In this document: positions 1-64,000 of the stretch, piece by piece
Layout: every line of letters begins with the position of its first letter
How positions within the stretch are numbered: the first letter of the stretch is position 1
NCBI RefSeq assembly: GCF_002005165.1
Contig: NZ_CP019699.1
Location: forward strand, 1,736,001 to 1,800,000
DNA from: Novibacillus thermophilus
GTDB lineage: Bacteria > Bacillota > Bacilli > Thermoactinomycetales > Novibacillaceae
DNA: 64,000 nt
Reading direction: 5' to 3'
Made by a program: the position numbers and the translations under genes
The notes under the pieces: model-generated
Told to the model about the DNA's origin: nothing
Databases searched by the model: none
Seen by the model: only the letters and a program-made list of their open reading frames with translations

Positions 1-2
1 TG

Positions 3-31
3 TTGTCCCTTCTCTCATATCGTGGTAAAAT
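3..31 (+). promoter_or_regulatory. Sigma-A promoter of the metNIQ operon
   Basis: TTGTCC (3-8) and TAAAAT (26-31) are separated by 17 bases, a good match to the housekeeping consensus. Transcription would begin near position 38, so the whole SAM riboswitch at 62-175 lies in the leader. Confidence 0.6.
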
Positions 32-61
32 CTTTTCAGCTTAACTTAATACAAACTAGAC

Positions 62-175
62 ATCTCTTATCCAGAGAGGTGGAGGGACTGGCCCGATGAA
101 ACCCGGCAACCATTTGCGCCCTCACGTGCAAAAAGGTGCTAATTCCTGCAGGTGTCGACCTGGCAGATGAGAGAG
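62..175 (+). promoter_or_regulatory. SAM-I (S-box) riboswitch
   Basis: The leader shows the conserved S-box elements in order: a P1 strand CTCTTATCCAGAGAGGTGGA (64-83), the core GATGAAACCCGGCAACC (95-111), a variable P3 arm, the AAGGTGCTAATTCCTGCAG segment (133-151), and the closing GATGAGAG that pairs back to the start. An intrinsic terminator follows at 195-228. Known S-box leaders bind S-adenosylmethionine and cause termination when it is abundant. This placement ahead of a methionine importer fits that logic exactly. Confidence 0.96.
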
Positions 176-194
176 GACGTTTACCTTTGCTGTA

Positions 195-228
195 AAACCC
201 TTTTTCTCTGCGAAAAAGGGTTTTTTAG
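195..228 (+). terminator. Riboswitch-controlled intrinsic terminator
   Basis: AAAACCCTTTTTC (195-207) pairs with GAAAAAGGGTTTT (213-225) across a short loop and runs into a T-tract, 22 bases before the metN start. It is the expression platform of the S-box leader. Confidence 0.9.
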
Positions 229-249
229 CTGTTAAAGGGAGGGAGACAC

Positions 250-1290
250 GTGATTCAGTTAAAGGGCATTCGTAAGCACTTTAAGACGGCTGCAGGGACA
301 ATCCGAGCTGTAGATGACATAGATCTGACGGTCGAGCCCGGAGAAATCTTCGGGATTATCGGCTACAGCGGCGCGGGAAAGAGCACCTTGATCCGGACGA
401 TCAACTTGCTGGAACCGCCGACCGCCGGAGAAGTGAGGGTGGGGGAGCGCGTTTTTACCCAGTTGTCCGGACGCGAACTGAGGGAAGCGCGGCGGGAAAT
501 CGGCATGATTTTTCAGCAGTTCCATTTGCTGTGGTCCCGTACGGTCAAGGAGAACGTCCGCTTTCCGCTGGAAATCGCCGGCGTTGGGAAGGCCGAAGCC
601 GATGAGAAAGTCAGGCACATGCTCGAGCTTGTCGGCCTGACGGACAAGGCGGACGCTTACCCGGCGCAACTGTCCGGCGGGCAGAAGCAGCGGGTCGGGA
701 TTGCGAGGGCGCTGGCCAATGACCCGAAAGTGTTATTGTGCGACGAGGCGACGTCAGCCCTCGATCCGAAGACGACGGACGACATACTCCGTTTACTCCA
801 AAAGATTAATCGCGAGTTGAATCTGACGATCGTCCTCATCACCCACGAAATGCACGTTATCCGCAAAATTTGCCATCGCGTGGCGGTCATGGAAAACGGG
901 CGTTTCGTCGAAAGCGGACCGGTGTCCGACGTGTTCCGCCGGCCGAAAAAAGAAATCACGCGTCGGTTCGTGCGGGACGTGGCCGGGTTGGAGGAAGAAG
1001 CGAAAGAAGCCCTTGACCTTTCCTTTCGTGATATGTTTTCCGGACGGATCCTCAAGTGCACATTTTTCGGGACAGAGGCGAAACAACCGGTCATCAGTCG
1101 CTGTATCCGCGCCTGTGAGGTCGATCTCAGCATTTTGCAGGGACAAGTGCGTCAAGTCAACGACACGGCCTACGGCACGCTGTATGTACACGTTGACGGA
1201 TCTTCGGAGCAGGTGGCGCGAGTCGTGGACTTTTTGCGGGGGTCAGACGTCGAAGTGGAGGTGTTAGACAGTGGATTTCCTTCTGCCTAA
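250..1290 (+). CDS. metN: Methionine ABC transporter ATP-binding protein MetN
   Basis: ATPase subunit of the D-/L-methionine importer, working on the cytoplasmic face with MetI and MetQ. The 346-residue protein has Walker A GYSGAGKST (about 38-46), the ABC signature LSGGQKQR (141-148), Walker B VLLCDEATSALD (161-172), and after residue about 265 the extra C-terminal NIL domain typical of MetN, which senses methionine in the family. It begins with GTG behind AAAGGGAGGGA. The gene overlaps metI by 20 bases and lies behind a SAM-I riboswitch, so expression should rise when SAM is scarce. Identity is secure; substrate is inferred from the riboswitch and the NIL domain. Confidence 0.95.
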   Translation: MIQLKGIRKHFKTAAGTIRAVDDIDLTVEPGEIFGIIGYSGAGKSTLIRTINLLEPPTAGEVRVGERVFTQLSGRELREARREIGMIFQQFHLLWSRTVKENVRFPLEIAGVGKAEADEKVRHMLELVGLTDKADAYPAQLSGGQKQRVGIARALANDPKVLLCDEATSALDPKTTDDILRLLQKINRELNLTIVLITHEMHVIRKICHRVAVMENGRFVESGPVSDVFRRPKKEITRRFVRDVAGLEEEAKEALDLSFRDMFSGRILKCTFFGTEAKQPVISRCIRACEVDLSILQGQVRQVNDTAYGTLYVHVDGSSEQVARVVDFLRGSDVEVEVLDSGFPSA

Positions 1291-1936
1291 CGTCCAATGG
1301 GATTTGCTGTTGGCTGCGACGTGGGAGACAGTGTACATGATGGTCATCTCCACTTTTTTCACCGCTTTGTTCGGACTCCCACTCGGGATTGCCCTCGTCG
1401 TGATGGAAGAGAAAGGCCTGTGGCCACTGCCGTGGTTGCAGCGCCTCGTTGGCTTCGGCGTCAACCTGTTTCGCTCCATTCCGTTCATCGTGTTGGTCGT
1501 GTGGATGATACCCGTCGCCCGAATGTTGGTCGGCACGTCCCTCGGTCCGACGGCGGCGTGCGTGTCGTTAGTCGTTGGTGCCGCACCGTTTTACGCACGG
1601 CTGGTAGAGACGTCGCTCAGGGAAGTGGACAAGGGCGTCATCGAAGCGGCAAGGGCCATGGGGGCGACCCGCTGGCAGATCATTCGCAAGGTGTATATAC
1701 CCGAAGCGTTGCCGGGATTAGTTGCCGGGATTACGGTCACGTGTATCACGCTCGTCAGTTATTCGGCCATCACCGGAATACTCGGCGGGGGAGGCCTCGG
1801 CGATCTCGCCTACCGCTTTGGCTTTCAGTCGTTCCAGACCGACGTCATGGTGCTGGCGACGGCGGTTCTCGTCCTCATGGTGCAAATCATACAGAGTGTC
1901 GGGGACCGGGTGGTGCAAGCCATTGATAAAAGGTAG
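1271..1936 (+). CDS. metI: Methionine ABC transporter permease MetI
   Basis: Integral membrane permease of the MetNIQ importer (221 residues). The hydrophobic segments and the cytoplasmic coupling motif EAARAMGATRWQ near residues 125-136, which docks on the ATPase, are those of the D-methionine permease family. It starts with GTG inside the end of metN, so the two are translationally coupled. The next gene, metQ, follows after 85 bases with its own strong ribosome site. Confidence 0.94.
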   Translation: MDFLLPNVQWDLLLAATWETVYMMVISTFFTALFGLPLGIALVVMEEKGLWPLPWLQRLVGFGVNLFRSIPFIVLVVWMIPVARMLVGTSLGPTAACVSLVVGAAPFYARLVETSLREVDKGVIEAARAMGATRWQIIRKVYIPEALPGLVAGITVTCITLVSYSAITGILGGGGLGDLAYRFGFQSFQTDVMVLATAVLVLMVQIIQSVGDRVVQAIDKR

Positions 1937-2021
1937 TCCCTCGGGATCTGTCAAGCGGGCCTTTTTCCGGACACATGTTGCCACTGGCACGTGTCATCAA
2001 AAAAAAGGGAGGAGTTTCACG

Positions 2022-2879
2022 ATGTTGAAATGGCTGAAATACGCAAGTACACTGTTTGTCGTCTTCGCCTTGGCAGCTTGCGGCAGCGGGGCGAGTGACG
2101 GAGGTGGCGATTCGGCGGGTGAAGAAAGCGGTGAAAACAGTGCCGAACGTACGGAGGAGACGATCCAGTTAACGGTCGGGGCGACGGCAGTGCCTCACGC
2201 CGAAATTTTGGAGCACGTGAAGCCCATCTTGGCTGAACAAGGTGTGGAACTGGAGATCAAGACATTCCAGGATTACGTCCTGCCGAATAAAAACCTAGTC
2301 GAAGGGGAGCTGGATGCGAACTACTTCCAGCACATCCCGTGGATGGAATCGTCCAATGAAGAAAACGGATGGAACATTGTCGACGTTGTCGGCGTGCACA
2401 TTGAGCCCCTTGGCGCGTACTCGGACAAGTACGAATCGATTGAAGAAATTCCAGACGGTGCGACCGTCGCGGTTACGAATGCCTCGGGAGAGCAAGACCG
2501 CTTTGTCCGCCTGTTGGAAGCGAATGGACTCATCACGTTGTCTGAGGGCGAGGGGGACAAGACGCTTCAAGACATCGTCGAAAACCCGAAAAACCTTCAA
2601 TTCGAACAAGTGGAAAACGCGATGTTGCCCCGTGTCCTGCCTGACGTAGACTTGGCGATCATCAATACGAACTACGCTTTGGAGGCCGACCTCAATCCGG
2701 TGGAGGACGCCCTGTTTATCGAAGGCAAAGACTCACCTTACGTCAACGTACTGGCAATAAACGAGGGAGACGAAGACAAACCGGGCATTCAAGAGCTGGC
2801 TGACGCCTTGACGTCTGACGACGTTCGGCAGTTTATGGAAGAAAAGTACGATGGCGCGGTTGTTCCCGCCTTTGAGTGA
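2022..2879 (+). CDS. metQ: Methionine-binding lipoprotein MetQ (NlpA family)
   Basis: Extracellular binding component of the methionine importer, 285 residues, anchored as a lipoprotein: a hydrophobic signal ends in LAAC with the lipid-modified Cys at about residue 20, followed by a Ser/Gly/Glu-rich linker. The body carries NlpA-family features (TVGATAVPHAEILE, YFQHIPWM, VAVTNASGEQDR). The ATG at 2022 is chosen because it has AAAGGGAGGA seven to nine bases upstream and gives a correct signal peptide. The reading frame is open for another 300 bases upstream, but that part overlaps metI and has no signal character. Confidence 0.95.
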   Translation: MLKWLKYASTLFVVFALAACGSGASDGGGDSAGEESGENSAERTEETIQLTVGATAVPHAEILEHVKPILAEQGVELEIKTFQDYVLPNKNLVEGELDANYFQHIPWMESSNEENGWNIVDVVGVHIEPLGAYSDKYESIEEIPDGATVAVTNASGEQDRFVRLLEANGLITLSEGEGDKTLQDIVENPKNLQFEQVENAMLPRVLPDVDLAIINTNYALEADLNPVEDALFIEGKDSPYVNVLAINEGDEDKPGIQELADALTSDDVRQFMEEKYDGAVVPAFE

Positions 2880-2957
2880 TGCCTAGCACACTTCCTTCAT
2901 AAAGTTCCATTCTCCGACGCATGCTATAGGAAGACGTTGGCAGAATGGAGGATCGCG

Positions 2958-3341
2958 ATGAAACATGACCACAACGTGGTGAAAGACAATTGGACCCAGC
3001 TCGCCCTGCAAGATTACAAACAAGGCTTGGGGGCGTTTAGCGAGCGAATGCCTGAACTGGTGGGAAGTTTCAACCGCTTCACGGAGGAGTGTTTTAAACC
3101 CGGGGAGCTGGATGAAAAAATGAAGCACCTGATGGCGTTAGCTGTGGCCGTCTTTGCCAACGATGAGTACTGCATCATCTACCACGCGAAAGGTGCCCTC
3201 GACCAAGGGGCGTCTGAAGGGGAGATCATGGAAGCCGTCGGTGTAGCCGCAGCGTTCGGTGGCGGAGCGGCCATGGCTCAAGGCGTCACACTCGTGCAGG
3301 ACGCCGTACACGAACTGCAGCAACAACGTGAGGTGCACTGA
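2958..3341 (+). CDS. Carboxymuconolactone decarboxylase / AhpD-like protein
   Basis: A 127-residue protein of the CMD/AhpD fold. The signature region is NDEYCIIYHAKGAL, where Cys72 and His76 stand in the C-x3-H arrangement of AhpD. The first cysteine of the usual CxxC pair is replaced by Asp69, so the disulfide reductase chemistry of AhpD cannot be assumed. The ATG at 2958 has GGAGGA five bases upstream. It sits alone between metNIQ and the suf operon and ends in its own terminator. Such small CMD proteins often act in peroxide defence, but the role here is unknown. Confidence 0.8.
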   Translation: MKHDHNVVKDNWTQLALQDYKQGLGAFSERMPELVGSFNRFTEECFKPGELDEKMKHLMALAVAVFANDEYCIIYHAKGALDQGASEGEIMEAVGVAAAFGGGAAMAQGVTLVQDAVHELQQQREVH

Positions 3342-3350
3342 AGCCAATTA

Positions 3351-3389
3351 AAACCCCGTGATGCGAAGCGAAAGCATCCCGGGGTTTTT
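3351..3389 (+). terminator. Intrinsic terminator after the CMD gene
   Basis: AAACCCCGTGATGC pairs with GCATCCCGGGGTTT around a GAAGCGAAA loop and is followed by a short T-run. Confidence 0.8.
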
Positions 3390-3882
3390 GTTGTGGCTAA
3401 AGGGAGGTCTTCGGATATCAAAGGATCGGGGTGCAATCTTATATCGCCGTATCCCTTGCCGCGGCTCAGTTGGCAGGAGGAGATCCTACGGTCATTGACG
3501 TCCTTTCTCTGTGATTGCAGCAGAGGAGAGGCCGTGTTACGATAACCGACATCACACAAAAGGGAGTGTTTTCGTATCGCGACCAAACCGAATGCGACTC
3601 ATTCGATCGAAGCTGCGATGTTTCAAGCTTACGGTGTGACGTTTGAGCAGTACTGCCTCGAACTGGACACCCGAATCGAAGTCGAACGACTTCGGGAAGA
3701 AGACTATAAGCAGTCCAACGCTATCGTCAGCCAATACAACAGCCAAAGCCATAAAAGGTGAGCACCAACCGGGCTGGATCGTCATCCGGCCCGCCTTGAT
3801 GCGAAAAGGTGCAGAAACAACGCGACACATGCACGCAGGTGACCGTCTATGAAGTATCCGCGATGGCGAAATCATTTTTCGC
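3390..3882. other. Gene-poor stretch with a possible decayed small gene
   Basis: About 490 bases without a convincing gene. On the plus strand a frame runs from a non-start ATC at 3576 (first ATG at 3618) to a TGA at 3759-3761 and reads MFQAYGVTFEQYCLEL then an acidic/basic helix-like stretch ending in SQSHKR. AAAGGGAG lies ahead of the ATC codon, at the place where a start codon would be expected. A second short frame, GTG at about 3431, encodes a 27-residue Ala-rich peptide. Neither resembles a family I know. Remnants of lost genes are the simplest reading. Confidence 0.3.
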
Positions 3883-3917
3883 TTTACCTTGAATTGGGAT
3901 ATGTTATACTTTACAAT
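3883..3917 (+). promoter_or_regulatory. Promoter of the suf operon
   Basis: Two overlapping sigma-A arrangements are visible: TTGAAT (3889-3894) 17 bases before TACAAT (3912-3917), and TTTACC (3883-3888) 16 bases before TATACT (3905-3910). The operon's first gene starts 110 bases further on. Confidence 0.6.
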
Positions 3918-3931
3918 GATAATAATTCTAA
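3917..3931 (+). promoter_or_regulatory. Fur/PerR-like operator overlapping the suf promoter
   Basis: TGATAATAATTCTAA matches the 7-1-7 Fur box TGATAATNATTATCA at 12 of 14 defined positions, and starts at the last base of the -10 box. A bound repressor there would block initiation. The match is also compatible with PerR, whose box is similar, and could be chance in an A/T-rich promoter. Confidence 0.4.
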
Positions 3932-4027
3932 ATTAGAAACCACAGTGGGGACATCGGCGGCAGATGCCCGACTGTCGTCATGACGATACTACCATGACTA
4001 CACTATAGAACAATGGAGGAATGCAAC

Positions 4028-4816
4028 ATGTCAAGTGCTCCTAAATTAACGATAGAGGATTTGCACGCCTCAGTTGAAGATAAGGAAATACTCAAAGGAG
4101 TGAATCTCGAAGTCAAAGGCGGCGAAATTCACGCCATCATGGGGCCGAACGGTACGGGGAAAAGTACCCTCGCATCAGCCGTGATGGGTCATCCGATGTA
4201 CGAAGTGACAAAAGGGCGCGTCACGTTGGACGGAGAAGACCTCTTGGAGATGGAAGTAGATGAGCGGGCCAGAAAAGGGCTCTTCCTTGCTATGCAGTAC
4301 CCGAGTGAGATCAGCGGAGTGACCAACTCCGATTTCTTGCGCAGCGCCATCAACGCGAAACGCGGAGAGGGTAACGAGATTTCCATCATGAAATTCATCC
4401 GCCAACTGGATGAAAAGATGGAGATGTTAAACATAGACCAGTCGTTTGCCGAACGCTATTTAAACGAAGGGTTCTCAGGCGGTGAGAAGAAGCGGAACGA
4501 AATACTGCAGATGATGATGTTGGAACCGCGCATCGCCATATTGGACGAGATCGACTCGGGTTTGGACATCGACGCTCTGAAGGTCGTGGCCAAAGGTGTC
4601 AACTCCATGCGTGATCCGAATTTGGGCGTGCTCATCATCACCCACTACCAGCGGCTGCTCAACTACATTGAACCAGACTTCGTTCACGTCATGATGCAAG
4701 GTCGCATTGTGCGTTCAGGCGGGCCGGAGCTGGCACAGCGTCTGGAGGCGGAAGGGTACGAATGGATTAAGGCGGAGTTGGGTATTCAAGACGAAACTGT
4801 GGGCCAAGAAGCTTAA
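4028..4816 (+). CDS. sufC: Fe-S cluster assembly ATPase SufC
   Basis: Cytoplasmic ABC-type ATPase that energises the SufBCD scaffold. The 262-residue protein has Walker A GPNGTGKST (39-47), the SufC-type signature FSGGEKKRNE, and Walker B with the characteristic ILDEIDSGLDIDAL. ATG 4028 follows TGGAGGA by eight bases; an in-frame upstream codon at 4013 would overlap that ribosome site. First gene of sufCDSUB, whose order is the one usual in Firmicutes. Confidence 0.97.
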   Translation: MSSAPKLTIEDLHASVEDKEILKGVNLEVKGGEIHAIMGPNGTGKSTLASAVMGHPMYEVTKGRVTLDGEDLLEMEVDERARKGLFLAMQYPSEISGVTNSDFLRSAINAKRGEGNEISIMKFIRQLDEKMEMLNIDQSFAERYLNEGFSGGEKKRNEILQMMMLEPRIAILDEIDSGLDIDALKVVAKGVNSMRDPNLGVLIITHYQRLLNYIEPDFVHVMMQGRIVRSGGPELAQRLEAEGYEWIKAELGIQDETVGQEA

Positions 4817-4835
4817 GCGGGGAGGAAGCGAGAAC

Positions 4836-7789
<2,954 letters not shown>

Positions 7790-7869
7790 GCTTTGCACGG
7801 CACCTTTTCCGGTGAAGCTCGTGACTTACACAGTCAGTCGCAGGTTCAACTTTGAAGGAGGCGAATACA

Positions 7870-9267
7870 GTGGCCGAGAATTTACCTGAACTGTCCGAGT
7901 ACCAATACGGATTTCGCGACAAAGACGTGTCCATTTACCGCGCCAAACGCGGATTGTCGCGGGAAGTCGTGGAAGAAATTTCTCGGATCAAAAACGAACC
8001 GCAGTGGATGTTAGACTTTCGTTTGAAAGCTTTAGATATTTTCTTCAGCAAACCGATGCCGATGTGGGGCGGTGACTTAAGCGGACTGAATTTTGACGAC
8101 ATCACGTACTACGTCAAACCGTCTGAACGGCAAGGGCGAACGTGGGATGAAGTTCCGGAAGAAATCAAAAAGACGTTTGACAAGTTGGGGATTCCGGAAG
8201 CAGAGCAGAAGTTCCTCGCCGGCGTCTCCGCCCAATACGAATCCGAAGTCGTGTACCACAGCATGAAGGAAGACTTGGAAAAGCAAGGCGTCATCTTCTG
8301 TGACACCGACACGGCTGTGCAGAAGTATCCGGACCTCGTGAAAGAGTATTTCGGGACGGTCGTACCGCCGACAGACAACAAGTTTGCAGCCTTAAACAGC
8401 GCCGTGTGGAGCGGCGGCAGCTTCATATACGTTCCAAAAGGTGTCAAGTGTGAAGTGCCGCTGCAAGCGTACTTCCGCATTAACTCGGAAAACATGGGGC
8501 AGTTTGAACGGACTTTAATCATTGCCGACGAAGACAGCTTCGTCCATTACGTAGAAGGCTGTACGGCCCCGATTTACAGTACGGATTCGCTGCACAGTGC
8601 TGTCGTGGAGATTATTGTGAAAGAACGGGCCCGCTGCCGCTACACGACCATTCAAAACTGGTCGCCGAACGTCTACAACTTGGTGACCAAGCGCGCGGTG
8701 GCCGAAGCCGGGGCGCACATGGAGTGGGTCGACGGGAACATCGGCTCCAAACTGACGATGAAATACCCGGCCGTCATTATGCGCGGTGAAGGGGCGAAAG
8801 GAGACGTCCTGTCCATCGCCGTTGCCGGCAAGAACCAGCACCAGGACGCGGGAGCTAAATTGACGATGCTCGCGCCAAACTGCACGGGCTCCATTGTGTC
8901 CAAGTCCATCAGTAAACAAGGCGGAAAAGTGACGTACCGCGGTCTGGTGAGGTTTGGGCGCCATTCTGGCGGCTCTAAAGCGAACATCGAGTGTGACACG
9001 CTCATCCTCGACGAACAGTCCGAGTCGGATACGATCCCGTACAACGAAATTATGAACGACAACATCACCTTGCAACACGAAGCGACGGTCAGCAAGGTGA
9101 GTGACGAGCAGCTGTTCTACTTGATGAGCCGTGGTCTGACAGAAGAAGAAGCGACACAGATGATCATCATGGGCTTCATCGAACCGTTCACGAAAGAACT
9201 GCCGATGGAGTACGCCGTCGAAATGAACCGGCTCATCAAGTTCGAGATGGAAGGCAGTATTGGGTAA
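7870..9267 (+). CDS. sufB: Fe-S cluster assembly scaffold SufB
   Basis: Main scaffold subunit of SufBCD, 465 residues, the normal length in Bacilli. Landmarks include [15 protein letters not shown] at the N-terminus, [17 protein letters not shown] with a conserved cysteine, and the C-terminal beta-helix ending FELPMEY-like. GTG 7870 is chosen because GAAGGAGGC ends nine bases before it; an in-frame TTG at 7852 would place that ribosome site inside the gene. Last gene of the operon. Confidence 0.96.
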
Positions 9268-9277
9268 GGGTGAAAAA

Positions 9278-9306
9278 GCCCCGTCACGACGGAAGGTGTG
9301 ACGGGG
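9278..9306 (+). terminator. Hairpin after sufB
   Basis: GCCCCGTCAC pairs with GTGACGGGGG around GACGGAAGGT. The T-run is poor (GTTGC), so it may only slow polymerase before the stronger terminator at 9374-9410. Confidence 0.5.
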
Positions 9307-9373
9307 GTTGCATGATACGGAATTCGGCACGTGGTGAATTCGTGCCATGCAGCCTGGTCTGCCTTTTGGCGTA

Positions 9374-9410
9374 GGAGGCGAACTTTCTAAGTTCGCCTCC
9401 CATTTTTTTT
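9374..9410 (+). terminator. Strong terminator ending the suf operon; intron target hairpin
   Basis: GGAGGCGAACTT and AAGTTCGCCTCC form a perfect 12-bp stem with a three-base loop, followed by CATTTTTTTT. The group IIC intron starts within three bases of its T-run; IIC introns are known to insert behind such terminators. Confidence 0.93.
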
Positions 9411-9412
9411 CT

Positions 9413-11289
9413 GTACGCCCAGCATGGGCGTCATCTATAGGGTGAAAGTCCCGAACGGGGGCTGGCGAGCGCCTACCGTAGTCAAAGGCAAGGGTGTCCG
9501 TCGCGAGGCGGAATCTGAAGGAAGCCGGAGACAAACGCACGGGTCAAGGTACACGAACTGGATTTGAGGCAGGATTAGTCGGATGAGTTGCCAGAACACA
9601 ACGAAATCCAAAGCCGCCAAGGGCTCATCCTGTAAACTCCAGTGATCGCGGGCGGAAAGATGACGCTCTTATCTGGGGAGGCCTGCGGAACACGCGAAGT
9701 AACATCGTAACCGCAGTCGAGAGGCTGCGCTGAATCCGCAGGAGTCAGCAGAGGCCATAGTACGCAAGTACGGGGCGCCGGAAAGCGGAAGGGCCGAACC
9801 GAAAGGAGAGAGGAAACCGATGCGTTCGAGAGAAGAGCGCAGACAGCAGAATATCCCGCAAGGGAGCTGCCAACAGAGAGCAGCGGTGAAGCCGCGAGGG
9901 TATGTTGGAGCGCCGAGCTCTTCTCCGGCACAAGTCGCCCCTTCCTCTCGCGAAGACCATAACGACTTGCTGGACAGGATGCTTGAGAGAGAAAATCTCT
10001 TGCTCGCATACAAGCGAGTGGTCCGAAACGGAGGAGCGCCCGGAGTGGACGGAGTAACGGTAGCTGAACTGCAGGCTTACCTGAACACACACTGGGCACA
10101 GGTGAAAGCAGAGCTCCTAGCGGGAACCTACAAACCCGCGCCAGTCAAACGGGTGGAAATCCCCAAACCTGGAGGCGGCGTGAGGCTTCTAGGGATCCCG
10201 ACCGCGATGGACCGGCTCCTCCAGCAAGCCCTGCTGCAAGTGATGCATCCGATCTTCGATGCTCACTTCTCATGGGACAGCTACGGCTTCCGACCAGGGA
10301 AGCGGGCCCATGATGCGGTCCTTCAAGCCCAGCGCTATATCCAGAGTGGATACAGATGGGTTGTGGACTTGGACTTAGAGAAGTGCTTTGACCGAGTAAA
10401 CCACGACATGCTCATGGCGAGGGTAGCAAGAAGGGTGAAGGACAAGCGAGACCTGAAACTCATCCGGGCGTACCTCAACGCCGGAGTCATGGTCAACGGA
10501 GTATGCCAACGGACAGAGGAAGGGACGCCGCAAGGCGGACCGCTGAGTCCGCTTCTGGCCAACATCTTGTTGGACGACCTGGACAAAGAACGAAAGAAAC
10601 GCGGGTTGCAATTCGCACGTTATGCGGACGATTGTAACATCTTTGTCGCTAGCAAGCGCGCAGGGGAACGCGTCATGGAATCGGTAATTCGCTTTGTAGA
10701 GGGAAAGCTGAAACTGAAAGTGAAGCGAGACAAAAGTGCGGTAGACCGCCCCTGGAACCGGAAATTCCTAGGGTTCAGTTTTCTGCCGGACAAACAAGCA
10801 ACGATTCGGTTAGCCCCGAAGACCATCTCCCGATTCAAAGATAGAATACGTGAGATGACGAGTCGTTCACGGGCGATCTCCATGGAAGAGCGAATTAAAC
10901 GGCTCAACCGCTACATCATCGGTTGGGTCAGGTACTTTCGACTGGCATCGATGAAGACGCACTGTGAAAGATTCGACCAATGGATTCGGCGCAGACTGAG
11001 GATGTGCCTATGGAAACAATGGAAACGGGTCAGAACCCGTCTTCGTGAACTTAGGGCCCTTGGCGTACCAGAATGGGCCTGCTTCATGATGGCCAATTCC
11101 CGCCGAGGACCATGGGAAATGTCCCGGAACACAAACAATGCCCTTCCGACTTCCTACTGGGAAGCGAAAGGGCTGAAGAGTATGCTTTTTCGTTATATGG
11201 AACTTCGTCAACCTTTTGGAACCGCCTAGTGCGGACCCGCATGCTAGGTGGTGTGAGAGGACGGGGGCTAGCCGCCCCTCCTACTCGAT
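9413..11289 (+). mobile_element. Group IIC intron, full length
   Basis: The 5' part (from GTACGCCC at 9413) is a structured, non-coding 400-base region with the GGGTGAAAGTCCCGAACGGG and AAGGGTGTCCGTCGCGAGGC elements typical of these introns. The maturase gene follows. At 11221-11252 the sequence folds as domain V (ACCGCCTAGTGC paired with GCATGCTAGGTGGT) and at about 11257-11282 as domain VI (GAGGACGGGGGC/GCCGCCCCTC), ending in CTACTCGAT, where AT gives the usual AY 3' end. The maturase resembles the group IIC class of thermophilic Bacilli. Insertion directly behind a terminator stem supports class C. Exact ends are inferred from consensus, with an error of a few bases. Confidence 0.88.
9820..11229 (+). 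CDS. ltrA: Group II intron reverse transcriptase/maturase
   Basis: Intron-encoded protein that helps the intron RNA to splice and copies it into new DNA sites. The 469-residue protein shows RT blocks in order: GGAPGVDGVT (71-80), GGVRLLGIPT (119-128), SYGFRPGK (154-161), VDLDLEKCFDRVNH (182-195), EEGTPQGGPLSPLLANI (233-249) and the catalytic YADD (268-271), then the thumb/maturase X domain. No HNH endonuclease domain follows, as in class C. ATG 9820 follows AAAGGAGAG. The stop codon overlaps domain V. The frame is intact, so the element could be active. Confidence 0.95.
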   Translation: MRSREERRQQNIPQGSCQQRAAVKPRGYVGAPSSSPAQVAPSSREDHNDLLDRMLERENLLLAYKRVVRNGGAPGVDGVTVAELQAYLNTHWAQVKAELLAGTYKPAPVKRVEIPKPGGGVRLLGIPTAMDRLLQQALLQVMHPIFDAHFSWDSYGFRPGKRAHDAVLQAQRYIQSGYRWVVDLDLEKCFDRVNHDMLMARVARRVKDKRDLKLIRAYLNAGVMVNGVCQRTEEGTPQGGPLSPLLANILLDDLDKERKKRGLQFARYADDCNIFVASKRAGERVMESVIRFVEGKLKLKVKRDKSAVDRPWNRKFLGFSFLPDKQATIRLAPKTISRFKDRIREMTSRSRAISMEERIKRLNRYIIGWVRYFRLASMKTHCERFDQWIRRRLRMCLWKQWKRVRTRLRELRALGVPEWACFMMANSRRGPWEMSRNTNNALPTSYWEAKGLKSMLFRYMELRQPFGTA

Positions 11290-11414
11290 TCAATCGGCGG
11301 AATTCACTTCCGAGACTTCCAGTTTCGGGGGCGGCTTGAGTGACCCAGTTTTGTCAGTCCCTTCTTTATTTACCCCACTCGAGTTTTTATTTCAGTGGCA
11401 AACGCAGAAAACAC

Positions 11415-11441
11415 TAAAATGGATTGTGATTGTGCCGATAT
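11415..11441 (+). promoter_or_regulatory. Sigma-D (flagellar) promoter of csrA-flagellin
   Basis: TAAA (11415-11418) and GCCGATAT (11434-11441) are separated by 15 bases, an exact match to the sigma-D consensus of Bacillus. It lies 33 bases upstream of csrA and has no competing sigma-A match nearby. Confidence 0.85.
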
Positions 11442-11473
11442 ATATAACAGATCGTCAGGGAGGATGACGGAGC

Positions 11474-11656
11474 ATGCTCGTGATTAGTCGCAAGCCAAGC
11501 GAAGGCATTATCATCCATGACCGGATTCGGATCCGAGTGCAGAAGCGAAGCGGTCGCTTTCAACTGGCCATTGAAGCGCCGGAAGACGTAAAAGTCTTGC
11601 GGGAGGAATTGTACGAGGGTGAATTCAAGTCACCGTGTGAGCTAAATGCCACGTGA
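11474..11656 (+). CDS. csrA: Short carbon storage regulator CsrA
   Basis: RNA-binding translational regulator. The 60-residue protein keeps the CsrA core: MLVISRKPSEGI at the start (Leu4/Arg6 region), a central beta sheet IRVQ...FQLAIEAPEDV and VLREELYE with the RNA-contacting Arg near residue 44. It is shorter than the usual 70-75 residues and diverged in the middle strands. In Bacillus CsrA represses flagellin translation by covering its ribosome site. Here it lies directly upstream of the flagellin gene and shares its sigma-D promoter. ATG 11474 follows CAGGGAGGATGACGGAGC. Confidence 0.85.
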   Translation: MLVISRKPSEGIIIHDRIRIRVQKRSGRFQLAIEAPEDVKVLREELYEGEFKSPCELNAT

Positions 11657-11664
11657 TGGATTGG

Positions 11665-11693
11665 ATCAATATCCCTGTCAAAGGGTTATTGAT
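11665..11693 (+). other. Hairpin in the csrA-flagellin intercistronic region
   Basis: ATCAATATCCCT pairs with AGGGTTATTGAT (one T-T mismatch) around GTCAA. No T-run follows, so it is not a normal terminator. It may be a processing or stability element between csrA and the flagellin message. Confidence 0.5.
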
Positions 11694-11699
11694 AACACA

Positions 11700-11720
11700 G
11701 AGTTGCCATGGAAGCGGCTC
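11700..11720 (+). promoter_or_regulatory. Probable CsrA-binding hairpin in the flagellin leader
   Basis: GAGTTGC and GCGGCTC form a seven-pair stem (two G-U pairs) that presents CATGGAA as the loop, with GGA exposed as in known CsrA targets. A second GGA lies in the ribosome site TTGGAGGGA (11731-11739). In Bacillus the hag leader has the same two-site plan. Confidence 0.55.
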
Positions 11721-11747
11721 TGAAAAAAATTTTGGAGGGATTCCCAC

Positions 11748-12584
11748 ATGATTATCAACCACAACATTATGGCGTTGAACACCCACAGACAGTTGGCGTT
11801 CAACAACACCAACGTCCAGAAGTCAATGGAGAAACTGTCGTCTGGACTTCGCATCAACCGTGCCGGAGACGACGCGGCAGGGCTCGCCATCTCCGAGAAG
11901 ATGCGGGCTCAAATTCGCGGTCTCAACATGGCGTCGAAAAACGCCCAGGACGGCATCTCGCTCATTCAGACGGCAGAAGGAGCGTTGAATGAGTCTCATG
12001 CCATCCTGCAGCGGATGCGGGAACTGGCCGTTCAAGCGGCAAACGACACGAATACGGATGCGGACCGTGCCGAACTGCAAAAAGAAGTGGATCAACTGGC
12101 ACAAGAATTGACCCGTATTGCCGAAACGACTGAGTTTAACACACAAAAACTGCTGGATGGCAACTTCACTGGTACATTCCACATTGGAGCCAACGAAGGA
12201 CAAAATATCACTTTGACAATTGATGCTATGGATGCTGTGACATTAGGTGTGGGTACGGACGATGGAAGTGGTAGTATCACTGGAATCGATATTTCTACAC
12301 AAACAGCAGCCGATAGCGCCATAACGACGATCAACGATGCCATTGAACAAGTATCCGCTCAACGCGCGAATCTCGGGGCCGTGCAAAACCGTCTGGAGCA
12401 CACCATCAACAACCTCGGCACCTCGTCTGAAAACTTGACCGCGGCCGAATCCCGCATCCGCGACGTCGACATGGCGAAAGAAATGATGGAGTTCACGAAG
12501 AACAACATCCTGGCGCAAGCCGCAAATGCCATGCTGGCCCAAGCCAACCAACAACCGCAACAAGTGTTGCAACTGTTGCGTTAA
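11748..12584 (+). CDS. hag: Flagellin
   Basis: Structural subunit of the flagellar filament, exported by the flagellar type III apparatus. At 278 residues it is a short flagellin: conserved D0/D1 N-terminus (IINHNIMALNTHRQL to MRELAVQAANDTN), a reduced variable centre of about 70 residues, and the conserved C-terminus (LGAVQNRLEHTINNL to AQANQQPQQVLQLLR). ATG 11748 follows TTGGAGGGA by eight bases. No other flagellar gene (for example fliW, fliD) is in the window. Expression should depend on the sigma-D promoter ahead of csrA and on CsrA repression of translation. Confidence 0.96.
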   Translation: MIINHNIMALNTHRQLAFNNTNVQKSMEKLSSGLRINRAGDDAAGLAISEKMRAQIRGLNMASKNAQDGISLIQTAEGALNESHAILQRMRELAVQAANDTNTDADRAELQKEVDQLAQELTRIAETTEFNTQKLLDGNFTGTFHIGANEGQNITLTIDAMDAVTLGVGTDDGSGSITGIDISTQTAADSAITTINDAIEQVSAQRANLGAVQNRLEHTINNLGTSSENLTAAESRIRDVDMAKEMMEFTKNNILAQAANAMLAQANQQPQQVLQLLR

Positions 12585-12596
12585 GACCTGTACGAC

Positions 12597-12633
12597 AAAA
12601 GCGGGGGTTTTGGTATCTGCCCCGCTTTTTTGT
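12597..12633 (+). terminator. Terminator after flagellin
   Basis: AAAAGCGGGG pairs with CCCCGCTTTTTT around GTTTTGGTATCTG. Confidence 0.88.
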
Positions 12634-13020
12634 TTTCGCTTGTGGAGGAGATGATCGACGAACCGACAGGGCCCGAGGGGTTCGGTGGCACAATGGTTGC
12701 TGTAGTTGCTGTGTAAGTTCTACCTCTTCCAGTTGCTTTAAACGGTATCAAATCCATCCTTATCGAGGGGTCACATGAGTAGGCAAAAAGAACGTCCATG
12801 ACCTGGCGGAAAGACGCAAGGGACGTTGTGTTCAGCCCTTACCTTTTGATGTGACATATAATGGATATATTGAAGGATATGCGCTTCAGTTATATCCTTT
12901 TTTTGAACAGTATGCCCAAAATAAGTCACTCTTACATATCCCCGTTCCTTTATCTCTCAGTGAAGCTGTGTTAAGGTAATAGTATTGAAGCCTATACAGA
13001 CTGAAATGGGGAGCAAGCAG
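12634..13020. other. Intergenic region between flagellin and yunF
   Basis: Nothing firm is visible in these 387 bases. A 21-codon frame starts with ATG at 12651 just behind GTGGAGGAG, but the spacing is too short for a normal start and the peptide (MIDEPTGPEGFGG then Val/Ala-rich) matches nothing I recognise. Confidence 0.4.
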
Positions 13021-13872
13021 GTGGGGAATGTATTGGTAGGCGTGACTGGTTGGGGCGATCACGATGTGTTGTATCCTGCCGGCACCCGTCCCGGTGACAA
13101 GTTGAGCCTCTATGCTGGGCACTTTCCCACAGTAGAAGTGGATGCCACTTTTTACGCGATTCAGCCGAAGAAGAATGTAGAGGCGTGGATTGACCAAACA
13201 CCTGAACACTTCCGCTTTGTGGTGAAGGCTCACCAGTCCATGACAGGTCACAAGCGGCAAGGACAGGGAGAACGTTCGACTGCTCACGTTTTTAAAGCTT
13301 TCCGAGAATCGATCCAACCCCTCGTGGAGACCAATAAGCTCGGGATGGTGCTGTTTCAATTTCCGCCTTGGGTCGACTTTCAGGAAAAATACACCACTTA
13401 CATACGGAAGTGCCGACAGTTCTTCGGCGAATGGCCGCTTGCGGTCGAATTTCGGCACAAGAGCTGGTTTGCTTCCGAGAATCGGCAGGTGACCCTCGAC
13501 TTTTTGCAGCGAGAAGGCATCATCCATGTCGTGTGTGACGAACCGCAAATGGGGGACGGGTGTGTTCCGATCGTACCGGTTGTCACGGTACGAGACAAAT
13601 CCCTCGTCCGGTTCCACGGACGCAACCGGGTAGGATGGCAAAACACGGGTCAACCGAACTGGAGAAAGGTTCGTTACCACTACCGTTACAGTCGGGAAGA
13701 GCTTAACGAGTGGGCTTTGCGCATTCAGGACATCGCGTCACAAGCGGAAGAAGTGATCGTGCTGTTTAATAACAACTCCCAGGGTGACGCTGTCCCGAAC
13801 GCCCGTGAGTTGATCGACATCATGGGACTCCGTTACGATAGTTTGGCACCGCGCCAAATGGAATGGTTCTAG
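13021..13872 (+). CDS. yunF: DUF72 family protein (YunF-like)
   Basis: Uncharacterised TIM-barrel-like protein of the DUF72 family, 283 residues from GTG 13021. The family signatures VGVTGWGDHDVLYPAG at the start, FPTVEVDATFYAIQP, FVVKAHQSMTGH, LAVEFRHKSW and the late FNNNSQGDAVPNA are all present. Longer starts (TTG 12985, ATG 13006) are possible, but only the GTG has a ribosome-like GGGGAG at suitable distance and it matches the normal family N-terminus. Biochemical function is unknown. It is followed closely by yunE and yunD. Confidence 0.8.
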   Translation: MGNVLVGVTGWGDHDVLYPAGTRPGDKLSLYAGHFPTVEVDATFYAIQPKKNVEAWIDQTPEHFRFVVKAHQSMTGHKRQGQGERSTAHVFKAFRESIQPLVETNKLGMVLFQFPPWVDFQEKYTTYIRKCRQFFGEWPLAVEFRHKSWFASENRQVTLDFLQREGIIHVVCDEPQMGDGCVPIVPVVTVRDKSLVRFHGRNRVGWQNTGQPNWRKVRYHYRYSREELNEWALRIQDIASQAEEVIVLFNNNSQGDAVPNARELIDIMGLRYDSLAPRQMEWF

Positions 13873-13884
13873 AGGAGAAAAGCG

Positions 13885-14708
13885 ATGGAGTGGGATTGGG
13901 CATTACTGTTTGTGACCGGCCTGTTGGCAGGAGTGCTCGGCAGTGTCGCCGGACTGGGGGGCGGCATCGTCGTGGTGCCGGCACTGTTGTTTTTTTCTCA
14001 AAGATTCCCTTCTTTTACGCACATTACGCCGGCAGTGGCATCCGGCACAGCTCTCTTCATTGTCATGTTGACTGGGATGTCGTCGACGTTCTCTTACGCC
14101 AGACAGAGGCGGGTCGATTACAAAAGCGGCTTGCTCTTTGCACTCGGAAGCAGTCCGGGGCTTTGGCGGGAGCTCACTTCAGCCGGTATTTGAGTGCAGA
14201 CGTTTTCTACATGTTGTTCGGTACCCTTGTCATCACCATGGCCCTGCTGTTGAGAAAGAGAGACGAGCGGGGGAATCGAGAGATCCAGTGGAAAGTTCGG
14301 CGGCAGTATACGGATGCGCACGGTGAGCGTTACGAGTACGGTTACAATCCGTTTCTCGCTATCTCCATTGCATTCGGAATTGGTGTTTTAGCCGGGCTTT
14401 TTGGTATTGGAGGCGGTTTGCTGTTCGTTCCGCTCATGTTGCTGCTATTTCGGTTTCCCCCCCATTTGGCGACGGCGACGTCCATGTTTGTCATCTTTCT
14501 CTCTTCGATTACGGGCAGCATGACGCACATTGTCTTGGGACACGTTGACTGGTGGGCAGTGGTTTGGCTCGCCCCTGGTGCGTGGATCGGCGCGATGATA
14601 GGGGCAATGGTGTCGCGCAAAATGAGCGGCCCGCTGTTAATCACGTTGTTACAAGTCATTTTTGCATGTCTGGGGCTGCGCATGATTTGGATCGGGTTGA
14701 CGGGATAA
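13885..14708 (+). pseudogene. yunE: TauE/SafE family anion exporter (YunE-like), frameshifted
   Basis: Membrane permease of the TauE/SafE (DUF81) family, proposed exporters of sulfite or organosulfonates. The start, ATG 13885 behind AGAGGAGAAAAG, reads GLLAGVLGSVAGLGGGIVVVPAL up to GLLFALGSSPG, then goes out of frame at 14156-14162. The conserved continuation ALAGAHFSRYLSADVFY and the second repeat GVLAGLFGIGGGLLFVPL lie in the next frame up to 14708. One extra G in the GGGG run (14157-14160 region) would restore a 274-residue protein of normal family length. Everything else is well conserved, so a sequencing error is at least as likely as a true mutation. Confidence 0.85.
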
Positions 14709-14764
14709 CTGTGTAGGGGTTTCATGAAAGATAGGCCGAAACAGAGTGGAGGAAGGCGTTCAAG

Positions 14765-16246
14765 TTGAGAAAGCGACACATACGCATACTGCACACGAAC
14801 GACATCCACAGTCACTTGGATCGGACACCTCAAATCACGAGCGTGATCCAATCCATGCGCCAACAGTTCCAAAAGCGCGGAGATGTCGTCGTCACGGTCG
14901 ATGTCGGGGACCATATGGATCGCAGGCGTGTCGAAACGGAAGGGACAAACGGCCAAGTGAACGTCGCGATCATGAATGAGACGGGGTACGATTACGTCAC
15001 GTTGGGAAACAACGAAGGGTTGACGTTTCCGCACCACGTGTTAGAGAAGATGTACGACAAGGCTTCTTTTCAAGTGATTCTCAGTAACTGGCTCGATTTG
15101 CAGACGAAAAAAAGGCCGGAGTGGATGGTTCCCTGGGTTGTCAGAGAGTGGTTCGGATGTCGGGTCGCCTTTACGGCAGTGACGGCCCCGTTTAATGATT
15201 TTTACCGCTTGCTGGGTTGGGTAGTGACGGATCCAGTCGAAGTCCTGCAACGAGTCGTCTCTAAACTGCGATACGACAGCCGTGCCGACATTGTGGTCCT
15301 TTTGTCTCACTTAGGCCTTCAATACGATCGCGTACTCGCGGAAAAAGTACCGGGAATCGATGTGATCCTCGGCGGACACACCCACCATTTGTTGGAGACG
15401 GTCGTCCAACATCACGGCACGTTTTTGGCAGCGACGGGAAAATTCGGGGAGTATGTGGGCGAAGTTTCGTTGACAGTCGATGCGGAGACAGGGCGGTTGC
15501 TGGATGTCAGCGGAACATGTCATGCTGTCGAAGAAGCGGCGCCAGCGGAAAACATTGTGCAACTGCTGAAAGATTACAGCCAACAGGCGGATCGTCAGTT
15601 AGCACAGGCCGTCATTCGGCTGAAAAAAGATTTGCCCCTTGACTGGCGTGGCGAATCTCCTTTTGGGAACCTGTTGGCCGACAGTCTGCTCAATAAAGTG
15701 GAGGCGGATGTAGCGGTCGTCAATACCGGGCAGCTGTTGGAAGGGTTGTCGTCTGGCGTTGTGACGCGTAAAGACTTACATCGCATTTGCCCGTCGCCGA
15801 TCAACCCGTGCCGCATCCTGTTAAGGGGCAAACATTTGCGTCGGGCGCTGGAAGAGTCGTTACTCGATGAATTTCAGGAGCTTCCGATACAAGGTTTCGG
15901 GTTTCGCGGCAAACAGTTGGGGAACTTGGCCGTTGCCGGCATGCATGTCGTCTACCGACCAGACGCGCCGCCGTACGAGAAGATCGTCGACATCCGCATT
16001 GGGGACCATTCTGTTGAAGACCGTAAACGTTACCGTGTGAGTACGATTGATATGTTTACATTCGGCATCGGGTACGCGTCGTTGAAAGAAGGGGACGACG
16101 TTGAATTTTTTCTCCCCGATTTTTTGCGCGATTTATTGGCCAAGCAGCTACAGCGTGCCGAACATATTGAAGCCGCCTTTCGCAAACGGTGGTACCGTTT
16201 AGACGAATTAGCGGAACGGAAAGCCGTCTCGGCCAAATCGACGTAG
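14765..16246 (+). CDS. yunD: Metallophosphatase / 5'-nucleotidase family protein (YunD-like)
   Basis: Two-domain nucleotidase of 493 residues. The N-terminal calcineurin-like domain shows the metal motifs ILHTNDIHSHLD, VDVGDHMD, LGNNEGL, LLSHLGLQYD and ILGGHTHHL; the C-terminal 5'-nucleotidase domain includes ADVAVVNTGQLLEG and the RVSTIDMFTFG strand. No signal peptide is present, so it is probably cytoplasmic, unlike most UshA-type enzymes. It starts with TTG 14765, eight bases after GGAGGAAGG. Its 3' end overlaps the convergent queT-like gene by 39 bases. Confidence 0.88.
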   Translation: MRKRHIRILHTNDIHSHLDRTPQITSVIQSMRQQFQKRGDVVVTVDVGDHMDRRRVETEGTNGQVNVAIMNETGYDYVTLGNNEGLTFPHHVLEKMYDKASFQVILSNWLDLQTKKRPEWMVPWVVREWFGCRVAFTAVTAPFNDFYRLLGWVVTDPVEVLQRVVSKLRYDSRADIVVLLSHLGLQYDRVLAEKVPGIDVILGGHTHHLLETVVQHHGTFLAATGKFGEYVGEVSLTVDAETGRLLDVSGTCHAVEEAAPAENIVQLLKDYSQQADRQLAQAVIRLKKDLPLDWRGESPFGNLLADSLLNKVEADVAVVNTGQLLEGLSSGVVTRKDLHRICPSPINPCRILLRGKHLRRALEESLLDEFQELPIQGFGFRGKQLGNLAVAGMHVVYRPDAPPYEKIVDIRIGDHSVEDRKRYRVSTIDMFTFGIGYASLKEGDDVEFFLPDFLRDLLAKQLQRAEHIEAAFRKRWYRLDELAERKAVSAKST

Positions 16247-16681
16247 CAAAAAGTGTAGCAACGGGAGGCCCAGACCGTAGCAAATGACGAGCTGTCCCAG
16301 CCCGACATAAGCGATGGCAGGGAGCAGTCCCACTTCTTCTGGAGCAGCTAGTCCCCAAATCGACCCAATGATGACGGCGTTCACGATGACCGGCGGCAGA
16401 GGAGCCAACCACTTGTTTGGCATTTTGTACGTTAAATAAGCAGCCAACAGGGACGCTAGGCTGCCAAACACGACGTCGACAACCCCGAGCAGGCTCCACC
16501 AATTGGAGAGAAAAGCACCGATAAACAACCCGGGAATGGCGAGTGGCGTCAGGTAGGGGAGAATCGTCATCACTTCCGAAACGCGGAACTGAATGAAACC
16601 GTAGGAAATGGGAGCGAACGCGATCGTCATGACGACGTAAACAGCAGCGATGGCCGCAGTTATTGCTATCTTTCGAGCCAT
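16208..16681 (-). CDS. queT: QueT family transporter (probable queuosine-precursor uptake)
   Basis: A 157-residue integral membrane protein with about five hydrophobic segments (IAITAAIAAVYVVMTIAFAP, then PISYGFIQFRVSEVMTILPYL). The YGFIQFRVSE motif and the length are those of the QueT family, S components of ECF transporters for preQ1-like compounds. Start ATG (16681-16679) follows AGAGGGTGATGCAC. No preQ1 riboswitch could be recognised upstream, so the substrate is inferred from the family only. Confidence 0.78.
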   Translation of the reverse strand: MARKIAITAAIAAVYVVMTIAFAPISYGFIQFRVSEVMTILPYLTPLAIPGLFIGAFLSNWWSLLGVVDVVFGSLASLLAAYLTYKMPNKWLAPLPPVIVNAVIIGSIWGLAAPEEVGLLPAIAYVGLGQLVICYGLGLPLLHFLLRRFGRDGFPFR

Positions 16682-16782
16682 GTGCATCACCCTCTGAGTA
16701 AGCGTATGATGTCAACATGTCCTATCTTAACACGTAGAGGCGAGAATCGAAAATTTACTTGTTGAACGGAAGGGGTCGCACC

Positions 16783-17037
16783 ATGCGCTTTGTGGACGAT
16801 TTATACGCCTTGTACAAAGATCGGCTCACCGGGGACGAAAACGAAGCAATCGCCCTCGTCTTCGACATATTGAGCGAGCAGAAAAAGGAAGACTTAATCA
16901 AGCTGATTCATCAGATGAGTGAAGACGAAATCAAACAGATGCTCAGCTTGTACATGGTCGAACTCTTGAAGGCACGGATGGAAAAAGACGGTTTATTGGA
17001 ACAACGTGATCACACGCAAAACACGCCATACCACTAA
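16783..17037 (+). CDS. Small conserved Bacilli protein (DUF6154-like)
   Basis: An 84-residue acidic helical protein (RFVDDLYALYKDRLTGDE, then IHQMSEDEIKQMLSLYMVELL). It looks like the DUF6154 family of short Bacillus proteins, with no known function. The ATG at 16783 follows GGAAGGGG. It stands alone, 146 bases ahead of yunC. Confidence 0.65.
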   Translation: MRFVDDLYALYKDRLTGDENEAIALVFDILSEQKKEDLIKLIHQMSEDEIKQMLSLYMVELLKARMEKDGLLEQRDHTQNTPYH

Positions 17038-17183
17038 GTGCTGTATAGGACCGTAAGGCAACACCGTACACACGGGTGTTCGCGCTAATACTTAAATTAT
17101 ACAGGTTTCTGTGAGAGAGGCACTGGTGCACGTTTCCAAACATATGCTGTACTAAACATCTGACAGAGCTGGAGGGAAGATGG

Positions 17184-17501
17184 ATGGTACAGCTGAAACC
17201 GATGAAGTTCGACAATGAATTAGTCATGGGCATAGAGGTCCAACTGCCGAAAACGAATTTGCTGATTGTTGCAACTGATATCGGGTACATTATGTGTGGT
17301 GCACTCGATATCGACTTGTTGAACACGCGGTTAGCAGATCGCGACATTGTGGCCGGCCGGGCGGTCGGTGTGAAAACAATGGAAGAACTCTTGGAAGCCC
17401 CATTAGAGTCCGTGACTCATTCGGCAGAAAAGCACGGCATCCAGCCCGGCATGACAGGACGACAAGCTGTGCAGAAAATGTTAGACAGAGCTACCGCCTG
17501 A
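17184..17501 (+). CDS. yunC: DUF1805 family protein (YunC-like)
   Basis: A 105-residue protein of the DUF1805 family, with the family's ATDIGYIMCGALDIDLLN and IVAGRAVGVKTMEELL motifs. ATG 17184 follows GGAGGGAAG by five bases. Function is unknown. The gene ends inside its own terminator stem-loop. Confidence 0.85.
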   Translation: MVQLKPMKFDNELVMGIEVQLPKTNLLIVATDIGYIMCGALDIDLLNTRLADRDIVAGRAVGVKTMEELLEAPLESVTHSAEKHGIQPGMTGRQAVQKMLDRATA

Positions 17502-17517
17502 CGCGGTAGTTTTTTTT
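17490..17517 (+). terminator. Terminator overlapping the end of yunC
   Basis: CTACCGC pairs with GCGGTAG, with the yunC stop codon TGA in the loop, followed by eight T residues. Confidence 0.9.
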
Positions 17518-18042
17518 GAGTGGGGCCCCTTCGAACGTCGGGCCGGCAAAGAAAAGAGCGGATGGTCGCGTTCAGCTACGAGTTGGGAAAAAGGCCTTGG
17601 GCAGGTCTCACGACGACATTTGGAAAATGTTCATCCTGAAACGGAAGACAGGACTGAAAAGCCAGGGCGACCACGGGTGCGGAAACATACGGAATACGGT
17701 TGAATGTTGCCCGGTAGCGTAGTGATTTACTCCGTTATGGCCGGCGAATCCAAGAGCCGTCGACGTGAATGGCGTGAGGCGATGGCATCTTAGCCGAACT
17801 TAACGACAAATGAGAAGACCAAGTCGTTGTCGACGTCAACGGGAATTTCCCATGCGTCTGGTTGTTCGCGTATTGTATAATGGAGAAGAAGCCATCAAAA
17901 TGCCCATTATCATTTCCACTACCTTTGTGGATACTAGAGAGACACTGGGGACGGTTGGCGCTTTTCCCGGGAAATAACGGGTTTGGTGTCGAATAAATAG
18001 AAGAGACATTTGTCGACAACCTCTTGAGAGGAAGTGAATAGA
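17518..18042. other. Long intergenic region after yunC
   Basis: Roughly 520 bases without a recognised gene. A 41-codon frame (ATG 17852 to TAA 17977) begins MRLVVRVLYNGEEAIKMP but has only a weak ribosome site and no family match. TATAAT at about 17877 lacks a matching -35 box. Base composition resembles the surroundings; a decayed gene is possible. Confidence 0.35.
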
Positions 18043-18729
18043 GTGAAGTTGCGCAACAAGCGCGTGTTAATTAGCGGCGGCAGTAAAGGTGTCGGTGTGT
18101 ACATAGCGAAAGCCTTTAGTAGCGCTGGTGCGAAGGTAGCTCTTCTGGCCCGCAGTGAATCCAAAATGCACAATGTTTCGTCCAGCCTTCCACACGAGTC
18201 TCTCGTGTGTCCAGCGGATCTCTCGAAACCTGCCACACTCAAAAAGGCTGTCCAGCGAGTCGCACACGCGTGGGGCGGGATTGATGTCCTTGTGAACAAT
18301 GCCGTTTACTACTGCGAACAAGACTTCCTGGAGGTGACGCAAGAAGAGTGGGATGAACGGGTCAGTGTCAGTTTGCGCGGCCCCTATTTTTTGACGCAGG
18401 CGGTGATCCCGCACATGTTGGCGCAAGGAGGTGGAGATGTCATCTCCATAGGAGCGGCTGTCGTGCAAAAACCGGTGGCGAAAGGACACTTGACGGAATA
18501 CGCGGCGTCAAAAGGCGGTCTCACCGGTTTTGTGCGCGCTTTGCGGGATGCTTACGAACCGAAGGGCATCCGTTTTTCTCTCGTGAATCCGGGCTGGATT
18601 TATAAAGGTGAGGAAACAGAACGCCATGCAAAACAAGTCCACGCCGAGGAGGTGGCGCGAACCGTACTGTTTTTGGCTTCCCTTTCTCCCGGCCACGTCA
18701 TAAGAGAAATCACGTTAGAGACGCCGTGA
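18043..18729 (+). CDS. Short-chain dehydrogenase/reductase (SDR)
   Basis: NAD(P)-dependent oxidoreductase of 228 residues with a Rossmann fold. The cofactor loop ISGGSKGVGVYIA is the TGxxxGIG motif with the first Thr changed to Ser, VLVNNAVYY is the NNAG-type motif, and YAASKGG carries the catalytic Tyr and Lys. The C-terminus is short. GTG 18043 is nine bases after GAGAGGAA; GTG 18034 is in frame but too close to that site. Substrate cannot be inferred. Confidence 0.75.
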   Translation: MKLRNKRVLISGGSKGVGVYIAKAFSSAGAKVALLARSESKMHNVSSSLPHESLVCPADLSKPATLKKAVQRVAHAWGGIDVLVNNAVYYCEQDFLEVTQEEWDERVSVSLRGPYFLTQAVIPHMLAQGGGDVISIGAAVVQKPVAKGHLTEYAASKGGLTGFVRALRDAYEPKGIRFSLVNPGWIYKGEETERHAKQVHAEEVARTVLFLASLSPGHVIREITLETP

Positions 18730-18821
18730 CGATATGGACATGAGAAGTTTTGGCGTGTCATCCCTTCGAATGCTACGTCCAGGTTTTCACCAAATATTCA
18801 CGAAAAAGCTTGCGCCTTCGG

Positions 18822-18850
18822 TTGCTCTCCCGGTATAACTTCACTATGCT
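18822..18850 (+). promoter_or_regulatory. Possible promoter of the DUF420 gene
   Basis: TTGCTC (18822-18827) and TATGCT (18845-18850) are 17 bases apart, 47 bases upstream of the ATG. Confidence 0.45.
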
Positions 18851-18896
18851 TTATACTAAAAGGGACAATTATCATCGTTTAGGGGAGATCAACGGG

Positions 18897-19460
18897 ATGG
18901 CAGGGAAACGACAATCCGACTATACACACCACTCCGTGAAACAGAGAAACTACAGACCGCTCATCTGGATGACCACTTTAGCCGTATATGTTCTCGTGGC
19001 AGTGCTGTCCGGTCTGCCTGCCTACGAGGGTGACGTCGGCTTCGATATTAACGTATTACCGCTGGCAAACGCCATTTTAAACAGCTTGACGTTCTTGTTT
19101 TTAATCGGTGCCCTTTTAGCGGTCAAGCGGCAGAACATTTCCTTGCATCGCCGATTGATTTATGCCGCCTTTACGACGACGACTTTCTTCATGTTGTCGT
19201 ACGTGACGTATCACTATTTGGCAGAATCAACGCCGTACGGCGGAGAAGGGCCGTTGAAATATGTGTACTACTTTATTCTCATCACCCATATTGTGTTAGC
19301 TGCTGTGATCGTCCCCTTGGCTCTCACGACATTAGGGCGAGGGCTCAACATGGAAGTGGAGCAGCACCGGAAAATTGCCCGCTGGACGATGCCAATCTGG
19401 CTGTACGTCAGCCTGACAGGTGTTCTCGTGTATGTTTTGATCTCACCTTATTACGGATAG
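18897..19460 (+). CDS. yozB: DUF420 membrane protein (YozB-like)
   Basis: A 187-residue protein with about five membrane segments and conserved histidines (YVTYHYLAEST, ITHIVLAAVIVPL, MEVEQHRKIARWTMPIWLYVSLTG). This matches DUF420, whose members in Bacillales often occur with cytochrome oxidase assembly genes. None is present here. ATG 18897 follows AGGGGAGATC. Longer in-frame starts lack signals. Confidence 0.85.
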   Translation: MAGKRQSDYTHHSVKQRNYRPLIWMTTLAVYVLVAVLSGLPAYEGDVGFDINVLPLANAILNSLTFLFLIGALLAVKRQNISLHRRLIYAAFTTTTFFMLSYVTYHYLAESTPYGGEGPLKYVYYFILITHIVLAAVIVPLALTTLGRGLNMEVEQHRKIARWTMPIWLYVSLTGVLVYVLISPYYG

Positions 19461-19481
19461 ATGGGCGCAACGTGACGTGCT

Positions 19482-19516
19482 GACGCGCTTAAGAACTTTA
19501 AGCGCGTCTTTTTTTG
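19482..19516 (+). terminator. Terminator after the DUF420 gene
   Basis: GACGCGCTTAA pairs with TTAAGCGCGTC around GAACT, then seven T residues. Confidence 0.93.
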
Positions 19517-19593
19517 GACGCTTATTCCTTTACAGAATAATTGGCACGTCAGCGATCATAATACAAGCATCACGTCATTGCGGAGTGGCCACG

Positions 19594-20697
19594 ATGAAAC
19601 AAGCAGTCGCTATCGCTTTTCTCATTTGTTCGCTCTGTTACTCAAATCCAGTGTTCGGCGCACATTCACAGCAGGAGGAAGTGACGATTTCCGTCCAATC
19701 GTCCCCAAGCGCGTCGTATGTGACGTCTGTTACGATCCAATCACGCCCGTTCGTCAAAGGAATCGCCGACGCCCGACAGTCGGATGGGAAAGGTGTCGGG
19801 ACCTGGGCGGCGGACGTGACGTTAACGCTAAAACGGGGTGACCACACGCTTTCATGGATCGTCGACGAAGACGGCACTCTCCTGGACCTTGAGAAGCAAA
19901 AAAGGTTACACCCCTCTCCTCCCGTGCAACGCAAACTGCAGGTCATCGCCGACCAACTGCGGATCAAACATTACGGGGACTTAACGGCTTGGCCAGAGGT
20001 GGACACAGTACTGCCGAAAAAAGCGCGCTTTCAGATTATCGACTTGGAGACAGGTTTGACGTTTCGAGTCCAGAGAAGGGCAGGGGACCAACACGCCGAC
20101 GTGCAGCCCCTTACGCGGGAAGACACCAAAACGTTTAAAAAAATTTACAACGGGAAGTGGAGCTGGAATCGGCGGGCAGTTCTGGTAAAAACAGACGACC
20201 GTGTCATCGCGGCTTCCATGAACGGCATGCCCCACGGGAGAGGGTCGCTCAGAAATGGATTTCCGGGGCATTTTTGTGTTCACTTTTATGGCAGTACGAC
20301 ACACAGATCGCAACACGTTGATCTGCTCCACCATTTGATGATTTACAAGGCGGCGGGGAGGTTGGACGACTATTTTCGACAATTGTCTCCGTTCGACCTG
20401 ATCGACGTTTTCATCGCGACATTCAACCTGCACGATCGGCATACGCTAAATATGACACTAGCCGAATTCGGAAGAAGCCACAACCGAGTGGTGGACACGT
20501 TAGACGGCATCGTCTCCATCACCAGACATGCGCCATTCGCACAAGGCCATGTCTCCGCTCAGTTTGCTGCGGACATTCCGGTGACGGTCCGCCTCTACCG
20601 CCCGGGCGGTGATGAAAGGGCCGTCTTCCGCTTTCTCGTCACCCGCGATGTGTTGGAACAGCGCTGGGAGATTAGCGACGTTCAGCGAGATCAATAG
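19594..20697 (+). CDS. Secreted protein of unknown function with an HFCxHFxGS motif
   Basis: A 367-residue protein with a cleavable signal peptide (MKQAVAIAFLICSLCYSNPVFGAHS, no lipobox). I do not recognise the family with certainty. The middle third has a highly patterned block: NGMPHGRGSLRNGFPGHFC then VHFYGSTTHRSQHVD, rich in His and a Cys, which looks like a metal site or a catalytic pocket of a cell-wall enzyme. Similar NGFxGHFCxHF blocks occur in uncharacterised exported Bacilli proteins. The first 130 residues look beta-rich. ATG 19594 is eight bases after GGAG. It has its own transcription unit between two terminators. Confidence 0.75.
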   Translation: MKQAVAIAFLICSLCYSNPVFGAHSQQEEVTISVQSSPSASYVTSVTIQSRPFVKGIADARQSDGKGVGTWAADVTLTLKRGDHTLSWIVDEDGTLLDLEKQKRLHPSPPVQRKLQVIADQLRIKHYGDLTAWPEVDTVLPKKARFQIIDLETGLTFRVQRRAGDQHADVQPLTREDTKTFKKIYNGKWSWNRRAVLVKTDDRVIAASMNGMPHGRGSLRNGFPGHFCVHFYGSTTHRSQHVDLLHHLMIYKAAGRLDDYFRQLSPFDLIDVFIATFNLHDRHTLNMTLAEFGRSHNRVVDTLDGIVSITRHAPFAQGHVSAQFAADIPVTVRLYRPGGDERAVFRFLVTRDVLEQRWEISDVQRDQ

Positions 20698-20757
20698 CCG
20701 ATGTCTCTCCCTGATACAATATGGGATCAATTGTGATAACATAGAAAGGGGGATCTT

Positions 20758-21045
20758 ATGGATAAGCGCAAGGAAAAAAATCTGTTGGAGCGCATGATGA
20801 ATCCTTTGTACCTTCCGCTGTACACAGCTGTTCCTGTTGCCGTGGTGCGACTTGTCCACACGCACTACTACGGCCCACTCCACACGGTAGATTTTGTGAC
20901 GTTCTTGTTGGCCCTTTTAGCTCTCTTTGCCACAGGGGTCCTCGGGGTAACGGCCCATGAGAAAGGCTGGAAACTGTTTGGCGGGTTGTATTTGTTTTGT
21001 GGCGTTGCCTTTTCGGTTTGTGGGATTGGGCTGATTGAACGGTAG
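20758..21045 (+). CDS. Small two-helix membrane protein, unknown
   Basis: A 95-residue protein with a charged N-terminus (MDKRKEKNLLERMMNP) and two or three hydrophobic segments separated by HTHYYGPLHTVD and TAHEKGWK. ATG 20758 follows AAAGGGGATCTT. No family is recognised. It lies 60 bases after the secreted protein, and could be cotranscribed with it. Confidence 0.6.
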   Translation: MDKRKEKNLLERMMNPLYLPLYTAVPVAVVRLVHTHYYGPLHTVDFVTFLLALLALFATGVLGVTAHEKGWKLFGGLYLFCGVAFSVCGIGLIER

Positions 21046-21161
21046 GAGACGGTGTCCGACAGCATTTATACCCCATTGTGGTGAGCATTGGAACCGTTTG
21101 CTTTTGTAAGCATTGCGCAGTTTGGCGTACGGCAACTACATTAGATGAGGAGAGGTTGTCA

Positions 21162-22277
21162 ATGGAAGGGAAACCACCATTTCGCCCGGGGTTGGAAGGG
21201 ATCGTTGCGGCTGAAACGACCATTTCTTACCTTGATGTGGAGGCGGAGGAAATCGTTGTCCGCGGGTACGACTTAATTGAGTTGGCGAGAAAGAAAAGTT
21301 ATCTCGACGTCGTCGCGCTGCTTTTAGACGGGCGTCTCCCGACGCCGGAAAGGAGACTGGCACTTCAAGCGCAGCTTCGCGAAGACAGCGACCTACCGGA
21401 AAACGTCGTATCGATCTTGAAACGGTTGCCGCCAGAAACACACGCGATGGACGCGTTGCGCACGGGAATTTCCGCCCTCGCCGGCCATGATCCTGATCTG
21501 GAAGACCGCACGGCTGAAGGCAACCGTCGTAAGGCCGTGCGCCTTTTGGCGAAAATCCCGACCATCGTCGCCAACAGTTTCCGTTTGAAAAAGGGAGAGA
21601 CACCCGTTTCCCCGCGCCGGGACTTGTCGTACAGCGCCAATTTCCTGTACATGCTTACCGGTCAAGAGCCGAGTGAAGGAGAAGTGAAGGCGTTTGACCA
21701 GTCGTTAATCGTCTACAGTGAACACGAGATGCCGAATTCGACCTTTGCCGCGCGCGTCATTGCGTCGACCCAGTCAGACTTGTACGGTGCGGTCACGGGG
21801 GCGGTCGCTTCGCTGAAGGGAACGTTGCACGGTGGAGCGAACGAAGCGGTGATGTACATGCTGTTAGAAGCGGGGTCGAAAGACAACTTGGAGCGGATCA
21901 TGTTGGATAAATTGGCGCGAAAAGAACGGATCATGGGCTTTGGACATCGCGTGTACATGAAAAAAATGGACCCGCGGGCGTTGCTGATGAAGGAAGCGTT
22001 GGCCGAACTCGCCGAAGAAAAAGGTGAACGGATGCTGTACGAGATGTGCGAGACCGGGGAACAGGTGATGCAGCGGGAGAAAGGGCTGTTTCCGAACCTT
22101 GATTATTACGCTGCTCCCGTCTACTATTTACTCGGGATTCCCATCGAAGTGTACACGCCGATTTTCCTCGCCGCACGGACGGCGGGACTGGGAGCTCACG
22201 TCATCGAACAGCATGCGAATAACCGCCTGTTCAGGCCGCGCGTTCGCTATCTGGGGCCGCGCGGTCTGACCCCTTGA
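21162..22277 (+). CDS. mmgD: Citrate / 2-methylcitrate synthase
   Basis: Condenses acetyl-CoA or propionyl-CoA with oxaloacetate. The 371-residue protein is a bacterial type II-like short citrate synthase, the length of Bacillus MmgD. Active-site segments are visible: LKGTLHGGANEAV, MGFGHRVYMKKMDPRA and the CoA/citrate-binding Arg region near the C-terminus (RLFRPRVRYLGP). ATG 21162 follows GAGGAGAGG. PrpD and PrpB genes next to it favour the 2-methylcitrate (propionate) role over the TCA role. Confidence 0.9.
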   Translation: MEGKPPFRPGLEGIVAAETTISYLDVEAEEIVVRGYDLIELARKKSYLDVVALLLDGRLPTPERRLALQAQLREDSDLPENVVSILKRLPPETHAMDALRTGISALAGHDPDLEDRTAEGNRRKAVRLLAKIPTIVANSFRLKKGETPVSPRRDLSYSANFLYMLTGQEPSEGEVKAFDQSLIVYSEHEMPNSTFAARVIASTQSDLYGAVTGAVASLKGTLHGGANEAVMYMLLEAGSKDNLERIMLDKLARKERIMGFGHRVYMKKMDPRALLMKEALAELAEEKGERMLYEMCETGEQVMQREKGLFPNLDYYAAPVYYLLGIPIEVYTPIFLAARTAGLGAHVIEQHANNRLFRPRVRYLGPRGLTP

Positions 22278-22559
22278 ATGGTCAAGGCAGCGCTTCGGTC
22301 CCGTCATCCTGAACGCAACGCTGTTTTGTCCCCGGCCTGTGATCTGATTTAGAGGGAACCGCTTTACCTACATCCATCTGCGCTGACCGGCAATTTCCCA
22401 GCGAACAGCAGGACGTGGGGTGTCGTGCTACGCCGCTCTGCTGGGTCAGCAATGGCAGGAAATATTCTCTTGGGTCGCGACATGAATCAATCGCCATCAA
22501 TGTGGCAGTGTGTCATTTCAGGATCAGCTACAAAACGTGTTAAAGGAGAGATGAACAAC

Positions 22560-23999
22560 ATGGTCAAAGGGACCGTGAACCGCCCAGAACCAGACGATCT
22601 CCTCGTCACGATCGCGGACTACGCCGTGGATGCCGTCATTGACAGTGACGAGGCGTACGATACAGCCAGGTATGACCTGATGGATACACTCGCTTCCGGT
22701 TTCCTCGCCCTGCGCTACCCGGAGTGCACCAAACATCTCGGACCGATCGTGCCGGGAACGGTCGTGCCGAACGGGGCCCGCGTACCTGGAACGTCATTCG
22801 AGTTGGACCCGGTCCACGCCGCTTTCAACATCGGTTGTCTCATTCGCTGGCTCGATTACAACGACACGTGGCTGGCAGCCGAGTGGGGGCACCCTTCGGA
22901 CAACCTCGGCGGCATTCTGGCCACTGCCGACTATTTAAGCCGCCAGCGGGTTTCCCTGGGAAAAGAACCGCTCACAGTGCGCGATGTGTTGACGGCGATG
23001 ATTAAAGCGCACGAAATTCAAGGGGTATTGGCGCTGGACAACAGTTTAAACCGGGTCGGGATCGACCATGTGCTGTTCGTGAAAGTGGCGTCAACGGCTG
23101 TTGTCACGGCCATGTTGGGCGGAACGAAGGAAGAGGTCGTCAACGCCCTGTCCAACGCGTGGATCGACAATGCCAGTTTGCGGACGTATCGACACTTCCC
23201 GAACACCGGCTCGCGAAAGTCGTGGGCGGCGGGAGACGCGACGAGCCGCGCCGTGCGTTTAGCCCTCATGGCGGTAAAGGGGGAAATGGGGTACCCGACG
23301 GCGTTATCAGCTGAAACGTGGGGATTTCAGGACGTGTTGTTTAACGGGAAACCGCTGACGTTGGCCCGTCCCCTCGCCTCTTACGTCATGGAGAACGTGC
23401 TGTTCAAAATCTCGTTCCCGGCTGAATTCCACGGACAGACGGCTGTGGAGTGTGCGATCCAGTTACACGATGACGTGAAGGACCGCCTCGACGAGATTGA
23501 GAAAATCACCCTGACGACTCACGAATCGGCCATTCGCATCATTGACAAGAAGGGACCGCTCCACAATCCGGCCGACCGGGACCACTGTTTGCAGTACATG
23601 GTCGCCATCGGCCTCATTTACGGCGAATTGACGGCGGATCACTACGAAGACGAAACTGCACAAGATCCGCGCATTGACCGTTTGCGGGAGAAAATGGTGG
23701 TCATGGAAGACAAACAGTACAGCGCCGATTACCTCGATCCGGATAAACGCTCCATCGCTAACGCTGTACAGGTGCACTTTAGAGATGGAACTGCGACGGA
23801 GAAAGTGGCCATAGAATATCCCCTCGGCCACCGGGCCCGGCGGAAGGAAGCGATTCCCAAACTGGTCGAGAAGTTTGAGAACAGTCTGGCCACGCGCTTT
23901 CCGGAAAAACAGTCAAAAGCCATTCTCGATTTGTTTTTGGACCGGGAGAAGCTGGAAAAAACGCCCGTTCATGAGATGATGGAGCTGATGGTGATTTAA
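22560..23999 (+). CDS. prpD: 2-methylcitrate dehydratase PrpD
   Basis: Second step of the methylcitrate cycle, dehydrating 2-methylcitrate. The 479-residue protein belongs to the MmgE/PrpD family: [44 protein letters not shown], and [16 protein letters not shown]. The ATG at 22560 is nine to eleven bases behind AAAGGAGAG; an ATG at 22551 is in frame but almost touches the ribosome site. A 282-base region with no recognised feature separates it from mmgD. Confidence 0.93.
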
Positions 24000-24050
24000 G
24001 GCTTGTTGTATATCCGCTACGTGTGAATTTACGTCAGGAGGGATCGTCAT

Positions 24051-24965
24051 TTGTCTTGGCTAGTTGAAAAGGAACGCTCGCAACAAGACTTAGCTGAGCA
24101 GTTTCGCCGCTTCATGACGGCTCCGGACATTTTGAAATTACCCGGCGCCCACGACGGGATGGCGGCGAGAATCGCAAAACGTGTCGGATTTGAGGCGCTG
24201 TACCTTTCCGGGGCGGCGTATACGGCCAGTCGCGGTTTGCCCGATCTCGGCATCGTGCATTCAGAGGAGGTGGCCCAACGGGCGCGGGACATCGTTCGGG
24301 CGACGGATCTTCCCCTATTAGTCGATGTTGACACCGGCTTCGGCGGCATTTTAAATGTGGCCCGTACGGCAAAAGAAATGGTGGAGGCGAAAGTCGCCGC
24401 CATCCAGATCGAGGACCAGGAACTGCCGAAAAAGTGCGGCCACTTAAGCGGCAAAAAGCTCGTCACCGTCGACGAAATGGTACAAAAAATCCGCATGGTA
24501 AAAGAAGTTGCGCCGACCTTGATCGTCGTGGCGCGAACAGACGCAAAAGGAGTGGATGGCATTGAAGCGGCCATTGAGCGGGCCAAGCAGTACGCCGCTG
24601 CCGGGGCGGACGCCATATTTCCCGAGGCTTTGACGGATGAAGCAGAGTTCCGGCAAGTGGGGGAAGCCGTCCACGTACCGCTGTTGGCGAATATGACGGA
24701 ATTTGGGAAAACGCCTTACTACACCGCCGAACAGTTCGCCGAGTGGGGGTACAGCATGGTCATTTACCCCGTCACGTCATTGCGCGTCGCGGCAAAAGCG
24801 TACGAGCGGGTGTTCTCGCAAATTGCGGAGAAAGGGACCCAAGCAGGTTCCCTCGACGATATGCAGACGCGTGAAGAACTGTACGAAACGATTCGCTACT
24901 TTGATTACGAAGAGCTGGACGGCAAAATCGCCAAATCGGTTTTGCCGAAGATCGGGGAAGAGTAG
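24051..24965 (+). CDS. prpB: 2-methylisocitrate lyase PrpB
   Basis: Cleaves 2-methylisocitrate to pyruvate and succinate, the last step of the methylcitrate cycle. The 304-residue protein has the isocitrate lyase superfamily signature KKCGHLSGK with catalytic Cys129, and the metal-binding VDVDTGFGG and QIEDQ strands. It starts with TTG 24051 behind AGGAGGGATCGTCAT. With mmgD and prpD it gives a propionyl-CoA detoxification unit; no prpE or methylaconitate isomerase gene is in the window. Confidence 0.93.
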   Translation: MSWLVEKERSQQDLAEQFRRFMTAPDILKLPGAHDGMAARIAKRVGFEALYLSGAAYTASRGLPDLGIVHSEEVAQRARDIVRATDLPLLVDVDTGFGGILNVARTAKEMVEAKVAAIQIEDQELPKKCGHLSGKKLVTVDEMVQKIRMVKEVAPTLIVVARTDAKGVDGIEAAIERAKQYAAAGADAIFPEALTDEAEFRQVGEAVHVPLLANMTEFGKTPYYTAEQFAEWGYSMVIYPVTSLRVAAKAYERVFSQIAEKGTQAGSLDDMQTREELYETIRYFDYEELDGKIAKSVLPKIGEE

Positions 24966-25075
24966 ACGCGCTCAAGCCGCTGGGGTGCGGCACAGGCGAA
25001 AAGATAAAAAATGATAGTGAGCACCGAGTGACAGGGCACTGGAGGTCCAGGAAAGTGGCCACTGTTCATTCCGCT

Positions 25076-25098
25076 AACCGGGTGTACCCCGGGTTTTT
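25076..25098 (+). terminator. Terminator after prpB
   Basis: CCGGGT pairs with ACCC-CGG (one bulged C) and runs into seven T residues. Confidence 0.75.
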
Positions 25099-25103
25099 TT
25101 GTG

Positions 25104-25133
25104 TTGACAGCAGGGCGATTGCCCCGATATAGT
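25104..25133 (+). promoter_or_regulatory. Promoter of the marR-MMPL unit
   Basis: TTGACA (25104-25109), 18 bases, TATAGT (25128-25133). It is the best sigma-A match in this part of the window. Confidence 0.75.
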
Positions 25134-25147
25134 TATGATGTTGAATT

Positions 25148-25162
25148 GTTCAACTGTTGAAC
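25148..25162 (+). promoter_or_regulatory. Palindromic operator, probably for the MarR-type regulator
   Basis: GTTCAA-CTG-TTGAAC is a perfect six-base dyad beginning about 15 bases downstream of the -10 box and 49 bases before the marR start, the usual place for autoregulation by MarR proteins. Confidence 0.65.
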
Positions 25163-25210
25163 TACTTGGCGAATATGGCGTTCAGCATGTAAGTTTTACG
25201 GAGTGAGGGT

Positions 25211-25651
25211 ATGGACAAGAGAGAGTTGCAAGATTTGATCGACCGCTTCGACGAGTTTGCGTTTACAGTTGCGAGAAAAATTGTCGCCGTCACGAAAGAA
25301 CAGATTGGCGGCGGTTTGACGTCTGATCAGCATTTGACGATGCGCTACATCAAAAAATACGGCCCGTGTACGTCATCCCAGTTGGCAGACGTGTTTTATG
25401 TGAACAAAAGTGCCATCACGGCGATTATCAACCGCCTCAGCGACAAAGGGTATATTGAGCGCGTTCCGGACACGCGAGACCGGCGCGTCATTCATTTACA
25501 ACTGACAGATCGGGGACGGGAAGTGGTGACTGAAGGAGAAGAAAGGGTGAGGAAGATCGTTGGCCTGTACTTAAGTCGATTAGAAGAAAATGAGATCGCC
25601 ACCTTCCTCCGCACGTTCGAAAAACTGGCGAACATCGTCAAACACAGTTAA
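25211..25651 (+). CDS. MarR family transcriptional regulator
   Basis: A 146-residue winged-helix repressor. The HTH (TSSQLADVFYVNKSAITAII) is followed by the wing GYIERVPDTRDRRVIHLQLTDRGRE, the diagnostic DxR segment of the MarR family. ATG 25211 follows GGAGTGAGGGT. A dyad lies in its promoter and a transporter gene of the MMPL type follows after 190 bases, so it probably controls an efflux function in response to a small ligand. Confidence 0.9.
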   Translation: MDKRELQDLIDRFDEFAFTVARKIVAVTKEQIGGGLTSDQHLTMRYIKKYGPCTSSQLADVFYVNKSAITAIINRLSDKGYIERVPDTRDRRVIHLQLTDRGREVVTEGEERVRKIVGLYLSRLEENEIATFLRTFEKLANIVKHS

Positions 25652-25843
25652 CCGGAACATCGACATTGTCGGAGGAGGAGAGGGAACGGTAGCTGAAGGG
25701 GCGAACGCCGACATTGCAAGTTGTGTCGACCATCAAGGATGACCTAAAGCTAAGGCAAACAGCATACGACGAGGATGAACGCAGGCGAATGCGTTGCCGA
25801 TGTCAGGATGAACCGAGTCGCAAGGGAGTGGAGAAAAGGCGAA

Positions 25844-28800
25844 ATGCGCTTCGTGTTGAAAAATAGATGGGTGTTGATGGCGGTATGGGTTGTAGGGATT
25901 GTACTACTCGTGTGGACGGCGCCGAATTTGGGAGAACTGGTGCGGGAAAAAGGCCAGATCAGCGTGCCGGACGGGTACCCTTCCACTGTGGCCGAGGACA
26001 TTCTCGCTGAAGCAGATCCGGACGGAAAAGGGTCGGCGTCACAGGTCGCCCTCGTCTTTCACGACCCAGACGGACTCGATGATGCGGAGATGGCTGCCAT
26101 CGAAAAAGCAGTCGAACAACTGGAAGAGAACAAGGAATCACTCGGGATTGACTCCGTCACGACACACTTCGATGAAAAAGAGTTGGAGGACCAGCTTGTC
26201 TCCAAAGACGGGAAGACGGTGTTAACCGCACTGGATGTGACGGTGGGGGACCGCGACCCGCAAGAAGTGCGCGAGTCCCTATCCGCGGAAATGGAAGGCA
26301 CACCCGTTGCCCACTACTTGACGAGCAGTTGGATGATTGCAGAAGATGTGGTCAAAAGTTCAGAAGAGGGGCTGAAACGGACGGAAGCGATCACAGTCGT
26401 CTTTATTTTGCTCGTGTTAATTGTCGTATTCCGGTCGCTGATTGCGCCGTTTATTCCACTGGTGGCCGTCGGCGTGAGCTACATCACGTCCCAGTCGATC
26501 GTCGCCTTTCTCGTCGAATGGGTCAACTTTCCCCTGTCGACGTTTACTCAAATCTTTTTAGTTGCCGTGCTGTTCGGAATCGGTACTGACTACTGCATCC
26601 TGTTGTTGAGCCGCTTTAAAGAGGAGCTCGCGCACCAGGAAGAGTTGTTTCCGGCCATTGCTGAGACGTACCGCACGGCGGGAAAAACGGTTTTCTACAG
26701 CGGGCTGGCTGTGCTGGCCGGGTTTGCGGCCATCGGTTTGTCTACGTTTAACTTGTACCAGTCGGCATCTGCTGTGGCGATCGGTGTCGCCGTTTTGCTG
26801 CTGGCTCTGATGACGGTCGTCCCGTTCTTCATGGCGGTGCTCGGGAAAAGGCTGTTCTGGCCGTCGAGGAAAGCGATCGAGCACAGAGACAGCAAGCTGT
26901 GGGATCGGGCCGGTCAGTTTTCCCTGGCCCGCCCCTGGTCACCTTGCTGATCGTGGCCGCTATTGTCATCCCGTTTATCGTCACGTACGACGGAGACTTG
27001 TCGTACAATTCGTTGGACGAGATCGGTGACGGTTACGATTCTGTCAAGGCGTTCAACATCATTGCTGACAGCTTTGGACCTGGAGAGTCCCTTCCGGCGA
27101 AAGTCGTCATCCAAAACGGCGAACGGCTCGATTCGTCTGACGGTTTGGCTGCCATTGAGCAAGTGAGCCGAGAAGTAGAGAAAATCGACGGCGTCAAAAG
27201 TGTCCGCAGCGCGACCCGCCCCGTCGGAGACGAACTGGAAGAGTTACAGGTGGCCAACCAGGCCGATACTTTGGGTGAAGGGCTCGGCGAAGGAAACAGA
27301 GGACTGGGGCAAATACGGGACGGACTGCAAGAAGCGAGCACGTCCCTGTCCCATTCTGCCCCTGAGATCCAGCAGGCGGCGGACGGGGTCGGCGAACTCA
27401 TTGCGGCGACAGACGAGTTGAAGTCCGGCGTCTCTCAGTTGGGAGAGGGGCTTGAACAGCTTGAACGAGGACTGCGCGACGGTTCGATGGGGGCCGGCGA
27501 ACTGAAAAAGGGCTTGCAGCAAGCGAAAGACAGTGCGCAACAGTTGGCTGACGGCAGCCGGGAACTGCTGGACGGGTACCGCACTGCCGAAAAAGGGTTG
27601 GAGGGCATTTTGGAACAATACCGGGAGATTGAAGAACAACTCCCCCTCATGTCGGCTTCTCTGAACGGGGTTATTCAAAACCTGGAACGTCTTGCCGCGC
27701 GTTACCCTGAGCTACAAGGAGAGGGGGACTTTTTATCTGCTCTCGGAACGGTGAAAGGGTTGCAACAGGGCATCGGTGAACTGGAGGGCGGCATCAAAGA
27801 ACTGAATGACCATCTGTCTCAAGTGCGAGGGGGATTGAAAGAAGCGAACGCCGCCTTATCACAAGTGTCCGGCGGCCAACGGGCGTTGAGCGGAGGATTG
27901 GACGAACTCGTCCAGGGCATTGCCGAACTGCAGGCAGGCATTGAACAGGCTGCCGACGGGCAGCGGGAGATTAACAGGGAACTTCCCGCCATGTCGTCTG
28001 GACTGGAGCAGATGATCGGCGGGCAGCGGGAATTGCAAGCCGGTTTTGAGGAGTTGGACAGCCAACTGGCGGCACTGACGAGGGGACTCGATCAAAGTGC
28101 CGAGGGGTTAAACGACATTTCCGACGGGCTGAGGTCAGCTCAAGCGTACTTGGGTGATTTGTCGAACACAGCCGAGAGCGATCTCTCTGGCTGGTTTATC
28201 CCCGATGACGTTCTGGAAAACGATGAATTCCAACAAGTGTTTGACGTGTACATGTCACCGGACCGCAAAGTGACGACCCTCGATGTCGTCTTGAACGCAA
28301 ACCCGTACTCGACCCAGGCGATGGATAAGGTTAACGAGATTGAGGAGGCGGTCCAACGGGCGACACGCGGGACGGAACTGGAAAATGCGACGGTCGCCGT
28401 GAGCGGTGTGTCCAGCATGAACAACGATTTGAGCGCCATTTCAGATCAGGACTACACGCGCACCGCCGTCTTAATGCTGCTCAGTATCGCCGTCATCCTC
28501 ATCGTGCTGCTGCGCTCGGTCGTCATGCCCGTTTACTTGATCGCGTCCCTCATGCTCACGTACTACACGGCAATGGGCATAGCAGAATTCGTGTTTGTGG
28601 ACCTCATCGGTTACCCGGGCTTAAGTTGGGCGGTGCCGTTTTTCGGCTTCGTCATTTTAATCGCCCTCGGTGTCGACTACAGCATCTTTCTCATGCACCG
28701 TTTCAACGAGTACAAAGATTGGGACGTGCGGGAAGGGATACGCATGGCGATGCGCAAAATGGGCACGGTCATTATTTCCGCCGTCATTATTTTGGGGGGC

Positions 28801-28959
28801 ACGTTTGCCGCCATGTTGCCGTCAGGGGTGTTGTCCATTCTCCAAATCGCCACCGTGACGATATCGGGACTCATGCTTTACGCCTGTCTCGTGTTGCCGC
28901 TGTTCGTTCCAGTCATGGTGCGGACGTTCGGGAAAGCCAACTGGTGGCCGTTCGGCTGA
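25844..28959 (+). pseudogene. MMPL/RND family transporter (YdgH-like), frameshifted
   Basis: Large exporter of the MMPL type, about 1,040 residues if restored. The first part (MRFVLKNRWVLMAVWVV, then TMs 2-6 with FGIGTDYCILLLSRFKEE) runs to about 26930, where the frame ends SLARPWSPC. The natural continuation PLVTLLIVAAIVIPF lies in the next frame, which goes on to 28959 with a long coiled-coil periplasm-like insert (repeats of LxxGLxxL/ELxxGI, about 27270-28170) and a second membrane block with LGVDYSIFLMHRFNEYKD. One C more in the CCCC run at about 26930-26933 restores the reading frame. The ATG at 25844 follows GGAGAAAAGG. Conservation on both sides of the break argues for a recent mutation or a sequencing error. 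Confidence 0.88.
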
Positions 28960-29102
28960 AGTCCACAGCAATAGAAGGGCGACAGATAACGGAGTGTGGA
29001 ACAGCTTTTACCTTTGTGTGATGTCGAAAGTGCTCCCAATGTGAATTGCTTGGAAAAAGGACGGGCGTGGGCGCATACCTTTGCATTAGGGGGGATAAGC
29101 CC

Positions 29103-29876
29103 ATGCCACGTCTTGTTTTGCGACGAAGGCGTTTGCTTCCCAGGTGGAAGCGGCGTTTCATCTTTTGGACGGCCCTGTCTTTTGCCGTCGTGTTCACGGC
29201 GTACGTCGCGTTAGTGATCGTAGAACGGAATGTCGAGCCTGTCTTAAGGACACTGGTTGAGACGCGTGTCAAACAAGTCGCGGCCGAAGCTGTCCGCGAA
29301 GCGTTAAGGGAACAGCTTGTGTCTCGGCAGGCGTTTGAAGACGTCATCCGCTTTGTCAAAGACCGTGAGGGAAACGTTCAAAGCGTCGTCATCGACCAGT
29401 CCAAACAGATGCAGCTGCACGAAGAGGCCCTTTCGCAAATACAAGCCTATTTGACCGATCATCTGTACCACTACATGCAGGAACAAGGTCTCGACAAAGT
29501 GAACATCACCCTCGGACAGATGTTCAATAGCCGCTTGTTTGCTGACAGAGGGCCGAGCATTCCCGTGAGCATCATTCCAAAAGGAGCCGTGAACATCGAG
29601 GTGGAACCGTCGATTGAGTCAGCGGGAATTAACAATGTTCTCGTCAAGCTGATGATGCACATTCGGCTGGATGTGAATGTCATTGTCCCTTTTCCGTCCG
29701 ACACAGTGAGCGTCAACACGCGCTACCCTTTGGCGACGGCAGTCGTCATCGGCGATACGCCGCAATGGTACTGGAACACGACGGGTCACGTGACGGATCA
29801 GCCCGTCATCCCGGGGATCACACCGGAAGGGACACGGGGCGAGCCTTCGGTGCCAATAGAGGGTAACGAGAGGTAA
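29103..29876 (+). CDS. yunB: Sporulation protein YunB
   Basis: A 257-residue protein with one N-terminal membrane anchor (FIFWTALSFAVVFTAYVALV), then an extracytoplasmic domain with the YunB-type VNITLGQMFNSRLFADRGPSIPV segment. In Bacillus subtilis YunB is made in the mother cell and affects sporulation; its biochemistry is unknown. ATG 29103 follows GGGGGGATAAG. Position close to lytH fits the known yun neighbourhood. Confidence 0.88.
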   Translation: MPRLVLRRRRLLPRWKRRFIFWTALSFAVVFTAYVALVIVERNVEPVLRTLVETRVKQVAAEAVREALREQLVSRQAFEDVIRFVKDREGNVQSVVIDQSKQMQLHEEALSQIQAYLTDHLYHYMQEQGLDKVNITLGQMFNSRLFADRGPSIPVSIIPKGAVNIEVEPSIESAGINNVLVKLMMHIRLDVNVIVPFPSDTVSVNTRYPLATAVVIGDTPQWYWNTTGHVTDQPVIPGITPEGTRGEPSVPIEGNER

Positions 29877-29891
29877 TGGTATGCTGTGTGG

Positions 29892-29919
29892 TAGACTTTT
29901 ATAAGCAGAATGATATAAT
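29892..29919 (+). promoter_or_regulatory. Promoter of the sodium symporter operon
   Basis: TAGACT (29892-29897), 16 bases, TATAAT (29914-29919). The leader to the ATG at 30057 is about 130 bases and has an extra ribosome-like AAAAGGAGGG at 29972 that is not followed by a usable frame. Confidence 0.5.
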
Positions 29920-30056
29920 TGTTTTAAATAAATGGAAAAGATAGAAATACTTCCAAAATAAACTATTTGTGAAAAGGAGGGTGTTTTGTTAAGATAGTAG
30001 CGGTTCGATACGAATTTTCCGTTTAAAACAGATTACAAGGGAGGAGAGAAGATAAG

Positions 30057-31553
30057 ATGGAGAAAAGGGAGCAGTGGGGTTCGCGTGTCGGTTTTATTCT
30101 CGCTGCCGCCGGATCGGCTGTCGGACTGGGAAACATTTGGCGTTATCCATACATTGCATACGATAACGGCGGGGGCGCCTTTTTAATTCCGTATTTGTTT
30201 GCACTGTTCACCGCCGGGATCCCCATTTTGCTTTTGGAGTACGCCATCGGGCAAAAGATGCGCGGCTCAGCGCCTTTGTCCTTTCGACGTTTGAACGAGA
30301 AGTGGGAGTGGCTCGGATGGTGGCAGGCTGGCATCAGCTTCTTTATTGTGACGTATTACATGGTGATCATCGGCTGGTCCCTCAGCTTTACGTATTTCTC
30401 TTTCGGAAGACAGTGGGGTGAAGATACGGAAGCGTTTATGCTCGGGGATTACCTCGGAGTGGCGAATTTAACAGAGGGCAGCTGGTTCGGCGGATTACAG
30501 TGGAACGTCTTTGTCCCGGTCGTCATCATGTGGGCGATCACGTTCTACATCCTGTACCGCGGTGTCAGACGCGGGATCGAAACCGCAACGAAAATTTTGA
30601 TGCCCATTCTCGTCATCGTCATGATCATTATCACCATTCGCGGGATCACCCTGCCGGGGGCGAGCGCCGGGTTGAACGCTTTGCTGGAGCCCGATTGGAC
30701 GGCGATGGCCAATCCCCAAGTCTGGGTAGCCGCCTACGGTCAGATTTTCTTTTCCCTCAGCATTGCTTTTGCGATCATGATTACGTATTCCAGTTATTTA
30801 CCGAAAAAGACCGATTTGGCGAATAACGGGTTTATCGTTGCCTTTGCCAACAGCGGATTCGAGTTTTTGGCGGCCCTCGCTGTATTTGGAACAATCGGCT
30901 ACTTGGCGATGGTCAGCGGGGTCGGCGTCGACGAGGCAGTCAACAGCGGGATCGTCCTCGCGTTCATCGTCTTCCCGCAAATTATAAACACCTTGCCGGG
31001 AATGAATGACTTGTTCGGCTTCTTATTCTTTGGGGCGTTAACGTTAGCGGGTCTCACATCTGCTATCTCCATCGCCGAAGTGTGCATTTCCGCCGTCCGA
31101 GAAAAGTTCAACTTGACGCGTGACCGGGCTGTCATTTGGGTGTGCGGCATCGGTTTTCTCGTCAGCATGATTTACGTGACGTCCGGAGGTTTGAACTTCC
31201 TCGACATCGTCGATTACGCCGTGAACCAGTTCGGCATCGTCTTTGCCGGGTTAGTGGAGGTCATTCTGCTCAGCTGGTTTTACAAACTGACCACGTTTCG
31301 AGATCACATCAACGAACTGTCCGATCTGAGAATCGGCGGTTGGTGGGACGTCTGTCTGAAGTACGTGACGCCGATCGTCCTTATTGTCATGGGCGGCATG
31401 AATGTGTACAACGAAATTGTGGAAGGTCCGTACGGCGGATATCCTTTTGGACAAGTGGCCATTGCTGGGTACGCCGTGGCCATCGGCGTCATCATCGTAG
31501 GGTTTATCTTCCAAAATATGAAATGGCGAAGTGAGGGGGCGATGGATACATGA
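30057..31553 (+). CDS. Sodium-dependent amino-acid transporter, NSS family
   Basis: A 498-residue symporter of the neurotransmitter:sodium symporter family. The first helix has the sodium/substrate site SRVGFILAAAGSAVGLGNIWRYP-type signature (residues about 8-30), and about twelve membrane segments are visible. Bacterial members take up amino acids with Na+. ATG 30057 follows AGGGAGGAGAG. The small protein overlapping its stop codon is the accessory subunit seen in the MetPS-type systems, so methionine or alanine are plausible substrates, though unproved. Confidence 0.93.
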   Translation: MEKREQWGSRVGFILAAAGSAVGLGNIWRYPYIAYDNGGGAFLIPYLFALFTAGIPILLLEYAIGQKMRGSAPLSFRRLNEKWEWLGWWQAGISFFIVTYYMVIIGWSLSFTYFSFGRQWGEDTEAFMLGDYLGVANLTEGSWFGGLQWNVFVPVVIMWAITFYILYRGVRRGIETATKILMPILVIVMIIITIRGITLPGASAGLNALLEPDWTAMANPQVWVAAYGQIFFSLSIAFAIMITYSSYLPKKTDLANNGFIVAFANSGFEFLAALAVFGTIGYLAMVSGVGVDEAVNSGIVLAFIVFPQIINTLPGMNDLFGFLFFGALTLAGLTSAISIAEVCISAVREKFNLTRDRAVIWVCGIGFLVSMIYVTSGGLNFLDIVDYAVNQFGIVFAGLVEVILLSWFYKLTTFRDHINELSDLRIGGWWDVCLKYVTPIVLIVMGGMNVYNEIVEGPYGGYPFGQVAIAGYAVAIGVIIVGFIFQNMKWRSEGAMDT

Positions 31554-31684
31554 GTGTGAGCGCCTGGGTCATGTTTGTGATCGGAGCTCTGCTGTTGTGG
31601 GGTGGGCTCGCCGCGTCCATTTACAATGCGGTAAAAGCCCGTAACAAGACGGATAGGAGTCAAGATTTTGCTGACCCGTCCTAG
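31550..31684 (+). CDS. MetS-like small subunit of the NSS transporter
   Basis: A 44-residue single-helix protein (MSVSAWVMFVIGALLLWGG, then a charged tail). Its ATG overlaps the transporter's stop in an ATGA junction. This size, topology and position are those of MetS, the small partner required by MetP in Corynebacterium and found with many bacterial NSS transporters. Confidence 0.85.
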   Translation: MSVSAWVMFVIGALLLWGGLAASIYNAVKARNKTDRSQDFADPS

Positions 31685-31688
31685 AAGG

Positions 31689-31726
31689 AAAAAACCCTCC
31701 CGTACACTTCGGCGGGAGGGTTTTGA
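31689..31726. terminator. Bidirectional terminator between the symporter and lytH
   Basis: AAAACCCTCCCG pairs with CGGGAGGGTTTT. A-rich sequence on the left and T-rich on the right give a U-tract for both the plus-strand symporter operon and the minus-strand lytH gene. Confidence 0.92.
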
Positions 31727-31731
31727 AACTT

Positions 31732-32742
31732 CTAAGAATGCTGTTCCTGTGCCCTCTTTCGTGTCTCCCGTTCCCACTTCCGCAAGTACGGGTACGGGTC
31801 AAAGGACCACTGGGTGTGCCCGTTGAATTTGTACATCCCGTAGTGCAAATGGGGCGGGAACTTTCCAGCTGTGCCCGGAGGCCCGTAGCCGGAGTTCCCG
31901 ACATATCCCAGTAGATCACCCGGTTTTACGATCATTCCTGTGTGCAGGTCTTCATGAAAACGGCCTAAATGTGCGTAATAATGGTAGTTGTTGTGTACAT
32001 CCCTGATCCCGACGCGCCAACCGCCAAATTTATTCCAGCCCTTCACTTCGACAAAACCGTAACTCGTGCTGTACACCGGTACGCCGTGGCCGGCAAAAAT
32101 ATCGGTTCCTTCGTGAATGCGGCGGCCGCCCCAGCCTCGTTTCGCTCCCCACGTGCTGCGATACGTGTAATTGTGGTGGAGCGACACCGGAAAGTGGTGC
32201 TCGTCTAGATCCATCGTATTCAATGTTGCGTAGATCTTTGCGATGTGGCTAATGACATCGACGGCGACGGGATGTTGATACAGATGCCAAACGCCGATGC
32301 GCAAGCTGGTCCAGTCCGAACCATATCCCTGCAAATAACGGACAACTGCGACTAAGGCGTCTTCCGCGTCGTCGGCATCTGCTCGTCCGTCACCGTTCCC
32401 GTCTTGCCCCATGCCGTTAAACAGTCTAATGGACACCGGGTTCGTGTCTGTCGGATCCGGATTTAACGGTCCCGACCACTTCTCAGTCGGAATGCGGATG
32501 GCAATGAGATCTTCCGCATCGGCATCCGGAAGATCGTTTCGAGCATTGCGGACGTTTCGTTCATACTGATCGACAGCGGCTAGGAAATACCACGGGATGC
32601 CGCTTAACGCCTCCATGTGTCGAAAAAGTTGCTCCCGTTGCGTAACAGTGTTGGCTTCCTCAGATTCCGTGGCCGTTGCTGGAGGCTGCCATACGGTCGC
32701 GGTGAAAATCAGCATCAACCACACGGTGATTACGCGGCGCAT
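31732..32742 (-). CDS. lytH: Sporulation L-Ala-D-Glu endopeptidase LytH (M23 family)
   Basis: Exported peptidase of 336 residues: signal peptide (RRVITVWLMLIFTATVW), a lysozyme-like domain (about 40-180) and a C-terminal M23 LytM domain. Zinc ligands are visible in HEGTD (His-x3-Asp) and in PPHLHYG (His-x-His). In Bacillus subtilis LytH (YunA) trims the L-Ala side chains of spore cortex peptidoglycan under sigma-K. The ATG (32742-32740) follows GGTGAG. It lies close to yunB, as in relatives. Confidence 0.9.
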   Translation of the reverse strand: MRRVITVWLMLIFTATVWQPPATATESEEANTVTQREQLFRHMEALSGIPWYFLAAVDQYERNVRNARNDLPDADAEDLIAIRIPTEKWSGPLNPDPTDTNPVSIRLFNGMGQDGNGDGRADADDAEDALVAVVRYLQGYGSDWTSLRIGVWHLYQHPVAVDVISHIAKIYATLNTMDLDEHHFPVSLHHNYTYRSTWGAKRGWGGRRIHEGTDIFAGHGVPVYSTSYGFVEVKGWNKFGGWRVGIRDVHNNYHYYAHLGRFHEDLHTGMIVKPGDLLGYVGNSGYGPPGTAGKFPPHLHYGMYKFNGHTQWSFDPYPYLRKWERETRKRAQEQHS

Positions 32743-32822
32743 TGGCACTCACCCGATTCTAAGACGTATCAACGTTTAGTGTAAACAGGTGGGGAGCCCT
32801 TAGTATGCCATTTATTGTTATT

Positions 32823-33305
32823 TTAAAATCGCAAGGAGTAACCCCTCGTCCGAGTGGGACTCCCAGGCAAGAGGCGGACGTCCATGGAGATGAACAGCAA
32901 GGAGAGCAAGCCAAAAAACAAATTGAGCAGGCTGATGCCTTGTGTGTAGTTGTACAGACGTACCTGTTCGGCGCCGCTCTCTAACGCTTGCATTTGCGGC
33001 AACAGTCCATAACTTCCGAAGATCGTCAAAGACAGCATGATGAAAAGCAAGGCACTCACCCATTTAAGCAGGCGTTTCGGGCGTTCGGCACGGAAGGTGC
33101 GCACGAGCGAAATGAGGAGCGTAACGAAGCCGAGAATGAGGCCCAATTGGAAGGAAATCGGTAACAACACATTCGCCGTTTGGTAGAACTGTTCTTCAGA
33201 GAAATGGGCTCTGAGCGCCGGAGCCAGTACGAGCGTGATAAATCCGATTGAACCTATCCAAAGGGACAGGGCAGTTAAGAACAGCCAGTTTATAACTGCA
33301 CGCAT
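32823..33305 (-). CDS. DUF4149-type membrane protein
   Basis: A 160-residue protein with four hydrophobic segments; the first reads NWLFLTALSLWIGSIGFITLVLAP, where the WIGSIGF and LAP residues are those of the DUF4149 family (TMEM205-like). ATG 33305 follows GGGAGGCGCTGAC. Function unknown. Confidence 0.75.
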   Translation of the reverse strand: MRAVINWLFLTALSLWIGSIGFITLVLAPALRAHFSEEQFYQTANVLLPISFQLGLILGFVTLLISLVRTFRAERPKRLLKWVSALLFIMLSLTIFGSYGLLPQMQALESGAEQVRLYNYTQGISLLNLFFGLLSLLFISMDVRLLPGSPTRTRGYSLRF

Positions 33306-33470
33306 GTCAGCGCCTCCCTCGATGGACACATCATTTTTTTACCATTGTAACACGAATAGACCGTTTGCGACTACAGAAGGACACACGGGTCTCTGCTGTT
33401 GCAATGGCGTCGAATTTATGTTTTCATTCTAATATACATTGAAGCACGATGGATAAGGATGTGAACAACG

Positions 33471-34355
33471 GTGACAACTATCGATCAGCGAAAGCCGGAG
33501 TGGTTGAAAATAAATCTGAAGACCAATCAAAACTTTAAAGAAATCAAGCAGATGATGCGGAACAAAACACTACATACTGTCTGCGAAGAAGCGCGCTGTC
33601 CGAACATTTACGAATGCTGGGCGAACCGGACAGCCACCTTTATGATTTTAGGAGATGTGTGTACTCGGGCATGCCGGTTTTGTGCGGTGAAAACGGGACT
33701 TCCGACTGAACTGGACTGGGCAGAGCCGAAACGGGTGGCAGAAGCTGTGGAACAAATGGGATTGCGACACGCCGTTGTCACGTCCGTGGCGCGAGATGAT
33801 TTGCGGGACGGGGGCGCGTCGATATTTGCCGCGACGATAAAAGCCATACGTCAGCGCAATCCGTTGACGAGCGTTGAAGTGTTAATTCCGGATTTTCAGG
33901 GAAAAACCGAAGCACTCCAAATCGTGATGGACGCAAGGCCAGACATTTTGAATCACAACATCGAAACGGTGGCGCGGTTGTCCGACAGGGTACGCTCGAA
34001 GGCAAAGTACCACCGTACTTTGGAACTTCTGGCTCGCGCCAAGGAGATGCAGCCTGAGATTCCCACGAAATCAAGTATTATGATCGGACTGGGAGAAACG
34101 TGGGACGAGATTTTGCACACAATGGATGACTTACGTGCCCACCATGTTGACATTTTAACGATTGGACAGTACTTACAACCGACCCGGAAACATTTAAAAG
34201 TGGAAAAGTATTACACGCCCAATGAGTTTGCCGAATTGAAAGAAGAAGGCATGAAACGCGGTTTCCGTCACGTCGAATCAGGTCCGCTCGTGCGCAGTTC
34301 TTACCACGCGCACGAACAGGTTAAAGCGGCACAAACACACAAGCAAGCACAATAA
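33471..34355 (+). CDS. lipA: Lipoyl synthase LipA
   Basis: Radical SAM enzyme that inserts two sulfur atoms into octanoyl groups on lipoyl domains. The 294-residue protein has both clusters: the auxiliary Cys38-x4-Cys43-x5-Cys49 motif ([12 protein letters not shown]) and the radical [11 protein letters not shown] (Cys64, 68, 71), plus the conserved [10 protein letters not shown] and the C-terminal RSSYHA serine motif. It starts with GTG 33471. Its iron-sulfur clusters would depend on the Suf system in this window. Confidence 0.97.
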
Positions 34356-34371
34356 ACTAGTACAGTAAAAG

Positions 34372-34404
34372 AAACAGCCATGGGGATATCTCCATGGCTG
34401 TTTG
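34372..34404. terminator. Terminator between lipA and the yutC-like gene
   Basis: AAACAGCCATGG and CCATGGCTGTTT form a perfect 12-bp stem around GGATATCT. Short T-rich tails lie on both sides, so it could serve both convergent genes. Confidence 0.8.
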
Positions 34405-34408
34405 TCAG

Positions 34409-35167
34409 TTATCGGTTGTTTCCGCCCGTACGCATGCGTCCGCCCGTTCCGGCATCGTCAAACTCGCTAATGCCGTTGTCGATGCCGTTACCGTTTCTGT
34501 TGTTTGCGTTGGGACGGGGCGGTGTGTCATCTCCCATTTCACGTAACATGTCACTAATTTGATCGCGATAGTCTGCGGCATTTCCGTTATTCGTCAAGCG
34601 ATCTCCGATTTGTGTCATCCGCTGGCGCATGTCTTCATCGTCGGTGACATGCACTTTGTAGTAGCGGGGAACAACGGACAATGCAGACCTGCGAACTTTG
34701 TCAACGGTTTTGGCTTCTAGCGCCTTGCCTTCTCCATCATCGACACCGATAAACACATGATCGTCTGTGACGAGCACAAGGGCGTCGTTTATATCCGGAA
34801 ATGCCGTCACGAGAGAACCGATCTGATGCGCCAGTGCGTCACGGTCGACGTAAAACTCCGGACGTTGTGTCCCTCTCCCATCGTCATTCCCGCCGTCAGC
34901 AGGATTGTAGCGCACAAATCCGATTTCGTTTTGGTTGCGAACGGCACGGGTCGGGTCGTTTCGGGGACCAGGCGCATCGTTGTCTATCGTTCCGTTTCGA
35001 CTGCTGATGAACCGGTTCCCGTAGTAGTTGCCGTTCCCGTCTTCTTGGTACAGCGCATTGTTCTGTCTGTTGTTTACGTCGTCGGGACGTTCGGCCGGTG
35101 TACAGGCTGTGGAGATCAGTGTAAACACAACCAGCCCGATGATGGAGAGTGACCATGTTGACCTCAC
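34409..35167 (-). CDS. yutC: YhcN/YlaJ family sporulation lipoprotein (YutC-like)
   Basis: A 252-residue lipoprotein. The N-terminus has a signal peptide ending LISTAC, so Cys is lipid-modified; the YhcN/YlaJ domain (about 110-200) contains VTAFPDINDALVLVTDDHVFIGV and YKVHVTDDEDMRQRM. The tail is Asn/Gly/Arg-rich. Family members accumulate in spore inner membrane and coats. GTG 35167 follows AGGAGGTGGTACCCA. The position next to lipA and yutD is the one seen in Bacillus. Confidence 0.85.
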   Translation of the reverse strand: MRSTWSLSIIGLVVFTLISTACTPAERPDDVNNRQNNALYQEDGNGNYYGNRFISSRNGTIDNDAPGPRNDPTRAVRNQNEIGFVRYNPADGGNDDGRGTQRPEFYVDRDALAHQIGSLVTAFPDINDALVLVTDDHVFIGVDDGEGKALEAKTVDKVRRSALSVVPRYYKVHVTDDEDMRQRMTQIGDRLTNNGNAADYRDQISDMLREMGDDTPPRPNANNRNGNGIDNGISEFDDAGTGGRMRTGGNNR

Positions 35168-35317
35168 TGGGTACCACCTCCTGTGAGCTATAGTACCCTG
35201 GCACGGACAGGTCAACCCCTGACAAAAAACGCGCCCTTTGCCAGATGCTAGCAGCATCCGACACCTTTTGATACAATATACCTAGACCGATGTGTTGTTA
35301 AGTAAGGATGGGTAGTG

Positions 35318-35629
35318 ATGATTCGCGTACAACAAAACGTCTACGAATTAGTCACCGACTACAAGAACGCTTGGAATCAGGAAATATTCCGCGAGCGGTA
35401 CTGCGAAGTACTGGGGAAGTACGATTATATCGTGGGAGACTGGGGATACGGACAGTTGAGGCTAAAAGGGTTTTTTTCAGACAAAAACCCGAAGGCCAAA
35501 CGACATTCACGCATCTCCCAGCTGGAGGAGTACGTGTACGAGTACTGTAACTTCGGGTGTGCTTACTTTGTCCTGCGAAAAGTTTCCGATCGAAAAGGGA
35601 AAAAGACGGCCCATAACCTCAAGGGTTAG
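35318..35629 (+). CDS. yutD: DUF1027 family protein YutD
   Basis: A 103-residue protein with the YutD signatures YDYIVGDWGYGQLRLKGF and YCNFGCAYFVLRKV. Function is unknown. ATG 35318 is used; a GTG one codon upstream is equally in frame. Its end overlaps the convergent neighbour by four bases. Confidence 0.9.
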   Translation: MIRVQQNVYELVTDYKNAWNQEIFRERYCEVLGKYDYIVGDWGYGQLRLKGFFSDKNPKAKRHSRISQLEEYVYEYCNFGCAYFVLRKVSDRKGKKTAHNLKG

Positions 35630-35910
35630 TACTCGGATTCGTCCTCTGTCACTTCTTCCCGCCGGTTGGGGTCGTCGTGGGTAGGATGGGCGAACGCATC
35701 TCGTCGCTTCAATCCGGCGTGGAACTCCCGGTCTTCGTACGTAAACCGCGGAGCGGCGTGTTGTGAAGCAGTATAAGGCGTTTCCTTCCCGAGCACGTCT
35801 TCGTTTGTGGCGGCGCCGTACGGCCCTTCAGGGAATTCTTCGGGAATCATGTCATTGCGCTGCGATTCGACAGTGGCGGTGTCCGTGTACGGTGTGTTCT
35901 TATTTTTCAT
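35626..35910 (-). CDS. Small conserved hydrophilic protein
   Basis: A 94-residue, very hydrophilic protein (MKNKNTPYTDTATVESQRND, PEEFPEGPYGA, FTYEDREFHAGL, AHPTHDDP). Similar short proteins are common in spore-forming Bacilli and are annotated only as cytosolic or hypothetical. The ATG follows GAGAGGGAGG. Composition suggests little fixed fold. Confidence 0.7.
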   Translation of the reverse strand: MKNKNTPYTDTATVESQRNDMIPEEFPEGPYGAATNEDVLGKETPYTASQHAAPRFTYEDREFHAGLKRRDAFAHPTHDDPNRREEVTEDESEY

Positions 35911-35990
35911 GATGGTGAACCTCCCTCTCGTTTAATGCGGCGAACACTTATCGGTAGGGTTCCGCACAGGAGGGAGGTTTTATGCGTTCT

Positions 35991-36266
35991 TTACAGTATG
36001 ACTTCGTGCAGAAAATCTTTCAGCTCCCGGGCTTCTTCTTCGGACAGCCGGTACGCGTGCTCTAAATACCCTGGTGCTTCCAGGTCATCCGCACCGATCA
36101 CTGCAAATCGATTGGACTGAATGTCCAACACTAACTTTTTTCCGTAAAAGCGTTCAGTTCCGACTATGGCCAAGTCGAACCGGTTCGTTTCTCCGACAAA
36201 GCTGACGAAGCGTATTTGCGTGTCTTCGGTCTCATCGTATAAAAAGTACTGGTCTTCTTCTGACAT
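35991..36266 (-). CDS. DUF3055 family protein
   Basis: A 91-residue protein matching the DUF3055 family: YFLYDETEDTQIRFVSFVGE, RFDLAIVGTERFYGKKLVLD and a C-terminal acidic helix. Start ATG 36266 follows AAGGGGAAA. Function unknown, limited to Bacilli. Confidence 0.8.
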   Translation of the reverse strand: MSEEDQYFLYDETEDTQIRFVSFVGETNRFDLAIVGTERFYGKKLVLDIQSNRFAVIGADDLEAPGYLEHAYRLSEEEARELKDFLHEVIL

Positions 36267-36354
36267 GTCGCATTTCCCCTTCGCATCACTTTCCATTCAT
36301 TATACATGATTGAGAAAAGGTGCAGAGGGGAATGGCGGTATTTTCTCGCGGATT

Positions 36355-36876
36355 TCACCTGAACAGTTGAGATAAACGCAGCACGCCGTCTCTTTTGCGC
36401 TTCGTTTTTCCTGTATCGCCTGCGGCTTCAAGCCGTTGTTGGAATGTGGCGTTGCGAATTTCCAATTTCAGCTGGTCTTGTTTCTTGCGGACAGCTTCGG
36501 TGCCGGATTGCAGCTCTTCGAGGATCTCAAGAATCTGTTGTTGAACGCGTTCCACATTTTTCAGGCGAACGGTTACGGTTTGCAGTTCATTCTGTACGGT
36601 CGGAGAGGTGGACGGATTTTGTCTAGAAGGCCAGCGGCCGCTTTTTACTAAGTCCTCGCGCACCTGTTTCAGTGTCTTCTTCCCCGTTTTCAGCTGTTCC
36701 TGTACGTCTCGCAAGGCTTTGAGTCCCGATTCGGTCAGGAGGTAGTGGCCGCGTTTGTTCAATTCAGGGCGGATGTAATCAGAAAAAGCGTCAATCCACT
36801 TGCGAACGGTGCGGGCGTGCACATTTAATTTTTCAGCTGCCTCGCTCGTCGTGAAAAACTTTTTGGACTCTTCCAT
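36355..36876 (-). CDS. racA: RacA-like chromosome anchoring protein (MerR-type HTH)
   Basis: A 173-residue protein: N-terminal MerR-like winged helix (FFTTSEAAEKLNVHARTVRKWI), a linker, a coiled coil (LQTVTVRLKNVERVQQQILEILEEL, about 100-150) and a basic tail (KTKRKRDGVLRL). That plan, and the 170-185 residue length, are those of RacA, which binds DNA near the origin and fixes it to the cell pole at sporulation. A plain MerR-like regulator is the alternative. ATG 36876 follows AGAGGAG. Confidence 0.65.
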   Translation of the reverse strand: MEESKKFFTTSEAAEKLNVHARTVRKWIDAFSDYIRPELNKRGHYLLTESGLKALRDVQEQLKTGKKTLKQVREDLVKSGRWPSRQNPSTSPTVQNELQTVTVRLKNVERVQQQILEILEELQSGTEAVRKKQDQLKLEIRNATFQQRLEAAGDTGKTKRKRDGVLRLSQLFR

Positions 36877-37136
36877 CGCGATCGCTCCTCTTTCCATTAG
36901 TGGTGATGTTTATGACATTCGTGATGAACGGACGGACTCCTGCACGCCCGACAAACGAAGTCAACAGACGGCAAACAAAGTCACATTGCGACAAAACAGA
37001 CCATGGGGAATCAGCAGCCAGGACTCCGTTTTTTGGATGGACAGAGGAGGGCGCGACATGTCGATTTGTTGAACACGTTAAGCTATACTTAGCGTGAAAA
37101 AGCTAAAAAGACTGTTTCGAGGAGGAGCCAGACACA

Positions 37137-37574
37137 GTGTATGGAATTGATTTTGAGCGGATCGAGGAGCAGCTGGCTTACTTGCGGACGTGTCTAAACG
37201 TGTTGGATGACGTCATTCCGCTGGAAAGTGAGCCGGCCCAATTTGCTGCTGCCCGGGCACTCCATGTTGCGATTGAGTGCGTCACCGACATCGGCAATGC
37301 CCTCATTGACGGTTTCTTCATGCGCGACCCGGGAAGTTATGAAGACATCGTTGAAATTTTGAAGGACGAGAATGTCCTGCCAGAAGAGGAAGGAGAACAG
37401 ATTAAGCGCCTTGTGGAGTGCCGGCGGAAGCTCGTCGTTCAGTACACGGATGTGGACAAGAAAGAACTCGAACGCTTGACCACACTGGCTGACGCGTTAA
37501 AGCCGTTTTCGCGGCGCATCGGAGAATACCTCAAACAGGAACTAGGAGAGAACGTTCCTCCCTTTGACATTTAG
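37137..37574 (+). CDS. yutE: DUF86/HepT-like HEPN protein (YutE-like)
   Basis: A 145-residue all-helical protein of the DUF86/HepT group. In toxin members the HEPN RNase motif is RNxLVHxY; here the same place reads RRKLVVQY (residues 96-103), with the catalytic His replaced by Val. No MntA-type nucleotidyltransferase gene lies next to it. So this is probably a housekeeping relative without RNase activity. It starts with GTG 37137 behind GAGGAGGAG. Confidence 0.8.
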   Translation: MYGIDFERIEEQLAYLRTCLNVLDDVIPLESEPAQFAAARALHVAIECVTDIGNALIDGFFMRDPGSYEDIVEILKDENVLPEEEGEQIKRLVECRRKLVVQYTDVDKKELERLTTLADALKPFSRRIGEYLKQELGENVPPFDI

Positions 37575-37634
37575 AGAATGACTATTTCCGTACGGTGTTG
37601 AATCAGGTACAATAGTACCAAGGAAGTGATCGTC

Positions 37635-38270
37635 TTGGGACAAACGTCCACCCGCACACAAATTCTCAACATGTTAAAGTTTCAAGGGCGATTGGCGGTC
37701 AGCGACATGGCTAAACAATTGGGGATTACGGAAATGGCTGTCCGCCGCCACCTCCATACACTTGAACGTGATGGCTTGATCCAGTCGACGCTCGTGCGAC
37801 AGTCGAAGGGGCGCCCGGCCAACTTGTACAGCCTGACATCAGCGGCAGAGGAACTGTTTCCAAAAAACTACCACACTCTGACGTTAGAACTGCTGGACGA
37901 CATTTGCGAAACGGACGGCAAAGAAGTCGTGGACGAACTGTTTAGGCGGCGAGAGGAGCGTTTAACAAACACGTACGCCCGTCAATTCGACGGCAAAAAT
38001 TTAGAAGACCGGGTAAAGGAACTGGCCGAGCTGCAAAATAGCAAGGGGTACATGGTCGAGTGGGACAAACTGGGCGAAGGCCGATACACATTCGTCGAGT
38101 ACAATTGTCCCATTGCCCAAGTAGCCAACCGGTACAACCAGGCGTGCCGTTGCGAGCTCGGATTTTTCCGCAATGTACTGGAGGGCGCCAGGGTAGAGCG
38201 ACCGGAGTGCAAGGCGAAGGGGGGCGCCAATTGCGTGTACTACATTGAAGCTGAACGGAAAGAAGCATAA
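37635..38270 (+). CDS. SufR-like iron-sulfur transcriptional regulator
   Basis: A 211-residue DNA-binding protein. The N-terminal DeoR/ArsR-like HTH (VSDMAKQLGITEMAVRRHLHTLERDGLI) is followed by a dimer region and a Cys-rich C-terminus: NCPIAQVANRYNQACRCE, then EC and NCVYY. The Cys-x12-Cys spacing followed by two more Cys is the pattern of SufR, a Fe-S binding repressor of suf genes. Starts TTG 37635 at eight bases behind AAGGAAG; GTG 37626 is in frame but overlaps the site. It lies beside a peroxiredoxin gene, not beside suf. Confidence 0.75.
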   Translation: MGQTSTRTQILNMLKFQGRLAVSDMAKQLGITEMAVRRHLHTLERDGLIQSTLVRQSKGRPANLYSLTSAAEELFPKNYHTLTLELLDDICETDGKEVVDELFRRREERLTNTYARQFDGKNLEDRVKELAELQNSKGYMVEWDKLGEGRYTFVEYNCPIAQVANRYNQACRCELGFFRNVLEGARVERPECKAKGGANCVYYIEAERKEA

Positions 38271-38360
38271 AACGGCTAGGCGGTTGTACTGTTTTTTGAC
38301 AGTCCGGTTTGTTAAAATAAATGGGAAGGTTCATTACATATTGTGAAGGAGGAAGGTAAC

Positions 38361-38831
38361 ATGGCGTTGGAAGTTGGCCAACAGGCTCCCGATTTTACAC
38401 TCAAATCTACAGGAGATCAGGATCAAGTCCGTCTTTCGGATTCTAAGGGAAAAAACGTCATCCTGCTGTTTTTCCCCTTTGCTTTCAGTCCGGTGTGTAC
38501 AGACGAACTGTGCGGAGTGAGTGATAACTTCTCCGAGTTTGCCGATCTCGATGCGGACGTCATGGCCGTAAGCGTTGACAGTCCGTTCGCCAATCGGGCG
38601 TTTGCAGAAGCAGAGAACATTCGCATTCCCCTCTTAAGCGACTTTAATAAAGACGTGTCAGAAAAGTATGGCGTTCTGTACGACTTGGGAGACTTTAAAG
38701 GCGTGGCGAAGCGTTCTGCATTCATCATCGACAAAAACGGTGTCATCCAATACGCCTGGTCGTCTGACGATCCGAAGCAAGTTCCGGACTTTAACGAGAT
38801 CAAGAACCGGCTGGCCGAGCTGAACACGTGA
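38361..38831 (+). CDS. Peroxiredoxin (AhpC/TSA family)
   Basis: Thiol peroxidase of 156 residues that reduces hydroperoxides. The active site FPFAFSPVCTDELCGVSD carries the peroxidatic Cys46 with the conserved Pro and Thr, plus Cys51, the arrangement of BCP/AhpE-like proteins in which the fifth residue after can act as resolving Cys. ATG 38361 follows GAAGGAGGAAGG. It has its own terminator. Confidence 0.9.
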   Translation: MALEVGQQAPDFTLKSTGDQDQVRLSDSKGKNVILLFFPFAFSPVCTDELCGVSDNFSEFADLDADVMAVSVDSPFANRAFAEAENIRIPLLSDFNKDVSEKYGVLYDLGDFKGVAKRSAFIIDKNGVIQYAWSSDDPKQVPDFNEIKNRLAELNT

Positions 38832-38842
38832 CGAATTTAGTC

Positions 38843-38874
38843 GCCAGACCTCCGTCGGGAGGTCTGGTTTTTTT
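38843..38874 (+). terminator. Terminator after the peroxiredoxin gene
   Basis: CCAGACCTCC pairs with GGAGGTCTGG around GTCG, followed by seven T residues that touch the stop of the convergent hxlR-type gene. Confidence 0.93.
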
Positions 38875-39196
38875 AACCCGTTTTCTTGACGTCCACCCAT
38901 TGATCGGCCCAGCGTTCGATCTCGCGCAAGACGGGCTCTAAAGCGCGACCTTTTTCAGTTAGTGAGTATTCGATGCGCACTGGCGTTTCCGGGTAAACTT
39001 TCCGGTTGACAATCCCTTCGTGTTCTAAATCTTTCAGTCTTTCCGACAGCAGCCTCCCGCTGATGGAGATGGCCGATTCTATTGAGCAAAATCGCTGGGG
39101 ACCGGAGAGCAGTTGGTAAATAATGAGTCCGGTCCAACGCTGACTGATGATTTTCATCGCTTTTTCGAATTTAGGACACAATGCAGATTGACCCAT
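38873..39196 (-). CDS. HxlR family transcriptional regulator
   Basis: A 107-residue winged-helix regulator. Motifs CPKFEKAMKIISQRWTGLIIYQLL and RLLSERLKDLEHEGIVNRKVYPETPVRIEYSLTEKG are those of HxlR proteins; the N-terminal Cys7 is the conserved redox/electrophile sensor of YodB/HypR-type members. It is divergent from a yceI gene with a palindrome in between, so it probably controls that gene in response to oxidative or electrophile stress. Confidence 0.9.
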   Translation of the reverse strand: MGQSALCPKFEKAMKIISQRWTGLIIYQLLSGPQRFCSIESAISISGRLLSERLKDLEHEGIVNRKVYPETPVRIEYSLTEKGRALEPVLREIERWADQWVDVKKTG

Positions 39197-39238
39197 ATCG
39201 CATCACCTCTACAATTCTAGTATAACATACGTTCCGAC

Positions 39239-39267
39239 TTGACATTATTAAATTATCATATTATAGT
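39239..39267 (+). promoter_or_regulatory. Promoter of yceI
   Basis: TTGACA (39239-39244), 17 bases, TATAGT (39262-39267), a near-perfect sigma-A promoter. Confidence 0.85.
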
Positions 39268-39286
39268 TAGTTACGAAAAGTAACAA
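39268..39286 (+). promoter_or_regulatory. Inverted repeat, probable HxlR-type operator
   Basis: GTTAC-GAAAA-GTAAC (39270-39284) starts three bases after the -10 box. A bound regulator would block transcription of yceI. YodB/HxlR boxes are similar in shape (short dyad with TACT/GTAAC half sites). Confidence 0.55.
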
Positions 39287-39350
39287 AGTCATAACTCGGA
39301 CTTCGATGAAGTGGGTTCGTGACGACAAAACGAATGGAGGTTTGTACTCT

Positions 39351-39884
39351 ATGGCAAAGACCAAATGGAATGTAGATCCAGCACACACCACGCTCGAATT
39401 TTCCGTGAGACATATGATGATTTCCAAAGTGAAGGGCACGTTTCACGACTTTGAGGCATCGGTAGAGGCGGACCCTGAAGATCTGACGACCGCGGATATC
39501 CGCTTCAGCGTCGATACGGCGAGCATCGACACGCGGAACAAAGACCGTGACGCCCATTTGAAGGGCGAAGATTTCTTCGACGTAGAAAAGTACCCGAAAA
39601 TGACGTTTCAATCGACTGACATCGTGAAAAAAGGGGGCGGGGAATACGAAGTAACGGGCGATTTGACCATTCGCGACACGACGCGCCCGGTTACGTTTAC
39701 AGTGACGTTCGAAGGTCAAGGAAAGAGCCCGTGGGGGCAAGAGGTCGTCGGTTTTAGCGGGAAAGGGACGCTCAATCGCAGCGATTTCGGTCTGAAGTGG
39801 AATGCGCCCCTTGAGACCGGCGGTGTCCTCGTCGGAGATGAGGTCAACATCTCCATCGAACTGGAAGCGACAAAAGAAGCTTAA
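39351..39884 (+). CDS. YceI family lipid/isoprenoid-binding protein
   Basis: A 177-residue lipocalin-like protein of the YceI family: WNVDPAHTTLEFSVRHMMISKVKGTF, SIDTRNKDRDAHLKGEDFFD, and FGLKWNAPLETGGVLVGDEV. Members bind polyisoprenoids; the version here has no signal peptide, so it is cytoplasmic as in other Firmicutes. ATG 39351 follows GGAGG. Divergent from the HxlR regulator. Confidence 0.93.
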   Translation: MAKTKWNVDPAHTTLEFSVRHMMISKVKGTFHDFEASVEADPEDLTTADIRFSVDTASIDTRNKDRDAHLKGEDFFDVEKYPKMTFQSTDIVKKGGGEYEVTGDLTIRDTTRPVTFTVTFEGQGKSPWGQEVVGFSGKGTLNRSDFGLKWNAPLETGGVLVGDEVNISIELEATKEA

Positions 39885-39972
39885 CCTCAGAAGGGCGTAC
39901 ACCTGCCCGATGTGCAGATGAGCGGCTTGAGACGTCCTGAGGGTTAAGCACATACTTTGACAAACATGTGTG

Positions 39973-40016
39973 ACTTGCAGACTGTGTCTCCCAAGAGGTG
40001 AGTCTGCAAGTTTTTT
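39973..40016 (+). terminator. Terminator after yceI
   Basis: ACTTGCAGACT pairs with AGTCTGCAAGT around a 17-base loop, followed by TTTTTATT. The rest of the 317-base gap to the next gene shows only an extended -10 (TGCTACAAT, 40164-40172) suited to the methyltransferase gene. Confidence 0.88.
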
Positions 40017-40201
40017 ATTGGAACAGTCGTTAGGCTTCACCAAGATCACGAAAAAGGGAACATGTGTGCAAATTTTCCGACGTCGGCGAAAAGCGCGGGA
40101 TATGTCACATTTTCCGTGCAGACAAGTTGGCGACTCGGTTCGAGTGTTTGCCGAGCGTGTTTGTGCTACAATGGAGTTACGTTTGTCGTAGGAGGAAGTA
40201 C

Positions 40202-40966
40202 ATGACAGCTTGGTATGAGCAGAGTTTCGGCGAAGATTACCTACTTGTGTACAAACATCGGAGCCAGCGAGAAGCGTCTGAGCAAGTAGAGGCGATCTTG
40301 CCGCTGTTACAGGTAAAACCCGGGAGTCGCATTCTCGATTTGTGTTGCGGGACGGGGCGACACGCGGTGGAGTTGGCGGCAAAAGGTTATGAGGTCACTG
40401 GACTGGACTTGTCCGATGTGCTGTTGTCTTACGCCCGCCGCCATTCGCGCTGCTTGCCTGTCACTTACGTAAAAGGCGACATGCGGGCTCTTCCGTTTCC
40501 CGACGAGATGTTCGACGCCGTGCTCAATTGGTTTACATCATTCGGTTACTTTGCAGAAGATCGGGAAAACGAGAAGGTATTAAGCGAAATTGCTCGGGTA
40601 CTCGCCCCAGGAGGAAAATTTTTCATCGATTTTTTGAACCGAGCGTATACGGTGAAACATTTAATCCCGGTCAGCGAACGGGAGGAGGGCGACATCCGTA
40701 TTCGGGAAGAGCGCTTTGTCGACGGGGATTACGTGAAAAAGAAAATTACAGTCGCGGAGGGATCTACCCACCGGACGTATTTCGAACGTGTCAAAATGTA
40801 CTCGAAAGACGAACTGCAGGCGATGATCGAGAGGTCAGGGTTAAAGGTGGACCGCATTCTCGGCGGTTACGACAAGATGGATTACACGGAAGAAGCCCCG
40901 CGCATGTTGTTTTTGGGAAGGAAAGACCGTCGGGTAACGAAAGGAGGGTCACAATGGAAGGATTAG
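40202..40966 (+). CDS. Class I SAM-dependent methyltransferase
   Basis: A 254-residue methyltransferase with motif I ILDLCCGTGRHAVELA, motif II VTGLDLSDVLL and motif III GDMRALPFPDEMFDAVLNWFTSFGYF. The last segment resembles a group of Firmicutes proteins of unknown substrate. ATG 40202 follows TAGGAGGAAG. The next gene begins 13 bases before its stop, so the pair is translationally coupled. Confidence 0.85.
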   Translation: MTAWYEQSFGEDYLLVYKHRSQREASEQVEAILPLLQVKPGSRILDLCCGTGRHAVELAAKGYEVTGLDLSDVLLSYARRHSRCLPVTYVKGDMRALPFPDEMFDAVLNWFTSFGYFAEDRENEKVLSEIARVLAPGGKFFIDFLNRAYTVKHLIPVSEREEGDIRIREERFVDGDYVKKKITVAEGSTHRTYFERVKMYSKDELQAMIERSGLKVDRILGGYDKMDYTEEAPRMLFLGRKDRRVTKGGSQWKD

Positions 40967-41922
40967 AGAGGTGGGAAGACGGTTGGCGCGTGCGGTTGCC
41001 CCTTCCTTTCCCGTTGAAATGGATTTATGCGTACCTACTTCCCGGATCGGACGGCTACGCCATCATTGACAGCGGGCTTCACACAGAGGAAGCCTGGCGA
41101 ACATGGCAGGACGTGTGGAAACATCTCAATGTTGACCCCCGATCTGTACGGACGATCGTCCTCACGCACTATCATCCGGATCATTACGGTTTGACCGGCA
41201 GGTTACAGCAGTACACCGGTGCCGATGTGTGGATGTCGCCACTGACTGTACAGTATGCTCAGTTAAATTGGAAAGACGTTGGACAGCTTGAAAAAATGGT
41301 GTCGTTTTACCAAACACACGGCTTGCCGGATGAGGCGGCACACGACATGAAACGCGACTTGACACAATTTAGAGAGTGGGTGTCTCCGCACCCTCACCAC
41401 ATCCAAACGTTCGAAGGGGGAGACCGGTTGACCTTAGGGGACCGAACGTACGAGGTGTGGCACACGCCAGGCCATGCGGAAGATCACGTCAGTTTTTTCG
41501 ATCCTGAAAGGGAATGGCTCGTAGGGGGAGACGCGTTGTTGCGCAAAATCACGCCAAACATTAGCCTTTACCCGGGCCACGATCCGAATCCTTTGCAGAC
41601 GTATTTCGTGACGTTGAAAAAATTGAGGCAGAAGAACATTCGCCGCGTCTTGCCTGCCCACGGTCCTGCCTTTGAGAACGTCCACGTGCGCATAAGGGAA
41701 CTGATCGACCACCACGAAGAGCGGCTGCACTGGACAGAACAGTTAGTGGACGGTACCCGTACCGCTTACGACATATGCCTGCAGTTGTTTGGTACCAACC
41801 TGTCCATACATAATTTGCGTTTTGCCCTCGCGGAGACACTGGCCCACCTGGAGTATTTGCGCTCGGAAGGCCGGCTCGTCCTCGCAGAGAGGGGAGAAGG
41901 TGTGACGTATGGACCGTCCTGA
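40954..41922 (+). CDS. Metallo-beta-lactamase fold hydrolase
   Basis: A 322-residue MBL-fold protein. Metal ligands are in THYHPDHYG, in WHTPGHAEDHV and in VGGDALL, with a later PAHG. The C-terminal 70 residues form a winged-helix-like region (LLxHxLRFALAETLAHLEYLR), as in LACTB2/RNase-like and YqgX relatives. ATG 40954 follows AAAGGAGGGTC and lies inside the methyltransferase gene. Confidence 0.85.
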   Translation: MEGLERWEDGWRVRLPLPFPLKWIYAYLLPGSDGYAIIDSGLHTEEAWRTWQDVWKHLNVDPRSVRTIVLTHYHPDHYGLTGRLQQYTGADVWMSPLTVQYAQLNWKDVGQLEKMVSFYQTHGLPDEAAHDMKRDLTQFREWVSPHPHHIQTFEGGDRLTLGDRTYEVWHTPGHAEDHVSFFDPEREWLVGGDALLRKITPNISLYPGHDPNPLQTYFVTLKKLRQKNIRRVLPAHGPAFENVHVRIRELIDHHEERLHWTEQLVDGTRTAYDICLQLFGTNLSIHNLRFALAETLAHLEYLRSEGRLVLAERGEGVTYGPS

Positions 41923-41925
41923 CGG

Positions 41926-42462
41926 TTATTCGTCGTCTGGGATTGCGTCGTCTCGACCGGTCTTCCGGCTGTGGGCGAGGCGTGAAGAGGCCGCGGCGGC
42001 AATAGCTCCGACGATGTCGTCCAGAAACGTGTGCACGCATCCTTTTTTCTCCCCGTTCATTTTTTTCAAGATCCCAGGCTTCACTTTGTCGATGTATCCG
42101 TAATTGGTAAATCCGATGCTGCCGTAGACATTTATAATCCCGAAGGCCAGAATTTCATCGATGCCGTACAATCCCTCATCTTGGGCAACCATATCTTGTA
42201 GAGGCTGTCTCAAGGCTCGTTGTTCGGCGAGCCGGTCCAGTGTGATCCCGGTGAGAATGGCGTTTTGTACTTCTCGCTTGGCCAACACCTTCTCCACATT
42301 TTGTCTGCACTCGCTGTAGGTGAGGTCGGGGTAGTAGTCTGATTGCAGAAACATGACGAGTTCAACGAGATCGTGCAACGTGACACCCCGCTCCTTTAAA
42401 AACGTTACGGCGGAGGAGTGAATGGAATCTTCCGTCGCCGACGTCTGGTCGGGTCGCTTCAC
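41926..42462 (-). CDS. pgpA: Phosphatidylglycerophosphatase A family (YutG-like)
   Basis: A 178-residue protein of the PgpA family; motifs EILAFGIINVYGSIGFTNYGYIDK and the C-terminal FLDDIVGAIAAAASSRLA give the metal/phosphate site. Members dephosphorylate phosphatidylglycerophosphate, but the Gram-positive group lacks the full membrane part. The GTG at 42462 lies behind AAAGGGAG. Next to yutH-type gene, as in Bacillus. Confidence 0.82.
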   Translation of the reverse strand: MKRPDQTSATEDSIHSSAVTFLKERGVTLHDLVELVMFLQSDYYPDLTYSECRQNVEKVLAKREVQNAILTGITLDRLAEQRALRQPLQDMVAQDEGLYGIDEILAFGIINVYGSIGFTNYGYIDKVKPGILKKMNGEKKGCVHTFLDDIVGAIAAAASSRLAHSRKTGRDDAIPDDE

Positions 42463-42547
42463 GGGAATCTCCCTTTCTTGACTTTGGTGGACGTTAGTGT
42501 TACCCGCGTGCTGGGAAGTTATCACAGTGATGAGGGGGTTGTTGCAG

Positions 42548-43324
42548 ATGGAAATACGGCGCGTTGCCATCGTGACGGGCAGTTCCAGCGGATTAGGGAA
42601 GAAAACTGCCATCACCTTGGCTGAAAGCGGTTTTCGCGTCGTTGTCAATTACAGGGCGGATGAACAAGGGGCGGATGCCGTCGTTGAGGCCGTTCGGACT
42701 GCTGGTGGTGAAGCGATTGCAGTTCAGGCCGACGTGACGAAGCGCCCTCACATTCGACGTCTGGTGGAAGAGACGATCGCCACTTGGGGCCGCGCAGACG
42801 TCCTCGTGAACAACGTCGGACCGTTTATACGTGAGCGCAAACGGTTTGCCGATGTGACGACGACAGAGTTGGATTTCTTGGTAGACGGCAACTTGCGCAG
42901 TGCACTGGAGATGGTCAAGGAAGTGTTGCCCTACATGCGACGGGAAAAATGGGGACGCATCATCCATTTCGGCTTCGGAAGGGCTTCTGAAGCTCCGGCT
43001 TGGCCAGACCGCTCGGTCTACGCCGCGGCCAAAGTCGGCCTCGTCAGCTTTACGAAGTCCCTGGCAGTAGAGGAAGCCCCTTTCGGCATTACTGTGAACA
43101 TGGTCTGCCCCGGAGACATCGTCGGTGAGAACAAAGAGAAAAACATAGCGGACGTGAAACGGGTACGAGATGACGAAACACCGCGGGGGCGACCGGGCAC
43201 GGGGGAAGATGTCGCCCGCGTCATTCGCTTCCTCTGCGAGGAAGAGTCCGACTTTGTGACCGGCAACATTGTGAACGTCACAGGAGGTTTAGACGTCATC
43301 CACCCTTCCTCGAAAGCGCCGTGA
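42548..43324 (+). CDS. SDR family oxidoreductase (YtkK/FabG-like)
   Basis: A 258-residue short-chain dehydrogenase. It keeps the cofactor loop TGSSSGLGKKTA, the NNVGPF variant of NNAG and the catalytic YAAAK, and the PGDIVGENKEKN C-terminal region. The Ser that usually lies 13 residues before the catalytic Tyr is not there (Arg); the nearest Ser is at -11. This is a feature of the YtkK-type subgroup or a loss of activity. ATG 42548 follows GAGGGGG. Confidence 0.8.
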   Translation: MEIRRVAIVTGSSSGLGKKTAITLAESGFRVVVNYRADEQGADAVVEAVRTAGGEAIAVQADVTKRPHIRRLVEETIATWGRADVLVNNVGPFIRERKRFADVTTTELDFLVDGNLRSALEMVKEVLPYMRREKWGRIIHFGFGRASEAPAWPDRSVYAAAKVGLVSFTKSLAVEEAPFGITVNMVCPGDIVGENKEKNIADVKRVRDDETPRGRPGTGEDVARVIRFLCEEESDFVTGNIVNVTGGLDVIHPSSKAP

Positions 43325-43422
43325 ACGGTCGTCAGGATCGAGGCGGGAAGATTGGTCGTCACTCCTCACATCCCCCCTTCATACTCTGGTATTGGGCACA
43401 TGTCACAAGGGGTGAAGAGCAG

Positions 43423-44526
43423 TTGGAAGGGGAAACGGCTGTCGATCATCCGGAAAAACAGCTTGAGGCGTTAATTGCGCACCATTACGGGCTATTTGTA
43501 AGAAAAGTTGTCCCTTGTTCAGAGGGGTGGCACTTGACGACCAACCGCGGCACTTTTCTTTTGTCCCGCGCGGGTAAACGGGATGGAACGTACTGGGACA
43601 TGGTCTCTCGCTTGCTCCGGCATTTGCGTCGAAGGGGTGTGCGCCAACTCCCCAGGTTGGAGCTCACGGCAGAGGGAAAGCCGTTGTTCAGCGGTTTTCA
43701 CTCCCGTTACCTCTTGTGGAGTGGGGGACAACTCAAGAGCTTAAACTGGCACAGTCTGAACACGTGGGCTTCTGTCGGGAGGACGTTGGCCCACCTTCAC
43801 CTCGCCTCTCGTGATTTCACACCCCGCTTCACTGATGGCAAATATACCGTTGTCGGGCGGTGGAAGATGTTTTGGACACAAAGTTACAGGATGCTGGAGA
43901 CGATTGGCGCGTCGTGTCGGCTCACCGGTGATCCGCAATCCGCCGACCGGGAGTGGAGGCGTGTTCACACGTACGCCGCCTCCATGATCGAAACAGCCCT
44001 TCGCTATTTTGAGGCTGCGGGCGGTGACGACGCCGTGCAGCAGCACGCCAAGTACGGCATCGTCGGTCAACACGACCTCACGCGCCGCAGTTGGGGAGGC
44101 ACCCTTCGTGGAGCGGTGACGTTAAAGACTTGGGACGAGACCGTGTTGGATGTTCGAGTGCGGGATATCGCGCACATGCTTCACCTCGCTTACGGCACGA
44201 AAACCGCATTTCGTGATCGCGTCCGCGTATTGTTAAAACATTACCAGTCGGTTCATCCCCTTTCAGATGCCGAATGGCCCCTTTTGTACGGGCGGATGCT
44301 CTTTCCCGGACCATTGGTTCAAACGGCGCGAGACGTTTACATCAGACAAACTGTTTCCGACTCAGCCCAGAAAATGTTAAAACGCGCAGCCTGTGAACTC
44401 GAGAGACGTGAGTACCATTTGCGTTGCCTACCCCGCCTGCTCAAGGAAACAGTGGGTGTCTCCGTCCCCGAAATCGATTGGTTAAAATCGTCTAGCATAA
44501 CGGTCCACCATACGGGCCATACGTAA
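43423..44526 (+). CDS. yutH: Spore coat-associated kinase-like protein (YutH/CotS family)
   Basis: A 367-residue protein with the aminoglycoside-phosphotransferase-like fold of the CotS/YutH family: GWHLTTNRGTFLLSR, LAHLHLASRDF, GIVGQHDLTRRSWGG at the place of the Brenner motif, then a HMLHLAY helix. In Bacillus YutH is found in the spore coat. The canonical HxDxxxxN residues are only partly kept (HDLTRR), so kinase activity is uncertain. Start TTG 43423 follows AAGGGGTGA. Confidence 0.8.
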   Translation: MEGETAVDHPEKQLEALIAHHYGLFVRKVVPCSEGWHLTTNRGTFLLSRAGKRDGTYWDMVSRLLRHLRRRGVRQLPRLELTAEGKPLFSGFHSRYLLWSGGQLKSLNWHSLNTWASVGRTLAHLHLASRDFTPRFTDGKYTVVGRWKMFWTQSYRMLETIGASCRLTGDPQSADREWRRVHTYAASMIETALRYFEAAGGDDAVQQHAKYGIVGQHDLTRRSWGGTLRGAVTLKTWDETVLDVRVRDIAHMLHLAYGTKTAFRDRVRVLLKHYQSVHPLSDAEWPLLYGRMLFPGPLVQTARDVYIRQTVSDSAQKMLKRAACELERREYHLRCLPRLLKETVGVSVPEIDWLKSSSITVHHTGHT

Positions 44527-44560
44527 ACGTAAGAAATCAACGAAAGGCGGGATCGGTGTT

Positions 44561-45109
44561 TTGGTTTGGTACGAGAAGTTAAGCCGCTATTTTCCCATTG
44601 AAGAAATGAAGAGCGAGGAGCACATGAAGCTGTTGCTTAAAGAAAAGCCAGACCTGTACAAAAAAGAAGAAGGGCCCAACTATATCGTCATGTACGCTGA
44701 GTTTGACGATTTTCTCTTCGTCGATTACTTGCTGGTGGCAAAGGAAGCGAGGGGCGAGGGAATCGGCGGGCGCGTGATACAGAAGCTCAAAGAGAAGAAC
44801 AAGCCGATCATTTTAGAAGTGGAGCCGTTGGACTATGAAGACTCCGACACGGTGAAGCGGCAGCGTTTTTACGAGCGGGAAGGGTTTAAGAAAGCGGAGA
44901 TGATCGGTTACAGACGGCGTTCCTTGGCCACGGGGGAAGTCAACGAGATGGAGATTTTGTACTGGAGTCCGACAGGCGAGTCAGAACAGAGCATTTATGA
45001 AAAGATGAAAAAGGTGTATGAAAACATCCACACCTACAAGGACGAAGAACTGTACGGTGAATCGTACCAGCCGGTGGAGGATGTGTTGACGGTAAAAGAA
45101 ATGCGTTAG
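44561..45109 (+). CDS. GNAT family N-acetyltransferase
   Basis: A 182-residue GNAT protein. The acetyl-CoA loop is ARGEGIGGRVIQKL (V-x-x-x-x-R-G-x-G-x-G), followed by FYEREGFKKAEMIGY. The N- and C-terminal extensions (MKSEEHMKLLLKEKPDLY; YGESYQPVEDVL) are shared with an uncharacterised Bacillus subgroup. Starts with TTG 44561 behind AAAGGCGGGAT. Substrate unknown. Confidence 0.82.
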   Translation: MVWYEKLSRYFPIEEMKSEEHMKLLLKEKPDLYKKEEGPNYIVMYAEFDDFLFVDYLLVAKEARGEGIGGRVIQKLKEKNKPIILEVEPLDYEDSDTVKRQRFYEREGFKKAEMIGYRRRSLATGEVNEMEILYWSPTGESEQSIYEKMKKVYENIHTYKDEELYGESYQPVEDVLTVKEMR

Positions 45110-45114
45110 ACCGA

Positions 45115-45143
45115 ACGGGTCTCCCGTATGTTAGGAGACCCGT
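45115..45143. terminator. Hairpin between the GNAT gene and glcF
   Basis: ACGGGTCTCC and GGAGACCCGT form a perfect 10-bp stem; the glcF stop codon lies in the loop. No clear T-run on either strand, so termination strength is uncertain. Confidence 0.55.
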
Positions 45144-46498
45144 GTGCCGTTTTGGCGTTCATGTGCGTCCAGCGCTTCCGCGAGGACGTCGACGACGTGC
45201 ATCGCGCGCATCTGACCGTCCAGCCCAGCTTTGTGGATGCCGAGTTTCATTTGCAACAGGCAGCCGGGGTTGGCTGTGGCCAAAATGTCGGCCCGGGTCT
45301 TTTGTACGTGCGCCATTTTTTCGTCTAACAGTTGCATGGACATCTCCGGCTGCGTCAAGTTGTATATACCGGCCGATCCGCAACAGCGGTCTGATTCGAA
45401 CAACTCGACGTACTCAACTCCCGGGATAGCCTGCAGCAACTTGCGGGGAGCGTGACTCCCTTTCATCCCGTTTCGAAGGTGACACGAATCCTGGTACGTG
45501 ATGCGCTCCGGAAGTGAACCGAGGGGTAGCGCGTCCATCGCTTCCCATAAGACTTCACTCACGTCTTTCAGTCGTTCACTGAACCAGGCGGCCTCTTCCC
45601 GCCATTCCGGTTCGTCTTTCAACCAGTGGACGTACTCGAGGAGCGACGCTCCGCAGCCCCCGGCATTGGCCACCACCACGTCGACTCCTGCTTCCTTAAA
45701 CGCTCGAATGTTGCGCTTTGCCAGCTCCCTCGAACTGTCGGTTTCCCCGCTGTGTGCTTGCAAAGCACCGCAACACGTCTGGGTATCCGGCACGACGACG
45801 TCGTAACCGGCGGCGGCGAGCAATTTAGCTGTATTCCAGTTTGTTTCGGTAAACAGGATGTCCATGACACATCCCCGGAACAAGCCGATTTTCTTTTTAG
45901 GTTGAGCGGTTGCCGCCGAAACGCGTTCACGTGTGTAATGCCGGACTCCTCGTCCGCTGGCCGGGGGCAAAATGGCTTCCATTTGGCGCAAGTGCTCTGG
46001 AAATAAGCGCAAAAGTCCGCTCTTTCGCACCATCCACTGCAGCCCGCTCTTTTGATAAAACGCGAGTAAGCCGCCCATCCAACGCGTGCGCCGTGGATGG
46101 GGAAACAGCTGTTTGAACACGAGATGGCGCAGGAGTCGAATGGGCCAGGGTAGGGGATGGACCGTTTGAATGGCGTCTCGGGCCTGTTCCAAGAGCTGTC
46201 CGTACTGCACGCCTGCCGGGCAAGCTGTTTCACAGGCGCGGCAGCCGAGACAGAGGTCCAGCTGGTCGACAACGGACGGTTCCAGTTCGATCACACCGTC
46301 GTATACGCCTTTCATTAACGCGAGGCGTCCACGGGGGGAAGCGGCTTCCATCCCGGTTTCGCGGTAAGTGGGACAAGCTGGCAGGCAAAAGCCGCAGCGC
46401 ATGCAGTTCGTCAATTCGTCTTCGTTCAATTTGAGTTGAAACTCTTGCTGCGTGTCCCGTTTTGTCACGTTTGTTGCGTCGTGTTCAGTTGCGCACAT
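45131..46498 (-). CDS. glcF: Glycolate oxidase iron-sulfur subunit GlcF
   Basis: A 455-residue ferredoxin-type subunit of glycolate/lactate dehydrogenase. Two [4Fe-4S] motifs near the N-terminus (CMRCGFCLPACPTY and CLGCRACETACPAG) are followed by two CCG domains (TCCGALQ, RCCGSAGIYN), which is the GlcF/LutA-type plan. It passes electrons from GlcD to the membrane quinone pool. It starts with ATG 46498, 34 bases inside glcD. Confidence 0.93.
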   Translation of the reverse strand: MCATEHDATNVTKRDTQQEFQLKLNEDELTNCMRCGFCLPACPTYRETGMEAASPRGRLALMKGVYDGVIELEPSVVDQLDLCLGCRACETACPAGVQYGQLLEQARDAIQTVHPLPWPIRLLRHLVFKQLFPHPRRTRWMGGLLAFYQKSGLQWMVRKSGLLRLFPEHLRQMEAILPPASGRGVRHYTRERVSAATAQPKKKIGLFRGCVMDILFTETNWNTAKLLAAAGYDVVVPDTQTCCGALQAHSGETDSSRELAKRNIRAFKEAGVDVVVANAGGCGASLLEYVHWLKDEPEWREEAAWFSERLKDVSEVLWEAMDALPLGSLPERITYQDSCHLRNGMKGSHAPRKLLQAIPGVEYVELFESDRCCGSAGIYNLTQPEMSMQLLDEKMAHVQKTRADILATANPGCLLQMKLGIHKAGLDGQMRAMHVVDVLAEALDAHERQNGTRVS

Positions 46499-47961
46499 GA
46501 ATCGACCACCACCCTTCTCCGCGTCTCTTTGGCAAACAGTTTCCCGGGATTCATGAGATTATCGGGGTCAAACGCCCGTTTAATCCCTTTCATGACCTCG
46601 ATGCCGGTTTTTCCAACTTTCCACTCCAGGTACGGTGCCTTGGCCAAGCCGACGCCGTGTTCCCCTGTAATGGTTCCGCCCAAGTCGAGGGCAGCGGCAA
46701 ATATTTCGTTAAACGCTTGTTCTACGCGCTCAATTTCTTCGCGGTCGCGGGCATCTGTCATACACGTCGGGTGCAAATTGCCGTCTCCGGCGTGACCGAA
46801 CGTGCAAATGTCTAAACGGTATTTGTCGGCAATACGGTTGATCTGCTCCACCATGGGCGCGATTTGAGAGCGCGGAACGGTGGCGTCTTCCAGTATCGTC
46901 GTCGGTCTCAGTCTGGCGAGGGCGGACAGGGCACTGCGCCGGGCCGCCATCAGCTCTTCTCCCCTTTCTGTCGAATCGGCGACGATGACGTCTGCAGCCT
47001 TCTCTTCGCGGCAGATGGCGGCCATGCGTTCGACGTCCCGTTCGACAATGCTCGCCGGACCGTCCTGTTCAATGAGCAGAATCGCTTCCATCTCAGTGGG
47101 CAGACCGATGCGGGCGAAATTTTCCACGACTCGGATCGTGGCATTGTCCATAAACTCCAGTGTCGACGGGATGATGCGCGAGGCGATGATCCGTGAGACA
47201 GAGCGGGCGGCGTCGTACATGTCAGGGTAGTAAGCGATCATCACCTGTTTGCTTTCCGGGTAGGGGAGCAGTTTCACCGTCGCTTCCGTAATGATGGCGA
47301 GCGTTCCTTCAGAGCCGACGAGCAGCTTCGTTAAGTCGTAACCGGCTACGTCTTTCGTCAGCTTGCCGCCTGTTCTGAGGGTGTCACCGGATGGGAGCAC
47401 CGCTTCCAGCCCGATGACGTAGTCTTTGGTCGTACCGTACTTCAAGCCGCGCAAGCCGCCAGCACATTCGGCGATGTTGCCCCCGAGGGTAGAGATGACC
47501 ATGCTGCCGGGATCAGGCGGGTAGAACAAGTTGCGCGCCTCTACTGCTTCGTGCAAGCTTTTTGTAATCAAGCCCGGCTGGAAGGTCGCGGTCAAGTTCT
47601 CTTCGTCAATTTCTAAAAGATGGTTCATGCGTGTCAACACCATGACGACCCCTCCCTCTACGGGAACCGTGCCGGCTGAGAGGTTACTGCCGGACCCCCG
47701 CCCTACGACCGGGATGCGATGTCGGCTCAACACTTTCATCGCGGCGCGGACTTCCTCGGCATTTCCCGGGAAAATGACGCCGTCGGGCATCGCCTGATAC
47801 ATCGGGGTCGCGTCGTACGAGTGGGTGAGCCGTGCCTCCGTGTCGTCCAACACGTACTCGCTTCCGACGATGGCAGCCAGCTCACGTTTGACACTGCGAT
47901 CGAGCACCGTGCCGATTCCTCCTTTTACTCGTTTATACGTGCTGCCAACCCCTTTGCTCAT
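46465..47961 (-). CDS. glcD: FAD-linked glycolate/lactate oxidase subunit GlcD
   Basis: A 498-residue flavoprotein oxidising glycolate or D-lactate. The FAD-binding PCMH domain shows VVGRGSGSNLSAG, PPDPGSMVISTLGGNIAECAGGLRGLKYGTT and GSEGTLAIITEAT; the C-terminal cap includes TFGHAGDGNLHP and TGEHGVG. ATG 47961 is six bases behind GGAG; longer in-frame starts lack signals. Together with glcF and the divergent GntR-type gene it forms a glycolate/lactate utilisation locus. Confidence 0.94.
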   Translation of the reverse strand: MSKGVGSTYKRVKGGIGTVLDRSVKRELAAIVGSEYVLDDTEARLTHSYDATPMYQAMPDGVIFPGNAEEVRAAMKVLSRHRIPVVGRGSGSNLSAGTVPVEGGVVMVLTRMNHLLEIDEENLTATFQPGLITKSLHEAVEARNLFYPPDPGSMVISTLGGNIAECAGGLRGLKYGTTKDYVIGLEAVLPSGDTLRTGGKLTKDVAGYDLTKLLVGSEGTLAIITEATVKLLPYPESKQVMIAYYPDMYDAARSVSRIIASRIIPSTLEFMDNATIRVVENFARIGLPTEMEAILLIEQDGPASIVERDVERMAAICREEKAADVIVADSTERGEELMAARRSALSALARLRPTTILEDATVPRSQIAPMVEQINRIADKYRLDICTFGHAGDGNLHPTCMTDARDREEIERVEQAFNEIFAAALDLGGTITGEHGVGLAKAPYLEWKVGKTGIEVMKGIKRAFDPDNLMNPGKLFAKETRRRVVVDSCAQLNTTQQT

Positions 47962-48129
47962 ATTTTCACTCCATTGCTTAATCTGCTGCCGGCGCAAAGG
48001 GAACCACACTGATTTTTGCGCCAATATCCCTGCCGACCGCTAGTATCGGGCTTCATGAGAGCGCTCTAAAGACGAACCTATTCCCCCATCCAACTAACGG
48101 CACGACAAAGGGAGGCTGGCGATTTTTCG

Positions 48130-48158
48130 TTGAATAATCGTTCAATTTCCAGTATAAC
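48130..48158 (+). promoter_or_regulatory. Promoter of the GntR-type regulator
   Basis: TTGAAT (48130-48135), 17 bases, TATAAC (48153-48158). TTGAA-TAATCG-TTCAA across the -35 box is an additional inverted repeat that could serve the divergent glcD promoter. Confidence 0.65.
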
Positions 48159-48166
48159 ATAAATAT

Positions 48167-48181
48167 GGTCATCTGATGACC
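48167..48181 (+). promoter_or_regulatory. FadR/GntR-type operator
   Basis: GGTCAT-CTG-ATGACC is a perfect dyad directly downstream of the -10 box. FadR-subfamily boxes have this TGGTnnnACCA/GTCAT-ATGAC shape. It lies between the regulator and glcDF, and may regulate both. Confidence 0.7.
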
Positions 48182-48214
48182 GGATCACTAAAAATAGATA
48201 GGGTGTACCTAACG

Positions 48215-48940
48215 ATGGCATTCCAGCGCGTGAAGCCAAAAAAAATTTATGAAGAAGTCGCGGAACAAATTGAAAAAATGATTAGAGAAAAGGAAATAAA
48301 ACCGGGCGATCAACTGGCGTCCGTACAAACCCTCGCGGAACAGTTTGGCGTAGGGCGATCCGCCGTGCGGGAGGCCCTCAGTGCTCTCCGAGCGAAAGGT
48401 TTACTGGAAATGCGGCAAGGAGAGGGAACGTTCGTGCGTTCCTATGACCGCACTGTGATCAGCCACGCCATTTCGACGGCCGTTCTGATGAATCCCAAAG
48501 AGATCCGCGACCTGCTAGAAGTGCGCAAGTTTCTCGAAGTCGGATCAGCGGGGGCAGCGGCCGAACGCCGCTCCGAAGAGGATTTGGCCCGCATGCGGGC
48601 GGCGCTGTCGGACATGGAAGAGCACCTTGACGACGAAGCCGTCGGGGAACGGGCAGACGTACAATTTCATTTGGCTGTGACCAAAGCGAGTGCCAATGGC
48701 ATGTTACAGCATTTGATGAACACTGTGGCGGAAACGATGACGGCCAACATGGGAGACAGCCGACGCCTGTGGCTGTACGCTGACTCTTCTTCAGCGAAGC
48801 AGTTGTTTAAAGAGCACCAAGCGATCTATGAGGCCATTCGCGAGCGAAACCGCGAGCAGGCAGAGCAGCTCATGTTTCGCCATTTAGACAAAGTGGAGCG
48901 AACTGTGTGGCAGTTTTTAGTACAAAAGCAAAATCATTAG
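48215..48940 (+). CDS. GntR/FadR family regulator (LutR/GlcC-like)
   Basis: A 241-residue regulator. N-terminal winged helix (KPGDQLASVQTLAEQFGVGRSAVREALSALRAKGLLEMRQGEGTFVR-type, about 35-80), then a FCD effector domain with metal ligands in ADVQFHLAV and in FKEHQAIYEAIRERN. FadR-type members near lactate or glycolate genes bind the acid. ATG 48215 is used. Divergent from glcDF with a palindrome in its promoter. Confidence 0.88.
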   Translation: MAFQRVKPKKIYEEVAEQIEKMIREKEIKPGDQLASVQTLAEQFGVGRSAVREALSALRAKGLLEMRQGEGTFVRSYDRTVISHAISTAVLMNPKEIRDLLEVRKFLEVGSAGAAAERRSEEDLARMRAALSDMEEHLDDEAVGERADVQFHLAVTKASANGMLQHLMNTVAETMTANMGDSRRLWLYADSSSAKQLFKEHQAIYEAIRERNREQAEQLMFRHLDKVERTVWQFLVQKQNH

Positions 48941-49258
48941 GACGGACAGGATGACGTCGGCGACACCGGCAGTGAACAACGTGAGGATGAGCCCCACCCG
49001 CTTGTGAGTGCCTGTCTTTGGCAGAGGAGGCTTTTGTAAGGGTTTGTCCTTAAACAGAAGGTGCATCCCTTGGCCGATTACAAAACCGAAGTCACTGGAG
49101 AACAAAAAGATCAATGCAGCCAACACGAGTGACGCCATGCCGAGCAAAAAGAGGCGATTGCTTACGGTGACCCAGCTGTCCGCACCGATGAGGGACAGAA
49201 TGACAGAGAGGGACGTGATGGCGATCAAAGAGAGGACAAACTGTCTGTGTGTGTTCAT
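48917..49258 (-). CDS. DUF3899-type small membrane protein
   Basis: A 113-residue protein with three hydrophobic segments, a basic loop (KDKPLQKPPLPKTGTHKR) and the pattern of DUF3899. ATG 49258 follows GAAAGGACG. Its last 24 bases overlap the end of the GntR-type gene. Function unknown. Confidence 0.7.
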   Translation of the reverse strand: MNTHRQFVLSLIAITSLSVILSLIGADSWVTVSNRLFLLGMASLVLAALIFLFSSDFGFVIGQGMHLLFKDKPLQKPPLPKTGTHKRVGLILTLFTAGVADVILSVLMILLLY

Positions 49259-49390
49259 GTGTGTCGTCCTTTCCCGTGTTTCACTATATTCATTATATCG
49301 AAAATAAATACACATTGAGATTTTAAAACTTTATAGTATAAAAGTATAAATAGCCGGAACATATTCTCGTTTTTCGGTAAAAAAATTACC

Positions 49391-49419
49391 TTTTCAATTT
49401 CATACTATTTGTATATAAT
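49391..49419 (+). promoter_or_regulatory. Possible promoter cut off from the opp operon by the IS element
   Basis: TTTTCA (49391-49396), 17 bases, TATAAT (49414-49419) points toward the IS insertion at 49452. Without the element it would lie about 130 bases upstream of the oligopeptide-binding gene. Confidence 0.45.
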
Positions 49420-49446
49420 GAAATGTAACGCGAGTTAAACTTTTGT

Positions 49447-49451
49447 ATCAT
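49447..49451 (+). repeat. Target-site duplication of the IS element, left copy
   Basis: ATCAT directly precedes the left terminal repeat; the same five bases follow the right end at 51036-51040. Confidence 0.8.
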
Positions 49452-51035
49452 CCTGAATTTCGAAAGTAAAGTTGCTTGATCCAGTAATAAAGGTGCTCCA
49501 ATCCTTGGTATAATGGTGTTTGAACGAACAACAAAACCCAAAGAGAGGGGCACCCGTTAGGTGAAGTCTACCACAAACATCGCCAAAATGAAAACAGAAT
49601 TCACGCTAAAGAATGCAACCTCACACGCAGGGAGTAAACCCTTGCTTGCGTACCTTGAAAAAATCAAACTGGAAGACGCTTTTCGTCAGATAGGTTGCGG
49701 GAAAGGCCGGAATACGCTTTTTCCGTTCTTCAAGATCTTGATGTACCTTTTAGTCGGATGGCTACTGGGTTGCGAACGTATATTCCATTTCCGCTCATTG
49801 CGAGACGATTCGCTGGTACGTCGTTTTTTAGGTGGACGTTGTCCCCATCACACTCTTTTGTATAAAGAACTGTGCCGCGCTGCTGTCTCCATGCCCACGA
49901 TCCGTCGGGACTTGAAGGCATTAAACCTTGATCTCATCACTCCCTGCCTATCCGACGAATGCATTCTCGACCTCGATTCCACCGTTGAGACGGTGTACGG
50001 GAATCAGGAAGGGGCCGAAGTTGGGACAAACGCTCAAAAGCCCGGACGTAAAAGCTTCCAACCACTCATCGCCTTTGAAGGAAAGTCCCGTCTTTACCTT
50101 AATGCCGAACTGCGTTCAGGCAATACGCATTGTTCCCGCAATGCCCATACTTTCGCGAAGGAAACCCTTCAACGTCTTCCTAAATCGTGTAAAGTCAAGT
50201 ATGCCCGATTCGACAAAGGATTCGGCGGCGAAACCTTCTATAGTTTTTGGGAAGGCAAACAGATCGGCTACGTTGGCAAACTCAAATGGACGCATCGGTT
50301 AGCCAAAGAAGTCGCCAAATGTCCTCATTGGAAACGCTATGTGGACGGAGACGTCATCATCGAAGGCCTTTGTTTAGTGTACAAAGCCACTTCTTGGAAA
50401 AAGGCTCGAATGGTGGTCGTCATCAGGAAAGCCGAACGCTACGATGGTGATCAACTCCAATTCGACTTTCTTTGGGATTACGAAGCAATCGTGACCAATT
50501 TGGATTGGGAGCCCATCGACATTTGGCGTTTTTACAATCAGCGCGCGTGCATGGAGAACTACATCAAAGAAGTGAAGCACGGCTTTTCGATTCACCGTAT
50601 TCCGACAGATTCGTTTAAAGCCAATGAAATCGATCTGTTGCTGAAGCTGTTGGCCTACAATGTATTCGAGCGTTTTAAGATGGACTGCTGTGAACCGGTT
50701 CATCGCCGCTATACCATTGCACGATTTCGTAAGGAGTTTTTCCATGTCCCTGGTACGATCATCTATCGCAGTCGCCAAGTCATTCTAAAAATCGCGGCAG
50801 CCTTCCAAAATGAGTACAGTTGGCGGCGCATGGAAGAACGGGTGGTTCTCCTACAATAATGCCTATCCAAACTTTTACATGGAAATAACCGAGCCCGCTT
50901 GTGTGGGGAGGGGGAAAGTGTATCCCAAGAACAAGAAACCCCATCGAAAGGACAAGTTTAGTTTCCACTTTTACTGTTTGTTTCCATGTGGGTAATGCTA
51001 GAAATAGCTGATGTTATCCACATTCGAAATTCGGG
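49452..51035 (+). mobile_element. Complete IS1380-family insertion sequence
   Basis: A 1,584-base element. The ends are inverted repeats: CCTGAATTTCGAAAGT at the left and, read from the right end, CCCGAATTTCGAATGT (two mismatches). It is bounded by a 5-base direct repeat ATCAT and holds one intact transposase gene. Size, DDE transposase type and short target duplication agree with the IS1380 family. The intact frame and identical target repeats mean a fairly recent insertion. Confidence 0.9.
49561..50859 (+). CDS. IS1380 family transposase
   Basis: DDE transposase of 432 residues. The first acidic cluster is ILDLDSTVETVYGNQEGAE (Asp about 137-139) followed by the family block KPGRKSFQPLIAF; then ARFDKGFGGETFYSFWE and the C-terminal YNQRACMENYIKEVKHG with the last Glu. 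It starts with GTG 49561. The frame is complete, so the element may be mobile. Confidence 0.92.
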   Translation: MKSTTNIAKMKTEFTLKNATSHAGSKPLLAYLEKIKLEDAFRQIGCGKGRNTLFPFFKILMYLLVGWLLGCERIFHFRSLRDDSLVRRFLGGRCPHHTLLYKELCRAAVSMPTIRRDLKALNLDLITPCLSDECILDLDSTVETVYGNQEGAEVGTNAQKPGRKSFQPLIAFEGKSRLYLNAELRSGNTHCSRNAHTFAKETLQRLPKSCKVKYARFDKGFGGETFYSFWEGKQIGYVGKLKWTHRLAKEVAKCPHWKRYVDGDVIIEGLCLVYKATSWKKARMVVVIRKAERYDGDQLQFDFLWDYEAIVTNLDWEPIDIWRFYNQRACMENYIKEVKHGFSIHRIPTDSFKANEIDLLLKLLAYNVFERFKMDCCEPVHRRYTIARFRKEFFHVPGTIIYRSRQVILKIAAAFQNEYSWRRMEERVVLLQ

Positions 51036-51040
51036 ATCAT
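51036..51040 (+). repeat. Target-site duplication of the IS element, right copy
   Basis: ATCAT directly after the right terminal repeat, identical to 49447-49451. Confidence 0.8.
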
Positions 51041-51161
51041 ATTCCTTCCGAACGCATTCCTTTCTCCAGCCGCAGCTCGCTTTGCATTTGCGGAGTAGAA
51101 GCGTGTTTTTAGGGTTATCGGCAATTTGCCATAACTAAATACATTTAAGGGGGTCGACTTG

Positions 51162-52850
51162 ATGCAAAGAAGCAAATGGCTCATCCTCATGTTTTCCCTC
51201 GTGATGGTGACGAGTCTTACACTGGCCGCCTGTGGCAGCGGCGGGACGTCTGGTGATCCGGCCGACGAAGGAACGTCTGAAGGCGACACGGCCACGTCGG
51301 AAGAAGGAGCTCCCGATGAAGTTCAGGAGTTGCACATCACGGAGAATCAGGAACCGCCGGACTTAGACAGTGCCAAGTCTACGGATTCGGTGTCGTTCAC
51401 GATTTTGAACAACGTGAACGAGGGATTGATGCGCTTGGACGAGAACAATGAGCCCGTTCCGGGGATGGCTGAGGGCGAACCGGAAGTGAGTGAAGACGGC
51501 CTGACATACACATTCAAACTGCGTGACGCCAACTGGAGTGACGGCACACCGGTGACGGCCCACGACTTTGAGTACGCTTGGAAAAGGGCATTAGATCCCG
51601 AGACGGCTTCGCAGTACGCCTTTATTTTGTATTACATAAAAAATGCGGAAGCGTACAACGCCGGCGAAGCAGAAGCGGACGACGTCGGGGTGAAAGCCCT
51701 TGACGACAAGACGTTAGAAGTTGAACTGGAGCGGCCTGTACCGTACTTTCTCTCCCTGACGGCGTTTGCGACCTATTTGCCGCAAAAACAGGAATTTGTT
51801 GAAGAACAGGGCGACAATTACGCCAAAGAGGACGACGCCTTGCTGTACAACGGTCCGTTTGTCCTGCAAAACTGGGAACACGAAGCCGGTTGGGAACTGG
51901 CGAAAAACGAGCAGTACTGGGATGCCGAAAACGTTCAGCTGGATTTAATCACGGTTAATGTCGTGAAAGAGACGTCGACGTCTGTCAACTTGTATGAATC
52001 GGGTGAAATCGACCGCACCCAGGGATTAACCTCTGATTACGTCTCCCAGTTTAAAGACCGTGAAGACTACCAGGAAAGAATGGAGTACACTCTGTTTTAC
52101 ATCGTGCCGAACATGAACAACGAGTTTTTGGCCAACGATAAGATTCGCAAGGCGATCGCGAGTGCATTCGACAAAGAAGCCCACGCAGAAGTGATTTTAA
52201 ACAACGGGTCGGTCCCCGCATACGGCCTCGTTCCGCCGGAAATGCCCGGACCTGAAGGGCAGACGTTCCGGGAAGCGAACGGCGATCTCAAACCTGCCGC
52301 CACGGTGGAAGAAGCGAAACAGCTGTTTGAAGAAGGTCTCAAAGAACTTGGCCTCGACGAACCGCCGGCCGTTGAGTATTTGACAGACGATACGGAAGGA
52401 GCGCGGCGATCGGCGGAATTCATGCAAGAAGAATTGCGCAAAAATCTCGGTCTCGAGCTGAAGATCAATCAGCAAACGTTCGCATCGCGCCTCGATTTGT
52501 CCCGTGAAGGCAAATTCGAGCTCGTTCTCAGCGGGTGGGGAGCTGACTACAACGACCCGCTGTCGTTCATGGATCTGTTCATTACGGACGGACCGTACAA
52601 CGACGGAGATTGGAGCAATCCAGACTACGACGACGCCATCGAGTTCGCCATGACGTCCAATGACCCTGCGGAGCGGATGCAGCGTTTGCTCGACGCTGAG
52701 CCGCTGCTGATTGAAGACGCGGGGATCATTCCCGTGTACTTCCGCGGACAAGGTTACTTGTGGCAACCATACGTCAAAGAGTTGTATCACCATCCTTACG
52801 GGCCTGAGTGGAGCTTTAAGTGGGCCTACATTTCCGGTAAAGAACAGTGA
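51162..52850 (+). CDS. oppA: Oligopeptide ABC transporter, substrate-binding lipoprotein
   Basis: A 562-residue solute-binding protein of family 5 (OppA/DppA/AppA). Signal peptide ending TLAAC with lipid-modified Cys, then a Gly/Ser/Glu linker. Family 5 signatures are clear: YTFKLRDANWSDGTPVTAHDFEYAWKRALDP-type segment (read in two parts), LSGWGADYNDPLSFMDLF near the C-terminus. ATG 51162 follows AAGGGGG. It is the first gene of the operon; a stem-loop follows it. The IS element lies 127 bases upstream. Confidence 0.95.
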   Translation: MQRSKWLILMFSLVMVTSLTLAACGSGGTSGDPADEGTSEGDTATSEEGAPDEVQELHITENQEPPDLDSAKSTDSVSFTILNNVNEGLMRLDENNEPVPGMAEGEPEVSEDGLTYTFKLRDANWSDGTPVTAHDFEYAWKRALDPETASQYAFILYYIKNAEAYNAGEAEADDVGVKALDDKTLEVELERPVPYFLSLTAFATYLPQKQEFVEEQGDNYAKEDDALLYNGPFVLQNWEHEAGWELAKNEQYWDAENVQLDLITVNVVKETSTSVNLYESGEIDRTQGLTSDYVSQFKDREDYQERMEYTLFYIVPNMNNEFLANDKIRKAIASAFDKEAHAEVILNNGSVPAYGLVPPEMPGPEGQTFREANGDLKPAATVEEAKQLFEEGLKELGLDEPPAVEYLTDDTEGARRSAEFMQEELRKNLGLELKINQQTFASRLDLSREGKFELVLSGWGADYNDPLSFMDLFITDGPYNDGDWSNPDYDDAIEFAMTSNDPAERMQRLLDAEPLLIEDAGIIPVYFRGQGYLWQPYVKELYHHPYGPEWSFKWAYISGKEQ

Positions 52851-52861
52851 GCTGGGCAATA

Positions 52862-52919
52862 GAGACAGTGTGGAAAGGAGGTATATGTCGCATGTGCGGC
52901 ATATACCTTCGTCTGTCTC
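52862..52919 (+). other. Intercistronic stem-loop between oppA and oppB
   Basis: GGTATATGTCGC pairs with GCGGCATATACC around ATGT, and an outer GAGACAG/CTGTCTC pair encloses it. No T-run follows. Such structures stabilise the upstream binding-protein message and lower permease expression in ABC operons. Confidence 0.7.
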
Positions 52920-52973
52920 ACACAAACTCTAACCGCACTGTAAGTGTTTACATTTTATAAGAGAGGTGAGACG

Positions 52974-53903
52974 GTGGGACGTTTTATCCTGACCCGTTTT
53001 GTGTACATGATCGTCGCTTTTTGGGTCGTCGTCACGGCGACGTTTTTTACGATGCACTTTCTGCCAGGGTCGCCTCTGCAAAACCAAGCGAAACTGCCGG
53101 AAAAGATGAGAGAGAGAATAGAGGAGCACTACGGATTAAACGACCCTCTGGCAGTGCAGTACTTTCGCTATTTGGGTGATCTCGCACAGGGAGATTTAGG
53201 GCTGTCGTTTAAATACGAAGGGCGCAGCGTGAATCAGATCATCGCAGAGCGCATCGGACCGTCTGCCCAACTCGGTGTACAAGCTCTCATTTTTGGGACT
53301 GTTGTCGGGGTCGCGTTGGGGATTCTGGCAGGTTTGCGACAGAATACGTGGATCGACTACAGTTCCATGGCCGTGGCCATCCTCAGCATGTCACTGCCCA
53401 ATTTTGTGTTGGCGGCGTTTTTGTCGTATTTTGTCGGGGTGAAACTCGGCTGGTTGCCCGTCGCCCTGTGGGAGGGGTTTGAGTACACGATTTTGCCGAC
53501 GTTAACGTTGTCTGGCACGGTTATCGCCATGCTGGCGCGGTTTATGCGCACGGAGATGATCGAAGTACTCGGACAGGATTACATCAAGACAGCGAAGGCG
53601 AAAGGGTTGTCCCCTTCGGCAGTCGTGTGGAAGCACACGATACGCAATGCGATGCTTCCGTCGGTCACGGTGTTAGGGACGATCGCGATTAACATTGTCA
53701 CCGGCTCACTCGTCATCGAGCAGATGTTCGGGGTTCCTGGCATCGGCGAACAGTTTGTGACGTCCATACTGGCCAAAGATTTGACAGTGATCATGGGCGT
53801 GACCATATTTTACAGCGCCCTCTTTATTCTGACGATCTTTATAACAGATGTTCTGTACGGCGTCATCGATCCGCGCATTCGCTTGTCGGAGGTGAAGGCA
53901 TAA
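52974..53903 (+). CDS. oppB: Oligopeptide ABC transporter permease OppB
   Basis: A 309-residue BPD-type permease with six membrane helices. N-terminal GRFILTRFVYMIVAFWVVV and the ATPase-coupling segment YIKTAKAKGLSPSAVVWKH are diagnostic of OppB/DppB. It starts with GTG 52974 behind GAGAGGTGAG. The stop is one base before oppC. Confidence 0.95.
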   Translation: MGRFILTRFVYMIVAFWVVVTATFFTMHFLPGSPLQNQAKLPEKMRERIEEHYGLNDPLAVQYFRYLGDLAQGDLGLSFKYEGRSVNQIIAERIGPSAQLGVQALIFGTVVGVALGILAGLRQNTWIDYSSMAVAILSMSLPNFVLAAFLSYFVGVKLGWLPVALWEGFEYTILPTLTLSGTVIAMLARFMRTEMIEVLGQDYIKTAKAKGLSPSAVVWKHTIRNAMLPSVTVLGTIAINIVTGSLVIEQMFGVPGIGEQFVTSILAKDLTVIMGVTIFYSALFILTIFITDVLYGVIDPRIRLSEVKA

Positions 53904-53904
53904 G

Positions 53905-54834
53905 ATGGAAACCCAACCGCGCGTGTACAACTCAGAAGACTTTCAGCCTGCTGACATCACTTACGGGGAACGAGAACGCATCGAAAGACCTCCGACTTCT
54001 CTGTTCAAAGACGGGTGGAACCAGCTGAAGCGGAACCGCGGCGCCGTATTCGGTCTGACGATTTTGTGTGCGCTGTTCCTCTTATCCGTCTTCGGGCCTT
54101 ACATGACGGAGTACACGTATTACGAACAAGACGTTATGAAGACGAACCACTTTCCCAGCAGCGAACACTACTTCGGAACGGATCACCTCGGACGCGACAT
54201 GTTTGCCCGGGTGTGGGAAGGGACGCGCATCTCGATGTTTATCGCTTTCTTGGCGGCCTTCCTCGACTTAATCATCGGCGTTACGTTTGGCGGCATTTCC
54301 GCCTATTACGGCGGCCGGGTCGACAACGTCATGCAGCGGATTATCGAGATTTTAGTCGGAATTCCCAACTTAATTGTCATTATTTTAATGATGATGATTT
54401 TAGAAGCGGGCATTGTGGCCATTGCCCTGGCCATGGTTATCACTGGTTGGGTGCCGATGGCGCGGATCGTCCGCGGCCAGATCCTCAAGTTGAAAAACCA
54501 GGAATTTATCATGGCGGCCCGGACGCTGGGGGCCAGCCACAAGCGCCTCATCTGGAAGCACTTAATGCCGAACGCCTTGGGACCGATTATTGTCAATCTG
54601 ACGTTTACCATTCCAACGGCCATCTTTTTTGAAGCGTTCCTCAGTTTTATCGGCTTGGGTCTGCAACCGCCCAATACGAGCCTCGGAGTGATGGTGAACG
54701 AAGGCTTTCGACAAATGCGTTTCTATCCGTATCAAGTCCTCATTCCTTCGACAGTGATTGCGCTCTTGATGCTCGGGTTCAACTTGTTGGGTGACGGGCT
54801 GCGGGATGCGTTCGACCCGAAAATGAGAAAGTGA
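53905..54834 (+). CDS. oppC: Oligopeptide ABC transporter permease OppC
   Basis: A 309-residue permease with the OppC N-terminal extension (DGWNQLKRNRGAVFGL), the FGTDHLGRDMFARVWEGTR motif and the coupling segment FIMAARTLGASHKRLIWKH. ATG 53905 lies behind GGAGGTGAAGG. Pairs with OppB in the membrane. Confidence 0.95.
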   Translation: METQPRVYNSEDFQPADITYGERERIERPPTSLFKDGWNQLKRNRGAVFGLTILCALFLLSVFGPYMTEYTYYEQDVMKTNHFPSSEHYFGTDHLGRDMFARVWEGTRISMFIAFLAAFLDLIIGVTFGGISAYYGGRVDNVMQRIIEILVGIPNLIVIILMMMILEAGIVAIALAMVITGWVPMARIVRGQILKLKNQEFIMAARTLGASHKRLIWKHLMPNALGPIIVNLTFTIPTAIFFEAFLSFIGLGLQPPNTSLGVMVNEGFRQMRFYPYQVLIPSTVIALLMLGFNLLGDGLRDAFDPKMRK

Positions 54835-54844
54835 GGTGATGGGG

Positions 54845-55866
54845 ATGAGAAAAATGTTGGAAGTGAACGATTTGCGCGTTTCGTTTGAGACGTACGCCGG
54901 CGAGGTTCAGGCTGTTCGGGGAGTTTCCTTTGAATTGGACAAGGGAGAGACGTTGGCCATCGTGGGCGAGTCGGGATGTGGCAAAAGCGTGACGGCCCAG
55001 AGTGTCATGCGCTTAGTGCCGACACCGCCGGGGCGTTATAAAGGCGGGTCGGTTCTGTTTGAAGGAAAAGACTTGATGAAACTGAAAGAGAAAGAGATGC
55101 AATCCATCCGCGGAGCGGAAATATCGATGATATTCCAGGACCCGATGACGTCCCTCAATCCGACGATGACAGTCGGCAAACAGATTGTAGAGGTCCTGAT
55201 GAGACACCAGAAGGTGAGTAAAGCACAAGCGTTTTCCCGTGCCGTGGACATGTTGAGACGCGTAGGGATTCCGAATGCCAAAGAGAGAGCAGAGCAGTAT
55301 CCGCACCAATTTAGCGGTGGCATGCGCCAGCGGGTCATGATTGCCATCGCCCTCGTCTGTGAGCCGAAAATTCTCATCGCCGACGAACCGACCACCGCCC
55401 TCGACGTGACGATTCAAGCACAAATACTCGACATAATGGTCGAGTTGCAGAAAAAAATTGACACGGCCATCATTCTCATCACGCACGATCTCGGCATCGT
55501 GGCCAACGTCGCCCAGCGGGTGGCCGTCATGTACGCCGGAAAGATCGTGGAAACGGGAACACTAGAGGAGATTTTTTACGATCCGAAACATCCTTACACG
55601 TGGGGGTTGTTGACGTCCGTGCCCCGTCTGGACAGTGACCGGGCCAACGAGTTGGTGGCCATTCCGGGAACGCCACCAGATCTCATCTCCCCTCCCAAAG
55701 GCTGTCCGTTTGCCGCGCGCTGCCCCACGCGATGAAAGTGTGCCAGGAGGAGATGCCGGTGGATACAGAAGTATCGCCGGGACACAGTGTTGCGTGCTGG
55801 TTGGAACATCCGATGGCGCCTAATGTCAAGCCGCCTGCGGCTGTCGCGGGAGGAGGAACGAGATGA
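54845..55866 (+). pseudogene. oppD: Oligopeptide ABC transporter ATPase OppD, frameshifted near the end
   Basis: ATPase subunit with Walker A GESGCGKS, signature FSGGMRQR and Walker B ILIADEPTTALD, all intact. The frame ends early at 55735 with CPFAARCPTR. One more C in the CCCC run at 55723-55726 would give the conserved CPFAARCPHAMKVCQEEMP and a 340-residue protein ending at 55866, overlapping the oppF ATG as ATGA. The missing part is the C-terminal Cys-rich oligopeptide domain, which binds an Fe-S cluster in related proteins. Probably a sequencing error, since the downstream codons are fully conserved. Confidence 0.9.
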
Positions 55867-56840
55867 GCGGGGAGCGCATTCTCGAAGTGCAGAAGGTGAA
55901 AAAATACTTTCGCGTCGGAAGAGGCGAGAATCTCCGCGCCGTGGACAATGTGTCGTTTCACGTGCACAAAGGGGAGACGTTCGGCCTCGTGGGCGAATCG
56001 GGTTGCGGAAAGTCGACCATCGGCCGCACCATTATCCGGCTTTATGACGCGACAGCGGGAAAAGTACTGTTTAAAGGGCGTGACGTTCACGGGCAAAACC
56101 GCCAACAGATGCAACAGTTCCGCCGCGAGGTGCAAATGATTTTTCAAGACCCTTACGCGTCGCTGAATCCCCGCATGACCGTGGAAGACATTGTCGCCGA
56201 AGGGTTGGACATCCATCGGTTAGTGGGGAGTAAATCTGAAAGGAGAAAACGGGTGCAAGAGCTGTTGGAGATCGTGGGGCTCAACCCTGAACACTTGAGC
56301 CGTTACCCGCACGAGTTCAGCGGCGGGCAGCGGCAACGGATCGGTATCGCCCGCGCACTGGCCGTCGAACCCGAATTCATCATCGCCGACGAGCCGATCT
56401 CCGCGCTGGACGTTTCGATTCAAGCGCAGGTCATCAACTTGATGCGCCGGTTGCAACGCGAGAAGGGATTGACGTATTTGTTTATCGCCCACGATTTGTC
56501 CATGGTCAAGCACATCAGCGACCGGGTAGGGGTCATGTACTTAGGCCATTTAGTGGAAGTGGCGGAAAGCGAAGTGTTGTACGCAGACCCGCTCCACCCT
56601 TACACCCGAGCGCTACTGTCAGCGATCCCAATTCCGGACCCGCACGTGGAGAAAAAGCGGGAGCGCATCATACTGGAAGGCGATGTGCCGAGTCCGATCA
56701 CCCCTCCCAGCGGTTGCCGTTTTCGCACCCGCTGTCCCCACGCCATGACCATTTGCGCCGAAGCAGCTCCCGAGTGGAAAGAAATTAAACCGAACCACTG
56801 GACGGCGTGCCACTTGTACAATGACTCACCGTCGTCTTAA
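55863..56840 (+). CDS. oppF: Oligopeptide ABC transporter ATPase OppF
   Basis: Second ATPase of the importer, 325 residues: Walker A GESGCGKST, QDPYASLNPRMTV Q-loop, signature FSGGQRQR, Walker B FIIADEPISALD, and the C-terminal CRFRTRCPHAMTIC cysteine motif that is cut off in oppD. ATG 55863 follows GGAGGAACG. Intact. Confidence 0.96.
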   Translation: MSGERILEVQKVKKYFRVGRGENLRAVDNVSFHVHKGETFGLVGESGCGKSTIGRTIIRLYDATAGKVLFKGRDVHGQNRQQMQQFRREVQMIFQDPYASLNPRMTVEDIVAEGLDIHRLVGSKSERRKRVQELLEIVGLNPEHLSRYPHEFSGGQRQRIGIARALAVEPEFIIADEPISALDVSIQAQVINLMRRLQREKGLTYLFIAHDLSMVKHISDRVGVMYLGHLVEVAESEVLYADPLHPYTRALLSAIPIPDPHVEKKRERIILEGDVPSPITPPSGCRFRTRCPHAMTICAEAAPEWKEIKPNHWTACHLYNDSPSS

Positions 56841-56847
56841 ATGCACC

Positions 56848-56872
56848 ATCCCGGGTGACACCGGGTTTTTTT
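56848..56872 (+). terminator. Terminator after oppF
   Basis: CCCGG pairs with CCGGG (with an inner TG/CA pairing) followed by seven T residues. Confidence 0.82.
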
Positions 56873-56979
56873 GTGCACTGAAGAAGTCGGCTGAAGGGAG
56901 TGCATTTCGGGTCAGTGAGTCATACTCGTCTGCTGGACAAGCATACAATGTGGTAACGTTACGTTAAGGAGAGAACACA

Positions 56980-58571
56980 ATGGACGAGCGAAAGAAACTG
57001 TTGTTGATCGTCGCCAGTGTGTTTGTTTGGTCAAGCAGTTTGCTCTTGTGGGGCGGTTGGTGGGTCCACAGGGAGCACGGGTCTGCCGTCAGCGCCCAAG
57101 TTGAAAAGAGCAATCCCCGGACAGGCGGTTCCATCAGCATTCCGCTGTATAACGATGTCCCGCGTTCCATTCGGCCCCTTACACCGGAAAACGAAGCAAC
57201 GGAAACTGTACTGTCTTTCATCTATGAACCCCTCGTGGAAAGGCAGCCAGACGGAACGACGAAAAACGTGCTGGCTGAATCGTGGCAAATGGACGAACAG
57301 GCTGGGACAGTGAGCGTCACTCTGCGAAAGGGTGTCAAGTGGCACGATGGCGAGCCGTTGACGGCCGATGACGTCCTCTATACGTACCACAAGTTGGCAG
57401 ACCCGAATTACAACGGGTCGTACCGTCGACTCGTCCAAGCGATTGCCGGCGTCGAAGACGTTCGATCTGGAAAGGTCAAAACGATTCAAGGCATTACACT
57501 AACCGAAGGCGAGGCGCCGTCACTCACCTTTCAACTGGACGAGGCCCCAGATTCGGTCACTGAACTGTTGCAAATTCCGATTGTTCCCCGTCACCTTCAC
57601 GCAAGTTCTGACGGTGAGCCGGAAACGACACACTTGATCGGAACTGGGCCGTACCGCATGGCCGAAAGGTCGGAGAAATCCGTCATCGAACTGGAAAGGT
57701 TCAGCCAGTATTGGGATGAAGCACCGTCTCTCGACGAAGTGACGTGTCGCACGATGACGTTAGAGGAAGCTGTGACGCAGTTTAAAGAGGGGAAACTGGA
57801 CGTTTTGCCCCAAATGGATGCGACGAACGCTCCAGCGGTACGCGATGGGTTAGACGTGTCCCCCCTGCAGAAAACGGGAGACGTTTTTCACTATGTTGCC
57901 TTTAATCCAATGCAAGACTTGTGGCAAGATGCTACTCTCCGGGCTCAAATGGGACACGTGATTGACAAACAGCAAATTGTCAAACAGTGGTTAAAAGGGT
58001 TCGGCGAAAAAATCGACACACCGCGGGGGATGCAAGTTGAGCGGGCGAAAAAGGATGAGGTGGAACAGGCGCTGAAGGCACTCAGAGAAGAGGAACTAAG
58101 TTTACACTTCACGTCCCAATGGGTGGAGCGGGATGGGTTGGCAGCTCAGTTGAAAAACCAGTGGGAAGCAGCCGGACTGACAGTGGAACTCGTCGAGCAT
58201 GACCATGTGTCAAAACTGGCCAAAGCTGTTCAAACGGGAGACGCCGACCTGTTCTTAATGACGGACTGGGTGAGAGTCGAATCGCGTGCCCTCCTCGACT
58301 GGTGGGAAGAAGACGACTTGCGACAGTGGACGAGCTTGTCGACGAATCAACTGACAACGCTGCTGAGAGAAGCTGCCGAGGCAGAAGGAAAGGAGCGGGA
58401 ACGGATCATGCTCCAATGGAACGAGCAGTTTGTTGAAGAAATGCCCCTAATCCCCTCGTGCGTCCGAAAATGCTCTATTTTGTAAACGACCGGTTGCACG
58501 GGGTGAAGGGGGAACATTTTCGACCCGACAAGCTGTACGTACGCGAATGGTGGGTAGAGGAAAAGGGATAA
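56980..58571 (+). pseudogene. Second peptide-binding protein (family 5), frameshifted at the C-terminus
   Basis: A solute-binding protein of family 5 with VSVTLRKGVKWHDGEPLTADDVLYTYH. Unlike OppA it has no lipobox; it begins with an uncleaved anchor KLLLIVASVFVWSSSLLLWGG. The frame ends at 58485, but one more C in the CCCC run at 58452-58455 gives PLIPLVRPKMLYFVNDRLHG and a 530-residue protein ending at 58571. It has its own ribosome site (AAGGAGAGAACACA) and lies after the opp terminator. It may bind peptides for the same permease, or be a regulator. Confidence 0.8.
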
Positions 58572-58572
58572 C

Positions 58573-58600
58573 CAAAAACAGCTCCTGATCCAGGAGCTGT
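58573..58600 (-). terminator. Terminator of the NifU-type gene
   Basis: ACAGCTCCTG and CAGGAGCTGT form a perfect 10-bp stem; on the minus strand it is followed by TTTTTGG. Confidence 0.85.
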
Positions 58601-58612
58601 CGTCGATGCGAT

Positions 58613-58849
58613 TTACAACACTTGTTCGACTTCCTTAATACCTTCCACTTCTTCCATGAGTGCGCGCTCGATGCCGGCTTTCAGCGTAATCGTGGAAGCA
58701 GGACAGCTTCCGCACGCTCCGAGCAACCTTACTTTGACGACGCCGTCCTCTACGTCTACCAGTTCCACATCGCCGCCGTCACCCTGAATAAAGGGGCGCA
58801 ATTTATCCAGTACTTCTTGCACTTGTATCATTTGTTCAGTCGAAGACAC
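58613..58849 (-). CDS. yutI: NifU-type Fe-S scaffold (YutI-like)
   Basis: A 78-residue protein consisting only of the NifU C-terminal domain: [20 protein letters not shown] and the cluster-binding [16 protein letters not shown] (Cys-x2-Cys). Such Nfu proteins carry 4Fe-4S clusters to targets. GTG 58849 follows GGAAGGAGCGG and is the natural start; the frame is open much further upstream but without signals. It is monocistronic. Confidence 0.92.
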
Positions 58850-58965
58850 TGTTAACCGCTCCTTCCACTTGTATCGCGTCATCCGATACACCCAATGTGC
58901 GACCGATCCTACGTCTTTCTTTATTGTACTCGATTTCCCCGCTGTTGACAATTGGTGTTTCGCTA

Positions 58966-59784
58966 TTACTTCATCCCCGTCAATGTAATGCCTTTGATAA
59001 TGTGCCGCTGCAAAATGAAAAATACGACGAGTAGAGGGACGACCGTCACGGTTGCGCCCGTCATGATCAGATGCCATTGGGACTTGACTTCGCTGGAAGC
59101 GAAAAAGGAAAGGCCGACGGGCAACGTCCGCAGCTCGGGGGACTCGATCACGATTAGCGGCCACAAGAAGGCATTCCAGTTGCTGAGGAACGTAAAGATG
59201 GCCAAAGCCGAAAGGGCTGACCACACTTGTGGAACCGCAATTTTAAAGAAAATCATATACTCGTTCATGCCGTCAATGCGCGCGGCATTGAGAAGGTCGT
59301 CCGGGATAGTTTCCATGAACTGTTTCATTAAAAACACTCCGAATCCAGTCATGAGACCGGGAAAGAGAATGCCCCAGTACGTGTCTGTCCAGCCCAGTTC
59401 GGTGCTCATCATGTACCAGGGGATAATCAGCATTTCTGTCGGCACCATGAGCGTACTCAGTATCGCGATAAAAATGATGGATCTGCCGACAAAGCGAAAT
59501 TTCGCAATAATGTAGCCGACCAGTGTGTCAAAAAACGTGACGCTTACGGTCGTCAAGACGGCGATGACGATACTGTTCAAAAACCACCTCAAAAAGGCAC
59601 TCTCTTCCATGATCGTTTTGTAGTTTTCCAAGGTCGGGTGTTCGGGAATGAGGTTCAATGTGTAAACGTCCATTGGAGACTTTAACGACGTTGAAAACAT
59701 CCAGATGAACGGAAACACCATTACGACAGCCCCGATCGAGAGTAAAGTGTAAGTCAGTAGGTTGCTTGCGGTAGACCGGTACAC
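58966..59784 (-). CDS. Sugar ABC transporter permease, MalG-type
   Basis: A 272-residue inner membrane permease with six helices and the coupling segment [21 protein letters not shown] (EAA loop). Start GTG 59784 follows GGGGGGAAG and lies just after the upstream permease gene; a TTG start at 59808 would overlap it and lacks a ribosome site. Substrate probably an oligosaccharide or galacturonide, given the GH4 glycosidase of the operon. Confidence 0.92.
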
Positions 59785-59797
59785 CGTTTCTTCCCCC

Positions 59798-60745
59798 CTA
59801 GTAATCAAATTTCTTGGTCAACACTTTCATCTGAAACAGTGTCAGGGCGAGGATAAACAGGAACAACAGTACCGTCGCAGCCGCTGCCATCCCCATGTCA
59901 AACTGCCTGAACGCCAGTTGATAAATGTACACGACAACGGTGATGGTGGAGTGGAGAGGACCGCCAATGCCGTCAGAACTCATGTTGATGACTTGTGTAA
60001 AAGAGACTTGAATAAAATTAATGCTGCCAATTACGGCTGAAAAGACAATCGTCGGATTGAGGAGGGGAAGGGTGACATATCGCAATTTCTGCCACGCACT
60101 GGCGCCATCGATCACGGCTGCCTCGTAGTACAGCTGTGGAATGTTTTCCAAACCGGCGAGAAAAATGACCATCTGGAAACCGAGGGCTTGCCAGATCATG
60201 ACGCCGATGATGACGAAAATGGCCTGGTCGGGTGAATTGAGGAAAGGCTGAGGGTCCATCCCCATGTTCACCAGGATATCGTTAACGAATCCGTTCTCCA
60301 TTAGAAGCCATTGAAAGACCCAGCTCACGGCAACAATGCTCGTCACGTACGGAATGAAGTAAATCGTTCGAAACAAACCGGAAAAAAGGCGAACTCTATG
60401 TAAGAGAAGGGCGACTGCGAAACCGAACACGAGTTGGCCTAAGACGCCTAACACAATGTAAAGGAACGTGTTGTACAGCGATTTGAGGAAGACTTCGTCC
60501 TCAAACAGCGCTCTGTAGTTTTCCAAACCGATGAAAGCAGGGTCTTCGGGGGAAAGAATGTCCCACTCTCGGAAACTGACATTAAACGTGAAAAAGGTCG
60601 GGAATAGGCGAATGCAAGCGTAGAAAACAAGAGGGATCAACAGACATGAATAGACGAACACGTATTTTTGGTGCTTGAGCTTTAACTGAAACCGCCGTGG
60701 GCGCCCTTTGTTCGTCTGTTTTGTGGAAAGATGGGGTTGTGTCAA
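59798..60745 (-). CDS. Sugar ABC transporter permease, MalF-type
   Basis: A 315-residue permease with six helices and the coupling loop YEAAVIDGASAWQKLRYVTLP. It starts with TTG 60745, five bases behind AAAGGAGGTG; longer starts lie across the hairpin at 60781-60809. Second permease of the operon. Confidence 0.92.
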   Translation of the reverse strand: MTQPHLSTKQTNKGRPRRFQLKLKHQKYVFVYSCLLIPLVFYACIRLFPTFFTFNVSFREWDILSPEDPAFIGLENYRALFEDEVFLKSLYNTFLYIVLGVLGQLVFGFAVALLLHRVRLFSGLFRTIYFIPYVTSIVAVSWVFQWLLMENGFVNDILVNMGMDPQPFLNSPDQAIFVIIGVMIWQALGFQMVIFLAGLENIPQLYYEAAVIDGASAWQKLRYVTLPLLNPTIVFSAVIGSINFIQVSFTQVINMSSDGIGGPLHSTITVVVYIYQLAFRQFDMGMAAAATVLLFLFILALTLFQMKVLTKKFDY

Positions 60746-60780
60746 CCGTGCACCTCCTTTAATTACCGTCATCCTGGAAG

Positions 60781-60809
60781 GACCTTGCCAAATGGCCTTT
60801 GGCAAGGTC
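60781..60809 (-). other. Intercistronic stem-loop after the sugar-binding protein gene
   Basis: GACCTTGCCAAA pairs with TTTGGCAAGGTC around five bases, without a T-run. It separates the binding-protein gene from the permeases, as in the opp operon. Confidence 0.75.
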
Positions 60810-60818
60810 TAAAGCGTC

Positions 60819-62114
60819 TCACTGTTTTCCTTGCCAATAGTCGTCGTACAGTACTTGCGTCTTCTGTACGAGTTCTTTAAAAGCTTCTTCCGGGGATGCG
60901 CCTTCGAGTAAAACTCTGTCGGCCGCTTGCATAATCAGGTCCCGTTCTCCCATTTCGTCAACAGAAAAATGGGAGACGGCATACGGGAGTTGTTCGATAA
61001 ACGGACCGTATATGTCGTCTTCGACATACTTGTCTTGCATGGCAACAGACTCTTTGGCAGGCAATTCGCCGATTTCGTCCGTCCACTTTTCCATGACTTC
61101 ATCACTTGTCAAAAACTGGAGAAACTTGACCGACGCCTCCAGTTTTTCGCCATCGACCCCCGCTGTAACGCCGTTACTCCAGAAGGAAGCACTCGTGGAC
61201 TTTTCGTCTTGGGCTGGTAGCGGAGCAATACCGTAATGGAGGTCAGGCGCTTCCTCCTGTAACGTTCCGATGCGGAAGGAGCCGTCTACGTTCATCGCAG
61301 CTTTTCCTGTTGAAAAGGCCGTGATGTCGTCTGTGTAGAAACCCAGTTTCGACGTGCCCAGTTCTGTCGGGAAACTGATCCAGTACTTAAACGCTTCAAG
61401 TCCTTCAGGTCCATCTCCCCAAACGACCGTTTTACGGTCATCGCTTAAGACGCGCCCGCCCGCTTGGTACGTCAAACCGTCACGCAACCAGTTGTTTCCC
61501 TGTTGACCGGGTTCCCACGCTAATCCCGACTGTTCGAGACGATTACTGCCGTCCGTTTTGGTCAGTTTGACAGCGTATTCCGCCAGCTCATCCCACGTTT
61601 CAGGCGGAGAGTTCGGGTCAAGGCCCGCTTCTTCGAACAAATCTTTGTTAAAGAACAGTGCGAGGGTGCGAACCGCTGTCGGTATGGACCAGTATTCACC
61701 GTCAAGTTTGACTGCTTCGACCAGTGGAAAAAACTCACTCTCTATTTTTTCGTGGGGAAATGCATCTCGTGGCAACGGTTGCAAGTACCCGGAATCGACG
61801 TACTGCGGGACCCAGCCGTGAAACAGATTGATCACGTCCGGTCCTTTACCTGCGGGCACTTGAGCCGCGACCTTTTCGTTAAACTGCTCGTAAGGGAAAG
61901 TGGTTTGCTTGACTTGAATCCCTGGGTTTTCCGCTTCAAATTCTTCAATCAATTCATTTATCAACTCGACTTTGGCATCGAAGTGATACTGCCAGTACTC
62001 AATTTGAACGACATCCGCATTCTCAGTGTCACCGGTCGTTTCTTGGCCGCCGGAGCACGCGGTGAACGCGACAAAAACGGCTAGACTTAACAACCACCTT
62101 TTTTTTCTCAACAC
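60819..62114 (-). CDS. Sugar ABC transporter substrate-binding lipoprotein
   Basis: A 431-residue family 1 (MalE-like) binding protein. Signal peptide ending AFTAC, then EYWQYHFDAKVELINELIEEFEAENPGI and NLFHGWVPQYVDSGYLQPL; the C-terminal half has the DGSFRIGTLQEEAP hinge strand. GTG 62114 follows AAAGGAGAGGATATCG. Related binding proteins with GH4 partners take up oligosaccharides or uronides (LplA group). Confidence 0.9.
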   Translation of the reverse strand: MLRKKRWLLSLAVFVAFTACSGGQETTGDTENADVVQIEYWQYHFDAKVELINELIEEFEAENPGIQVKQTTFPYEQFNEKVAAQVPAGKGPDVINLFHGWVPQYVDSGYLQPLPRDAFPHEKIESEFFPLVEAVKLDGEYWSIPTAVRTLALFFNKDLFEEAGLDPNSPPETWDELAEYAVKLTKTDGSNRLEQSGLAWEPGQQGNNWLRDGLTYQAGGRVLSDDRKTVVWGDGPEGLEAFKYWISFPTELGTSKLGFYTDDITAFSTGKAAMNVDGSFRIGTLQEEAPDLHYGIAPLPAQDEKSTSASFWSNGVTAGVDGEKLEASVKFLQFLTSDEVMEKWTDEIGELPAKESVAMQDKYVEDDIYGPFIEQLPYAVSHFSVDEMGERDLIMQAADRVLLEGASPEEAFKELVQKTQVLYDDYWQGKQ

Positions 62115-62157
62115 CGATATCCTCTCCTTTGAGTGATTTGGTGAAGTCCTTTCTCTT

Positions 62158-63339
62158 CTACGGTTTGAGCGGAGAATCGTGTTCCCTCAAACATAGGGCA
62201 GCAGCGCCTATGAGCGACACGTGTTCCAAATGTGTCACGTACACATCTGTCACAAAAGGGAGGTGCTTTTCGATGAACCCTCGGATTTTCGGAAGGAACC
62301 AAGCGCCTGATTTGGAAATACCACCTCCTAACACGACACATTCGGGGTTAAACAGGGCGATGACGTTGACAAGGGCGACCGCAATGTGGGAGACGGCTTC
62401 GTCGACAGCGTTCAGTGCCAGTTCATCCCCTTGCATCGCGGCCTGAAAAGTGTCCTTCGCTGTCCACTGGCGCCGTTCAGGTTGTGTGTCGGCCATTTTT
62501 TTGACGATAGAAGGCCCGCCGACGTGGCTCTCTAAAAAACCGTAACCGGAAAAAACGGGATCGTACGCCTCTGCTCTCTTTTTGTCTGTGATCATATACC
62601 CGATTTCACCTGCGGCGAAAGACGAACCCCGGTACAGGCGACCGTTCAGAATAATGCCGCACCCGACACCCGTTCCCAGTGTGATCAAAATGACGTTTTG
62701 TTTGCTTTTGGCCGCACCTTTCCACTGTTCACCGAGCACGGCGACGTTCACATCGTTGTCAACGTAGACAGGTAAGGGGAGCTGTTCGCTTAAACGATCT
62801 CTTAAAGGGTAGTTTTTCCACCCGAGGCTGGGGGCTTCAAAAACGGCTCCGTTGCGTACATCCGTGATGCCGGGAACTCCGACCCCGACAGCCATAATAT
62901 GCTTGTGAGACAAACCGCACTTTTGTATCAGACGGGACACTTCGCTGCTTATAGCCGATGTGAAGTCGTCTTGCACATACTCTTGCGTGGAGAGCTGTTT
63001 CAAGGAGACGAGCTCCCCTTCGAGGTTCATGATTCCGACGTCCGTTGACGTGCCTCCGATGTCGATGCCCACGATGTATTTAGCGTTACGGTTGAAATAC
63101 AGGCGGTACGGTTTTCTACCGCCTGACGCGCTGGCAAATGTGCTTTCCTTCTCGGTTATCCAGCCTTCCTTCAACAATTCTTCGACGATATTTGAAACCG
63201 TCGGTTTACTAATATTCAGGGCCTTTGAAATACTTGCCCGGGATTGCCCTTCAGAGTCTCGAATATACGTGAGCACCTTTTTTTTGTTTAAGTACTTTAA
63301 GTAGTTTGGGCGTGCGTGTGTGTTGTCGTGAGTGATCAT
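62158..63339 (-). CDS. ROK family transcriptional regulator
   Basis: A 393-residue ROK repressor: N-terminal winged helix (QSRASISKALNISKPTVSNIVEELLKEGWI), then the sugar-kinase-like domain with VGIDIGGTSTDVGIMNLEGE, VGVPGITD, LGTGVGCGIILNG. The zinc motif of ROK kinases (C-x-C-G-x2-G-C-x-E) is not seen, which fits a regulator. ATG 63339 follows GAGAGGAGG. Probable repressor of this sugar operon, relieved by its substrate. Confidence 0.93.
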   Translation of the reverse strand: MITHDNTHARPNYLKYLNKKKVLTYIRDSEGQSRASISKALNISKPTVSNIVEELLKEGWITEKESTFASASGGRKPYRLYFNRNAKYIVGIDIGGTSTDVGIMNLEGELVSLKQLSTQEYVQDDFTSAISSEVSRLIQKCGLSHKHIMAVGVGVPGITDVRNGAVFEAPSLGWKNYPLRDRLSEQLPLPVYVDNDVNVAVLGEQWKGAAKSKQNVILITLGTGVGCGIILNGRLYRGSSFAAGEIGYMITDKKRAEAYDPVFSGYGFLESHVGGPSIVKKMADTQPERRQWTAKDTFQAAMQGDELALNAVDEAVSHIAVALVNVIALFNPECVVLGGGISKSGAWFLPKIRGFIEKHLPFVTDVYVTHLEHVSLIGAAALCLREHDSPLKP

Positions 63340-63360
63340 GCGTACCTCCTCTCAGGACGG

Positions 63361-64000
63361 TCAAGCTGTTTCAAAAAATTGCGGCAGATACGGTCTGTTC
63401 ACCTCCATTAGTTCGTCAAAGAGGTTGAGGGCTGCTTTTGCACTCGGGACGTTCGGATCCGTGAGCAAAGCTTGAATGGCAAGGTTTTTATCTCCTTCCA
63501 CGCCTGCTGCCACTGCCAGTTGCTGTACGTGAATCTGAGCGGAACAGAGGGAGGCGATCCCTTGAGGCAGTTCTCCGAGGGAAAGCCCGTTAATTCCGTT
63601 GCCACTGACGATAACCGGGATCTCGACAATGGCGTCCTCGGGCAAATTTCGGATATAGCCCTGATTGGGGACGTTGGCCGACAGAATTAAAGCGTTTGTG
63701 TTGCACGTCATTCCTTTGATAATGTCAAAGGCCGCTTCGACAGACGGAGAGATCAGCCGGTTGTCAATGGGCACTGTCCCATTCACGATGCCGTCAATCA
63801 CTTGGGCCGTATTTCGGCGACGCGATTCGTAATGTGCGAAGTCATATCCTTCTGTGCCCATCATCTCGTGGGCGTAAGGGAAAAATTCGCCGAGATGGTC
63901 GTCCCCGGAGGTGGGAAAGAGCCCGAAATGGCGAAAGACAAATCGGGACAGTTTTTCGAAGGCAGGGTCGTAGTCTTTTTCTTTTTCCCGCAGGAGGGGG
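63361..64000 (-). CDS. GH4 family glycosidase, C-terminal part
   Basis: Partial: the gene runs off the window at its 5' side, leaving about 212 residues. The fragment includes GLFPTSGDDHLGEFFPYAHE, a conserved catalytic-region segment of NAD- and Mn-dependent GH4 enzymes (alpha-galactosidase, alpha-glucosidase, galacturonidase), and the C-terminal helical domain. Within GH4 it looks closest to the LplD/alpha-galacturonidase or alpha-galactosidase groups. It is the first gene of the minus-strand operon seen here. Confidence 0.85.
   Translation of the reverse strand, partial: PLLREKEKDYDPAFEKLSRFVFRHFGLFPTSGDDHLGEFFPYAHEMMGTEGYDFAHYESRRRNTAQVIDGIVNGTVPIDNRLISPSVEAAFDIIKGMTCNTNALILSANVPNQGYIRNLPEDAIVEIPVIVSGNGINGLSLGELPQGIASLCSAQIHVQQLAVAAGVEGDKNLAIQALLTDPNVPSAKAALNLFDELMEVNRPYLPQFFETA

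Follow-up and report, generated by a model that had tools for sequence, protein, structure and literature searches.

A short csrA and a flagellin gene behind a predicted sigma-D promoter in Novibacillus thermophilus share the layout of phage- and plasmid-borne csrA-flagellin pairs of Bacilli

We analyzed a 64-kb window of the Novibacillus thermophilus chromosome (positions 1,736,001 to 1,800,000 of NZ_CP019699.1), to which all coordinates refer unless they carry a contig or locus label. Inspection of the plus strand reveals a sigma-D promoter motif, TAAA-N15-GCCGATAT, that matches the pattern with 0 mismatches (11415..11441), a csrA gene encoding 60 aa (csrA2, 11474..11656), and a flagellin gene encoding 278 aa (hag1, 11748..12584). 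The unit is stand-alone, as an earlier note on this DNA had proposed, in that a short csrA lies directly before a flagellin gene with no fliW beside it. The hag1 product carries the Pfam domains Flagellin_N and Flagellin_C and scores 386 bits against the NCBIfam model for flagellin Hag (cut-off 352). The csrA2-hag1 gap of 91 nt contains two stem-loops, of which the first (11665..11693, plus strand) has neither GGA in its loop nor a trailing T run, and the second is the GGA-loop hairpin of the hag1 leader described below. A terminator-like inverted repeat, AAAAGCGGGG...CCCCGCTTTTTT, was read by eye from the sequence 3' of hag1 (12596..12632, plus strand).

The unit is flanked by the suf operon and a DUF72 (yunF-like) gene and lies downstream of a group II intron, the recognized parts of which span 9497..11229 (plus strand). 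The intron is a neighbor outside the unit and includes RNA motifs at 9497-9794 and a reverse transcriptase/maturase at 9820-11229, the frame of which stops 186 bases upstream of the sigma-D promoter. The one sister genus compared has the same suf and DUF72 flanks with different genes between them and no csrA, an arrangement that fits a variable site and falls short of proof for an insertion. No phage or plasmid Pfam domains were found in 10 neighboring proteins spanning 4.7-19.5 kb of the window; the copy thus has no mobile-element setting there, which is seen for some members of this type and is not required of them. Elsewhere in the window, a SAM riboswitch is present at 64-173.

The promoter motif is the sole exact match within the window, where 0.02 would be expected, and agrees with the earlier claim of an exact sigma-D promoter. 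A whole-genome scan returned two further exact matches, both copies of one sequence, and the reversed-pattern control returned 3. The weight of the promoter assignment therefore comes from its position 5' of csrA-hag and not from genome-wide rarity. Because the genome also encodes a FliA-type sigma factor above the curated cut-off, together with flgM, use of this promoter is plausible; transcription would start just beyond it and produce a single message for csrA2 and hag1.

CsrA2 is a member of the broad CsrA family that falls outside the curated NCBIfam equivalog. It scores 56.2 bits against Pfam CsrA, above the gathering score of 27, and 47.4 bits against the NCBIfam csrA equivalog, below the cut-off of 70.1, with CsrA1 from the same genome (87 aa) reaching 81.7. 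The size of only 60 residues, emphasized previously, is correct as a length and is normal for a CsrA, the E. coli protein having 61 residues (PMC7829508, excerpts); CsrA2 is short only relative to FliW-type CsrAs, whose 52 canonical ORFs span 69-120 aa, some lengthened by mechanical start choice. Despite its divergence, CsrA2 retains the invariant core residues Arg6 and Arg43 (Arg44 in E. coli numbering), with Leu4 replaced by Ile. We take Arg6 and Arg44 to be single positions of the RNA-binding core of CsrA. Excerpts of PMC7829508 locate this core in strands 1 and 5, list Val/Ile51 and Asn55 as the FliW-contact residues, and describe the CsrAs of C. jejuni and B. subtilis as needing Asn55 to bind FliW. 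At places 51 and 55 CsrA2 carries Glu and Pro, in a chain long enough to reach place 55, and CsrA1 carries Val51 and Asn55. In the CsrA alignment, Asn55 is present in 45/48 canonical rows versus 1/19 stand-alone rows, and 25-43 residues lie beyond Arg44 in canonical proteins versus 6-25 in stand-alone ones. From the proline at place 55 and the near absence of Asn55 among stand-alone rows, we strongly infer that CsrA2 would be blind to FliW.

The hag1 leader contains a 9-bp hairpin, CAGAGUUGC-CAUGGAA-GCGGCUCUG (11698..11722, plus strand), followed by a ribosome site with a second GGA (11734..11739, plus strand), and both elements are as the earlier note described them. When scored as a GGA-loop hairpin, the structure has an energy of -12.6 kcal/mol, which is equalled by 0/200 shuffles. 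Total fold energy is less striking for 11690-11750 (z -1.77, 12/200 shuffles equally good) and stronger for the longer segment 11657-11770 (z -3.06, 0/200), and the Rfam scan yielded no model matching these leaders. We rejected the idea that the hairpin itself is special, as one at p <=0.05 is present in 43/52 canonical leaders and in 20/29 flagellin leaders that have no csrA within 1.5 kb. That is to say, the hag-type GGA leader hairpin is ordinary in Bacilli.

The genome search for further flagellins identified hag2 (C1:745.8 kb), which has no adjoining csrA. The two genes are 91% identical over 501 bp, from the leader hairpin loop into the gene, and 85% identical over 306 bp at the 3' end. 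Both leaders form GGA-loop hairpins, that of hag2 at -13.5 kcal/mol, and they do so with different 5' arms that still pair, so that the pair provides a small case of compensating change. A LAGLIDADG endonuclease gene is located immediately 3' of hag2 (L007 6944-7318).

The hag2 leader bears on two alternative accounts of csrA2. CsrA2 might be a decaying or inactive passenger, with the hag hairpin answering only to chromosomal CsrA1-FliW; the presence of the hairpin in both flagellin leaders, including that of a gene without csrA, would agree with this, as would the divergence of CsrA2 and its score under the NCBIfam csrA cut-off. The csrA2 reading frame is nevertheless open, with a promoter and a ribosome site in place, and its product retains the invariant residues of the core, Arg6 and Arg43 among them; we consider a passenger role improbable. 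CsrA2 might instead regulate chiefly in trans, with other mRNAs as its targets and little effect on the message that encodes it. The hag2 mRNA, which has a GGA leader hairpin and lacks a csrA of its own, could be one such target; an equally good hairpin is nevertheless located on hag1, in the same message as csrA2, and we regard action chiefly in trans as very improbable.

A search of the rest of the genome refines the earlier statement that fliW is absent. It holds for the locus, where no fliW lies beside csrA2, and fails genome-wide, since one fliW is present 1.6 Mb away (C1:3357287-3357646), directly upstream of csrA1 and, on locus L008, at 10252-10713 of the minus strand. The cluster around them includes flgM, flgK, flaG, fliD and fliS, along with a DUF6470 gene and a gene assigned as FlgL-like from its position. 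The contrast previously drawn with the larger csrA-fliW cluster of Bacillus is accordingly mistaken in one respect, as this genome has the usual fliW-csrA1 flagellar cluster and csrA located close upstream of hag is the common order. The interval between csrA1 and flaG contains no hag; it is occupied by two opposite-strand genes, one of them a cytidylyltransferase gene (L008 8123-9882). This arrangement raises the alternative that the window unit is a displaced part of an ordinary fliW-csrA-hag cluster, in which csrA and hag were copied or moved jointly, the CsrA2 tail was lost later and CsrA action remains of the ordinary kind. The hag gene missing from its expected place and the canonical order of csrA before hag would both fit such a displacement, which is weighed further below against promoter position and CsrA kinship.

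To place the unit among its relatives, we compared stand-alone and canonical csrA-hag units in Bacilli. Among the best 80 flagellin loci from named genomes, csrA is present within the fetched stretch in 58, and fliW in 55 of those 58. The remaining three, from Scopulibacillus darangshiensis (L038), Oceanobacillus massiliensis (L047) and Paenibacillus methanolicus (L078), each have a short csrA upstream of flagellin. A search with the stand-alone CsrA alignment matched 232/398 Bacilli genomes at E <=0.001. The five top-scoring csrA loci (>=74.9 bits; in 4 of the 398 genomes, including the present one) have no adjoining fliW, and in all of the next 26 fetched loci fliW adjoins. In two of these four genomes, G331 and G315, a canonical fliW-csrA-hag cluster is located ~2-3 kb away from the unit, which is therefore stand-alone only locally. 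The stand-alone csrA-flagellin type is rare and scattered, as expected of mobile cargo.

Promoter placement separates the two types. A sigma-D box with <=1 mismatch lies upstream of csrA in 11/17 non-redundant stand-alone units versus 0/52 canonical units, and in the csrA-hag gap in 1/17 versus 21/52. These counts are to be read with the composition of the sets in mind: most canonical units were drawn from the 80 top flagellin matches rather than sampled at random, and the starts of their ORFs were set mechanically; L078 and L226 are manual additions to the stand-alone set; and the near-copies L186, L187, L190 and L191, as well as repeated retrievals of a single contig, are not counted among the 17. 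The six stand-alone units that have no good sigma-D box before csrA are L152, L153, L173, L178, L189 and L078. Seven units have a csrA-flagellin gap of <=30 nt and no strong flagellin hairpin, and translation of their two genes is probably coupled. The promoter position of the window unit thus differs from that of canonical units, which argues against its being a displaced piece of one.

The csrA2 leader offers a second, weaker candidate for CsrA binding. A hairpin, CGUCA-GGGAGGA-UGACG (11453..11469, plus strand), encloses the csrA2 ribosome site at -5.8 kcal/mol and, when scored as a GGA-loop hairpin, yields p 0.02 and 0.046 versus shuffles in two runs. By total energy 26/200 shuffles are equally good, and the hairpin is missing from the minimum-energy fold of 11448-11580, where other pairing replaces it. 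This putative CsrA site is the least certain part of the unit. Across units, a GGA hairpin at p <=0.05 lies upstream of csrA in 7/17 stand-alone versus 5/52 canonical cases (Fisher exact 0.0065), leaving 10/17 stand-alone units above p 0.05, and combined p-values, which treat related units as independent, are 5e-6 for stand-alone and 0.996 for canonical units. Part of this contrast arises because csrA is first in its unit in the stand-alone type, whereas the region used as the canonical control is part of the fliW gene and codes for protein. The hairpin encloses the ribosome site in the window unit and in L038, L047, L184, L160 and L226, and is positioned upstream of it in L174, L186, L187 and L188.

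Pairs of the same layout are present on plasmids and phages. A Paenibacillus urinalis plasmid has csrA and flagellin adjacent, with a sigma-D box at 1 mismatch and a strong GGA hairpin before flagellin. Among the plasmid records examined from the matches listed, csrA directly precedes flagellin in 6/7, the exception being a Jeotgalibacillus plasmid, and 4 of the 6 positive plasmids (3 B. licheniformis, 1 B. halotolerans) are the same replicon cluster and not independent. The pair lies on 200-kb plasmids in B. licheniformis and B. halotolerans; the 205-kb element of B. licheniformis SCDB 14 encodes a virion structural protein and a baseplate protein, and is therefore probably a phage-plasmid. 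With CsrA2 as a tblastn query, we obtained no phage record and one plasmid. Two of the 12 phage records listed were examined, of which Bacillus phage EZ-2018a, whose unit was reached via its flagellin, has the pair and a faecal clone does not.

Flagellin queries against IMG/VR matched 9 distinct contigs, 7 of which have csrA before flagellin; L172 lacks it, and L177 is truncated upstream. Neighbors of the pair on viral contigs include an endolysin gene (L171) and integrase and exonuclease genes (L184), and in L175 the csrA-flagellin pair (3788-7511) lies directly before genes for the small and large terminase subunits. A general link between phage csrA and flagellin was considered and rejected, as flagellin is present in the fetched stretch at 1/17 csrA-bearing viral loci (L160, the contig of L176).

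Phylogenetic analysis of CsrA was used to address whether CsrA2 is kin to these mobile copies. In a tree of 68 CsrAs, from which L190 was omitted, a single clade (98/95) unites 17/19 stand-alone proteins, among them CsrA2, and excludes all 48 canonical proteins. With tails cut and the two long-branched rows L173 and L188 dropped, 15/17 stand-alone proteins group together (99/88). The terminal branch of CsrA2 is long (2.89) and its composition is unusual, and the trees rest on few columns; for the tail-cut tree the program warned of possible long-branch attraction where CsrA2 joins the plasmid row L151. An AU test that set 14 stand-alone rows against the canonical rows plus the window row did not separate its hypotheses, because the window row may be the deepest branch. 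Two members lie outside the stand-alone clade, L189 (a Rossellomorea plasmid) and L178, and these are probably displaced ordinary genes.

For CsrA2 itself, displacement from a canonical cluster gains from an AU test in which CsrA1 and CsrA2 as sisters are not rejected (p 0.25). It loses from the grouping of CsrA2 with the stand-alone proteins, to the closest of which it is 49-51% identical, against 33% to CsrA1 (or 41% over 49 residues). We consider CsrA2 likely, short of proof, to be kin to the stand-alone phage and plasmid CsrAs, and we regard displacement as rather unlikely. The window unit is unusual in that its promoter lies upstream of csrA and not in the csrA-hag gap, CsrA2 lacks the FliW-contact residues, and the pair is likely related to those on phages and plasmids.

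Taken with moderate confidence, the unit would be a chromosomal member of a recurrent, portable, sigma-D-driven cassette of a FliW-blind csrA and a flagellin gene, which may have arrived by transfer and in which CsrA2 limits both itself and flagellin. Sigma-D would direct the single csrA2-hag1 message, from which CsrA2 would be translated first, a protein that retains the RNA-binding core and lacks the residues that let FliW switch off ordinary CsrA. CsrA2 would then bind two GGA hairpins, one covering the csrA2 ribosome site and one upstream of hag1, and would thereby hold down its own synthesis and that of flagellin. As the FliW contact is missing, the level of this brake would be set by CsrA2 feedback and not by free flagellin. 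The compact feedback module proposed earlier, with CsrA made from the message it blocks, is consistent with the sequence as far as it goes, and gains a little from the GGA hairpin in the csrA2 leader.

In B. subtilis, homeostasis by fliW-csrA-hag involves CsrA sites in the hag leader, one of them over the ribosome site (PMC7652899, PMC7829508, both in excerpt), and the FliW-CsrA-Hag system is summarized in the passages of PMC7652899. The window unit resembles it in combining CsrA with flagellin and in having a GGA hairpin and a ribosome-site GGA in the hag leader, and canonical loci likewise have csrA near hag. In contrast to B. subtilis, the window unit has no adjoining fliW, a CsrA without FliW-contact residues, a promoter before csrA instead of in the csrA-hag gap, and a possible CsrA site in the csrA leader.

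The nearest published system appears to be the csrA-fliC-tldR loci of gut commensals, which, in the passages of PMC13418256, have a CsrA motif in a stem-loop of the fliC 5' UTR. The CsrA of such a locus, when expressed in E. coli, was enriched on the fliC 5' UTR by RIP-seq (PMC13418256, same passages). Both systems link csrA to flagellin and have a CsrA motif in a flagellin leader stem-loop, with RIP-seq support in the published case. They differ in that no tldR/tnpB-like Pfam domain was found in the maturase or in 10 further neighboring proteins of the window, whereas the TldRs of PMC13418256, as excerpted, target alternative flagellin genes in another host group. The Enterobacter flagellin-remodelling prophages (FR-phi) described in excerpts of PMC13418256 pair a phage flagellin with a regulator, as do the phage-borne relatives of the window unit; the regulator there is RNA-guided TldR rather than CsrA, and the window copy lies outside a prophage. 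Plasmid and phage csrA genes are reported in PMC7366521, with Pseudomonas as the commonest plasmid host. They share with the present pairs the role of csrA as mobile-element cargo, and differ in that the excerpts of PMC7366521 mention neither a linked flagellin nor sigma-D control. Among the matches listed from the open-licence PMC literature (titles, abstract starts and passages), we found neither a csrA-flagellin pair borne by a Bacillus phage or plasmid nor a csrA-hag unit of Bacilli that lacks FliW.

In B. subtilis and Campylobacter, the link between CsrA and flagellin levels is provided by FliW. A recurrent pair that has no FliW contact, has its promoter before csrA and is carried by phages makes it testable whether CsrA can act as a brake on flagellin through self-feedback alone, and whether phages use CsrA to change the host filament. 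We offer, as a tentative and rather doubtful proposal, that the phages and plasmids of Bacilli disseminate a flagellin-swap cassette, in which a FliW-blind CsrA would silence the resident flagellin mRNA at its conserved hairpin while setting its own level by feedback, and the linked flagellin would coat the cell with the filament of the element. The window unit would be a settled chromosomal descendant that now brakes itself. This proposal concerns the phage copies and can be held together with the portable-cassette explanation of the window unit. Under this proposal, the short CsrA on its own should reduce resident Hag, and the cassette, if the proposal is true, would be a protein-based counterpart of the RNA-guided TldR flagellin switch.

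Several observations were made on the way through the compared loci. The pattern GATAT-N10-TCRTCARGGAGGATGA, searched with <=3 mismatches, matched 116/398 Bacilli genomes and was rejected, most matches appearing by eye to be chance; one match, in G386, is a further csrA-flagellin unit. A contig filed as Arthrobacter (L049) contains fliW, csrA and a Bacilli-like flagellin gene, and is perhaps from a contaminated assembly. In G331, a group I intron lies between two pieces of a flagellin gene (L092 2182-2531, minus strand), and in G315 a tandem of two distinct short csrA genes has a flagellin gene on either side and follows the canonical fliW-csrA-hag cluster of that genome (L153 8749-9201). Candidate CsrA-controlled terminators were noted by eye at L078 6323-6518, in the csrA-flagellin gap of L092/L152 and around two csrA genes in L093. 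The 3' strand of these candidates, CUCAUCC, leads into a T run, and the 5' strand (for example ACUCAAGGAUGAGU, which forms a small hairpin with an AGGA loop) could be held by CsrA instead.
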